Part shown: positions 1-38,837 of the stretch, piece after piece | How the letters are laid out: each line of letters begins with the position of its first letter | Numbering within the stretch: position 1 is the first letter of the stretch | NCBI GenBank assembly: GCA_020435295.1 | Contig: JAGQZV010000009.1 | Coordinates: 1-38,837, forward strand | Origin: Bdellovibrionales bacterium | GTDB taxonomy: Bacteria; Bdellovibrionota; FAC87; UBA2466; JACKAF01 | Direction of reading: 5' to 3' | Length of the DNA stretch: 38,837 nt | Notes under the pieces: generated by a model | The model's input: the letters and a program-made list of their open reading frames with translations, nothing else | Told to the model about the DNA's origin: nothing | Databases searched by the model: none | Position numbers and translations under genes: made by a program

Positions 1-1
1 G

Positions 2-790
2 AAAAACAACTTCCACGGGCGAACCATTACGGTGGTTTCTTTCTCTACCGAAAGTCTTTACCGCGACGGCTTTGGACCGTTTACTCCCGGATTCTCTGTC
101 ATCGACTATGGAGACGCTACGGCGCTGGAACGACAAATCGATGCGAACACCATCGCAGTCCTGATGGAGCCGATCCAAGCAGAAGCTGGCATTCTAATCC
201 CTGAACCAGGGTATCTGGCGAAGGTACGCGAACTGTGCACCCAGAACAATGTCTTACTCATGTTCGACGAAATCCAGACTGGACTCGGGCGCACGGGTAA
301 AGACTTCTGTTTTGAGCACGACGCCGCAAAGCCTGACGTCCTGATTTTGGGGAAGTCTCTGGGGGGCGGCCTCTTGCCACTGTCGGCTGTGGTAGCACCG
401 AAGCCGGTGATGGACGTGATCAAACCTGGTGAACATGGTTCGACCTTCGGGGGCAACCCACTCGCCTGTGCTGTTGGACGAGCCGCATTGCGCACCTTGC
501 GCGAAGAAAAACTCAGCGCGCGCTCTGCGGACTTGGGAAAGAAAGCGATGGCGCGATTGAGCGAGCACCCTTTTCCACAAGTGAAAGAAATCAGGGGACG
601 TGGTTTGCTCATTGGAATCGAGCTCAAGGGTTCGGCGCGACCTTACTGCGAGAAACTCGCTGAACGCGGCGTCCTGTGTAAAGAAACTCACGACACCGTC
701 ATTCGCATCGCTCCCCCGCTCACGATAGGCGAAAACGAGCTGATGGAAGGCGTTGACAAGGTCGCGCACGTCTTGGCGGAGCCAATCTAA
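2..790 (+). CDS. rocD: Ornithine aminotransferase-like class III aminotransferase, 5' end missing
   Basis: The frame is open from base 2, so the start lies outside the window. The first visible residues, KNNFHGRT, are typical of ornithine--oxo-acid aminotransferases, PLP enzymes that convert ornithine and 2-oxoglutarate to glutamate semialdehyde and glutamate. FDEIQTGLGRTG holds the PLP-contacting Asp and Gln. LGKSLGGG holds the Schiff-base Lys, and GSTFGGNPLAC follows, as in the family. About 262 of roughly 400 residues are present. The related ArgD (acetylornithine aminotransferase) is the main alternative, but the NNFHGRT sequence favours RocD. A 39-base gap separates it from the next gene, so it may or may not share the dap transcript. 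Confidence 0.85.
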   Translation, partial: KNNFHGRTITVVSFSTESLYRDGFGPFTPGFSVIDYGDATALERQIDANTIAVLMEPIQAEAGILIPEPGYLAKVRELCTQNNVLLMFDEIQTGLGRTGKDFCFEHDAAKPDVLILGKSLGGGLLPLSAVVAPKPVMDVIKPGEHGSTFGGNPLACAVGRAALRTLREEKLSARSADLGKKAMARLSEHPFPQVKEIRGRGLLIGIELKGSARPYCEKLAERGVLCKETHDTVIRIAPPLTIGENELMEGVDKVAHVLAEPI

Positions 791-829
791 GTACCTAATA
801 TTAAATAGTAAAATCCGCACCTAGACCGG

Positions 830-1024
830 ATGCGGGCAGTGTGCTACGTTCGGGCGGTGAAGCGCCCTCGGTTCTTTTTTGTTTTGATTTCAGTCGCTTA
901 TTTGTGCTGCAGCTGCGGCGTGAAAACGCCTCCGCGCCCCTACGTCGACGTCAAACGGGAGGCCGCGGCCAAAGCCCAGAAAAATGCCCCTGATAGCATC
1001 GGGGCGGAAAAGGAATCGCCGTGA
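830..1024 (+). CDS. Small LptM (YifL)-like lipoprotein upstream of dapF
   Basis: This encodes a 64-residue protein with a basic N terminus, a hydrophobic stretch (FFFVLISVAYLCCS) and a lipoprotein-type cysteine. The predicted mature N terminus is CGVKTPPRPY. Known LptM/YifL proteins begin CGxKGPLY and sit directly before dapF or lysA; in E. coli LptM helps the LPS translocon LptD mature. Size, mature motif and position match. The stop codon overlaps the GTG of dapF (GTGA), which implies translational coupling. A GTG at 857 would give a more compact signal peptide. Neither start has a good Shine-Dalgarno (SD) sequence. The LptM assignment rests on the short motif and synteny, so it is an inference. 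Confidence 0.65.
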   Translation: MRAVCYVRAVKRPRFFFVLISVAYLCCSCGVKTPPRPYVDVKREAAAKAQKNAPDSIGAEKESP

Positions 1025-1878
1025 ATTCTCCGTTCTTAAAAATGCATGGTTGTGGGAATGATTTCTTGTTCATCGACGCCATGGATCGCCCGGCTCCGGC
1101 CTTTGATAGAAAGGCAATCCCCGCCATTTGCGACCGACACTTTGGAATCGGTGCGGATGGACTTGCCATTATCGAGCGCGGCAAAAACAGCGATGCCAAA
1201 TGGACTTTTTACAACTGCGACGGGTCTATCGCAGAAATGTGCGGGAACGCTGCACGCTGCGCGGTTCTTTTCCTTTCCGAACGTTATTTCCCCGATAAAC
1301 AATGGGTAAGCCTCGAAACTGCGGTGGGCGTCCTGCGCGGCCGATCTCTGGGAAGCGGCCAAGTCGAAGTAAGTCTTAAGGTCCAGGGCGGAACCGCTAT
1401 TGAGTATGATGAAAAAGTCTTGAAGGTAGATGATATGCCAGTACGCGTGTATTCGGTTAACACCGGAGTTCCGCATGCCGTCATAGAAGTAGAAGACATC
1501 GGCAAGTACCCCATTCAAAAAGTGGGAAAAGCGCTAGTCCACCATGCCGCCTTTGGTCCGGCAGGTTCGAATATTACGTTTTTCCAGAGAAAAGAAGACG
1601 GCTCCATCCTCTGTACGTCTTTCGAGCGCGGCGTAGAAACAGAAACCTATGCGTGCGGAACGGGTGTAGCTGCGGGTAGCATCGTGTATGCCCAACTTTA
1701 CAACCAGCGATTCCCAGTCAAAGTCGAAGTCCCCGGTGGGCGACTTGAAGTGGATTCAGGCGAGGGCACCAACTCCGTTATGCTTCGTGGACCAGCGGCC
1801 TTTGTGATGGAGTCAAGCTGGATAGGTGAGGACATCAATACGTTTGAGACGAGAGAACTTTTTGGACGGGAGAAGTAA
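1021..1878 (+). CDS. dapF: Diaminopimelate epimerase
   Basis: DapF interconverts LL- and meso-diaminopimelate, the last step before meso-DAP enters peptidoglycan or lysine synthesis. The 285-residue protein has full family length. It carries the N-terminal GNDF motif, the first catalytic cysteine in MCGNAARC (C74), FERGVETE, and the second catalytic cysteine in ACGTG (C212). The GTG start overlaps the preceding lipoprotein stop. dapA follows after one base. This cytoplasmic enzyme is part of the lptM-like-dapF-dapA-dapB-dapL operon. Confidence 0.97.
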   Translation: MNSPFLKMHGCGNDFLFIDAMDRPAPAFDRKAIPAICDRHFGIGADGLAIIERGKNSDAKWTFYNCDGSIAEMCGNAARCAVLFLSERYFPDKQWVSLETAVGVLRGRSLGSGQVEVSLKVQGGTAIEYDEKVLKVDDMPVRVYSVNTGVPHAVIEVEDIGKYPIQKVGKALVHHAAFGPAGSNITFFQRKEDGSILCTSFERGVETETYACGTGVAAGSIVYAQLYNQRFPVKVEVPGGRLEVDSGEGTNSVMLRGPAAFVMESSWIGEDINTFETRELFGREK

Positions 1879-1879
1879 G

Positions 1880-2767
1880 ATGAAGTTCAACGGCGTTTAC
1901 GTAGCGACGGTTTCTCCGTTTTCTGGCGAAGGCCACTTGGACTACGAGGCCATGCAAGGCCACTTGGAATTCCTAGTCGAGCGAGGGGTACACGGTCTGG
2001 TCCCCTGTGGAACCACCGGCGAGAGCCCAACCCTTAGCCGCGAAGAACGGCAAAAGACCATTAGTTTGCACAAAAAAATTGCCGACAAGAAGGGGCTCAA
2101 AGTCATCGCGGGATGCGGAGGAAACTCCACTAGTAGTGTCATCCAGCTGGTGGCCGAAGCCAAGGACCTTGGGTGCGACGCGGCTTTGGTCGTAAGTCCA
2201 TACTACAACAAACCGACAACTGAGGGCTTGCGCGCGCATTTCCTTGAAATTGCGAACAAGACCCAGTTCCCATTGGTGCTCTACAACATCCCGGGGCGCA
2301 CGAGCGTAAACATCCCACCCACACTTGTGGCGGAACTCTTTGAGCACCCACACATCGTGGGAGTAAAGGAATCAACAGGAAACCTGGACCAGTGGCTTTC
2401 AATTGCGGAGAAAGCAAACCTTTCGGAACGCTCACTACTTGCAGGCGATGATCATGCGTTGAGCACCATCATGGCGCTCGGAGGATCGGGTATCATTTCT
2501 GCTTCAGCGAATCTACTACCGGAGCATTTTGTTTCCATCTACGAACGCGCTAGCGAGGGAAATCTGGAAGAGGCGTTCCGCCAGCAGATCAAGATTCACA
2601 CGATGGTGGAAACTCTGTTCCGAGAAACGAACCCCGCGCCCGTGAAATTCGGTCTTCAACTAAGGCGCGGAATGGCAGCAAACCTTCGCTTGCCCTTGGT
2701 GGGAGTGCGGCCAGAAACCCAGCGCGCGATCGAGAGCAACCTCCGCAGCCTGGAACTCCTCCCATGA
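1880..2767 (+). CDS. dapA: 4-hydroxy-tetrahydrodipicolinate synthase
   Basis: DapA condenses pyruvate with aspartate semialdehyde, the first committed step of the DAP branch. The ATG at 1880 gives MKFNGVYVATVSPF, the normal family start, with a GGGAGAAG SD just upstream. The frame is open further upstream, but that part overlaps dapF and looks unlike a DapA N terminus. The 295-residue protein has GTTGES (44-49), the catalytic Tyr in YNIPGRT (Y135) and the Schiff-base Lys in GVKEST (K163). It overlaps dapB by ATGA. Nothing unusual is visible. Confidence 0.97.
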   Translation: MKFNGVYVATVSPFSGEGHLDYEAMQGHLEFLVERGVHGLVPCGTTGESPTLSREERQKTISLHKKIADKKGLKVIAGCGGNSTSSVIQLVAEAKDLGCDAALVVSPYYNKPTTEGLRAHFLEIANKTQFPLVLYNIPGRTSVNIPPTLVAELFEHPHIVGVKESTGNLDQWLSIAEKANLSERSLLAGDDHALSTIMALGGSGIISASANLLPEHFVSIYERASEGNLEEAFRQQIKIHTMVETLFRETNPAPVKFGLQLRRGMAANLRLPLVGVRPETQRAIESNLRSLELLP

Positions 2768-3495
2768 TCTATAAAGTTGGCATATTGGGCGCTTCGGGAA
2801 GAATGGGATTACAGATCGCAGGTCTGTTGCAGGACGGTTTTAGCTACGGTGGAAACAGTTTTGAACTCGCAGATGCCCTTTCCGGATCCGGCAAACTGAA
2901 ATCCATTGAGGGCATTCCCGTCCGTACCCTAGAGGAACCTCCACGCGAACCGGTGCATGTGTGGATTGATTTCAGCACACCACAAGCCACAGTCGCTTTT
3001 TTGGATCGAATTGAAACTCCGATTGTCATCGCCACGACAGGTTTTACAGAAAGTCAGCTTGCCAAAATACACGCGTATGCGGAACGCTTTCCGGTTATGC
3101 TCGCTCCCAATACAAGTCCCGGAATGAATCTCTTTCTCCATTGGCTTGAGAAGCTACCCGAGGGTCTGAAGTTTGATCTCAATCTGAGCGAGGAACACCA
3201 CATTCACAAGAAGGACGCTCCGAGTGGCACTGCAAAAAGCTTGCTTGAGGTTCTGCGGGGCAGAGGTTATGGAGAAGTTCCAGTCCAGTCAGTGCGTGCG
3301 GGCGGCATTCGCGGCGTACACACACTCAAATTTGCGGCGGCCGATGAAACCATAGAGATCCGCCACGAAGCGCTGGACCGTCGAGTTTTCGCGGAAGGTG
3401 CATTAGTTGCCGCCGCTTTTTTGGTGAAACAAAAGAAAGCCGGCCTATACAAGATGGCCGACGCTCTAGGCACAAGGAACAAAGACAATGAGTGA
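2764..3495 (+). CDS. dapB: 4-hydroxy-tetrahydrodipicolinate reductase
   Basis: DapB reduces hydroxytetrahydrodipicolinate to tetrahydrodipicolinate with NAD(P)H. The 243-residue protein starts with a Rossmann motif, GILGASGRMG, and contains EEHHIHKKDAPSGTA (about 143-157), which matches the E-HH-K-DAPSGTA active-site signature. Its ATG overlaps the dapA stop (ATGA), and its 3' end overlaps the next gene by 8 bases. Slightly short of the usual 265 residues but complete. Confidence 0.96.
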   Translation: MIYKVGILGASGRMGLQIAGLLQDGFSYGGNSFELADALSGSGKLKSIEGIPVRTLEEPPREPVHVWIDFSTPQATVAFLDRIETPIVIATTGFTESQLAKIHAYAERFPVMLAPNTSPGMNLFLHWLEKLPEGLKFDLNLSEEHHIHKKDAPSGTAKSLLEVLRGRGYGEVPVQSVRAGGIRGVHTLKFAAADETIEIRHEALDRRVFAEGALVAAAFLVKQKKAGLYKMADALGTRNKDNE

Positions 3496-4669
3496 CTTCA
3501 TCAAGGTAGCTAAACGCATCGACGAGATGCCCGCTTACATTTTCAGCGAAATCAACAAGATTAAAGAGCAGGCCCGTGCAAAAGGAACGGATCTCATCAG
3601 TCTGGCGATAGGCGATCCTGACAAAGCCACGCCGCCGGCCGTTGTGGAAAAAATGCGGGCGGCCATCGAAAAGCAACCCAATCACCAATATTCGCCCTAT
3701 GATGGCACTAAGGCTTTTCGGGAAGCGGCGGCTCGCTTTATGCAAAGGCGTTTTGGGGTGGATGTCGATCCGAATTCTGAAGTGGTAGCCCTGGTGGGAT
3801 CCAAAGAGGGTATCGCGCACCTTCCGCTGGCCTTTTGCGATCCCGGGGACAACATTCTTTACCCGACACCCGGATTTCCGATGTACGCGACGACAATCAG
3901 CATGGCGGGCGGCAATCCCATTGCCATTCCACTGACTTTTGATAAGCAGTTCGTCCCGGATCTTGCCCACCTTAAAGTTCAATTGGAACGGCACAAACCC
4001 AAATACTTAATTCTAAATTATCCGCATAACCCAACGTCAGCGATCATCTCAAGGGACACCTTAGAGCAGATCCTTGGCATGGCTCGTGAACACCGTTGTT
4101 TTGTCGCCTTCGACAATGCCTACAGCGAAATTTATTTCGATGAGAACAAAAAACCCATCAGCGCACTAGAAATTCCCGGCGCCAAGGACTTGGTAATCGA
4201 GTTTCACACACTTTCTAAGACCTTCAATATGACGGGTTGGCGAATCGCCTTCGCCGTCGGCAATAAAACTCTGGTTCAGGCTCTGCTCAAGGTAAAAACC
4301 AACATCGATTCGGGCCCATTCCCCGCCACCCAGGAAGCCGCTGTGTTTGCACTGGACAACGAGGACGCGATCGCATCGGAAGGGCGTCAAATGTATGCCG
4401 CCCGACGCAAAGTAGCTCTTGCCGGTTTGGATAAACTCGGAATCGAGTACCTTCCTAACCACGCAACGTTTTACGTGTGGGCCAGTGTTCCAAACGGCCA
4501 ATCTTCCATGGACTTCTGCAAAAAACTCATTGAGGAACAGGGTGTCGTCTGCACACCGGGCGTAGGTTTCGGGCCGGAGGGCGAAGGCTTTTTCCGTCTC
4601 GCTCTCACTGTAGACGTGCCCCGCATCGAAGAAGCCATGAAACGCTTAGGAAAATTCCTCGGCCGCTAG
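3488..4669 (+). CDS. dapL: LL-diaminopimelate aminotransferase, DapL type
   Basis: This 393-residue class I/II PLP aminotransferase has IGDPD (41-45), GSKEGIAH (104-111), NYPHNPT (177-183) and the Schiff-base Lys in HTLSKTF (K244). GDPD, NHQYSP and GSKEGIAH are characteristic of the DapL group, which makes LL-DAP from tetrahydrodipicolinate in one step and bypasses the succinylated or acetylated intermediates of DapD/DapC/DapE. Its overlap with dapB and place after dapF, dapA and dapB support that role. The window has no dapD, dapC or dapE. A general aspartate/alanine aminotransferase is a less likely alternative. Confidence 0.88.
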   Translation: MSDFIKVAKRIDEMPAYIFSEINKIKEQARAKGTDLISLAIGDPDKATPPAVVEKMRAAIEKQPNHQYSPYDGTKAFREAAARFMQRRFGVDVDPNSEVVALVGSKEGIAHLPLAFCDPGDNILYPTPGFPMYATTISMAGGNPIAIPLTFDKQFVPDLAHLKVQLERHKPKYLILNYPHNPTSAIISRDTLEQILGMAREHRCFVAFDNAYSEIYFDENKKPISALEIPGAKDLVIEFHTLSKTFNMTGWRIAFAVGNKTLVQALLKVKTNIDSGPFPATQEAAVFALDNEDAIASEGRQMYAARRKVALAGLDKLGIEYLPNHATFYVWASVPNGQSSMDFCKKLIEEQGVVCTPGVGFGPEGEGFFRLALTVDVPRIEEAMKRLGKFLGR

Positions 4670-4715
4670 GTACCACGTTCCTTTTGTCACACGGCTGTGG
4701 ATTGTTTTCAATTCC

Positions 4716-5711
4716 TTAGGCGTTTAGACGCATCCATTTGAGGCGGCGGAGAAGACGTGAGGCCTTGTGGGGCCATTTGGCCAATCCCAACGGCGCAGGC
4801 GGGTTGGGAGGCGTGTAACTCCTTAGGTAGGTTTCGAAAAACTGTTGGTAAACTTCGTCCTTGAAAAAAACAAAGTTCTGGCCGCCTTTTCCATTTTTCA
4901 TGCGTTTTTCGACAGTTGCGAATTCGACAATCTCATGTTGGTTAATACGCACCTGATCCTGTGAAAACTTCCAGCCAAGTTCAAGCATTCGAGGCACAAT
5001 CGCTCGGCTTTCGGGAATGGCGTTATCAATTTCAAAAAGCACAGTCTTCAGGCGATCGGATTGTAGCGTCTTCTGCATTCCCTTGAACACCTTATGCTCA
5101 ATGCCATCCACATCCACTTTGATATGCTGCGGCTGTGGAATCCCTCCCAGCTGAATGAGACTGTCGAGTGTAAACGAAACCGAACCTTGCTGTAGACGGC
5201 TGGCCCGTGAATACGTATCCTCACCCAACTGGCGGTCGCCCTTCCAGGTATTTTCCTTAAAATCGTGGTGCGCGTAGGCCGTCGCAAAGGTGCTAAGGTT
5301 GAGAAAATTAACCTCGTCAGAATCACTCACAGCAACACAGTACGCCGAGACTTTGTCGTGAGCCCCATTTACGAAAATGTTCTTATTGAGCTCGGCGTAG
5401 TTCTGAGATTCCGGCTCGAAGCTAAACACCCTCGCACCACTCACAACGGCCGCATAGAGACTGTACATCCCGACGTTCGCGCCAATATCTACAAAAACGT
5501 CACCCGGTGCGAAGCTTTCAAGCCAAGCTACCGTGGTCGGTTCTTTCTCTAACAGAGTCAGCACTCGGGACCGGCTAATGACGTTGCCGCCGTCCACATA
5601 CCGCAAGCGCTTTCCCGCCACCCGTACCTCAAAATACGGGATTTTCATTAGCCGGCTCTTATAGGCATTTTTTGAAATCCAACCCAGTTGTTTTTGTGTA
5701 GCTTCGATCAT
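4716..5711 (-). CDS. FkbM-family SAM-dependent methyltransferase
   Basis: This 331-residue protein has a Rossmann SAM-binding motif, FVDIGANVGMYS, near residue 73, an acidic second motif (FSFEPES), and the FkbM-type segment IKVDVDGIEHKVFKG in its second half. FkbM enzymes O-methylate natural products and sugars, and many lie in surface-glycan clusters. The substrate here cannot be read from sequence. It is translationally coupled (ATGA) to the upstream Kdo-hydroxylase-like gene, so a joint role in modifying a surface glycan is plausible but inferred. It converges on dapL with a 46-base gap. Confidence 0.85.
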   Translation of the reverse strand: MIEATQKQLGWISKNAYKSRLMKIPYFEVRVAGKRLRYVDGGNVISRSRVLTLLEKEPTTVAWLESFAPGDVFVDIGANVGMYSLYAAVVSGARVFSFEPESQNYAELNKNIFVNGAHDKVSAYCVAVSDSDEVNFLNLSTFATAYAHHDFKENTWKGDRQLGEDTYSRASRLQQGSVSFTLDSLIQLGGIPQPQHIKVDVDGIEHKVFKGMQKTLQSDRLKTVLFEIDNAIPESRAIVPRMLELGWKFSQDQVRINQHEIVEFATVEKRMKNGKGGQNFVFFKDEVYQQFFETYLRSYTPPNPPAPLGLAKWPHKASRLLRRLKWMRLNA

Positions 5712-6637
5712 TGGTACTTCGCGTGAATTCGCTGCATGCGACTCCTAAAACTAAGCTCTGGGGCGCCCATCGACGACGGATCCACTTCAAAACCTACCGA
5801 TATCATACGCCGCCCAAAAAATATCTGGTGCGGAATCAGGCGGGTTTTAGCAAGCCACAAGCTCCCGGGCCCAAAATGGCAGATGTGGCGAGGGAAACCG
5901 TCCTTTCCGGAGTTTGGGATCCCGCCAAACAACCGGTTGCTAAAGTGCCGGTTAAACTCATCGGGCGGAAGGTGACTTAGCTTTTGCATTTCGAGTTTGC
6001 GATAATAGCGATCCGCCAACGTTTCTAGCGAATGAGACGTGCACCACACACGTGGCACATGATCGGCATTCACAAGCGCACGTAACGTCCAGTTGTCATC
6101 TTTGCGTTTGTACGCATCCAAATGAAGATCCTGCACACGCGTTTCCGAAAAGCGCCAGCTTATCTGCGGTCCGCTTACAATCCGGTAGCGAGGAAACATC
6201 TCGCGCATGAAGGTCTCTAAGGCGTCGTTGGTCTTACGAATCATTTCCTGGTAACGGCGCGCCTTTTTCATATCCCCGGCAAACACATGGTGTAGCGGGT
6301 GGCGGGCAGGAAACGCCTCCCTTCCCGCAAGGCGCTCACGTACATGCCGCGCAAACCTAACCGCGCGTTCCCTAGGACTTGGGTGTAGGGGGGCCAGAAG
6401 ATCGGGTTGGGCCATTTTTGAGAAGAAACGAGTCTGTGGGTACGCGACAGACCATAGAAACTCCTGATCCCACGGCAAAGCCACCTCGGGAACTACGATG
6501 ACCTTACCGCTCTCGTACCACTCGGTAAGCTGCTCGCCGTACTGAGCGTAGTACTCTTTACCGGATGAAGCTTGTCCGAGAACGACAAAGTAGTCTTCTA
6601 TCTGGGGACTTTTCAGAATTTGCGTGCTCGCTTCCAT
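5708..6637 (-). CDS. Kdo-hydroxylase-like Fe(II)/2-oxoglutarate dioxygenase
   Basis: The protein is 309 residues from the ATG at 6637. The frame stays open to 6964 but that extension is low-complexity and unlike a protein. The C-terminal half matches my memory of the Kdo 3-hydroxylase (KdoO) family: an Arg/Ser-rich strand, then HLD (H172, D174), PRVW (195-198), GPGSLWL (256-262) and a distal H270 followed by R276/R277. These would be the 2-His/1-Asp iron triad and the 2OG-binding Arg. KdoO enzymes hydroxylate Kdo in the LPS inner core. A VIVVPEVALP segment near residue 46 also resembles the family's N-terminal region. The ATGA overlap with fkbM shows co-expression. Another 2OG oxygenase specificity is possible. 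Confidence 0.6.
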   Translation of the reverse strand: MEASTQILKSPQIEDYFVVLGQASSGKEYYAQYGEQLTEWYESGKVIVVPEVALPWDQEFLWSVAYPQTRFFSKMAQPDLLAPLHPSPRERAVRFARHVRERLAGREAFPARHPLHHVFAGDMKKARRYQEMIRKTNDALETFMREMFPRYRIVSGPQISWRFSETRVQDLHLDAYKRKDDNWTLRALVNADHVPRVWCTSHSLETLADRYYRKLEMQKLSHLPPDEFNRHFSNRLFGGIPNSGKDGFPRHICHFGPGSLWLAKTRLIPHQIFFGRRMISVGFEVDPSSMGAPELSFRSRMQRIHAKYQ

Positions 6638-6958
6638 CAAACGGTACCTAAGTACCCCCGACGATTGGCACCCGTCAACGCGCCCCTGCCCATCATCTAG
6701 GCAAACGATCGCCCGTTTTTGGCCCTTTTTGCCGTTGCCTTGCCACGCCATGCCTGGGCGGCCCGGCACGCCACTTGCGATACCCTTGCCCGATAGAGGT
6801 TTTCTTATGTGGACTGTTGGAATACGTAGACGCTTTTGGGTGGCACTTATCTTTGTATGGGTAGCCGTATCGTTCGTGGAGACCCTGCTCGCATAGTACG
6901 CCAGTTGACATGCGGCAGCATCCCGATCTAACCGGTAGTAATTGGTTTGGAGGGCAGG
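6638..6958. promoter_or_regulatory. Divergent control region between 2OG-oxygenase and secreted-protein genes
   Basis: This 321-base stretch separates two divergent genes and should hold promoters for both. I found no convincing paired -35/-10 elements. The left half has short repeats of CCTTGCC/TTGCC and GC-rich segments. The right half contains a possible 29-codon membrane peptide at 6807-6896. The minus-strand frame of the oxygenase stays open across the region, but the residues look non-coding. Confidence 0.4.
6807..6896 (+). CDS. Possible 29-residue single-pass membrane peptide
   Basis: ATG at 6807 is preceded at a 7-base spacing by GAGG (6796-6799). The frame encodes 29 residues: a short N terminus, an RRR cluster, then a continuous hydrophobic segment (FWVALIFVWVAVSFV) and TAG at 6894. 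The layout of basic cluster followed by a 15-20-residue helix is that of small bacterial membrane proteins. The next gene starts 62 bases downstream on the same strand. No function can be suggested. The chance of a random hydrophobic frame is not negligible. Confidence 0.4.
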   Translation: MWTVGIRRRFWVALIFVWVAVSFVETLLA

Positions 6959-7606
6959 ATGCACGCGTGGGCACGGTACGTTTTTTTTCCAATTCTATTC
7001 GCGACCCTGATTCCGCGTCCCGCCTTGGGTGCGCCCACCCGGTGGGAATGGGCGGTTGGCTGCGCGCGTTCTATCGCACAGGCGGTGCAGTGGCTCCGCC
7101 GCGATCCAAACGGTCACGATGATCCGCAAACCCTCACGCTTGCTGAGGGCGCAGTCCCTCCCTCGGAGAACCGCGTCCTGAATTGGCTCGCGGGTGTGCG
7201 ACCGTACTTAAACCCGCAAGTAGCTGCCGCCATCACGCGAGGGCTACAAATTTTTCCCGAAGTAACAAACGACGCGATTCCACCACTACCTGAACCTAAC
7301 ACGGCCGATCGTCGGGATCTTTGGGATAACTTACTTTCTAAAGAAACTAGTGAGGCTGACTTCGAAGCGCTGCTTCTCAAAGCCCAAGAGCTCCTTAACC
7401 GCGAAGAGCGTATGACTCTCGCTCGCCATCTTTTTGCGCGCGGTATCCGCAGCGCCATGACAGCCCCACAACAAAGTGGAGACACGAGTCTGCAACGCAG
7501 TCTTCTTCTGGTTCGGAATGACTCAGAAATACGCGATTCCGTTCTTCGCGGCATGCGCAGACAATTTCCCGCTTTGGGATCGCTCCCTGAGTACGGCGAA
7601 GATTAA
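6959..7606 (+). CDS. Exported protein of unknown function
   Basis: The ATG at 6959 follows a GGAGGG SD, so this start is preferred over the in-frame TTG at 6947. The 215-residue product begins with a signal peptide (MHAWARYVFFPILF...) ending near ALGA, followed by an Ala/Arg/Leu-rich, probably helical protein with no cysteine pair or catalytic motif I recognise. A proline-rich stretch (PPLPEPN) lies near the middle. It converges on acs with a 2-base gap. I do not recognise the family. Confidence 0.75.
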   Translation: MHAWARYVFFPILFATLIPRPALGAPTRWEWAVGCARSIAQAVQWLRRDPNGHDDPQTLTLAEGAVPPSENRVLNWLAGVRPYLNPQVAAAITRGLQIFPEVTNDAIPPLPEPNTADRRDLWDNLLSKETSEADFEALLLKAQELLNREERMTLARHLFARGIRSAMTAPQQSGDTSLQRSLLLVRNDSEIRDSVLRGMRRQFPALGSLPEYGED

Positions 7607-7608
7607 CC

Positions 7609-9546
7609 TTACTGAATCAGTTGCACCAAATCCGGATTCTCTAAAGTTGTGGTGTCACCGGATGCCTGTTTGCCGGCGGCCAAATCTTTTAACAGCCGAC
7701 GCATGATTTTGCCACTGCGAGTCTTTGGGAGCGTCCGCGTAAACTTGATTTCCTCTGGCCGGGCCAGCGCTCCGATTTCACTCACCACATGTTGGGACAG
7801 TTCTTTGGAGAGTGCCGCCAAATTCGAAAGGTCCGCACTCTCTTTCGGGATAACAAAAGCAGTGATCGCTTGCCCCTTGAGTTCGTCCGGTCGTCCGACC
7901 ACTGCCGCTTCGGCGACAGCCGGATGACTTACCAACGCACTTTCGATCTCCATTGTTCCCAAACGGTGGCCTGAAACGTTGATGACGTCATCCACCCGAC
8001 CTTTAATCCAAAAGTATCCGTTCTCATCTTTGTGAGCACCATCCCCCGCAAAGTACAAACCTGGAAAACGACTCCAGTACTGATCTTTAAAACGGTCGGG
8101 GTTTTTGTGAATGTTTCGCACCATGGATGGCCACGGGTGGCGGATGACCAAATACCCACCTTCGTTGGGAGCACAACTTTTGCCGTTTTCATCAACAATA
8201 TCGGCCACGATTCCTGGAAACGGCCGTGTCGCGGAGCCGGGTTTAGTGGCAGTTACCCCGGGCAAAGGAGTAATCATGATGGCCCCGGTTTCGGTTTGCC
8301 ACCATGTATCGACGATAGGGCACTTCCCGTGGCCAATCTCATTGTGATACCAAATCCATGCCTCCGGGTTGATGGGTTCACCCACGGTCCCGAGCAGGCG
8401 CAAGCTATCAAGTTTATATTTTCTGGGAATAGACTCGCCCGCGCGCATGAATGCACGGATTGCGGTTGGCGCCGTGTAGAGGATCGATACTTTGTGTTTG
8501 TCGATGATACTCCAGAAACGGCCCCAATCGGGATAGTTAGGGGCCCCTTCGTAGAGCAGCGCCGTGGCACCGTTGGACAAGATTCCGTAAACGACGTAGC
8601 TGTGTCCTGTCACCCAACCAATGTCTGCAGTGCACCAGTAGATGTCGTCTTCTTTCAAATCAAACACCCATTTAGCGGTCTGGGTAACGCTCACCATGTA
8701 ACCGCCCGTCGAGTGCACGATCCCTTTGGGTTTCCCAGTGGTGCCACTCGTATAGAGAAAATAAAGTGGGTGTTCCGCATCGAGAGACACGGCCTCGTGC
8801 TTAGTGGATTGCTTGTCCACGAGCGCCTGCCACTCAACGCCCCGAGATCCCAGCGGGGAGTTTTTCTCATTGCGAAAAACTACGACATGCTGGACACAGT
8901 CCACGCCCTTCAGCCCTTCCTCGACAATGGGCTGCAGCTCCAGCTTCTTCCCCCGCCGCTTGCCATAATCTGCGGTGAAAACCGCTTTGCAATCTGCATC
9001 CAATACGCGGTCATGAATCGCGCTGCTACTAAAGCCGGCAAAAATCACACTGTGGGTAACCCCTACCCGCGCACAGGCCAGCATCGTTACGACGGCCTCG
9101 GGAATCATCGGCATATAAACGGCGACCGTATCGCCGGCCTTAAGGCCCAAGTCCTTTTGCATGCCGTTGGCAAGCTGAGACACTCGATCCAGCAGTTGCC
9201 CATAGCTTAGCTTTCGAACCTCGCCTTCTTCACCCTCCCAAAGTATTGCGGTTTTGTCTTTGCGCCCGTTTGCAACGTGCCGATCCAGACAGTTATAAGC
9301 CGCATTGGTCTTTCCCCCCAAAAACCACTTCGCAAAGGGCTCTTCCCAAGAGAGGGCTTTGGTCCAGGGTTCAAACCAGTCGATGTTCTTGGCCGCGTGC
9401 TCCCAAAAACGAACGGGTTCGGCCTGCGCGTCCTTCCATAGTCGCTCGTAATCGGCAGCACTAAGATTGGCTTGCTGCGCAAAACTTGGTGAGGGCGCAA
9501 ACGAACGAGTTTCCTTAAGGACTGTGTCGATGCTCTTGGATTCCAT
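7609..9546 (-). CDS. acs: Acetyl-coenzyme A synthetase
   Basis: Acs activates acetate to acetyl-CoA through acetyl-AMP. The 645-residue length is typical. It has the N-terminal ACS segment (YERLWKDAQAEPVRFWE), the P-loop YTSGTTGKPKG, the adenylate motif DTWWQTETG and the C-terminal PKTRSGKIMRR, whose Lys is the regulatory acetylation site in this family. The start has a GGAGG SD (minus strand, near 9556). It stands alone, divergent from the hybrid kinase gene across about 120 bases. No cognate acetyltransferase or deacetylase sits beside it; the GNAT protein at 29774 is distant. Confidence 0.97.
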   Translation of the reverse strand: MESKSIDTVLKETRSFAPSPSFAQQANLSAADYERLWKDAQAEPVRFWEHAAKNIDWFEPWTKALSWEEPFAKWFLGGKTNAAYNCLDRHVANGRKDKTAILWEGEEGEVRKLSYGQLLDRVSQLANGMQKDLGLKAGDTVAVYMPMIPEAVVTMLACARVGVTHSVIFAGFSSSAIHDRVLDADCKAVFTADYGKRRGKKLELQPIVEEGLKGVDCVQHVVVFRNEKNSPLGSRGVEWQALVDKQSTKHEAVSLDAEHPLYFLYTSGTTGKPKGIVHSTGGYMVSVTQTAKWVFDLKEDDIYWCTADIGWVTGHSYVVYGILSNGATALLYEGAPNYPDWGRFWSIIDKHKVSILYTAPTAIRAFMRAGESIPRKYKLDSLRLLGTVGEPINPEAWIWYHNEIGHGKCPIVDTWWQTETGAIMITPLPGVTATKPGSATRPFPGIVADIVDENGKSCAPNEGGYLVIRHPWPSMVRNIHKNPDRFKDQYWSRFPGLYFAGDGAHKDENGYFWIKGRVDDVINVSGHRLGTMEIESALVSHPAVAEAAVVGRPDELKGQAITAFVIPKESADLSNLAALSKELSQHVVSEIGALARPEEIKFTRTLPKTRSGKIMRRLLKDLAAGKQASGDTTTLENPDLVQLIQ

Positions 9547-9666
9547 GACCTACCGCCTCCTGTGCCTTGAATAATGCGCCCGGACCAAATATCATTGAAC
9601 CTAGCGCACTTTCATAAAAACCAGTTTTTCAACAGAACCCCAATTTGAGCAACCTGTAAAGACGGC

Positions 9667-10773
9667 ATGGAACCCATCCTCATAGTAGATGACGAAAAAG
9701 ACAACCTAGAGGCTCTCCGGCGATTGCTGCGTACTGACTACGATGTCACCTTGGAGACCTCGCCATTCGAGGCACTCAAACGCGTACAGCAACAGGAGTT
9801 TTCCGTTATCGTAAGCGATCAAAGAATGCCGGAAATGACTGGGGTCGAACTTCTGGAAAAGGTGAAACAGATTGCCCCTGCCACAACCCGCATCCTGCTC
9901 ACCGGCTATAGCGACATGGACGCCGTTGTAGGAGCTATCAATCGCGGCCAGATCTACCAGTATGTGGGAAAGCCCTGGGATCCAAACGATTTTAAGATCA
10001 CGCTACGACAGGCAGCGGAATCCTATCAGCTCAAAAAAGAGGTCGAGCAAAAAAACCGAGCGCTAAGCAAAAGCAACGAAGAACTTAAGGCAGCGCTTGA
10101 AAGCCTCCGTGTTTTGGATCGGGCAAAAGCGCGCTTTCTCTCTCTGGTTAGTCACGAACTCAACACGCCGTTGACGGTCTTGACTTCTTTTGTAGATCTT
10201 TTGAGAGAGAACCAAGACTCATTTCCGAACGATATTCAAAAAGCTGTGAATTCTCTGGATGGAGCCACAAAACGGTTTTCTCAAATAATTGAGGAGGTAC
10301 TCCTCTACACCAAGTTGGAGTCGGAAAGATCCCTTAGTACGGAAGCATTCGATTTAGGTGAGGAAACTAAGGCCCTTGCTAAAGAAATGGCCAAGCAGTT
10401 CAATACGAAAAATCTAAGCGTAGCACTCAAGGCGCCGACCGGTGCCATCATTCACTGCGACAAAGACAAGATGCGCCAAGCGCTCAAGCGACTCTTTCTC
10501 AACACAATAGCGTTCGCCCCGGAGCAAGACAAAATTCGTATCCATATTGAGGACAAAGGGAGCTATTACAGTTTCGCTGTATCACGAGGCGGCCCACCTC
10601 TTTCTGAGGAAGCTTTTGTTTCACTCACCTCCGGATCCCAAAACAACCTAAACCATCACAAGGATTTGGGCCTTTCGCTTGCCATATGCAGGTTTATCGT
10701 CGAGATACACGGCGGAACGACGGAGCTTTCGGAAAACGGAACCACTATTCTTCTGAAACTTAGTAAGTCGTAG
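9667..10773 (+). CDS. Receiver-histidine kinase hybrid with a degenerate ATPase domain
   Basis: The 368-residue protein has an N-terminal receiver domain (D8, D9, phosphoacceptor D51 in SDQRMPEMTG, K102 in GKPWDP), a coiled-coil linker (about 115-150), a HisKA domain with H163 in VSHELNTP, and a C-terminal HATPase region. Residues IYQYVGKPWD are typical of receivers linked to HD-GYP or kinase outputs. The N-box is poor (one Asn, N279), the DxGxG of the G1 box is absent (SRGGPPL stands there) and the G2 box is KDLGLSLA. ATP binding may be weak or lost. No membrane segment, so it is cytoplasmic. The start has only a weak SD. Confidence 0.87.
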   Translation: MEPILIVDDEKDNLEALRRLLRTDYDVTLETSPFEALKRVQQQEFSVIVSDQRMPEMTGVELLEKVKQIAPATTRILLTGYSDMDAVVGAINRGQIYQYVGKPWDPNDFKITLRQAAESYQLKKEVEQKNRALSKSNEELKAALESLRVLDRAKARFLSLVSHELNTPLTVLTSFVDLLRENQDSFPNDIQKAVNSLDGATKRFSQIIEEVLLYTKLESERSLSTEAFDLGEETKALAKEMAKQFNTKNLSVALKAPTGAIIHCDKDKMRQALKRLFLNTIAFAPEQDKIRIHIEDKGSYYSFAVSRGGPPLSEEAFVSLTSGSQNNLNHHKDLGLSLAICRFIVEIHGGTTELSENGTTILLKLSKS

Positions 10774-11920
10774 AACTCTGAAAAGCTTGCTCAGTGGCCT
10801 TAGCAAACTGAGCGACATTATATTCTCGGGCCACTCGTTCGCGCGCGTTTTCGCCGAGACGTTCCGCCAACGCCGGGCGTTCGATGTAGGGAGAAATTAG
10901 GGCCGCTGCAATTTCCATGTTGCCCACAGGATAGACAAACCCCGTTTTTCCCGGAATCACCAAGTCGTTGGCCGCTCCACAGGTGTCCGTAACGAGCGCA
11001 GGCAACCCACTCGCAAAGGCCTCGTTGATAACAAGCCCCCACGTTTCAAACTCAGAAGGCACAACGAGCAGATCACTAGCGTGGTACATAGCGCGCGTTT
11101 CAGCTTGGTCCCTAAAGCCAGCAAAATGAATCCGCTCTCCCTCGCCCGTGAGATCCGCAAGGTCTTTCTCAAGCGGACCATTCCCCACGAAAACAACATG
11201 CAGATTTTGGTACTGCTTAAGGCGCCTATACAGCGCGATCATGTCCCACGGTCGCTTACGTTCAAACAGCCGGCCGACAAACAAGAGGACAAAAGCATCT
11301 TGCGGTATCCCCAGCTCGGTGCGCATCTCCACCCGTGCACCAATGGATTTGTCCGGCGTCAGGCTAAAAAATGAAGTATCGACACAGTATCGGGCCTGGG
11401 TGATTTGTGAACCTGCTATATTGAAGGAGCGATAAAAATCGTAGGTTTTCTTACCGATCGAAATAAACTGCCGGACACCACTAAAGAAGATGGGGTGCAG
11501 GATCCGTTTCAGGCGCGCCCGCCACCGAGACGCCCCTTGAGAAAAAGTTTCCCCCACAAAGATTAGAGGGATGCCACGCAAACGGCAGAGCGTCCAAAGA
11601 ATCCAGTGCTCGGGGAGGTACCACCCGTAGATGAGAACTGCCGAGGGACGCTCGCGCCCAAGAAGTCCGGATACTCTTCGCGTGAAGCCCACGAGGCCCC
11701 CGTGTGAGTGGAGTACCTCGCTCGAAAAGCCGGCTTTTAGCTCCAGGTTCCAATTCTGGGCGGGTATTTTACCCACCTCGTTGAACCACCACTTGCGGCC
11801 GTTGAAGTTCTCGTTGAAGAAAAACACCCGCAGGCCCGGAACCTTGGCCGCGAGGGCCCTAAAAACGGGGGAACGGTACTGGATTGGGTGCGTGTCGAAG
11901 ATGAATAGTTTTGAAACCAC
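10760..11920 (-). CDS. Glycosyltransferase family 4 protein
   Basis: This 386-residue GT-B glycosyltransferase has an N-terminal acceptor domain (starts MVSKLFIFDTHPIQY) and a C-terminal donor domain with FVGRLFERKRP and the GT4 E-x7-E signature in SEFETWGLVINEAFASG. GT4 enzymes are retaining transferases that build LPS, exopolysaccharide or glycolipids from nucleotide sugars. No other glycan operon genes are adjacent. The 3' end overlaps the 3' end of the histidine-kinase gene by 14 bases, tail to tail. Donor and acceptor are unknown. Confidence 0.88.
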   Translation of the reverse strand: MVSKLFIFDTHPIQYRSPVFRALAAKVPGLRVFFFNENFNGRKWWFNEVGKIPAQNWNLELKAGFSSEVLHSHGGLVGFTRRVSGLLGRERPSAVLIYGWYLPEHWILWTLCRLRGIPLIFVGETFSQGASRWRARLKRILHPIFFSGVRQFISIGKKTYDFYRSFNIAGSQITQARYCVDTSFFSLTPDKSIGARVEMRTELGIPQDAFVLLFVGRLFERKRPWDMIALYRRLKQYQNLHVVFVGNGPLEKDLADLTGEGERIHFAGFRDQAETRAMYHASDLLVVPSEFETWGLVINEAFASGLPALVTDTCGAANDLVIPGKTGFVYPVGNMEIAAALISPYIERPALAERLGENARERVAREYNVAQFAKATEQAFQSSTTY

Positions 11921-12003
11921 GAGAAAAGTGTACCATGGAGACCCCCGTTTGACCGAGAGTTGAGCGTCGACAAGAGAGGCTAAAGGGTTTAGAGTTTGCC
12001 CCT

Positions 12004-12294
12004 ATGGACTATCCGGTCACGACGGGCAATATCATCCTGATTGTTTTGGGCGCCGCACTTGTGGTTTCTGGGCCCTATATCACGTACCGCACCATTAAGG
12101 GTGTGATGGACGCCAGAAAACAAGACCCCGGTGCGCCGGTCCATTACTTTAGCAATGGGATAAATTTCCTCATCGCCATCGTATTCTTTTTCGCGGGGAT
12201 CTTGTTCATCCGTAACAATCTGGCCGGAAATCCGCTGGCGCTTCTGCCTGGCGGTACTCCCCCAGCCGCGCAATCCACAGATACAGAAGGCTGA
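12004..12294 (+). CDS. Small two-helix membrane protein, unknown
   Basis: The 96-residue product has two hydrophobic helices, about 10-28 (IILIVLGAALVVSG) and 54-70 (FLIAIVFFFAGILF), joined by a basic loop, and a Pro/Ala/Thr-rich C-terminal tail. It would be an inner-membrane protein. The SD is weak. It stands alone between a divergent GT4 gene and tRNA-Ser. I do not recognise a family. Confidence 0.65.
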   Translation: MDYPVTTGNIILIVLGAALVVSGPYITYRTIKGVMDARKQDPGAPVHYFSNGINFLIAIVFFFAGILFIRNNLAGNPLALLPGGTPPAAQSTDTEG

Positions 12295-12296
12295 TC

Positions 12297-12316
12297 CAAC
12301 CCCCGTTTGGTTGCTT
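12297..12316 (+). terminator. Weak terminator-like hairpin before tRNA-Ser
   Basis: CAACC and GGTTG can form a 5-bp stem around a 7-base loop, followed by CTTTTCT. It lies just after the stop of the small membrane protein gene and before tRNA-Ser. The stem is short, so this is only a candidate intrinsic terminator. Confidence 0.3.
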
Positions 12317-12351
12317 TTCTCCTGCATTCGAAATAGGATGGCTCCCCATTA

Positions 12352-12443
12352 GGAGAGGTGGCCGAGTGGCTGAAGGCGGCGGTTTGCTAAACCGCTGTAG
12401 GGTTAACCCCCTACCGGTGGTTCGAATCCACTCCTCTCCGCCA
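12352..12443 (+). tRNA. tRNA-Ser(GCT)
   Basis: The acceptor stem GGAGAGG pairs with CCTCTCC. The anticodon stem-loop GCGGT-TTGCTAA-ACCGC places GCT at the anticodon, reading AGC/AGU serine codons. A long variable arm (TAGGGTTAACCCCCTA) and a T-loop TTCGAAT mark a class II serine tRNA. CCA is encoded at 12441-12443. The last 22 bases are repeated at 12482-12503. Confidence 0.97.
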
Positions 12444-12503
12444 GCTCTAATGTGATTCGTTCCCTCCGCTTCGCTGCGGGGTCGAATCCACTCCTCTCCG
12501 CCA
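12422..12503 (+). repeat. Direct repeat of the tRNA-Ser 3' end
   Basis: The final 22 bases of tRNA-Ser including CCA (12422-12443, TCGAATCCACTCC...CGCCA) occur again, identical, at 12482-12503, exactly 60 bases downstream. The second copy lacks the rest of a tRNA. tRNA 3' ends are common integrase attachment sites, so this may be an att scar left after loss of an element. A slipped local duplication is the alternative. No integrase is present. Confidence 0.85.
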
Positions 12504-12562
12504 TACCCTTTTCGCTTGCCGTTTCTTTTCGACCTAGGCTACAGGGAAACAACAGGTAGCAC

Positions 12563-13462
12563 ATGCGACAGTTAGGCTATGGGGTGGGGCACTTCGGGGT
12601 CGTACTCCTATTTGCTTTACTTGGCTCCGTAAGTGCTCTGGCCGAAAAAATTTCTATCGTCATGCCGGCGTACAACAGCGCCGCCTATATTTCTGATGCC
12701 ATTCGCAGCGTGCTGGATCAAACTCATTCCGATTGGGAGTTGATCGTCGTCAACGACGGATCTACCGACAACACGAGTGACGTGGTGGCGCGCTTTGCCG
12801 CCACCGATGACCGCATCCGGTTGGTCACTCTGGCTCTAAACGGGGGAGTAGGCAACGCACGCAACGCGGCTCTTCGCCACGTATCGGCGCGCTACGTTGC
12901 CTTCTTAGACAGTGATGATTTTTGGCTTCCGAGGAAACTCGAGGAACAATTGGCCTTTATGCAGGAAAACGACTTTGCGCTTACTTTTACCGCGTACCGG
13001 GCGTTGGGTTCAGATGGTCGAAGCGTGGGAGCCATAGTAAGGTCGCACCCGGCAGAACTTAAGTACCAAGACCTACTAAAACAAAATCAAATCCCGGTGT
13101 TCACCGTAATGTTGGACCGTGAAAAAGTTGGGGATTTCGCCTTTTACAGTGGATACAATGAGGACTTCTTATTGTGGCTTTATTTCGCAAAGCAAAACAT
13201 CAGCGCTCACCTACTTGATCAAGATCTGGGACGATTGCGGCGCTTGCCCACCTCAATTTCAGCTAACAAGTTTCGCGCAGCCAAAGAGTTTTGGATCGTG
13301 CTGCGCAAACACGAACAACTAGGGTTGACCACGGCCGCCTTCTATTTTCTAAACTACGCTACCAGAAGTGTGCTTAAGTACCTCTTTAAGCACCGCAACT
13401 TCCATTGGTTTGGAAACTCCTGCCCTGCAAATCTTCTGCAAGAAGCCACCAACTCCGAATAG
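12563..13462 (+). CDS. Glycosyltransferase family 2 with a signal-like N-terminal segment
   Basis: The GT-A core begins at about residue 28: ISIVMPAYNSAAYI, VVNDGSTDNT (donor binding) and the metal-binding LDSDDFW. Then comes the acceptor region, with a possible general base in SGYNEDFLLW. The 299-residue product looks like LPS or capsule-type GT2 enzymes. Unusually, residues 1-27 form a hydrophobic stretch (VVLLFALLGSVSALA) ending in AxA, like a signal peptide. Every in-frame ATG, GTG or TTG that keeps the first strand of the fold also keeps it. The gene follows the tRNA-Ser repeat. Confidence 0.82.
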   Translation: MRQLGYGVGHFGVVLLFALLGSVSALAEKISIVMPAYNSAAYISDAIRSVLDQTHSDWELIVVNDGSTDNTSDVVARFAATDDRIRLVTLALNGGVGNARNAALRHVSARYVAFLDSDDFWLPRKLEEQLAFMQENDFALTFTAYRALGSDGRSVGAIVRSHPAELKYQDLLKQNQIPVFTVMLDREKVGDFAFYSGYNEDFLLWLYFAKQNISAHLLDQDLGRLRRLPTSISANKFRAAKEFWIVLRKHEQLGLTTAAFYFLNYATRSVLKYLFKHRNFHWFGNSCPANLLQEATNSE

Positions 13463-13519
13463 TATTTGACTTACCGCATCAGATGGTTTTTGTCGTTGTT
13501 TTATAAGGGAGACTCAATA

Positions 13520-14081
13520 GTGACGAAACTTCTTACCATTCTTGTAGTATCGCTCAGATTTCTTTGAAGGCGTGGAAAGCGGGGATCGCTACCTTTACCG
13601 CGTACGGGCGTATCACAGCGTTACACCGAACGTAGTTCTCTACGTAAAGACTGGAGATACCGCAACAAAGTTCGTAGTACCCGCAACTCTGGATCCCGCT
13701 GCAGAAAAAACCACGCTCCTTAGCCGCGGCCAAGAGACGGCTAAGGTAGAAACCCGTGAGGTTGCCGAAATCGGCGCAACCTCAGGCGATGCGGGCCTCG
13801 ACGCCATCAACCAAGTTCGCGCAGCACGCGGTATTGCCCCCATCCAATGGGATAGCGGGTTTGCTAACGTTTCACGGGAAAACAACCGCCTCGGCGGACG
13901 CCACAATTATCCCGGTCACGGCTATCAAACATGGTCAGGAGCCTCGAGCCCACAGGGCGCAGTAAACATGTGGCTTAGCCAGAAGTACTTCCACTCTCAC
14001 GGAGTCATCATCCTAAACCCCAGCATCACACGCGGGGCGACGTACTCCGATGGGTACGGCACTACCTTCTCGGGCCGCTAG
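13520..14081 (+). pseudogene. CAP/SCP-like secreted protein gene with a broken 5' end
   Basis: GTG at 13520 has a strong SD (GGGAG, 13508-13512) and starts a signal-peptide-like reading MTKLLTILVVSLRFL, which stops at TGA 13565. The rest continues in the next frame, about from 13548 to the stop at 14081. The body carries a C-terminal CAP-type domain: LDAINQVRAARGIAPIQWD, later MWLSQKYFHSH, then LNPSITRGATYSDGYGTTFSG, like secreted bacterial CAP proteins of unknown role. The in-frame GTG at 13572 has no SD and gives 169 residues without a signal peptide. A single-base frame change or small deletion is the simplest reading; sequencing error is possible. Confidence 0.6.
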
Positions 14082-14160
14082 ACCATTTTGTCATTGTTAG
14101 GCTCGCGACTATTCCCAGGCCTGACACGTCTGGAGGCGTGGGCGCGCTATGGTATTTTGC

Positions 14161-15918
14161 TTAGCGATCCTTGAACCACCCAAGAACCCCCGCTTTTGAA
14201 AGTGCGGCCTGAATAGCGCGCCGGACCTCTGAGTTCGCTTCCGCCTCTTGGATATCAAATGCTTTTTGGCTACCGAGCACTCTAAAGAGCGGCTCAAATT
14301 CCACCTGAGGCTCACCTTTCGCAGGAATGGCTTCCCGCTCTGGGAAACCCGAGGGAAGCGTCGAACCGAGATAGCTGACGCTTTCCCGGGAACCCGAGCC
14401 AAGGGTCATCATCACTGGCAACAAATACGGAGGCGCGTGGATTCGAGTCCTCTCGTTTAGCCCAATGAGCGAATTAAGTGCCGCACGACCCGTGTTTCGG
14501 ATCATCCAACGACCCGCACTCGAAACAACTCCCTTTTTGTCATGATCCGCTCGATCGGGATCCACGGCATCCATCGCCAAGTACACGGTCGTTGCAAGAG
14601 GATTAGAATCGAGAATTTTTTGAACATCCATGTCTTTTTTGGAAATGAGGTACCCCATCGAAACGTTAACGTCCTCTCCCCCCATCACAAACTCCCGCAA
14701 CACATTACTCAGAAAACCATTGTCTATCGTACCCACATGCCGCAAAGACTTTGTTAACAAAAGGTCGGTAGGAGATAGGTAGCAACGTTGTTTGGCGAGT
14801 TTCTCCAAACCCACCGCGTGCAAATTAGGAACTACTCCAGGCGCCACCAGACTCATCGGGATCTCATGGTCTACACCACAGCTTTTCTCGACAACATCGA
14901 CGAGTGATGAGCACATCACGCAGAGTTGGCCTTTTTTTAACATTTCATCATAGCCACCTTTGGGAACAGGTATCGCGTTAAAGTCATATCCCATCTGGCG
15001 GTCCAGCATGCGGAGGGCCAAATCGCTTAGCTGTTTTTCCTCGTCTTCGCTGGCTTGCTTTCTACGATCCGATCGCAATACTTCAACATGGCTCGAAAAA
15101 GCGGGCGAAACATATGTTTGCAATGGTACCAGCCGGAGGCCAACGTTGATCTCAAATACCGCCGGATATACCTTCCCGTCGTGGTGAACGAACACAACTA
15201 CGCCAGAGTGCGTGGCCTGCGATCGAGGGATACTCATCGCAATGTTCAGGCCGTCTTCAAACTTGTTGTGATCAATAACCACAACGTCTCCCGCTTGGAA
15301 GCTCACGCCCCGAATTGTTACCCGTCCGTCTTCATGTTCGTATTCGTCCAAACTTTGGGAGTCTTGTCCGAGCCAACCCGTGTGCTGCCATTGGACGGAC
15401 GGATCCATCGGGGAAATGTTTAACGGCCTATCGGGTCCTGCTAACTTGTCCGCCCTCTGCCGCGTCAAAGGAGTCTGTATTTTTGAAAGGTAAAAATGAG
15501 AGCGTATAGGGTCTCCGTGTGTAGCGATTACCTTGGCCAGGGTTTCCTCTGTCTGCGCGTCAACCTCAGTCGCCTCATACACACTGAGCAGTTGATCCAT
15601 ATATTTAGGACTTAGGTTGTATCGAAGCTTATCCAACGTGGTGGCCACAGCCCCCAGCGTACTCGGCTTTGCGTGCTTCACTAGACGATCCACCATCCAG
15701 TACCGCCAATGGGATTTCATGTACTTCACGCGCCACTGATCCACCGGCGTCACGGCCCCGTAATTCTCGATTTGGGCGATCCAGCCAGCTTGACGCTCGT
15801 CAAGAACGTCCGTTGCCAAAGACTCGTCCACCAGCTTTTTCAGCTCGTCTACGCCGGCGAATACCGGGTGAGTAACGGCTAACAAGGAAAGAAAAACTAA
15901 AGAGACAAACCTACTCAT
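14161..15918 (-). CDS. Exported permuted-papain-fold (YiiX/YebB-like) hydrolase
   Basis: A signal peptide (MSRFVSLVFLSLLAVTHPVFA) precedes a helical region (about 22-150) and a domain resembling circularly permuted NlpC/P60 enzymes: GDVVVID (210-216), ATHSGVVVF with candidate catalytic H237, VFEINVGLRLVPLQTY with E256, YDFN (311-314) and LCVMCSSLV with candidate nucleophile C336. In that family Cys and His act on amide or ester bonds in peptides or lipids. A C-terminal extension of about 240 residues has no motif I know. It overlaps the upstream gene by 8 bases, so the two are coupled. The substrate is unknown; cell wall or lipid is a guess. Confidence 0.6.
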   Translation of the reverse strand: MSRFVSLVFLSLLAVTHPVFAGVDELKKLVDESLATDVLDERQAGWIAQIENYGAVTPVDQWRVKYMKSHWRYWMVDRLVKHAKPSTLGAVATTLDKLRYNLSPKYMDQLLSVYEATEVDAQTEETLAKVIATHGDPIRSHFYLSKIQTPLTRQRADKLAGPDRPLNISPMDPSVQWQHTGWLGQDSQSLDEYEHEDGRVTIRGVSFQAGDVVVIDHNKFEDGLNIAMSIPRSQATHSGVVVFVHHDGKVYPAVFEINVGLRLVPLQTYVSPAFSSHVEVLRSDRRKQASEDEEKQLSDLALRMLDRQMGYDFNAIPVPKGGYDEMLKKGQLCVMCSSLVDVVEKSCGVDHEIPMSLVAPGVVPNLHAVGLEKLAKQRCYLSPTDLLLTKSLRHVGTIDNGFLSNVLREFVMGGEDVNVSMGYLISKKDMDVQKILDSNPLATTVYLAMDAVDPDRADHDKKGVVSSAGRWMIRNTGRAALNSLIGLNERTRIHAPPYLLPVMMTLGSGSRESVSYLGSTLPSGFPEREAIPAKGEPQVEFEPLFRVLGSQKAFDIQEAEANSEVRRAIQAALSKAGVLGWFKDR

Positions 15919-17038
15919 TTGCCCGCTCCTTTTTAAACTCTTCTACAATACGCACCATTTGTTGCTCCAATCCCATTCGTAGCTCATCGCCCGGCTCCAG
16001 TTGCCATGCCCGTTTGAGTGGCTCCAACCGATCGTGCAATATGCGGTAATCGCCATCATCGAGTGTATTGAGATAGCGAATGCTGTTCGCAAACTCCTGC
16101 TGCGCGGGGACAGCAGCGCGCGCACGATCGGCGGCCGGCTGGTTCGCTTCAATTCGAGCGCGCATTTCGACTTCTGCATCACTAAAGGCAGCGTAGCTTA
16201 GTCCGGCTACCGCCAAAGTTAGGCCCGCAGCGGCCACTCCGACGCCTCGGCGCGCATGCATCCAGGCGAGCTGCCGCCGCAAACTCGGCCTATAAGCCGC
16301 TTCTAGATAAGGAAGAACACCTTGGGACGTCAAATCACAGCGGCCGTAGTCTAGGCGGTTAAAGCGATGAGCGGAAACGATACTCCAAAACGGTACCCAA
16401 GCCATCGCCCGATCGCGCCACGGCCGTGGCGCTCTCGGTTGGTCCGCCAAACTTTCCAACAAGTTTATGCCATCTTTTTCAGCAAGCGTTTGTACGAGCC
16501 CGTACACCAACCGATCCGCACGGGACATAGCCTCAAGAATGCGGTCGCTGTAGCTTGCCACTCCCGTACGCACCCCCGAGTATCTCGTGACCCAAGCACT
16601 TTGCGCCACTGCCAAACCTTCAGTTAGCTCCAGAAGCTCTCGCGCCAGATCGTGCTTGGAAATAGGCGCATCGCCGTCGGAAACAAAACGCAGGCGTTGG
16701 CGCAACCAGTAGCGCTGAACCGCAGCTTGTTCAGGAGGAACTTCCGCAAGCAGTCCCCTCTCGCGCAGCAATACTTCCAGCAGAGCCAACTTAGCTTCTG
16801 GTGATCGCAGCGATGGCGTTTGGGCCATCATTTCTACAGCGTTGTCCAACGTGAGGCTCTTGCCACGCGCATTCCAGAAGGTCTGTGCGTTGCGGTACTC
16901 GGTTCGCGCGACATCGGAAAGATGGGGGGAATCTACAATCGCAGAAAAATATTCCCCGCAGATTGAGTTCGCGCGCGCCACCGACGCGAGCAGCAGATAG
17001 ACCAAAAAGCTGCACAATGTCGAATGATAACGCCTCAA
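15911..17038 (-). CDS. Exported, probably membrane-anchored protein of unknown function
   Basis: The 375-residue product starts at TTG 17038, with AGGGA four bases upstream. It has a signal peptide (CSFLVYLLLASVARA), a helical middle and one hydrophobic segment near residues 270-287 (GVGVAAAGLTLAVAGLSYAAF) followed by a charged C terminus. This suggests a periplasmic domain, one further membrane crossing and a helical tail. It is the first gene of a pair with the permuted-papain-like enzyme and may anchor or regulate it. I do not recognise the family. Confidence 0.7.
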   Translation of the reverse strand: MRRYHSTLCSFLVYLLLASVARANSICGEYFSAIVDSPHLSDVARTEYRNAQTFWNARGKSLTLDNAVEMMAQTPSLRSPEAKLALLEVLLRERGLLAEVPPEQAAVQRYWLRQRLRFVSDGDAPISKHDLARELLELTEGLAVAQSAWVTRYSGVRTGVASYSDRILEAMSRADRLVYGLVQTLAEKDGINLLESLADQPRAPRPWRDRAMAWVPFWSIVSAHRFNRLDYGRCDLTSQGVLPYLEAAYRPSLRRQLAWMHARRGVGVAAAGLTLAVAGLSYAAFSDAEVEMRARIEANQPAADRARAAVPAQQEFANSIRYLNTLDDGDYRILHDRLEPLKRAWQLEPGDELRMGLEQQMVRIVEEFKKERANE

Positions 17039-17208
17039 CTGTCCCTACTTTCGCGCCCCCGTACTTAACACAAATCCTTCGGAAGTGCCACGGGACCGCC
17101 CACTGGGGTGCAGCCTGCATGCCAGGTTGGCGTGCTTGCACACAGTCGGAATACACACTAGAGACAATAATGGTTAGCCAAGAATAGACGTTTTTCGCTT
17201 CAGCGGCG

Positions 17209-18294
17209 CTAGGTTAGGTACTTTAGCGCCCACTCCGCACCGAATCGGTAACCGCGGGCCTTCCAGGCTTTGGAGATAGGGATCCACAGAAGTAAAAAAG
17301 CGAGACCCAGAAGAAGCGCTAGGTAGGGTTCCATGCTCTTTTGGAAATATTTCGCGACGTCTTCGTCTAGCGCCCCAATAATCCATAACGGCCAGAGAAT
17401 CAGGAAGTGATGGGCCAGGTAAAGCGTCAAAGACGATCGGCTCATCGATTCGAAATATTGAGGCACGTGCCTGCCGCGAATATCAAACACGAAGTGAAAG
17501 CAAACAAAGACCAGCAAACAAAGCCCAATCGATGCTAATAAACGAAAGGTAGAAAGTGGGTAGAAGGATCCGCGAAGATTAAAATTCGCGCTATTTCCGA
17601 GCAGCTGCAGCAAGGGCCCCAGAACAACTAATACGAGCCCCAACACAAATAGACCACGCGCCCAAATCGTGCCGCGCCCACTTTCCTCAAATATGCCCCG
17701 AGCCACCAGATAGCCGCTCAGCGGGAAAAACAGCCACGGAAAAACTGGGAAATAGCCGGTGACCAAGAACCCCACGAGGTCGTGGAGTCCATCCCACCTG
17801 GCCGCGTATTCGAAAGTTTCATGTCTCCAGTAGGAATCAAAGTCAGCGATCCCCCTTAAGAAGGGGGCCGCCAAGATTACGCTAACTGCAAGAAGCAAAA
17901 TGAAAGATGAAGGTAGCTTTCTGACCAGCGCGAGAACAAAGATGGAAAAAGCAATCAAGGTAAGGATATCCCAGTCGAGCGCTCCATCAAATGACCACGC
18001 TAGAATGGAAAAAATAATCCCTATTAAGAAGATGAGACCGGCACGTCGCATGTGGTGCTTAAATCCGTGTGAACGGCCATCAGCCCAATGCTTTTTATCA
18101 CTGAAGTAGAAACTAAGCCCAACCGTAAAAGTAAAAAACTGTGCACCGAAGCTCGCGTAGGGACCACAGAGAGAAAGGACGATCCACGAATTTGGTTCGC
18201 GATCCGCAGAAAGGTAGAGGACAAAATGACAAAGCAACATCTTTATAATGGCCAAAGCCCGAAAGGCGTCTACCGACCCAATTCGCTTGTTCAT
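17209..18294 (-). CDS. DUF1624/heparan N-acetyltransferase-like membrane acyltransferase
   Basis: A polytopic protein with about ten hydrophobic helices. It begins MNKRIGSVDAFRALAIIKMLLCHF, close to the RxxSVDAFRGLAI start of DUF1624/HGSNAT-type acyltransferases, and later has GYFPVFPWLFFPLSGYL and a YLAHHFLIL segment. Such proteins move acyl groups across the inner membrane onto sugars. The start at 18294 fits the family best. ATG 18312 lies two bases after the upstream LOG stop and is an alternative; neither has a clear SD. The substrate is unknown. Confidence 0.68.
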   Translation of the reverse strand: MNKRIGSVDAFRALAIIKMLLCHFVLYLSADREPNSWIVLSLCGPYASFGAQFFTFTVGLSFYFSDKKHWADGRSHGFKHHMRRAGLIFLIGIIFSILAWSFDGALDWDILTLIAFSIFVLALVRKLPSSFILLLAVSVILAAPFLRGIADFDSYWRHETFEYAARWDGLHDLVGFLVTGYFPVFPWLFFPLSGYLVARGIFEESGRGTIWARGLFVLGLVLVVLGPLLQLLGNSANFNLRGSFYPLSTFRLLASIGLCLLVFVCFHFVFDIRGRHVPQYFESMSRSSLTLYLAHHFLILWPLWIIGALDEDVAKYFQKSMEPYLALLLGLAFLLLWIPISKAWKARGYRFGAEWALKYLT

Positions 18295-18314
18295 TGATAA
18301 AGTATACGTCATCA

Positions 18315-19067
18315 CTAGCGCTCGAAGAAGAACCACTTGCGCCGCACACGCGCTCCGTAACTAAGTCCAAACTTGCGAAGACCTGCCCGTTTTACCAGCG
18401 CCGCAACTTCGCTGGGCGAATCACTTACAATAAAGCGGCTGAAATCCCGCTCCGAGATCGTTCCCATTGCCACCAATCTTGCTTCCATGAACTCCAACAT
18501 CGGTGTCCAATAGTCTGTGCCCATAAGGATCACAGGAAAGCCGCGAACCTTCCCAGTTTGCACGAGCGTGGCGATCTCAAATAACTCGTCTAGAGTTCCA
18601 TACCCACCCGGTAGTGCCACAAACGCGTAGGAGTACTTGATCAGCATCAATTTCCGAATAAAGAAATGCCTAAACTCCATGCACAGGTCCAAATACGCGT
18701 TGGGGCGTTGCTCCTCTGGTAGGACAATATTGCACCCTACCGACAGTCCTCCCGCTTCTTGGGCCCCGCGGTTGGCGGCCTCCATCAAACCCGGACCGCC
18801 TCCCGTGATTACGGTAAAGCCCGAACGCGCGAGTTCAGCGCCAAGCTGGCGGCCCATTTCGTAAAAGGTGTTCCCATCCCGGAGTCTTGCTGAACCGAAA
18901 ACCGTGACACAGGGTCCGACAAAGTGAAGCTTTCTAAAACCTTTCAGCAACTCAAGAAAAATGCGAATGGCTCGTAAGAACTCTCTCCAACGGGTTTGGG
19001 CCCCCCGCAGAAAGAGACGCTCGCTTTGTACGGCCTTCTGTCTTCCGGTGGGGTGCTTTGGAGTCAT
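18315..19067 (-). CDS. LOG-family nucleotide phosphoribohydrolase-like protein
   Basis: The 250-residue protein has the LOG fold motifs GSARLRDGN, TGGGPGLMEAANRGA and the hallmark PGGYGTLDE. LOG proteins hydrolyse nucleoside 5'-monophosphates (cytokinin ribotides in plants, AMP-like substrates in bacteria). Many bacterial copies are misannotated as lysine decarboxylases. A basic N-terminal extension of about 45 residues precedes the core. The next gene starts within a few bases, so the two are probably co-transcribed, though no functional link is evident. Confidence 0.9.
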   Translation of the reverse strand: MTPKHPTGRQKAVQSERLFLRGAQTRWREFLRAIRIFLELLKGFRKLHFVGPCVTVFGSARLRDGNTFYEMGRQLGAELARSGFTVITGGGPGLMEAANRGAQEAGGLSVGCNIVLPEEQRPNAYLDLCMEFRHFFIRKLMLIKYSYAFVALPGGYGTLDELFEIATLVQTGKVRGFPVILMGTDYWTPMLEFMEARLVAMGTISERDFSRFIVSDSPSEVAALVKRAGLRKFGLSYGARVRRKWFFFER

Positions 19068-19130
19068 GGTGTATGAACCAATAATACAATTAATGCGATT
19101 TATTCAGCAAGACACCAAAAGTCGGCTATC

Positions 19131-20027
19131 ATGGTAGTCGTGCTCGCTCCGCTTCCATCTCGACTCAATGCAGTTCTTAACGGCCTAGTGGGTGACAAAC
19201 TGGAATCCCAAAACAGCCGACTCGCCATCACAATGGCCTTTCGCCGAAACCGAAAAGACATCCCAATAAGAGATCTCGACGTTCCAGAACGCGATTGGGT
19301 TATCTACATACACGGATTAATGGCTGACGAAGCGATTTGGAATGGCTTTGCACCAAAGCTTGGGACACGCTACTCCGTTCTTCATGTCCGCTACAATACG
19401 GGCCGCCATATTTCTGAAAATGGAAAATCTTTGAGCGCGCTAATGGAAGAACTTGTTCATCGCCACACTCCACGCAAGATTGTGTTGCTCGGGCACTCAA
19501 TGGGAGGACTCGTAATTCGCAGTGCGTGCCATTACGGAAAACTCTCTCACTGCAGCTGGGTAAGTAAAGTTAAGACGATTTTTCTCATTGCTGTTCCCAA
19601 CTATGGCGCCGCGCTCGCCCAACTCAATCATATGTCGGCAGTGGTCCTAAAAACAATCGGGCGGTTTTATACTGGGAGGATCGGGACGCTTATCGAACAA
19701 AGAAGCAACGGAATTAAAGATCTGCGGCAAGGTGCCATGGTGGACGAAGACTGGAAGTACGGGGAGCCGGCCATTCTCAACTACGATAAGCACACGCCGA
19801 TACCACCGGTACAGGGCGTGCACTATCATATACTCGTTGGAAATTTGTCCAAAGAGGAAGACTCATTGATGGCCAAGTATTTTGGCGATGGCCTTGTCAC
19901 TCCCTCCAGCGCTATTGCGGAAACCCTTATTCGAGTTTCAACCGTCAAAGTGTTCCCACAGACGGGCCACAACTCCATCCTAAGAAGCAAAGATGTGCAC
20001 GCCTATGTGCAGCAGACCCTACTGTGA
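19131..20027 (+). CDS. Alpha/beta-hydrolase (lipase/esterase-like)
   Basis: The 298-residue protein has an oxyanion-hole motif, IYIHGLM, the nucleophile elbow GHSMGG (Ser nucleophile), a plausible acid in FGDGLV and a C-terminal His in QTGHNSI. The spacing matches small alpha/beta-hydrolases such as PGAP1-like lipases. There is no signal peptide, so it is probably cytoplasmic. The ATG at 19131 has no good SD; an internal ATG at 19233 is possible and would still keep the fold. The substrate is unknown. It converges on hpf with a 12-base gap. Confidence 0.85.
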   Translation: MVVVLAPLPSRLNAVLNGLVGDKLESQNSRLAITMAFRRNRKDIPIRDLDVPERDWVIYIHGLMADEAIWNGFAPKLGTRYSVLHVRYNTGRHISENGKSLSALMEELVHRHTPRKIVLLGHSMGGLVIRSACHYGKLSHCSWVSKVKTIFLIAVPNYGAALAQLNHMSAVVLKTIGRFYTGRIGTLIEQRSNGIKDLRQGAMVDEDWKYGEPAILNYDKHTPIPPVQGVHYHILVGNLSKEEDSLMAKYFGDGLVTPSSAIAETLIRVSTVKVFPQTGHNSILRSKDVHAYVQQTLL

Positions 20028-20039
20028 CTCGGGCTTGCG

Positions 20040-20426
20040 CTAATGCAGCACGGCCGCTTTTTCTCCCACAAAAACCAAATTGTGGTGCTCGGCTTCAGAC
20101 TGCAAACGGTCCGCGCGCTGCTTTGCATGCGTCTTATGGTGTTTTACCTTGTCTTTGTGCCTTTTAAGTTGGCGTCTCAATTTCTCCGCCATTTGGTTGA
20201 CCGCGCCGTAGAGACTTGGCGCCTTAACCTCTGCATGGAGATCTGTCCCATAGGCACCTACTACATCACAGTGGGCAACGCTATCGCGCCTTCGACGCGA
20301 GAACGTTACGTGAATCATAGGGGCTTTTTTTGTGTACTTCTCAACAACCCCAAGGAGTTTCGCTTCCGTGTACTCACACAAAGCCGGTGATGGATCGAGT
20401 TGGTGAAATGCAAAACGTATAGACAT
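20040..20426 (-). CDS. hpf: Ribosome hibernation promoting factor, short type
   Basis: The start at 20426 is chosen because GGGGGAA lies directly upstream on the minus strand. The frame remains open further up but that part is not protein-like. The 128-residue product has the S30AE/YfiA fold: an N-terminal strand-helix, then MIHVTFSRRRRDSVAHCDV, a segment with AEVKAPSLYGAVNQMAEKLRRQL, and a very basic C-terminal tail. It would bind the 30S subunit and help stop translation in stationary phase. It is short, without the C-terminal dimerisation domain of long HPFs. The upstream region holds the unusual inverted repeats at 20493-20627. Confidence 0.9.
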   Translation of the reverse strand: MSIRFAFHQLDPSPALCEYTEAKLLGVVEKYTKKAPMIHVTFSRRRRDSVAHCDVVGAYGTDLHAEVKAPSLYGAVNQMAEKLRRQLKRHKDKVKHHKTHAKQRADRLQSEAEHHNLVFVGEKAAVLH

Positions 20427-20492
20427 GAGTTCCCCCTTTTTTTTGCTCGTGGTTAACGTTGTTGATGTTCGGTATTTTTCCGATTTGGAGAA

Positions 20493-20534
20493 GTTTGGGA
20501 AGAAAACCGGTTTTACCCAGATTTCTTCCCAAAC
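20493..20534. repeat. 13-bp perfect inverted repeat upstream of hpf
   Basis: GTTTGGGAAGAAA (20493-20505) and its exact complement TTTCTTCCCAAAC (20522-20534) flank a 16-base loop. Overlapping it is the 12-base palindrome AAAACCGGTTTT (20503-20514). It lies 67-108 bases before the hpf start (minus strand) and 58 bases or more before a small plus-strand ORF. It could be an operator or a 5'-leader hairpin. No run of U follows it as a normal terminator would need. Confidence 0.9.
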
Positions 20535-20561
20535 CTTTAACTTTCGCGTTTTAGCGATCCA

Positions 20562-20627
20562 GTCAGGCACTGTTACTTGGAGGAGCAACTTGTGTGCCAG
20601 TCCGCAGAGTTGTCTTTCGTGCCTGAC
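20562..20627 (+). promoter_or_regulatory. Inverted repeat enclosing an SD and start codon
   Basis: GTCAGGCAC (20562-20570) is complemented by GTGCCTGAC (20619-20627). The enclosed segment contains a strong SD, GGAGGAG (20579-20585), and a GTG at 20592. In addition, the first arm can pair with the GTGCC that directly overlaps the start codon (20594-20598). The two pairings are mutually exclusive, so an RNA switch or leader structure is possible. Confidence 0.5.
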
Positions 20628-20843
20628 ATAACAAGAGAAGCGGACTGGATGGAGATGGGATGTAACGAAATGCTACGAAACAAGGAGTTTTGGATAAGTT
20701 GTTTAAGTAGTTCAAGAAAATGTTTTCCGCCCATGTCATACCTCTCTCCGAAGCGCTTCAATGCCGCCTCTATATTGAAAGACGGTCGCCCGTACCGATT
20801 TGTTCCAAAACTATTTCATTCTGTTTCAACTTGGGCGCGTTAA
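20592..20843 (+). CDS. Possible small protein of unknown function
   Basis: GTG at 20592 is six bases after a near-perfect SD (GGAGGAG, 20579-20585). The frame gives 83 residues with several Cys and Trp and a basic C-terminal half, and no homology I can name. It is not clearly hydrophobic. If it is not translated, this stretch may serve as upstream control sequence for the sigma-54 promoter at 20857; it includes the palindrome GAAGCGCTTC at 20750-20759. Divergent from hpf. Confidence 0.35.
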   Translation: MCQSAELSFVPDITREADWMEMGCNEMLRNKEFWISCLSSSRKCFPPMSYLSPKRFNAASILKDGRPYRFVPKLFHSVSTWAR

Positions 20844-20856
20844 GTCCAAAAAACAG

Positions 20857-20872
20857 TGGCACTACTCTTGCT
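20857..20872 (+). promoter_or_regulatory. Consensus sigma-54 promoter
   Basis: TGGCAC at 20857, five bases, then TTGCT at 20868 matches the -24/-12 consensus TGGCAC-N5-TTGCW in all eleven fixed positions, with the required GG-N10-GC spacing. Transcription would begin near 20883, about 50 bases before the ATG of a small gene. It lies between two small ORFs. Confidence 0.8.
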
Positions 20873-20931
20873 TCTCTCTTGAAAGAGAAAGCCAAAACTT
20901 GAAAGCGAAAGCTAAGATGGAGGCCAAGGTT

Positions 20932-21174
20932 ATGGGCACTAAACTGGGAAGTGTAGCTGTTTACTCATGGGAGTGCATCGGCTTGGATGCTGATGAGCGT
21001 CAGTTGGCAGAAGAGATTGTTGAGAACGGCGCCGATGCTTTGGCAAAACCGGTCCACCAAGCGGAGCACCCTAGAAAGCCCGGCAGCAAGCGGCATGAGG
21101 AGTATGATCTCTACGCCGCACATGATAGCCACCGGTGGAGCCCAGTCACCCACTACCTGGAACCCTATTTGTAG
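20932..21174 (+). CDS. Small protein of unknown function behind a sigma-54 promoter
   Basis: This encodes 80 residues. ATG 20932 has GGAGG eight bases upstream; an in-frame ATG at 20917 has no SD. The sequence is acidic and then basic/His-rich (MGTKLGSVAVYSWEC... to THYLEPYL) with one Cys, no signal peptide and no membrane helix, so cytoplasmic. It sits behind a perfect sigma-54 site at 20857, and a 7-bp hairpin (AACCCTA/TAGGGTT, 21161-21178) spans its stop. I do not recognise the family. Confidence 0.55.
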   Translation: MGTKLGSVAVYSWECIGLDADERQLAEEIVENGADALAKPVHQAEHPRKPGSKRHEEYDLYAAHDSHRWSPVTHYLEPYL

Positions 21175-21283
21175 GGTTTCCGAAATCCGCCTAGCACTGT
21201 GGCCGCGCCAAGATGGCTCCCGAAATATGGTTGATCTCCAAGAGGTTTCATTTATTATGGGGCGCTTCTATTGGTTCTTATGG

Positions 21284-21357
21284 GCGCCCGTAGCTCAGCT
21301 GGTTAGAGCGGCAGACTACGAATCTGTAGGTCGGAGGTTCGACTCCTTCCGGGCGCG
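21284..21357 (+). tRNA. tRNA-Arg(ACG)
   Basis: Acceptor stem GCGCCCG pairs with CGGGCGC. The D arm is TAGCTCAGCTGGTTAGAG. Anticodon stem GCAGA/TCTGT encloses CTACGAA, giving anticodon ACG, which reads arginine CGN codons after A34 is deaminated to inosine. CCA is not encoded (the sequence after the discriminator G is CAT). The deaminase TadA is encoded at 28040. Confidence 0.97.
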
Positions 21358-21388
21358 CATTTCTCCTCGCACTGACAATTATTGCTCC

Positions 21389-21417
21389 TTGACACCACGC
21401 ATCAAAACCCTTAAAAC
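21389..21417 (+). promoter_or_regulatory. Sigma-70-type promoter for the lipoprotein operon
   Basis: TTGACA (21389-21394) is followed after 17 bases by TAAAAC (21412-21417), four of six matches to TATAAT. Transcription would start near 21424, 66 bases before the ATG at 21490. Confidence 0.65.
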
Positions 21418-21489
21418 ACGATTTCATAAATTTTCTCTCGTTCGTAGCAGTAAATCTTGTTTTTAGGCCGACTTTTTTGGAGGAAACAC

Positions 21490-22809
21490 ATGAAGTTTCA
21501 GTTGGTTATGGGCATTCTCGTCCTTAGCGTTCTTCTTTCTGCCTGCGCCAAGAAGCGCCCGCTCCCGCCTCGCGGGAAGCGGATAGGGACCGTCTCGGTC
21601 GGTGAGGACTTCCGTAACTATATGGTAGGCCGCGAAATCTCACCCGACCACTGCATGATGCTTGTCGAGATGACGGAGACCAAAGACATGGTACTTGAAA
21701 TCTCCGCGCCCAATTGCCCGGACAACAACGCCCTCGCGGCTGCCCCCATCGCCTCGCTCAAATTGTGGAGCGGTTGGATCCAAATTGGCGATGAGTATTC
21801 CACGCTTCTGATGGCCGGCGACTCTTCCATTTCGGCCGAGAACGTTCCGGTTGGGGTAATCACAGATATCGCGGACCAAACGGACGAAGAAAAATTGATG
21901 CGCTTAGATTCGCTTTGTGTAGGCAATAGCTTCATGCGCATGGATCTCTCCAAGAATTGCCACATCGAAGTCGGCAACGACATGCTGATTTCGAAGGTCG
22001 ATATTCGCAAGCACAACACTCTGCAGTCCATCCTACTCGCCCGCGCGAATGGCACAGATGATGCGGTCGACGCGGTGTCCGCTCGTGTGACTACGCTGGA
22101 TGGCAAGATCGACGCAATGAAAGTCGCTCTTGAAAAATCCATCAGTGATCTGAGCGCGCGAACAGAAAAGGGATTTAAAGAAGTAAGCCAAAAGTTAACA
22201 GCAATCGAAAAGGACTTCGCTGACAAGCTCACCGCACTCGAAAAATCAGTTAAGGAAGATGCGGCGAAGGAACGCGCTAAGCTTGAAGCTAAGATTCTCG
22301 CCGACGTTCAAACCAAATTGGATGAGCTCGCGAAGACTCTTCGCAAAGAAAACAAAGATAGCGAGGCCGCACTTGTCGCTTCCCTTACCGCAGACTTCGG
22401 TAAGAAAATGGATGAGTTGAAAACCTTGATCAGCAAGGACATGGACAAAAAGCTTGAAGATCTAAAAAAGAAAGCGTCGGATGATGACAAGGTTACTGTT
22501 GAAGCGCTTCAGAAAGAAAACGAGACGAAGATCGCTGCAGCCATCGAAGCCGCCAAGAAAGAACTGGCTGCATCCCTGGAAGCTCTGTCCAAGAAAGTAG
22601 ACACGAAGGGAATGGAAGTCGACGGCATTAAGGAAAATGTAACGAAGCAACTTGAAGGTGCCGCCAAAGCCCAAGAGGAAAAAGTCGAAGCCGCTTTGAA
22701 GACGATTCAGACATCTACTGACGATCTTAAGAAACAACTCGAAGAGCTACGCAAGAAAGTCGGAGACGGTAACCAAGAGTCGGCGGAAGCTCCTTCTTCG
22801 GAAGAGTAG
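21490..22809 (+). CDS. Long coiled-coil lipoprotein
   Basis: ATG 21490 follows GGAGG at a 7-base spacing; an in-frame ATG at 21457 lacks this. The signal peptide ends with the lipobox LLSAC, so the mature protein is lipid-anchored. Residues about 20-190 form a mixed domain with several cysteines, and about 190-430 are a long heptad-rich coiled coil (repeated L/K/E blocks). The product is 439 residues. A continuous helix of 240 residues would be about 36 nm long, enough to cross a periplasm. It is probably co-transcribed with the beta-barrel lipoprotein gene 34 bases downstream. I do not recognise the family. Confidence 0.8.
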   Translation: MKFQLVMGILVLSVLLSACAKKRPLPPRGKRIGTVSVGEDFRNYMVGREISPDHCMMLVEMTETKDMVLEISAPNCPDNNALAAAPIASLKLWSGWIQIGDEYSTLLMAGDSSISAENVPVGVITDIADQTDEEKLMRLDSLCVGNSFMRMDLSKNCHIEVGNDMLISKVDIRKHNTLQSILLARANGTDDAVDAVSARVTTLDGKIDAMKVALEKSISDLSARTEKGFKEVSQKLTAIEKDFADKLTALEKSVKEDAAKERAKLEAKILADVQTKLDELAKTLRKENKDSEAALVASLTADFGKKMDELKTLISKDMDKKLEDLKKKASDDDKVTVEALQKENETKIAAAIEAAKKELAASLEALSKKVDTKGMEVDGIKENVTKQLEGAAKAQEEKVEAALKTIQTSTDDLKKQLEELRKKVGDGNQESAEAPSSEE

Positions 22810-22843
22810 GCAAACTGTGCACAGCAATAAGAGGAGCACTGTC

Positions 22844-23947
22844 ATGAAATACTCTGTCACTCAAAAGCTAGCTATTTTGATGCTGGTCCCGGCCCTCTCT
22901 TTCTGGACCGCGTGCACGCGATCCAAGCAGGAGCCCAAAGCAGAGGCGCCAGCCGTCGAAAGCCAGGCACCGGCCGCACAGCCTCACGCGGATGCCGCTC
23001 CAAGCAGCACGCCGATCCAGGCTGCAAAGGTTGAAAATCCGGCCGATGGACAAGCGTCGAAAAAATCCGATTCGGCGGTAAACGTCGTCCGACGACCCAG
23101 TCCTTTGGTACCGGCCCCCGCGGTGCTGAAAAACGCCCATCCGAGGAAGCTTGAATTTGCCCCAATGCCCATCGTAGGGAGCAGTTCAATGGAAGCTTCT
23201 GTGCCAAAGACGGGGATGTCCTTTTTTGTGGGTGCCGGGCACAAATTCGGCACGCAGGCATCGGATCGAACCTTCACCGAGATGCAACTTCAGGCCAGTT
23301 ACTTTTTTGAAAACGGTGCAGAAATCGGCATTCTCCAGACAGCAAAAAAGCTTTATGAAATCGCCCCGGTCGGTGAGAAAGAATTACTGCTCGACGACAC
23401 AGTCTTTTTCTGGCGATCGCAGGCCATGACGGGTCCGTTAGGAACCACACTCAAAGTGACTGCGGGTGTGACGCTCCCGGTGTCCGAACAGTCCGGAGAT
23501 CGGCAAACCATCACCCGCCCCAGTGTGGCGCTGACGGCGAGCAAGAAGATAACGGAAACCCTGGAGCTGTCGGTCACACCGTACGTCCAGTACCACTTCA
23601 ATCGCTTTGTTTCGGGTCCGGATCGCGTTCCCTCACCATTGGTAGCGGTGGGAGCCATCACCAAGGCAGAATTCCATGTCGTACCCAATACAATTAAATT
23701 GGTCGGTTGGGATCGCATTGGTGGGCAATTCTACGAGCAGTATGACGACCGCTCGGTAGCGCCACCTGCGTCTACACTTTCAAACTTTGGAGCGTATCTA
23801 GATTTTCTGATTTCCGACAGCCTGTCCTTGCAGGCCGGTTGGCTTCGCGGAAACTCTCTGCCGAACGACGGTTTGAACACCGGTAATCAGAATTTCTACG
23901 ATCCGGAAAGCCACCGTTTCTACGCATCGATAGGCATCCGGTTCTAA
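22844..23947 (+). CDS. Lipid-anchored beta-barrel outer-membrane protein
   Basis: ATG 22844 has GAGGAG upstream. A signal peptide ends at FWTAC, a weak lipobox. A Pro/Ala/Lys-rich linker of about 90 residues follows (PAVESQAPAAQPH). The C-terminal 240 residues alternate polar and nonpolar strands, with many aromatics at strand ends, and finish in YASIGIRF, the C-terminal Phe of outer-membrane barrels that BamA recognises. About 8-12 strands fit. Lipid anchor, flexible linker and barrel in one 367-residue chain is unusual. Probably an operon with the coiled-coil lipoprotein. Function unknown. Confidence 0.72.
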   Translation: MKYSVTQKLAILMLVPALSFWTACTRSKQEPKAEAPAVESQAPAAQPHADAAPSSTPIQAAKVENPADGQASKKSDSAVNVVRRPSPLVPAPAVLKNAHPRKLEFAPMPIVGSSSMEASVPKTGMSFFVGAGHKFGTQASDRTFTEMQLQASYFFENGAEIGILQTAKKLYEIAPVGEKELLLDDTVFFWRSQAMTGPLGTTLKVTAGVTLPVSEQSGDRQTITRPSVALTASKKITETLELSVTPYVQYHFNRFVSGPDRVPSPLVAVGAITKAEFHVVPNTIKLVGWDRIGGQFYEQYDDRSVAPPASTLSNFGAYLDFLISDSLSLQAGWLRGNSLPNDGLNTGNQNFYDPESHRFYASIGIRF

Positions 23948-23962
23948 AGGCGCTCCGCCTTA

Positions 23963-25222
23963 CTAGCTTGATTTTTCGCTGCGCCGGCGCACGTCAGAAA
24001 TGACTCGTCGGCCGCGGTGAAAAGTCACATAGTACCAGATCCATTGTGTCATCACTAAAATGCGATTCTTGAAGTCGATCAAGTAAAAGATGTGCACTAC
24101 GACCCAAATCCACCACGCGATGAGACCCGCTAGGTGCAATCCCAAAACTTCAGCAACTGCGTAACGACGCCCAACGGTAGCCAAATTCCCCTTGTCTACG
24201 TACTGAAACTTAGGGGCGAGCATCCCAGCCAAACGCGACTGGATAACCCGCCCGACGTGCTGGCCCTGCTGTTTTGCAACCGGAGCTACCGCTGGCAAAG
24301 GCTTCCCATCCGCGCCCAAAACGCACGCGGCGTCTCCGATCACAAACACGCTCGGATCCATTGCTAGACTCAGATCAGAACTTACTTTTACTCTCCCGAA
24401 AGAATCCGTTTCCGCCCCCAAGCCCGTGGCAATCGACGTTGCTCGCACACCGGCGGCCCAAAACACAGTGGCCGCTTCTATTTTTCTCTCACCCAAAAGC
24501 ACGCCAGATCCATCAAGCGCTTTCACGGCCGTTCCCGTAATCACCTTAACTCCCAACCGGTGCAAAGCACGTTCCGCCTTTCGCGATAATTCTTCCGAGA
24601 ATGGCGCCAGTATCCGCGAGCCAGCCTCCACCAAAAGGATCTCCGTACTAGCCGGATCAAAGTTGCGAAATTCGTCCCGTATGGCTTTGTGAGAAAGCTC
24701 GGCAAGTGCTCCCGCCAGCTCGACACCCGTGGGACCAGCCCCCACGATGACAAACGTCAGCAGTTGTCTGCGACGGGCGCTATCACTTTCAAATTCAGCC
24801 GCCTCAAAAGCACGGAGTACCTGGTCACGCATGCGAGTCGCATCGCCGATTGCCTTAAGCGAAAGTGCTTCTTTCTTCCAATCATCTTTCCCAAAATAGT
24901 TGTACTCTGAACCCGTCGCTACAACGAGCACGTCATAGGGGACCTGCCCCACGCTCGTTTGCACCCTCTTCGCCCGGCGATCGATCTGCTGCACTTCCGC
25001 TTGCAAGACCTTCACGTTTTTTTGTGCGCGAAAAACATGACGGATAGGAACCGCAATGTCCTCCGGCGCGAGCCCGCCCGTAGCCACCTGATACAGTAGG
25101 GGTTGAAAAAGGTGGTGGTTCTGCCTATCGACGATCAAAATTTCGACTGGAGATCGCTTCAAGCTCCCGGCAACCGCCAGGCCTGCAAACCCTCCACCGA
25201 GAATGACAACACGGTCGGCCAT
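23963..25222 (-). CDS. ndh: Type II NADH dehydrogenase
   Basis: This 419-residue flavoprotein has an FAD Rossmann motif, ILGGGFAGLAVA, at the N terminus, a second NADH-binding motif, FVIVGAGPTGVELAGALAE, near residue 160, FVIGDAA near 290, and the C-terminal NDH-2 membrane segment (HIFYLIDFKNRILVMTQW...YYVTFHRG). It oxidises NADH and passes electrons to quinone without pumping protons. An AGAGGATT SD precedes the start. It is divergent from the GT87-like gene and converges on the beta-barrel gene. Confidence 0.93.
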   Translation of the reverse strand: MADRVVILGGGFAGLAVAGSLKRSPVEILIVDRQNHHLFQPLLYQVATGGLAPEDIAVPIRHVFRAQKNVKVLQAEVQQIDRRAKRVQTSVGQVPYDVLVVATGSEYNYFGKDDWKKEALSLKAIGDATRMRDQVLRAFEAAEFESDSARRRQLLTFVIVGAGPTGVELAGALAELSHKAIRDEFRNFDPASTEILLVEAGSRILAPFSEELSRKAERALHRLGVKVITGTAVKALDGSGVLLGERKIEAATVFWAAGVRATSIATGLGAETDSFGRVKVSSDLSLAMDPSVFVIGDAACVLGADGKPLPAVAPVAKQQGQHVGRVIQSRLAGMLAPKFQYVDKGNLATVGRRYAVAEVLGLHLAGLIAWWIWVVVHIFYLIDFKNRILVMTQWIWYYVTFHRGRRVISDVRRRSEKSS

Positions 25223-25294
25223 TAATCCTCTAATGTTTTTTAGTATGGCACACTCGTCAAGATCCTACTACTATCCCCCCCAAGGTGAGAAATC

Positions 25295-27473
<2,179 letters not shown>

Positions 27474-27643
27474 AGCAAGGTAAGATTAAATCTGAATAGG
27501 ACGCTGTCTGAGTTAGATGCTGCCTGCCAAGAAAAATGTATGGCAAAAGAAGAGGCTTTTCGTGAGCGCTGATCCTACATGTATGGCCACAAAAGACTGG
27601 CCTAGTCCGCGTGGCATGCTTAGGATGAAGAAAGCGAGGAAGC

Positions 27644-28018
27644 ATGCGGATTTTATTGTTTATTCTCCTTGTCGGATGGGGGTTGGGCGGCTGTAGTTCC
27701 ACTCCCCGTTCAACGGGCAAGCAAATCACTCTTGGAAACTTCAAGACCAAGATCCTACGTGGGAAAACCACGCAGGACGAGGTCATGCGTTTGCTGGGAG
27801 CCCCTAGCATCACCTCTCAAAACGCCCAAACAAACCCGGTTTGGACGTACACGCGACAACCGTTCGACAGAGAGCACCAGCGTTTCGCAGGGGGGATCAC
27901 CCTATACGGAGGCGATGAGTCCTTCACCTCTTCGTCGAGTTCAAGCTACGACATCATTCTGACTTTTGACGCCCAGAAAAAGGTGCAGGACTACTCGGTC
28001 ATCGCATCCGAGTTCTAA
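27644..28018 (+). CDS. SmpA/OmlA-type (BamE-like) lipoprotein
   Basis: A 124-residue protein with a signal peptide and lipobox (GLGGCS) followed by a basic linker and an SmpA/OmlA-like domain: LRGKTTQDEVMRLLGAPSI is the conserved helix-GxP segment. BamE helps the outer-membrane beta-barrel assembly complex, but many paralogues with this fold do other things. A Ser-rich loop (SSSSSS) sits near residue 95. GAGG precedes the start. BamE itself is usually distant from tadA, so the symbol is left empty. Confidence 0.75.
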   Translation: MRILLFILLVGWGLGGCSSTPRSTGKQITLGNFKTKILRGKTTQDEVMRLLGAPSITSQNAQTNPVWTYTRQPFDREHQRFAGGITLYGGDESFTSSSSSSYDIILTFDAQKKVQDYSVIASEF

Positions 28019-28039
28019 GCTGGATTCCGTGGCGAGGAC

Positions 28040-28555
28040 ATGCTATCGGGAGACATGTCGCTAGAGAACCCGGAATTCTGGATGAAGCAGGCGTACGCGC
28101 TGGCCGATGAGGCTGCCTCTTTGTACGGCGAAGTGCCCGTTGCCGCCCTTCTCGTGCGCAATAACCTGGTCCTAGGCAAGGGTACCAACGAGCGCCTCCG
28201 CAGCGAGCGAACCACTTCGCACGCTGAAATTATCGCCCTAGAAGATTATAATTTGCGTTTCGGGCGCTGGCGCTGCGAGCCCGGCACGTCCCTCGTGGTA
28301 ACCACAGAACCTTGCCTCATGTGCACAGGCGCGCTGCTCTGGGCGCGCGTCGATCATCTTTATTTTGGATGCGAAGATCCGCGAGGCGCGGGGCTGCGGC
28401 GCGTGCAACCTCTCATCAATGATGGAACTTACGACCACCGTTTTTGCACCATCCACGGGGGCATACTTGGAGACGAATGCTCAGCAATGATGAGTGCTTT
28501 TTTCGCTCGCATGCGAGTGCGCAAGAGCATCGACTCCGACTTTTACTTTTTCTAA
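28040..28555 (+). CDS. tadA: tRNA(Arg) adenosine-34 deaminase
   Basis: The 171-residue cytidine-deaminase-fold protein has HAEI (zinc-binding His and catalytic Glu) and TEPCLMCTGALLWARV (two zinc Cys). It follows TadA in its spacing. TadA makes inosine at position 34 of tRNA-Arg(ACG), essential for reading CGC and CGA. That tRNA is encoded at 21284. The start is uncertain: ATG 28040 or 28055, neither with ideal SD spacing. Confidence 0.9.
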   Translation: MLSGDMSLENPEFWMKQAYALADEAASLYGEVPVAALLVRNNLVLGKGTNERLRSERTTSHAEIIALEDYNLRFGRWRCEPGTSLVVTTEPCLMCTGALLWARVDHLYFGCEDPRGAGLRRVQPLINDGTYDHRFCTIHGGILGDECSAMMSAFFARMRVRKSIDSDFYFF

Positions 28556-28653
28556 TACCGCCTTCAAATCTATTAATTTTTCTAAAATAGCTAGAGCCAG
28601 TATCTCTTAAAGCATCCGTTGCCGTGGGGGCCGGAAAAGTTCGGAGGGAGTCC

Positions 28654-29769
28654 ATGAAAAAAACGATACTGATCAGTCTGGCAGCTTTAACCGTGAGTAG
28701 CCCAGGCGTAGCGGATGCAAAAACGATTTCTGCTAAGGACCTCAAACTCGACTGCGAAGGGAAGTACAAAGTGTTGAGCGCCGTGCCCTATCACAAACCA
28801 CCGATAGGGCGGGCGCCGGGGCGATCGGGTACGCACGAAAGCGTGGAAGTGCTCTCGCTTCGAGGATCTGGCTGCACTGAGCTCGATCCATACTACGGAG
28901 TTAGCGTTCAAGAAGGAGATCGGCTCCCTTTTGGCCAATCCATTTACGAGGGGAGTCTCGCTGAAGCGAAAATGCTCGCGGCGCAACGGCTGGGCAATGT
29001 CTATTCTTTTTCGGCGGAACAACACTTCAGCTACCAAACCAAGTCAGGGATCCTGCCTTTTTTTCCAAAAGTGCATCGCGAAACTGTTTCTGTCCTGGGA
29101 CTTAGCGGTACGCTGAATGCAAAAAAGAAGTACGGTAGCTATTCAGCTGAGGAACTCAGTGAGGACGAAAAAGCATCTCTTCTCAATGAGGCCTACGCCG
29201 CTATCAATTATGGCAAGAAATACCAAAACACCAGTGCCTTTGGCGACGATTTTCTGGACTTCATTCTAAGCGTGAAGTTTGAAGAGACACCGCTTGCACT
29301 AGAGTACATTGAAGATCTGGTTCTCCTTTTTGAGAATACGTCAAGATACACAAGCTCTTTCGTTTCGCTCCACCCCGGAACCCTAATCGCAAAAAAACTG
29401 AATGCCCTTCTGAATGCCTACGGTAGGAGCAAGTTTTCATCGAAGATGCAGATCTTAAAACAGCACCCCTTGCTCTTCGAAGACCAGATAGTCGGTTGGG
29501 CTTTTTTGGAAAAAGGGAAAACGGCGCCTAAGCTGACGGAAGCAGACGTAGTGGAGTTTCTTTCGTATGCACTGGACCAGGCCGAAAACCTAGCAAAAGT
29601 ACCGCAAGTCCTGGAAGCGAGATACTTGCTGCAACAATATAAGGAAGCGGGAAAGACCATCCTGGCCTATAGCAGCAAACAGTCTCCCGCCACTTACAAA
29701 AATCCCGAGTATTTCATCGTAAACGCCGAAGCGGAGGCTTTGATCGCTTCGTTGCTCACGGTGCAATAG
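28654..29769 (+). CDS. Exported protein of unknown function
   Basis: ATG 28654 is preceded by GGAGGGAG. The 371-residue product starts with a clean signal peptide (MKKTILISLAALTVSS) cut near ADA. The rest is mixed alpha/beta, Tyr-rich and has no transmembrane helix. A cysteine pair near residues 34 and 74 might form a disulfide. I do not recognise the family. It stands alone, converging on the GNAT gene. Confidence 0.8.
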   Translation: MKKTILISLAALTVSSPGVADAKTISAKDLKLDCEGKYKVLSAVPYHKPPIGRAPGRSGTHESVEVLSLRGSGCTELDPYYGVSVQEGDRLPFGQSIYEGSLAEAKMLAAQRLGNVYSFSAEQHFSYQTKSGILPFFPKVHRETVSVLGLSGTLNAKKKYGSYSAEELSEDEKASLLNEAYAAINYGKKYQNTSAFGDDFLDFILSVKFEETPLALEYIEDLVLLFENTSRYTSSFVSLHPGTLIAKKLNALLNAYGRSKFSSKMQILKQHPLLFEDQIVGWAFLEKGKTAPKLTEADVVEFLSYALDQAENLAKVPQVLEARYLLQQYKEAGKTILAYSSKQSPATYKNPEYFIVNAEAEALIASLLTVQ

Positions 29770-29773
29770 TCCG

Positions 29774-30310
29774 TCAATTCCCGGGGGAGGGCGCTGCGGT
29801 GCCCTCCCTTAGCGGAAGAAGTTTAGCCATGTAGAATTCGTCTACAAATGCATCTCCCACGCGGAGCGAGTCGCGCTTCTTCCCCTCCACTTCAAATCCG
29901 CATTTCTTGTAAAGAGCCAAGGCGCGCGCGTTGTGCGCCATAACGGTAAGCTCCAAACGACGCAACCCACGTTTTTCTGCCCATTCAAACAAAGACGCCA
30001 TAAGGTCCTGCCCTAAGCCCTTGCCCGTGTAGGCCTGGAGAATGCCGACGATCAGATGAACACTGAGACGGCGTCTTTGCATCAAACTGCCGGTGGCTAT
30101 CAATAGTCCCACTGCTCTACCGTTCTCCTCCGCCACGAGTACCAGAGACTGCTCCTGGCGCAAATTGCCTTCCATCATAGCGTGCAAATTTTTTCGCTGC
30201 CTTTCACACTCCCCCGGCTCAAATGCCAGGAAGGCGGATTCCTGGTTCAAGATGACAAACAGATCCACCAGTGCATCTCGATCTTCAGCGGTCGCTTGTC
30301 TAACTCGCAT
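29774..30310 (-). CDS. GNAT-family N-acetyltransferase
   Basis: The 178-residue protein has the GNAT acetyl-CoA-binding motif A (GILQAYTGKGLGQDLMASL), a following helix (FEWAEKRG), ELTVMAHNARALALYKKCGF and a C-terminal strand, typical of RimI-like acetyltransferases. The substrate is not visible. The start has GGAG upstream and overlaps the 3' end of queG by 11 bases, so the two form an operon. An extended Lys/Arg-rich region at 45-60 is unremarkable. Confidence 0.85.
   Translation of the reverse strand: MRVRQATAEDRDALVDLFVILNQESAFLAFEPGECERQRKNLHAMMEGNLRQEQSLVLVAEENGRAVGLLIATGSLMQRRRLSVHLIVGILQAYTGKGLGQDLMASLFEWAEKRGLRRLELTVMAHNARALALYKKCGFEVEGKKRDSLRVGDAFVDEFYMAKLLPLREGTAAPSPGN
29785..29808. 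terminator. Strong hairpin between convergent genes
   Basis: GGGAGGGC (29785-29792) and GCCCTCCC (29801-29808) form an 8-bp GC stem around an 8-base loop. It lies 16 bases after the stop of the exported-protein gene and inside the 3' end of the GNAT gene. It may act as a transcription stop, but the T tract is only TT. Confidence 0.4.
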
Positions 30311-31376
30311 GCTTTTCTCTCCACTTTACAATCTGCCGTACCGTTTCCTTCAGCACGGGCGCCCCATCCATTTCACATATCTCCAACGCAGCTTGCAACT
30401 GTGAGTGTTCTATGACTGCCATCGCAATGAGCGCGTTGCGGCGCAGTCCCTCGCGCTTGGCGCGCGTAAGAGGGGTGCCACCAAAGTGGTATTCATAGGT
30501 ACTCTGATCCATCGTAGCGGTCGCAAAAAGATCCGGGTACTGGCGTACCGGAATATGACTTGGCAAATACCCTTTGTCTTTTTTCAGATTGTACGGACAA
30601 GCGAGCTGGCACAAGTCGCAACCGAAATAGTAGGTGCTCAACCATGGCCAGTACTGCTCAGGAATGGTCCCCCGATGTTCGATTGTCCAGTAGGCCAAAC
30701 ACCGGCGCGAGTCTATAGAGTAATCCGTGTCCAATGCGCCGGTGGGACAAATCTTCTGACACTCCCGACACGCCCCACACCCTCCTTCGGGCAGATGCAC
30801 ACCGGGATTGATTCGGCTGGGGATGTCCTTTTCGAAATCGATCGAAGTAAGAATGCCCGCCAAAAGAACAAAACTCCCCAGCTCCGGATGGATGTAGCAG
30901 GTGTTTTTTCCAATGAAACCGCGTTCGGTCTGGGCGGCCAGCGCTCGTTCCAAAATAGGGGCGGAGTCTACAAACACCCGCGCTTCTGCACCAGGGTAGT
31001 GGGTTTTAAGAGTTAGAGCGATTCGTTCCCCACTTTGCCGCAAGAGCTTGTGGTAGTCGCGGATCCGCGCGTATTGCGCCACCACCGGGCCCGCAACCGG
31101 AAGCTTCTCCCGCTGATCGTAACCCAGTGCAAACAATATTGCTGTACGCGATCCGGGTAGTAACCGAGCCGGCTCCGCACGCAACTCCGTGTGGCGCTCC
31201 AAAAACCGCATCTCCCCATGGCGTCCCTCTCCTAACCAACGTTCAAACTGCTCAAACGCGTCCGGCGTCTTAGGGGAACAAATCCCCAAGAATTCCAAAC
31301 CTTCCAGGTTGAGGAGTTGTTCCAATTCGGACCGCGATACTGCCACAAAGTGGTTGTAGGCGGCTCGGCCCCACAA
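30300..31376 (-). CDS. queG: Epoxyqueuosine reductase
   Basis: QueG reduces epoxyqueuosine to queuosine in tRNA, using cobalamin and two [4Fe-4S] clusters. The 358-residue protein has the ferredoxin-like motifs CGACRECQKICPTGAL and FGCDLCQLACPYN and the N-terminal segment that holds the B12 site (GFIGKNTC). Start at TTG 31376 or GTG 31346; neither has an SD. The RNA target would be tRNAs with GUN anticodons, none of which is in this window. Confidence 0.93.
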   Translation of the reverse strand: MWGRAAYNHFVAVSRSELEQLLNLEGLEFLGICSPKTPDAFEQFERWLGEGRHGEMRFLERHTELRAEPARLLPGSRTAILFALGYDQREKLPVAGPVVAQYARIRDYHKLLRQSGERIALTLKTHYPGAEARVFVDSAPILERALAAQTERGFIGKNTCYIHPELGSFVLLAGILTSIDFEKDIPSRINPGVHLPEGGCGACRECQKICPTGALDTDYSIDSRRCLAYWTIEHRGTIPEQYWPWLSTYYFGCDLCQLACPYNLKKDKGYLPSHIPVRQYPDLFATATMDQSTYEYHFGGTPLTRAKREGLRRNALIAMAVIEHSQLQAALEICEMDGAPVLKETVRQIVKWREKHAS

Positions 31377-31386
31377 ATCAAGCTGG

Positions 31387-31445
31387 CGGCGTATTCACGA
31401 AGAATTCCCCTTTTCCAGACAGCCGCTTATGGGATCGGCGTATTC
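31387..31445. repeat. Two copies of CGGCGTATTC upstream of a sigma-54 promoter
   Basis: CGGCGTATTC occurs at 31387-31396 and 31436-31445, 49 bases apart. They lie 35-93 bases upstream of the -24 element at 31480. Enhancer-binding proteins for sigma-54 bind at such distances, so these may be activator sites. The left copy also sits close to the queG start region. The role is inferred. Confidence 0.45.
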
Positions 31446-31479
31446 CCGGCAAGGACAGTGAAAAAACGAGCCTGCACCG

Positions 31480-31495
31480 TGGCACTCCAGTTGCA
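31480..31495 (+). promoter_or_regulatory. Consensus sigma-54 promoter
   Basis: TGGCAC (31480-31485), five bases, TTGCA (31491-31495): all eleven fixed positions match. Transcription would start near 31507, about 16 bases before the ATG at 31523. The downstream genes are a small exported protein, a TrpF-like protein and a Cu-ATPase. Confidence 0.82.
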
Positions 31496-31522
31496 CCTTT
31501 AAGGGGGCAGAGGGGGGATTCC

Positions 31523-31867
31523 ATGAAGTTTATCGTTCTTAGCCTAGCCCTACTACTTTGGGTTCAGTCCAGCGCAATGGCCTGTGGCGGCTGCAACAAG
31601 AGCAAAGCTGACAAATCGCCTCAAGCAACGGCTCCGACCAGTACCATTTCAGCTAATGCGAACGCTCCGGGCTCCACTCCGGCTCGCGAAATGGGCGCAC
31701 CTGTCATCCGTGGTCTCACGTCCAACCAACAAACAACGCGAGCTTTCTCATCAAGCTTTTTTGATTCCGTCGGCGAGCGGCTTCCAACAGCACGCCGACC
31801 CCGCGGTCTGGGGCAACGGGAGAGGGGTTTGCGGCAGGGCGGCGGTGCTTTGCGTAAGCCACGCTAA
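31523..31867 (+). CDS. Small exported Cys-containing protein, unknown
   Basis: The 114-residue protein begins with a signal peptide (MKFIVLSLALLLWVQSS) and cuts near AMA|CGGCNKSK, leaving an N-terminal CGGC motif. The rest is Ser/Thr/Ala-rich and disordered in appearance, with a basic C terminus. The AMAC site is an atypical lipobox. A GGGGGG SD and a perfect sigma-54 promoter lie upstream. CGGC could bind a metal such as copper, which would suit the CopA gene downstream, but this is a guess. Confidence 0.65.
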   Translation: MKFIVLSLALLLWVQSSAMACGGCNKSKADKSPQATAPTSTISANANAPGSTPAREMGAPVIRGLTSNQQTTRAFSSSFFDSVGERLPTARRPRGLGQRERGLRQGGGALRKPR

Positions 31868-31904
31868 ACTTTATCCACACAGCCATTTCGGTTATGCTTC
31901 CAGA

Positions 31905-32579
31905 ATGAACCACCCCCGCATACAGATCGCAGGGGTCTGCGATCTTACGGAAGCCTTGATGCTTTCTTTTTCTGGGGCCGACCACTTGGGTTTTCCTTTG
32001 GGGCCCGGCATCTCCACTGAAGAACTAAACGAAGCTGAAGCGGCAACTATTGCAAACAAACTACCCAAATGCACTACTCCAGTGCTCATCACCTATCTAC
32101 GAACGGCAGTTGAAGTACAAGCACTGGCTAATAAAGTCGGCATGGTACGCATCCAACTCCATGGAGACATCCCTCCTAGCGAGGTTGAAAAACTGAAACA
32201 GGGCGGCAGGTTCTATCTCATCAAAAGTGTTGTGATTGGGAAATTCAGCCCCGATGAGATCGTGTACAAGTACGATCCTTTTGTCGACGCGTTTATTACC
32301 GACACCTTTGACCCCGCGAGCAATCGATGCGGTGCCACGGGCATCGCACACGACTGGAACGAGAGCCGACGAGTCGTAAAAATGACAAAAAAACCCGTTA
32401 TTTTGGCGGGTGGATTGCGGGCCGACAACGTCGCCTCTGCCATCGCCGCTGTGCAACCGGCTGGCGTAGATGTACACACTGGTGTGGAGGATGAAAATGG
32501 GAGGAAGGACGAACTGCTAGTCCGGGGTTTCATCAAGAATGCGAAACAAGCATTTTCCGAGTTCTCCGCAAATGGCTAA
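31905..32579 (+). CDS. Phosphoribosylanthranilate isomerase-like (TrpF-fold) protein
   Basis: This 224-residue (beta/alpha)8 protein shows TrpF landmarks: GADHLGF (24-30), FITDTFD with D133 at the general-acid position, [20 protein letters not shown] (167-176) and a phosphate-binding VDVHTGVED. In TrpF the first strand is KICG, whose Cys is the catalytic base. Here it reads QIAGVC: Ala stands there, and a Cys comes three residues later (C12). It is in no trp operon and overlaps copA by 8 bases. It may do a related isomerisation or be non-catalytic. The ATG 31905 is preferred; the frame runs open upstream across another gene. Confidence 0.65.
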
Positions 32580-34641
32580 ATACACTTGTCCCATGCATCC
32601 AGAGGTGATTACCGACCGGCAGGGCAGCTGCCCGAAATGTGGGATGGCACTGGAGCCCGTTGAGGTAAGTACAAAGGCAGGGCCAAATGAAGAATACCTT
32701 TCCTTCCTACGACGGTTTTGGGTTTCGCTCCCCATCACCATAGCATTGATGGTACTGGCGATGCGCCACATGGGAAGTGCCGACACATCCAGCTGGTGGA
32801 TCCAGTGGGTACTAAGCACACCTATCGTATTTTGGGCGGGCTTCCCTTTTATTGAACGCGCATACCATTCCTTACACCATCTTCGCCCGAACATGTTTAC
32901 GCTCATCAGTTTGGGAGTGTTAACGGCGTACTTCTACAGTGCGTGGGTAACTGTGTTCCCGCGATCTGTTGAAGGCGCAGCGGTGTATTTTGAAGCGGCC
33001 GCAATGATCACGGTTCTGTCTCTAATTGGACAACTCCTCGAACTAAGGGCGCGGGAGAAAACCTCTGACTCGCTCAAGCAGCTTCTGAAGCTGGCACCGG
33101 AGACAGCGCACATCCTTCGCGACGGCCAGTACAAGGACGTGCACATCTGCCAGGTGAAAGTAAACGATCTCGTGAAGGTACGGCCCGGTGAGAAAGTCCC
33201 TGTCGATGGCGTAGTTCAAGAGGGCAGCAGTTCAGTTGATGAATCCATGTTAACAGGCGAACCTCTCCCGATTAACAAGAGCCTCGGCGACGCTGTGACC
33301 GCGGGAACGTTGAACCAGCAAGGGGTTTTGATCTTCAAGGCCACTCGTGTTGGAAAGGACACCACTCTTTCAAAGATTGTTAAGCTCGTTGGGGAGGCAC
33401 AGCGCAGCCGCGCTCCAATTCAGCGGATTGCCGATCAGGTTTCCGAATACTTTGTACCAGCGGTTGTTGGGATTGCAATTTTGACCTTCGTCATTTGGTA
33501 CGCTGTTGGACCGGAGCCTCATCTATCACACGCCCTGGTAAATGCAGTGGCAGTACTCATAGTGGCTTGCCCGTGCGCACTTGGGCTCGCCACGCCTATG
33601 TCTGTCATGGTCGCTACGGGCAAGGGTGCTGCGAACGGAATTCTATTCAAAAATGCTGAAAGCCTCGAAGGCCTAGCCAAAACCACGGTACTAATCGTTG
33701 ACAAGACAGGCACGCTTACCGAGGGCAACCCGTCTGTACACAACATAGAGTGCGTCGCAAATTACGATGAGAGCTCTGTTTTGCGCCTGGCTGCTTCACT
33801 GGAGCAACAAAGTGCGCACCCAATCTCGAAAGCCATCGTCAAAGAAGCGATCGATCGCGGGCTAGAGCTGCAAGCTTGTGAAAAGTTCCAGTCGGAAACC
33901 GGCAAGGGCATCTCCGGCATAGTGAATGGCGAGAGCATTTTCGTTGGCAGTGAAACGTCGATCCAAGAACATGGGTCAGAGCTTCCCGCGGCAGAGAAGT
34001 TTGGAGACTCAGGTCCTGGTACTAGTCATGTCTATGTGGCCGTGAACAATCAGGTGGTTGCTCGCCTAAGTATCCGCGATTCACTTAGACCGAGTTCCAA
34101 GCAGGCAGTGGAAGAGTTTAGGAAGAGAGGGCTGAGAGTCATTATGGCAAGCGGAGATCGCCGCGAATCAGCCGAAGCTATTGCGAAAGAAGTTGGCATT
34201 GCGGAGATCTACGCCCCTCTACTGCCCGAGGAAAAAAGCGCCCTAGTCAAAAAACTAAAGGAGGCTGGAGAAACTGTGGCCATGGCAGGAGACGGCATCA
34301 ACGATGCGCCGGCTTTAAGTATTGCCCAAGTCGGAATCGCCATGGGTGCGGGCTCCTCCATAGCGCTTGAAAGTGCGGGAGTTGCACTGATGCGAAATGA
34401 CCTCTTCCATCTCGCCCAGGCCTATGTGCTTAGTCAGAAAACCCTAGGCAATATTCGACAAAACTTGTTTTTCGCTTTTTTCTACAACTCACTAGGCGTG
34501 CCGATCGCTTCTGGCATCCTCTACCCTGCCTTTGGATTACTTCTGAGCCCAGTATTTGCAAGCGTAGCAATGAGCCTCAGCTCAGTCTCTGTAATTGGAA
34601 ATGCTCTGCGGATACGATCGATCAGGCTGCCTGTGGCCTGA
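32572..34641 (+). CDS. copA: Copper-type P1B-ATPase
   Basis: The start at 32572 overlaps the TrpF-like stop. The 689-residue P-type ATPase begins with a short heavy-metal motif, YTCPMHPEV...CPKCGM (C6, C20, C23), instead of a full HMA domain. Then come the A domain TGEP, the transmembrane metal motif CPC (C333-P-C335), the phosphorylation motif DKTGTLT (D377), and GDGIND. A terminal [14 protein letters not shown] helix is typical of CopA/CopB pumps, which move Cu(I) or Ag(I) outward. The CPC motif favours Cu(I). It probably shares the sigma-54 transcript from 31480. The 3' end overlaps the PP2C gene by 20 bases. Confidence 0.92.
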
Positions 34642-35458
34642 AAAGGATAAAAGTGCAATCGTCAGGTTTAGACGGGTGAGTTCCCGTTTCGGCGATCATC
34701 CGCTGATGCACATCGGAAGATAGTTGGTTCATAACATTCTCGAGGTTGCCCTTGCGGGCACGCTCTATTATTTCCTCGGTCAAGAAATTGTCGGAAAGCC
34801 CATCCGTTGCAAGAAGCAACGTGTCTCTCTGTCCGAGTTTCAGGCTGGGTCCAATTTCAATACGCATCTCCTGCGATCCAAGCATGTTGGATATCAAGTT
34901 GGAGTCTGGATCGGACAGAGCTTCACGTTCGTCCATCGCTCCCCCCTCAACCAAATAACCAACAGGAGAATGAGGTACAGTTTGCCACTTCGTTTTGCCT
35001 TTGAGCCCGAAAAGAAGAATCAGCGAATCACCAACATGGTACGGACGGATTTGATCTTGGCTGACCTCCGCAATGGAAATCGTCGTGGCCGAGCCTTGGC
35101 CCAAGCTGAGGATTCGGGTATTCGCCTCCTCTATTCCATTCAGGATGGCATCTCGCACCTGCAGACCGCTCTTTTGCCCCTTGTCGAGTGCCTCATCAAG
35201 CGCTTGCATCGCCACTTCAGACGCCTGTGATCCCTTGGGAAGTCCGCCTACCCCGTCTGCTACCGCTAAAACTACCGTACCATCGCCATACGAAAACAAC
35301 CCTGCGGCGTCTTCGTTCTGGTGCTTCGGACTTTTCTCAGGGGATCGCGTAGAGTAAACGGCTATCTGGCCAAAAGGGAGCTGGATGACCTCACCTACAT
35401 GCATCTCGTCATCAAGGTAGACTTTCTTGACGAGGTCTTTTGTTTTCCAGAATAGCAT
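34622..35458 (-). CDS. PP2C-type Ser/Thr protein phosphatase
   Basis: The 278-residue protein has the metal-binding PP2C motifs [23 protein letters not shown] and PDDCTFI. It would remove phosphate from Ser/Thr residues with two Mn/Mg ions. No membrane segment. A 30-residue N-terminal extension precedes the core. The gene follows the kinase by 9 bases, so it is the natural antagonist of that kinase. It converges on copA, overlapping by 20 bases. Confidence 0.92.
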
Positions 35459-35467
35459 GAGCCTGTG

Positions 35468-36421
35468 CTACCAAACCATCGTTTCCAAATATCGTCGGAG
35501 ATGCCCGGCCGTTGGAAATTTCTTCCAAATTAGCCCAATCTTCAGACCACAAATGATCTCTTTCACCTGAGGCGGAACTTTTGAGTACGCACGCTTTCCG
35601 CCCAAAGTCTCATGAAACACCCGGATCATCGCCACCACATCGTCACGAATATTCTCGGGGCGAGGGGCTGCCCAGTGGAAAAAATCCAAAATCTTCAGAT
35701 CGAAACCCAAGCCTTGGCGCCTAATAATAACGTTCTCCGAATGCAAATCTCCATGGTACTCACGCGCCTGATGTATCTGCTCCATCCCTCGCGCCAGAGC
35801 ATGTAGCAGGTGCAGCGCCTGAAAATAGTGCATGCGCTGGCCCTTTTGCCGCTTTAGGAAACTGGCAAGCAGCTCACCTTCTACATATTCTGATATAAGT
35901 GCCGTCACGAGAGAGCCGTAATGATAAAAACTCTCCATCGTGTGGTACTGAATCAGAACCGGGCACTCGCGCAGCTTATGGAGTTTTTTTGCGTAAAACT
36001 TTAGAACCTTGTTGCGCGGATTGCGATGGGGGAAAAATATCTTTGCCGCACGCAGAATACCAGTCTCTATCTCCCGGATCAGGTAGACTTCGGCTTCCCA
36101 CCCGGCCCCCAACTGTGAGATCACTTCATATTTTCTGGAGAAGCGGCGTCCAGGAGGAAAATTAAAAGCTTCTATTTTTCGTGGTTTGGTTTTTTTCTTT
36201 TTCTTTTTTTTCTTCTTTTTTTTCCTGGCGGGCTTACGGCGTTTCAGTTTCTTCTTCTTCTTGACTCTCTTCTTTTTCAGTCGTTTCTTTTTCTTAGGCT
36301 TTTTCCTTTTCACACGGGCGCGGCCGCGGACGCGTCGCACTCTGACTTTCTTGCGCTTCTTCTTGCGCCGTTTCTTCTTCCGCACGTTTTTTTTGCGGGG
36401 CTTCTTCTTCAGTCTAGCCAT
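35468..36421 (-). CDS. Ser/Thr kinase-like protein with an 80-residue poly-Lys/Arg tail
   Basis: Residues 1-80 hold about 60 Lys/Arg and no acidic residue, including an 11-Lys run at 67-77. A protein-kinase-like domain follows: glycine-rich loop LGAGWEAEV (104-112), ATP-binding K127 in RAAKIFF, catalytic loop HGDLHSEN (223-230, D225, N230) and DFF (246-248) in place of DFG. The tail resembles histone H1-like or nucleoid proteins and could bind DNA, RNA or polyphosphate. The homopolymer runs (A7-A8 on the coding strand) could slip. The start has no good SD and sits 4 bases from a palindrome, GTTTACGTAAAC. Operon with PP2C and the gene upstream. Confidence 0.8.
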   Translation of the reverse strand: MARLKKKPRKKNVRKKKRRKKKRKKVRVRRVRGRARVKRKKPKKKKRLKKKRVKKKKKLKRRKPARKKKKKKKKKKKTKPRKIEAFNFPPGRRFSRKYEVISQLGAGWEAEVYLIREIETGILRAAKIFFPHRNPRNKVLKFYAKKLHKLRECPVLIQYHTMESFYHYGSLVTALISEYVEGELLASFLKRQKGQRMHYFQALHLLHALARGMEQIHQAREYHGDLHSENVIIRRQGLGFDLKILDFFHWAAPRPENIRDDVVAMIRVFHETLGGKRAYSKVPPQVKEIICGLKIGLIWKKFPTAGHLRRYLETMVW

Positions 36422-36425
36422 AGTT

Positions 36426-36437
36426 GTTTACGTAAAC
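36426..36437. promoter_or_regulatory. Palindrome GTTTACGTAAAC just before the kinase start
   Basis: A perfect 12-base palindrome lies 4 bases upstream of the kinase ATG, in the 26-base gap after the previous gene. It could be an operator site or chance. It overlaps where an SD would normally be. Confidence 0.3.
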
Positions 36438-36447
36438 CCATTGGAAG

Positions 36448-36888
36448 TTAGTCCAGAACGTCGAAGTTCTCAACCACGAGTAAGTTTCCCCAAAAGAGGA
36501 ACTTGGGGGTTTTCTTTCCCGTTACCCGTACAGCGAGTTTCCCTGCTGCTCCGGTCACGCGGCTAAGGAGCAATGCGTTATCTACTACGGAAAATTCCTC
36601 TCCATCTTCACGCGTAAAAACAAGCGTACAAGACTGCGCACCTGGCTCCTCACAGCTAACGGTCCCCCTCCATTGGATCATCGGGAGCGAGGGGGGCGGA
36701 CTTAAGAGGTAGCGTGGGTGCCGATCATAGCTAGGCGCAAAGCCCACCACGGGCAGCAAGAGGGCGAGAAACACCGCCCACCAAGCAGCCCGAGCCGAAA
36801 TTGATGCCTTGCGGCACCCTTCAATAATTGAACGCCAAAACGACCCCACCCCTCTATTGTAGGGTCGCAAGTGGTAGCAAAAATACAC
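36448..36888 (-). CDS. Membrane-anchored protein upstream of the kinase, unknown
   Basis: The 146-residue frame has one hydrophobic segment (WAVFLALLLPVVGFA, about 37-51), preceded by a basic region, and then about 95 residues with a Cys pair (C79, C86), probably a beta-rich periplasmic domain. GTG 36888 starts the longest form; GTG 36849 gives a shorter one. Neither has a well-placed SD. It is followed after 26 bases by the kinase and is probably in its operon. The family is not known to me. Confidence 0.6.
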   Translation of the reverse strand: MYFCYHLRPYNRGVGSFWRSIIEGCRKASISARAAWWAVFLALLLPVVGFAPSYDRHPRYLLSPPPSLPMIQWRGTVSCEEPGAQSCTLVFTREDGEEFSVVDNALLLSRVTGAAGKLAVRVTGKKTPKFLFWGNLLVVENFDVLD

Positions 36889-37066
36889 CGCACCATGAAA
36901 TTTCCATCATATAGCGCCCAAGGGGCATTTTTCTAACCCCCTGGAATCGCTCAATTTCGCCCTGAATCGCTTCGCGGCGGGGCATTGGCAATGTTTGTGC
37001 AAAGCGAACCACTGGGCACTCGGAGAGCCGTGGGGTCGCCGAGCATCGTGTTTTGAGGGCAGTGAA
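36889..37066. other. Intergenic region with a possible sigma-54 promoter
   Basis: This 178-base gap separates the kinase operon from the L,D-transpeptidase-like locus. At 36986-37001 TGGCAA-N5-GTGCA matches the sigma-54 pattern in 9 of 11 positions, with GG-N10-GC spacing correct. No other clear promoter is visible. Confidence 0.35.
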
Positions 37067-37255
37067 ATGAAGGGCTCCGGCTCTACATTAAATATCAAAG
37101 CGATCATCTTTCTCTGGGCGGTCTTGTTCATCGTAATGATCCTCATGTTGTCCTGCGCACGGGCGGACCACAGGCATGCCGTACGGAGATCCCAGAAAGC
37201 CCCGGCTTTGGTAAAGTGTGTACATGCCCCACACCTACCGCTTGCTACTTCTTAG
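37067..37255 (+). CDS. Small membrane protein or lipoprotein
   Basis: ATG 37067 has GAGGG seven bases upstream. The 62-residue product has one hydrophobic stretch (AIIFLWAVLFIVMILMLS) followed by a Cys and a basic, His/Arg-rich tail. This could be a signal peptide with a weak lipobox or a membrane anchor. It overlaps the following gene by about 30 bases. The tail has no recognised motif. Confidence 0.45.
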   Translation: MKGSGSTLNIKAIIFLWAVLFIVMILMLSCARADHRHAVRRSQKAPALVKCVHAPHLPLATS

Positions 37256-38384
37256 TTTGTTCCTAGGGACTTCTTCACTTGCCACTCCGCATAAGGCATG
37301 CGCCGATAAAGAGGCGGATATCCGAATCATTGTCTCCACCAATGTAGACGGCCCAGAGTCAGTAAAACAACTGCACGCATTAGTATCCTCCACAACACCA
37401 CTGCCCATTCACGCTAGGAATTCTGGGCCATCGGTGAACTTAGTTTTGAACAAGATCCACTCCGGGGATTGTGTTCAATACGAGCCACAAGAAGCCGCAG
37501 AGTTCTCGTTACAGTTCTCGGAAGAAGGCAACTTGTTCAAAAGCCTAGGAAAAATCTTCGGGGTAGGGAACTCTATCCAGAAGCCAAAACTCGTACCTGT
37601 TGTGTATTGGAAAAAACAAGATGAGTCGCGCCACTTCGGCCTCATGGATCTCAAAAACCTCGAAACACTCCACGATGTCACGACACGGGAAACCCCCATT
37701 AAGGAACTCCTCGCCTACCCGACGGACAAGAGATTTACCGTGCTCTACGTTCTGTGCCCTAAGGACCGCAAGGCGGTTTGTCACCTTGAGATCCGCCACA
37801 AAGGAAAATGGGTTAACGATCCAAAAAGTGGCAAGCGCCTACGCTACCCCGTTCTCGGACGTTCCAATCGCAACGGCGACTTGAGCCAGCGGATCCTTTT
37901 TGGCGGCGACACTCCGCAAGGCATCTATTACCTATGGGGCACGATGTTCACGGCAGATCCCGTTTTTGGAAATGAACCCCGAATCGATTTGGACGCGAAC
38001 ATGCCGCCAGTCAATTCTTACGTCTACGAACTTAACTCGCCAGTCCTCGATGGACTTGTCCCGGAATCCGCAAGAAAAGATTATTGGATACATGAATGGC
38101 CATTGGCGTATAAGTTGGGACGATCTTATCTGCGGATCCACACCAACCCCGAAATAATGGGGAAAAAGTCGGCTGCGGTGGCTCAAGAAGACAGCCTATT
38201 TAACCCAACTCAAGGTTGCCTTAACGCCGGCCCGTCCATGAAGGGCCTGCTCGAAACGCTAGTTCGTCTCGGGATAGTCAGAAAAGACCAAATTCACACT
38301 CCCGAGCCCGCAACCTCTCCTACCCTAGGCTGGAAAGTCATCCCGAAAATCGGAAATGTCTTTCTTATTGTGCGCGATTACTAA
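37224..38384 (+). CDS. L,D-transpeptidase-like exported protein
   Basis: The product starts at ATG 37224 (GTG 37218 is possible) with a signal peptide (LLLLSLFLGTSSLATP). Its C-terminal part resembles the YkuD/L,D-transpeptidase fold: GDTPQGIYYLWG, RIHTNPEI with candidate H306, and PTQGCLNAG with candidate nucleophile C332. In classic enzymes this is HG...SHGCxR, so S, H and R are replaced. A roughly 170-residue N-terminal region is unassigned. It may cross-link or modify peptidoglycan, or be a divergent relative. No SD; it overlaps the preceding small gene. Confidence 0.6.
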   Translation: MPHTYRLLLLSLFLGTSSLATPHKACADKEADIRIIVSTNVDGPESVKQLHALVSSTTPLPIHARNSGPSVNLVLNKIHSGDCVQYEPQEAAEFSLQFSEEGNLFKSLGKIFGVGNSIQKPKLVPVVYWKKQDESRHFGLMDLKNLETLHDVTTRETPIKELLAYPTDKRFTVLYVLCPKDRKAVCHLEIRHKGKWVNDPKSGKRLRYPVLGRSNRNGDLSQRILFGGDTPQGIYYLWGTMFTADPVFGNEPRIDLDANMPPVNSYVYELNSPVLDGLVPESARKDYWIHEWPLAYKLGRSYLRIHTNPEIMGKKSAAVAQEDSLFNPTQGCLNAGPSMKGLLETLVRLGIVRKDQIHTPEPATSPTLGWKVIPKIGNVFLIVRDY

Positions 38385-38423
38385 TTGAAGCTCCCGTTTG
38401 ACTCATTTAGCTAAGGTAAATAG

Positions 38424-38432
38424 TGTTATACT
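38424..38432 (+). promoter_or_regulatory. Extended -10 promoter for lemA
   Basis: TGTTATACT fits an extended -10 (TGn-TATACT). TTGACT at 38398 is 23 bases upstream of the hexamer, too far for a normal -35. Transcription would start near 38440, about 19 bases before the ATG. Confidence 0.45.
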
Positions 38433-38458
38433 GTTTTTACTCTGAAAGAGGTCTAGGG

Positions 38459-38837
38459 ATGAATTTATCTGGTTTTACGCGGAAAGCTGTTCTACTTACT
38501 TTTGTACTGTCTTTAACCGTTTTTAGCGGATGCGGGTACAACGCACTGCAAGGCCTTGATGAGGATGTAAAAGCCTCTTGGGCGGAAGTAGAGAATCAAT
38601 ACCAAAGGCGATCCGATCTGATCCCCAATTTGGTTTCAGTAGTAAAAGGCTACGCTAAGCATGAGAAAGAAACCTTAGAGGCAGTGATCGAAGCCCGTGC
38701 AAAGGCGACTCAAACAAAGGTAGAGGTTAAAGATCTCTCCAACGCTGGAAGCTTTGGAAAATTCCAGCAAGCCCAGGACGCGTTGAGCTCTGCTCTTTCC
38801 CGACTCATGGTGGTCGTAGAGCGGTACCCAGATCTCA
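38459..38837 (+). CDS. lemA: LemA-family lipoprotein, 3' end missing
   Basis: ATG 38459 has AAAGAGG upstream. A signal peptide (TFVLSLTVFSGC) has a lipobox, then GYNALQGLDEDVKASWAEVENQYQRRSDLIPNLV, which is the conserved LemA N-terminal region, and helices rich in KAxQ/EA. The window ends after 126 codons, before the rest of the family's usual length. LemA proteins are mostly of unknown function. Confidence 0.9.
   Translation, partial: MNLSGFTRKAVLLTFVLSLTVFSGCGYNALQGLDEDVKASWAEVENQYQRRSDLIPNLVSVVKGYAKHEKETLEAVIEARAKATQTKVEVKDLSNAGSFGKFQQAQDALSSALSRLMVVVERYPDL

Follow-up and report, generated by a model that had tools for sequence, protein, structure and literature searches.

Divergent perfect sigma-54 promoters precede a ribosome-hibernation factor paralog and an orphan small-protein gene in a Bdellovibrionales bacterium

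The question raised by this locus is whether a consensus sigma-54 promoter standing ahead of an 80-codon reading frame of no recognisable family marks a regulated protein-coding gene and, if so, under which conditions that gene would be expressed. The stretch of DNA analysed (the window) comprises 38,837 nucleotides of a contig from a Bdellovibrionales bacterium (GenBank assembly GCA_020435295.1); its features are collected in Table 1. In the plus-strand promoter, 10 bases separate GG (20858-20859) from GC (20870-20871), a spacing that places the predicted transcription start (+1) at about 20883. The GGAGG of the SD lies 8 bases ahead of the ATG at 20932, and a possible alternative ATG is found upstream, at 20917. 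The TGGCAC-N5-TTGCT promoter with its GG-N10-GC spacing, the SD and the ATG of the 80-codon ORF are all present where the original prediction placed them. Its estimate that the window should hold far fewer than one chance match was also sound, as base composition predicts 0.036 matches and the window contains three, at 20857 (+), 20584-20599 (-) and 31480 (+).

Table 1. Features of the divergent sigma-54 locus and of a third perfect site in the window.
Feature	Position	Strand	Remarks
Second S30AE/HPF-YfiA ribosome-hibernation factor paralog	20040..20426	-	128 aa, short type; ATG 20426
Strong near-perfect hairpin	20491..20535	-	in the 147-nt predicted mRNA leader of the HPF paralog; z -3.78
Second perfect sigma-54 promoter TGGCACACAAGTTGCT, divergent	20584..20599	-	predicted +1 ~20573
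Spacer between both sigma-54 promoters	20600..20856	.	~257-258 bp; proposed home of a shared enhancer
Sigma-54 (-24/-12) promoter TGGCACTACTCTTGCT	20857..20872	+	0 mismatches to TGGCAC-N5-TTGCT
80-codon orphan ORF (P0001)	20932..21174	+	ATG with GGAGG 20919-20923
tRNA-Arg(ACG)	21284..21358	+	110 bp downstream of the orphan ORF
Third perfect sigma-54 site	31480..31495	+	ahead of a small protein of exported type, 31523-31867

Across the genome, exact matches with the N5 spacer number 38, against 3.2 expected from base composition, while control patterns with an N4 spacer, an N6 spacer or the reversed motif gave 5, 2 and 4 matches, respectively. Exact matches are thus specific to the geometry required by sigma-54. 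Three to five false positives are expected among the 38, which leaves a chance of about 10% that any single site is spurious. On these numbers, the plus-strand match at 20857 could be a coincidence with no sigma-54 promoter behind it; we regard this as extremely unlikely, as the match is intergenic, in the right orientation and 49 nt ahead of an SD-bearing start codon, in a window where the chance expectation is a small fraction of one site. A second perfect site also faces it within the same intergenic region, and sites that face each other in this way are less likely to be spurious than any single site. The genome encodes RpoN once, along with about 14 strong and 4 marginal Sigma54_activat proteins. 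At 37 of the 38 sites, a reading frame of 40 codons or more begins no further than about 220 nt from the predicted start, although this is a permissive test; a leader and an SD can be made out at most of the sites, and nearly all of the 38 lie just ahead of a correctly oriented ORF. At the level of sequence, the consensus, its spacer-specific enrichment, RpoN with its activators, and the leader, SD and ORF all bear out the proposal that RpoN controls the small protein. Sigma-54 control of a small protein of no recognised family is thus well supported by sequence, and we infer sigma-54 dependence in the cell from the promoter sequence. Elsewhere in the genome, a sigma-54 activator domain (L048, G000:C325:8984-9484) is interrupted by one in-frame TAG stop and is possibly a pseudogene or an assembly error.

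The facing minus-strand site, which the original prediction had not mentioned, nor the gene behind it, matches the consensus TGGCAC-N5-TTGCW at all fixed positions (20599-20584), as does the plus-strand site (20857-20872). The product of this minus-strand gene scores 59.5 bits against Pfam PF02482 (cut-off 23.7) and 51.3 against NCBIfam TIGR00741 (cut-off 40.9), and matches HPF chains in the PDB. It is a member of the S30AE/HPF family, with a predicted role in ribosome hibernation, and is separate from the canonical hpf, which lies directly downstream of rpoN on another contig and whose product shares 24% identity with the paralog. The genomic link between S30AE proteins and sigma-54 has long been known, with hpf/yhbH found within the rpoN gene cluster in diderm bacteria (PMC3162934) and in Geobacter (PMC2725144), and the canonical hpf of this genome conforms to that arrangement. 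Unlike the rpoN-cluster genes, the paralog is preceded by a sigma-54 promoter of its own, and its 147-nt leader contains a strong hairpin. This hairpin is self-complementary, and none of 200 shuffled sequences was as stable; it has no match in Rfam and could be a cis-regulatory RNA element. In the relatives examined, HPF matches were mostly the rpoN-linked hpf, and a perfect sigma-54 site accompanied only the paralog described here.

The nature of the plus-strand product was considered in the light of its coding character and its conservation. The reading frame is open over 131 codons. Ranked by codon-usage likelihood against 80-codon stretches of neighbouring genes, the ORF is at the 33rd percentile, a level that only 4% of wrong-frame pieces reach. 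Searches against Pfam and NCBIfam models and PDB sequences returned no significant match, in agreement with the earlier statement that the protein belongs to no recognised family. Neither 59 relatives nor 368 genomes of the phylum yielded a homologue beyond chance, and scans of GTDB contigs and of viral contigs gave no match. The best hit in the 368-genome search (E value 4.6e-4 per genome) and the other weak hits were judged to be chance; several fall in low-complexity or shadow-like frames, one (L090) is in a frame resembling a nucleotide-sugar epimerase, and no convincing sigma-54 site accompanies any of them. The orphan and the HPF paralog both look specific to this lineage, a weakly founded statement given that no genome from the same family or genus was among those compared. 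With the orphan confined to this genome among those searched, conservation lends support neither to its link with the promoter nor to its translation. Relatives in the order also lack the coiled-coil lipoprotein gene that lies downstream.

This lack of homologues, the low confidence of a single-sequence AlphaFold model of the protein (pLDDT 58) and the tRNA-Arg gene that follows the ORF would fit a reading in which the plus-strand promoter is real and makes a small RNA or an untranslated leader towards the tRNA, the 80-codon frame being non-functional. We consider such an RNA product very unlikely, since GGAGG stands at the right distance ahead of the ATG, the codon usage is like that of real genes and the frame is open for 131 codons, while the region has no Rfam match and no strong structure was found in the plus-strand leader. 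The orphan is best treated as a real protein, its coding character being supported by the sequence. No export signal or membrane segment could be read in it, and it is most likely a small soluble cytoplasmic protein.

What might switch this protein on is suggested by the arrangement of the two promoters. We think it fairly probable that 20040-21174 is a divergent sigma-54 pair, from which one activator directs expression of the HPF paralog (HPF2) and the orphan under stress or in stationary phase. Here we infer a shared activator, an inducing signal and a role for the orphan, as follows. The signal, probably starvation, stationary phase or another stress, would act on an activator (EBP) encoded elsewhere; this protein would bind the 257-bp spacer, and its ATP hydrolysis would open both sigma-54-RNA polymerase complexes. 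Both promoters would then be on together, giving HPF2 from the minus strand and the 80-residue protein from the plus strand, and the orphan would have its role in the dormancy or stress state that HPF2 serves. Stress, starvation or stationary phase is favoured as the inducing condition because an HPF paralog stands behind the facing sigma-54 promoter. The original prediction had offered a stress, motility or nitrogen-linked response; the first of these gains from the neighbouring gene, and the other two have no local support, as no flagellar or nitrogen gene adjoins.

Activation at sigma-54 promoters depends on an AAA+ protein, whose binding site usually lies 80-200 bp upstream. This biology, together with the back-to-back placement of the promoters, is the reason for assigning the putative activator site to 20600-20856. 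Neither k-mers nor dyads across the spacer and the upstream regions of the 38 promoters rose above random controls, and for this reason the shared enhancer stays a proposal. A palindrome at 20750, GAAGCGCTTC, was considered as an activator site and set aside, as it is not common to the other promoters. Around the minus-strand promoter, at 20557-20650, lie interleaved inverted repeats (GTCAGGCAC/GTGCCTGAC, CCAGTCCGC/GCGGACTGG and ATCCAGTC/GACTGGAT), which are possible protein-binding sites; their folding was not tellingly better than that of shuffled sequences.

Divergent operons under sigma-54 and a single EBP have been described in Desulfovibrio vulgaris, for the 'orange protein' and T3SS operons (PMC4641369). 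As in those operons, two sigma-54 promoters are placed back to back at the present locus and share one intergenic region. The locus differs in that the activator gene of the D. vulgaris T3SS pair lies inside one of the operons, whereas no EBP gene was found in the window; no binding motif was found here, and the gene content is unrelated.

Two real promoters could also be wired differently. They may answer to different activators, or the orphan may be unrelated to ribosome hibernation, with adjacency reflecting a shared intergenic region; the orphan would then serve another sigma-54 branch, possibly one linked to the envelope. We hold this to be possible but rather unlikely. The predicted targets as a whole point in its direction: an export-type hydrophobic N-terminus, called by a crude hydropathy rule, is present in 24 of 38 sigma-54 targets and in 59 of 167 control genes (Fisher p = 0.003), and the predicted targets include fliL-fliM and one response-regulator EBP. 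The exported-protein enrichment and fliL-fliM are like the regulon expected of sigma-54 as a controller of the 'bacterial exterior' (Francke et al., 2011; PMC3162934), and the failure to find a common activator motif fits separate wiring too. By contrast with that theme, both genes at 20040-21174 appear to be cytoplasmic and fall among the minority of targets that are not exported, which argues against an envelope-linked role for the orphan, and the co-regulation of some Desulfovibrio divergent pairs by one activator argues against separate switches.

The reading that we favour, a single activator acting on both promoters, makes the pair look like an ordinary activator-switched stress unit with one lineage-specific protein. 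The sigma-54 regulon type itself is well described, and what is new is an orphan gene within a known kind of regulon. If the two genes are co-activated, a dedicated hibernation factor and a small protein would be placed directly under an enhancer-switched sigma factor, providing a specific example of sigma-54 governing translation dormancy besides the cell exterior, and the orphan would become a candidate for a new ribosome- or stress-associated small protein. A stronger version, which we regard as doubtful, is that the orphan acts with the HPF paralog on dormant ribosomes, the two forming a sigma-54-switched hibernation module separate from the housekeeping hpf.

Several other sigma-54 sites were observed in passing. 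The small protein downstream of the third perfect site in the window has an N-terminus resembling a signal peptide and contains a CGGC motif. Elsewhere in the genome, two adjacent genes (L026:2970 and 3631) encode similar-looking exported Cys/His-rich proteins, and a separate perfect sigma-54 promoter belongs to each of them. Paralogous genes for TPR membrane proteins (L017:2997 and L022:955) carry an identical sigma-54 promoter, TGGCACCTGGATTGCTCT, spacer included, which may be read as a within-genome sign of promoter maintenance. A second divergent pair of perfect sites, 116 bp apart, is located at L031:7936-9336, between genes for a phosphoribosyltransferase (PRTase) and a host-attachment/baeRF-family protein, and is possibly a second stress-type sigma-54 unit.

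Follow-up and report, generated by a model that had tools for sequence, protein, structure and literature searches.

An exact sigma-54 promoter match ahead of a likely operon for an exported CGGC protein, a TrpF-like protein and the copper ATPase CopA

In the 38,837-nt stretch of DNA analyzed here (the window), a sigma-54 promoter is predicted immediately upstream of three same-strand genes encoding a small exported CGGC protein (ORF1), a TrpF-like protein and a Cu(I)-exporting P-type ATPase (CopA), which likely form one operon (Table 1). In the reading that we somewhat favor on the basis of sequence, this promoter drives the whole three-gene unit and would serve conditional export under envelope or copper stress in the manner of the Myxococcus curA system. 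The promoter would stay silent until opened by an activator, presumably of the NtrC family and encoded elsewhere in the genome, resulting in a transcript that would read through beyond ORF1 into the TrpF-like gene and copA. From this message, the small exported CGGC protein, a cytoplasmic barrel protein that has apparently lost its role in tryptophan synthesis and, probably by translational coupling to the latter via the ATGGCTAA overlap, CopA would be produced, with CopA moving Cu(I) out of the cytoplasm.

Table 1. Coordinates of the features discussed, given as positions in the window.
Feature	Position	Strand	Basis or remark
queG (epoxyqueuosine reductase)	30300-31376	-	TIGR00276 above cut-off; divergent neighbor, outside the operon
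Repeat copy 1, CGGCGTATTCACG	31387-31399	+	proposed enhancer, unsupported
Repeat copy 2, CGGCGTATTCCCG	31436-31448	+	proposed enhancer, unsupported
Sigma-54 (-24/-12) promoter, TGGCAC-N5-TTGCA	31480-31495	+	exact match; predicted transcription start at about 31505-31507
ORF1, 114-aa exported protein	31523-31867	+	signal peptide followed by ACGGCNKSK; first target of the promoter
TrpF-like (PRAI-fold) protein, separate subfamily	31905-32579	+	PF00697, E=8e-22; catalytic Cys replaced by Ala9
CopA, Cu(I)-exporting P1B-1 ATPase with N-terminal HMBD	32572 (or 32539)-34641	+	TIGR01511, motifs, 3rfu
PP2C-type phosphatase	34622-35458	-	convergent; 20-bp overlap with the 3' end of copA; operon boundary

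The promoter sequence TGGCACTCCAGTTGCA lies in an intergenic region and shows the GG and GC doublets at canonical spacing, with the ATG of ORF1 following 43 bp downstream of the 31480 site behind a purine-rich ribosome site. The exact match had already been pointed out in an earlier note and is borne out by the pattern scan, but it is not the second perfect site as stated there: with exact matches at 20584 (-), 20857 (+) and 31480 (+), it is by position the third of three in the window. Within the window alone, four matches with at most one mismatch compare with 1.8 expected and this count is equaled in 13 of 100 shuffles, so that the significance of the 31480 site rests on the genome-wide count. 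Here, 38 exact sites compare with 4 when the pattern is reversed as a control, from which about nine in ten of the exact sites are expected to be genuine. The majority of them are located outside long open reading frames and 28-130 bp upstream of an ORF. Moreover, the genome encodes one RpoN (PF04552, E=2.9e-62) and about 14 strong matches to sigma-54 activator ATPases (PF00158), while the same PF00158 search did not reveal an activator gene in the contig of the window. Overall, the prediction of a sigma-54 promoter at 31480 is sound.

Apparent targets of the other sigma-54 sites include FliL, a ribosome hibernation factor (HPF), a subtilase, a lytic transglycosylase and an NtrC-type regulator (EBP). 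Many others are small proteins lacking Pfam assignment and showing signal-peptide-like starts. Judged by eye, about 20 of 34 targets carry a signal peptide, but what appears obvious in this way is not statistically clear under either automatic rule: the strict one gave 11/34 targets versus 44/216 control genes (p=0.09) and with the looser one the difference was likewise not significant. An enrichment of exported proteins among the sigma-54 targets is thus a suggestion. In the window, a gene for a Ribosomal_S30AE hibernation factor (20043-20570, minus strand) directly follows the exact site at 20584-20599 (-), and the exact site at 20857 is divergent to it. Elsewhere, a sigma-54 activator gene (L077:4914-6377) is interrupted by an in-frame TAG, representing a broken gene or an assembly error, on a contig that also bears two exact sigma-54 sites. 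The promoter regions of two paralogous TPR membrane proteins (L008 and L013) are nearly identical and show GTGCCA...TGGGGCAC repeats upstream, which could be an activator site.

ORF1 starts with MKFIVLSLALLLWVQSSAMACGGCNKSK, comprising a signal peptide that passes the strict rule and the CGGC motif. No match was found for it in Pfam or NCBIfam, and a search of 143 other genomes from its phylum did not reveal a relative. The coding score is positive for the first half of the gene, whereas the second half scores weakly with a non-coding-like codon use, which makes the C-terminal reading less certain. The product could act in metal binding or in thiol chemistry.

Upstream of the promoter, the sequence CGGCGTATTC occurs exactly at 31387 and 31436, i.e., 49 bp apart, and the similarity extends to CGGCGTATTC[A/C]CG with 12 of 13 positions matching. 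The two copies described in the earlier note thus do exist, but the enhancer role proposed for them is not supported. When the same 103 bp are shuffled, 3.1% of the sequences also show a repeated 10-mer on either strand, and 3 of 38 sigma-54 upstream regions contain such a repeat, so the pair is not clearly above chance. In addition, the 23 copies of CGGCGTATTC in the genome are mostly placed within open frames, as with GAATACGCCG, which is read as EYAG. At the other genomic sigma-54 sites, where the earlier note had suggested searching for it, the sequence was not found in enhancer position, with one copy, in C232, directly abutting the -24 box. A common upstream 8-mer was likewise discarded, as the best candidate, an A-rich one, is present at 6 of 37 sites, little over the 3-5 obtained in simulated sequence. 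The CGGCGTATTC pair may nevertheless bind a factor at this locus.

The second gene of the unit encodes a protein with the barrel fold of phosphoribosylanthranilate isomerase. Its structure model (pLDDT 92) is closest to TrpF structures, with a TM-score of about 0.8 to 1nsj, and it shares with TrpF (1nsj, 1lbm) the general-acid Asp (D133), invariant in the family alignment, as well as the phosphate-site glycines. The catalytic Cys of TrpF sits in KICG. Here, in contrast, this residue is replaced by Ala9 (QIAG), with Ala also present in 98% of the relatives, and the motifs HTGVE, ITYL and ATGxxHDW are specific for the subfamily, with HTGVE and ATGxxHDW being nearly invariant. The protein scores far below all NCBIfam cut-offs for TrpF (118 versus 215 bits). 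Since neither TrpC (IGPS) nor TrpA nor a second PRAI protein was found in the genome (96% complete), it cannot act in tryptophan synthesis in the conventional manner, and an assignment as TrpF of this pathway was rejected.

Using a two-sequence alignment, 145 relatives were retrieved from genomes across many phyla; the top 80 among them (L114-L193) show 42-52% identity to the query. Neighboring genes are not generally conserved in this family. In three deltaproteobacterial relatives, a Cu ATPase gene is located about 4 kb off on the opposite strand, which reflects shared local synteny and not an operon, and a general linkage of TrpF-like and Cu ATPase genes was dismissed. The nearest relative from the same order is found after a gene for a PhoR-type kinase, without copA. 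Furthermore, none of 74 relatives checked has an exact site for sigma-54 at a distance of up to 500 bp. As the family is widespread without conserved neighbors or sigma-54 sites, the coupling to copA is local to this organism. The family matches TrpF family models only and is therefore probably misannotated as phosphoribosylanthranilate isomerase. That this TrpF-derived family, having lost the base of the isomerase, took on a new task which is here tied to copper handling through translational coupling with CopA under sigma-54 control is a rather unlikely proposal.

CopA is clearly assigned by the copper-ATPase model TIGR01511 (601 bits at a cut-off of 397), and it carries all P1B-1 motifs (CPC in TM6, YN in TM7, MxxSS in TM8, DKTGT, HP and GDGxND). 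Among solved structures, the best match is the copper efflux ATPase 3rfu (E=2.5e-223). With this Legionella-type CopA, the protein shares a full-length match, including the CPC, DKTGT, HP, GDGxND, TM7 and TM8 motifs and an N-terminal metal-binding stretch YTCPMHP, whereas the placement of the gene behind a TrpF-like gene and a sigma-54 promoter is different. Translation most likely starts at 32572.

Among 29 homologous copA loci of the phylum (48-55% identity), none shows an exact sigma-54 site within 1.5 kb upstream and only one degenerate site with 10 of 11 positions was detected, which speaks against sigma-54 control being conserved across copA homologs. Hence, with none at the 74 TrpF-like genes either, conservation does not support the promoter, and the sigma-54 arrangement at these genes is local. 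Considering the missing conservation and that, given the 4 reversed-control matches genome-wide, about one in ten exact sites would be accidental, the match at 31480 might be fortuitous and the operon transcribed from a different promoter; this is improbable in view of its intergenic location, correct orientation and ATG spacing and the good purine-rich ribosome site that follows.

The three genes are arranged in the order ORF1, TrpF-like gene and copA, with a gap of 37 bp and an overlap of 8 bp, respectively, confirming the ORFs and the short distances between them claimed in the earlier note. The overlap is formed by the ATG of copA and the stop codon of the TrpF-like gene, an arrangement that usually points to translational coupling. 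In the interval from ORF1 to the TrpF-like gene, neither a terminator-like stem nor a sigma-70-like site on the plus strand was found, although the sigma-70 promoters of this organism may not fit the consensus scanned. At the upstream border, the true start of queG is likely a GTG near 31346. Beyond the downstream border, the phosphatase gene is adjoined by a gene (35468-36421, minus strand) for a Ser/Thr kinase whose N-terminal region is hyper-basic over about 80 residues. The main competing explanation is that the sigma-54 promoter serves ORF1 alone, with the TrpF-like gene and copA being mere neighbors read mainly from a promoter within ORF1 or the 37-bp gap. Many genomic sigma-54 sites do precede single small exported proteins, and both the mostly unconserved neighborhood of the TrpF-like relatives and the lack of a nearby exact site at any homologous copA would fit this explanation, but the short distance to the TrpF-like gene, free of terminator-like stem and sigma-70-like site, argues against it, and we consider it possible but rather unlikely. 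It would not be exclusive with the operon, since copA of Myxococcus answers both promoter kinds (PMC3707914). The earlier proposal of a sigma-54 promoter ahead of a three-gene operon is well supported by sequence, with transcription as a single unit being likely.

Sigma-54 control of copper export had been characterized in the earlier note as not common, which is fair, but the arrangement itself is already known from Myxococcus. In M. xanthus, copA is part of the nine-gene curA operon and is driven by CorR-sigma54. This operon has putative sigma-54 sites upstream and a first gene encoding an exported protein with a His-rich putative metal-binding region (PMC3707914). At low oxygen, NmpR of Myxococcus likewise controls a P-type ATPase associated with a cbb3 oxidase (PMC11841059). 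With curA, the present locus has in common that copA is positioned after a putative sigma-54 site and that the first gene encodes an exported protein. In contrast, curA possesses its own sensor and activator (CorSR), a multicopper oxidase and lipoproteins, all absent here, and only the present locus has a TrpF-like gene inserted. None of the relatives examined showed the combination of ORF1, TrpF-like gene and copA. With sigma-54 control of copA being precedented by curA and NmpR, copper would be a reasonable signal. A tentative alternative, which we likewise consider possible but rather unlikely, is that sigma-54 drives the whole unit in response to a cue other than copper excess, such as low oxygen, starvation or life on surfaces, and that CopA provides an exported enzyme or an oxidase with copper. 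The oxidase-linked ATPase of the NmpR system would be consistent with this, and the targets FliL, HPF, subtilase, transglycosylase and EBP point to a mixed life-style regulon; however, the closest solved relative of CopA is an efflux ATPase and the unit does not contain an oxidase gene. Conditional export under envelope or copper stress is the reading retained.

With this organism, a second lineage, outside Myxococcus, apparently has a copper pump under RpoN control. The unexpected part of the locus is the TrpF-derived family. For this broad family, the name phosphoribosylanthranilate isomerase is probably wrong, and a correction would touch many database entries.

Follow-up and report, generated by a model that had tools for sequence, protein, structure and literature searches.

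Among bacterial kinases, the closest described precedent for control through a basic, disordered segment is YabT of Bacillus subtilis, a Hanks kinase whose Lys/Arg-rich region binds DNA and activates the enzyme, and is absent from its paralogues and from most of its orthologues (PMC3708118). The region binds single-stranded and double-stranded DNA with no sequence preference and stays disordered until DNA is bound, and the kinase phosphorylates RecA and SsbA (PMC3708118, PMC6333020). A lysine-rich disordered N-terminus also mediates the binding of polyphosphate by Escherichia coli YihI (PMC12345225).

The window, by which we mean the whole analysed stretch of 38,837 nucleotides from a Bdellovibrionales bacterium, encodes a kinase that resembles each of these systems in part. 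The gene occupies 35468..36421 on the minus strand, stop codon included, and its open reading frame specifies 317 amino acids with a Pfam Pkinase match of 51.6 bits. Like YabT, the protein combines a PknB-like fold and a degenerate DFG motif (DVG in YabT) with the lack of an extracellular sensor and with a Lys/Arg-rich region that is missing from most relatives and lies outside the conserved core, here at residues 1-80. The basic region of YabT, however, lies on the C-terminal side of the kinase, beside a membrane helix, whereas here it is N-terminal, far purer and not accompanied by a helix; YabT also keeps the alphaC glutamate (Glu66) and the glycine of DFG, both of which are gone here. A PP2C gene adjoins the kinase of the window, unlike that of YabT, and the DNA binding known for YabT is here a candidate property. 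The PASTA kinases PknB and Stk1 with their Stp-type PP2C phosphatases provide the closest solved fold and a similar kinase-PP2C gene pair, but differ by their membrane helix and PASTA domains, by a sequence identity of 19% and by an activation segment of about 40 residues rather than 15. The HGDLHxxN catalytic loop and the short activation segment recall the small kinases of the Kdo/WaaP, Bud32, ABC1 and APH groups. Pfam and NCBIfam models of Kdo, ABC1, APH and Bud32 match the window protein weakly, all below their curated cut-offs, and in contrast to these groups its family has Pkinase as the best match by number in 96 of 96 members and a fold nearest to PknB. With YihI the protein shares a lysine-rich N-terminal region without a fold; YihI itself is not a kinase, and its region also contains acidic and serine residues and prefers Lys over Arg.

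The polybasic tail (residues 1-80, 36182..36421, minus strand) contains 60 Lys or Arg and no Asp or Glu. The translation thus agrees with the count given in the initial annotation, whose coordinates were exact and which had named no strand. The calculated charge of residues 1-82 is about +61 at pH 7; the background of Lys and Arg across the window is 11%, and the richest 80-residue stretch among the 18 other genes of the window holds 17 of them. Composition suggests that the tail is presumably disordered. Its codon usage is mixed, with Lys encoded by 23 AAG and 20 AAA and Arg by all six codons, and the two other forward frames of the same DNA contain 4 and 3 stops together with 5 and 26 acidic residues. 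When the tail DNA was shuffled 5000 times with dinucleotides preserved, Lys or Arg numbered 34.7 on average and 49 at most; every shuffle had acidic residues, and none of the 5000 reached the composition of the real tail. Therefore, the tail is kept at the protein level, and its charge appears to have been retained while the codons drifted. Simple triplet expansion as the sole origin is ruled out by the nearly equal use of AAG and AAA, the six Arg codons and the failure of the shuffles to reach the observed composition. On the plus strand, no frame is open across 35468-36421, and a Phe-rich ORF at 36186-36566 represents the antisense shadow of the tail.

In-frame ATG, GTG or TTG codons are found at positions 1, 13, 28 and 37 of the gene, and the next one, codon 100, falls within the first kinase strand, so that the core cannot be made whole without 40 or more residues of the tail. 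A miscalled start, with translation beginning downstream of the tail as the initial annotation had considered, is ruled out by the lack of start codons between codons 37 and 100. Upstream of the kinase ATG, a strong Shine-Dalgarno sequence is not apparent.

Residues 81-317 (35471..36181, minus strand, as are all elements of the gene) constitute the kinase core, as delimited by the family alignment. Modelled alone by AlphaFold2, the core gives a confident structure (pLDDT 93.5), and the nearest solved fold is that of Mycobacterium tuberculosis PknB (Z 22.9, rmsd 2.5 over 222 residues). The compact kinase domain described earlier is confirmed by its Pkinase score, well above the cut-off of 31.7 bits. 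The Hanks-type catalytic set is present as K127, D225, N230 and D246, all invariant in the family. Across 82 relatives, G105, G107, E109 and V112 of the glycine-rich loop LGAGWEAEVY (residues 104-113, 36083..36112) are invariant, as are the beta3 lysine K127 (36041..36043; 82/82) and H223, D225, H227 and N230 of the catalytic loop HGDLHSEN (residues 223-230, 35732..35755). The canonical partner of the beta3 lysine, the alphaC glutamate, is missing: K146 (35984..35986) is placed by profile alignment opposite the alphaC glutamate of Staphylococcus aureus Stk1, and this position is Lys in 80 of the 82 relatives. DFF stands in place of DFG at residues 246-248 (35678..35686), as the initial annotation had it. 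The equivalent motif, read automatically and readable in 112 of 126 members, is D-[MLFV]-[FYHL] in all 112, mostly D-[MLF]-[FYH], with an invariant Asp. The DFF motif and the tail had been taken for one combination; since no readable member keeps the glycine, the two are unlinked. The invariant D261 (35639..35641), identified as the alphaF aspartate by comparison with Stk1, follows D246 after 15 residues, against 40 in Stk1, and an activation segment of this length would leave little room for a loop with an APE motif.

No transmembrane segment was detected in the 317 residues (the best 19-residue hydropathy, 1.25, lies inside the kinase domain), nor was a PASTA domain, the PASTA-kinase model NF033483 scoring 32.9 bits against a cut-off of 450; the earlier distinction from PASTA-type kinases holds. 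By these features the core is a soluble, atypical Hanks-fold kinase. Its invariant catalytic residues, its missing canonical features and its PknB-like predicted fold together make catalysis plausible though atypical. Identity with the MADS antiphage kinase MAD6 is ruled out (NCBIfam NF047741, 57.7 bits against a cut-off of 460), as is a defence-system kinase at large, the scores being generic to the kinase domain only. The same genome encodes at least six other Pkinase-domain genes above the cut-off, including G000:C259:4255-5013 and G000:C31:7558-8340, and most of these are closer to the Pfam model than the tailed kinase.

The core family is present in 59 of the 368 genomes sampled from Bdellovibrionota, the phylum of the window (about 16%), in 45 of 369 genomes of a class sample centred on a gammaproteobacterium (L035) and in 12 of 147 genomes of a phylum sample centred on a Stahlbacteria/WOR-3 MAG (L020). 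It also occurs in MAGs labelled as Gemmatimonadales, Polyangiaceae, Dadabacteria, Woesearchaeota and Nanoarchaeia, labels that may be wrong for single contigs. Within the phylum, the kinases of genomes G197 and G127 are identical to those in Bacteriovoracaceae and Halobacteriovorax records. Identity between the relatives and the window core ranges from 42 to 63%, and the collections searched contain no relative above 63% and none from the same family of organisms. We found no paper on an HGDLH kinase, and as far as the searches reached the family is apparently undescribed. A phage or plasmid origin is ruled out: viral contigs contain no relative, and plasmids give only generic kinases at 29-30% identity. 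The genes labelled Woesearchaeota (L028:5998-6711, on a 504 kb contig) and Nanoarchaeia (L031:6001-6714) cluster in the tree with a support of 98, and neither adjoins a PP2C gene; inter-domain transfer and mis-binned contigs are both possible sources of these members from DPANN archaea.

A PP2C phosphatase of 278 amino acids is encoded 9 bp past the kinase stop codon (34622..35458, minus strand). It matches Pfam PP2C_2 with an E value of 1.6e-15 and 57.7 bits against a cut-off of 24, and contains the metal-binding Asp motifs NED, ADGVGG, SDN and DDCT; its best NCBIfam match, the Stp1/IreP model, stays below the cut-off (107 against 230). Among the 120 family loci with enough flanking sequence to test the adjacency, a PP2C gene adjoins the kinase in 85, in 83 of them downstream and on the same strand, and is missing from the WOR-3 members and some others. 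No third conserved gene was found near the family loci. Of all the features, this pairing points most strongly, though indirectly, to protein as the presumed substrate, with Ser or Thr as the putative acceptor residues. On the other side, an ORF of 146 amino acids with one hydrophobic stretch and no family match (36448..36888, minus strand) ends 26 bp ahead of the kinase. It has no counterpart beside the kinase relatives and is perhaps part of the kinase operon, outside the conserved module. An FHA-domain protein encoded near the kinase at L038:4390-4830 belongs to a group of related genes near the kinase in four gammaproteobacterial loci (three Ectothiorhodospiraceae MAGs and L030); as a phosphothreonine reader it is a possible partner of the kinase.

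The tail is far less widespread than the core. None of the relatives found possesses one of comparable length, and a search with the tail alone returned no match in 58 relatives. The longest other tail belongs to L005 (genome G022), with the sequence VKKKPRKKAGLRRKKKRKIKKIKRPEPS, in which 17 of 28 residues are Lys or Arg and no later start codon precedes the core. The sister of L005, L004 (G036), shares its locus and its neighbours yet has no tail, and in the tree L005 and the window protein are not grouped together; the two tails thus probably arose separately. The gene is carried only by G022 and G036 among the five genomes of G022's family, which adds no further tailed relatives. L005 (1495-2295) has gained its basic leader and lacks the adjacent PP2C gene, and L004 (704-2226) has the PP2C gene and no tail. 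Lys-rich tails of the kind to be sought in this lineage according to the initial annotation are therefore not a family property, and absence from close relatives, named there as refuting its proposal, is what was seen: as far as could be checked with a nearest relative at 63% identity, the long tail is confined to one protein, alongside the single 28-residue version.

The leaders of the family are nonetheless basic. The 99 ATG leaders of relatives contain 36.5% Lys or Arg and 2.5% Asp or Glu, compared with 13.4% and 11.4% in residues 2-6 of the adjacent PP2C proteins and 17.6% and 7.4% in other ORFs, with start choices made mechanically in this comparison. The median core charge of the family is +10. 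In composition, the window tail is an exaggeration of the basic tendency seen in family leaders. A genome-wide habit of Lys-rich tails is ruled out: the genome has no second tract of eight ARR codons, and a looser scan for Lys-rich tracts returned other tracts, fewer on the pattern than on the reversed control.

With a tail charge of +60, a soluble kinase will encounter cellular polyanions, and because a purely basic tract would bind any of them, the ligand cannot be read from the sequence. We tentatively favour, at somewhat under an even chance, a soluble kinase acting in opposition to the adjacent PP2C phosphatase, with its presumably disordered 80-residue polycation bound to a polyanion, most likely DNA or RNA/ribosomes. 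Nucleic acid of either kind is the leading candidate for the ligand, and this choice too falls a little short of an even call. Binding through the tail would concentrate the kinase near substrates on a polyanionic surface, and may raise its activity in the manner of the Lys/Arg-rich region of YabT. With hardly any activation segment in the core, switching through activation-loop phosphorylation is unlikely, and control would consequently be exerted by tail-directed localisation and by PP2C. We infer in this way the catalytic activity, the protein substrate, the nucleic-acid ligand and the localisation or activation driven by the tail. Weighing against the nucleic-acid reading are the restriction of the tail to one protein, the origin of the genome as a MAG, the absence of a closer relative that would show selection on the tail, and the different, C-terminal and juxtamembrane, placement of the basic region in YabT. 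The proposal in the initial annotation of a tether to a polyanion rather than to the membrane survives in part: the purely basic tail is real, YabT offers a precedent and the leaders and cores of the family are basic, but the tether is not family-wide and acidic lipids are compatible with it.

The tail may have grown by slippage, and imperfect repeats of 12-15 bp persist within its DNA. Taken further, this would make it a short basic leader that slippage of Lys and Arg codons has expanded, in this lineage only, into a tolerated low-complexity tract, with no dedicated role other than keeping the kinase soluble or slowing its translation. The absence of the tail from all relatives and the separate appearance of a smaller one in G022, whose sister G036 has none, fit such an origin, as does the known slowing of translation on cationic peptides (PMC9207662). 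We nevertheless consider this account unlikely, since the tail extends over 80 codons with neither an acidic residue nor a stop despite its well-mixed codons, against about 11 acidic residues and 2 stops in an average shuffle, and since basic leaders are a trend of the whole family.

Polybasic stretches in other proteins bind acidic membranes. The tail might accordingly hold the kinase at the inner face of the membrane through acidic phospholipids, with charge taking the place of a membrane helix, and membrane kinases such as PknB are its closest relatives in fold. The tail, however, offers no hydrophobic anchor residues and the protein no membrane helix, which renders this placement improbable. 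Polyphosphate is a similarly doubtful ligand. A kinase reporting on polyphosphate granules, or residing at them, would be in keeping with the PPK1-type polyphosphate kinase encoded in the genome and with the example of YihI, whose report also cites polylysine binding (PMC12345225). The ppk match, though, lies on another contig and, with no conserved third gene near the family, shows no genetic link to the kinase; about one third of the basic residues in the tail are Arg, and Lys-to-Arg changes abolished the polyphosphate shift of YihI (PMC12345225). A false join of a basic coding stretch to the kinase is very improbable: the window is a whole MAG contig, the estimated contamination is 4.16% and a purine-rich run of about 34 bp adjoins the core, but a single frame with mixed codons is open through 240 bp, a stop codon sits two codons ahead of the ATG, no free-standing tail-like protein was found in the genome or in 58 relatives, and the downstream PP2C fits the family.

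If the reading of a kinase localised on nucleic acid is true, the protein would join YabT as a second type of kinase in bacteria that is directed by a disordered basic segment, this time without the activation loop through which such enzymes are usually switched. The family to which it belongs is widely distributed, in many cases comes with a phosphatase of its own and, within the reach of our searches, is undescribed. A broader version, which we regard as speculative and unlikely to hold in full, would see an undescribed kinase-PP2C family spread over many bacterial phyla, perhaps with archaea, that works on polyanionic surfaces such as the nucleoid or ribosome through its basic leaders and owes its regulation to localisation instead of an activation loop; the window protein would be its extreme form, with the 80-residue polycation as the sensor. 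Because G022 and G036 offer natural forms of one locus with and without a tail, what a basic tail does can be tested directly.

The remaining parts of the window show several further features. A P-type ATPase for metal transport, bearing an HMBD domain at its N-terminus (32539-34641, plus strand), overlaps by 20 bp at its 3' end with the 3' end of the convergent PP2C gene. Two adjoining long ORFs of 585 and 375 amino acids with apparent signal peptides lie at 14161-17038 on the minus strand. Divergent from the kinase operon, a protein of 388 amino acids without a Pfam match is encoded at 37218-38384 on the plus strand, and its NPTQGCLN stretch, judged by eye only, recalls the active site of L,D-transpeptidases.
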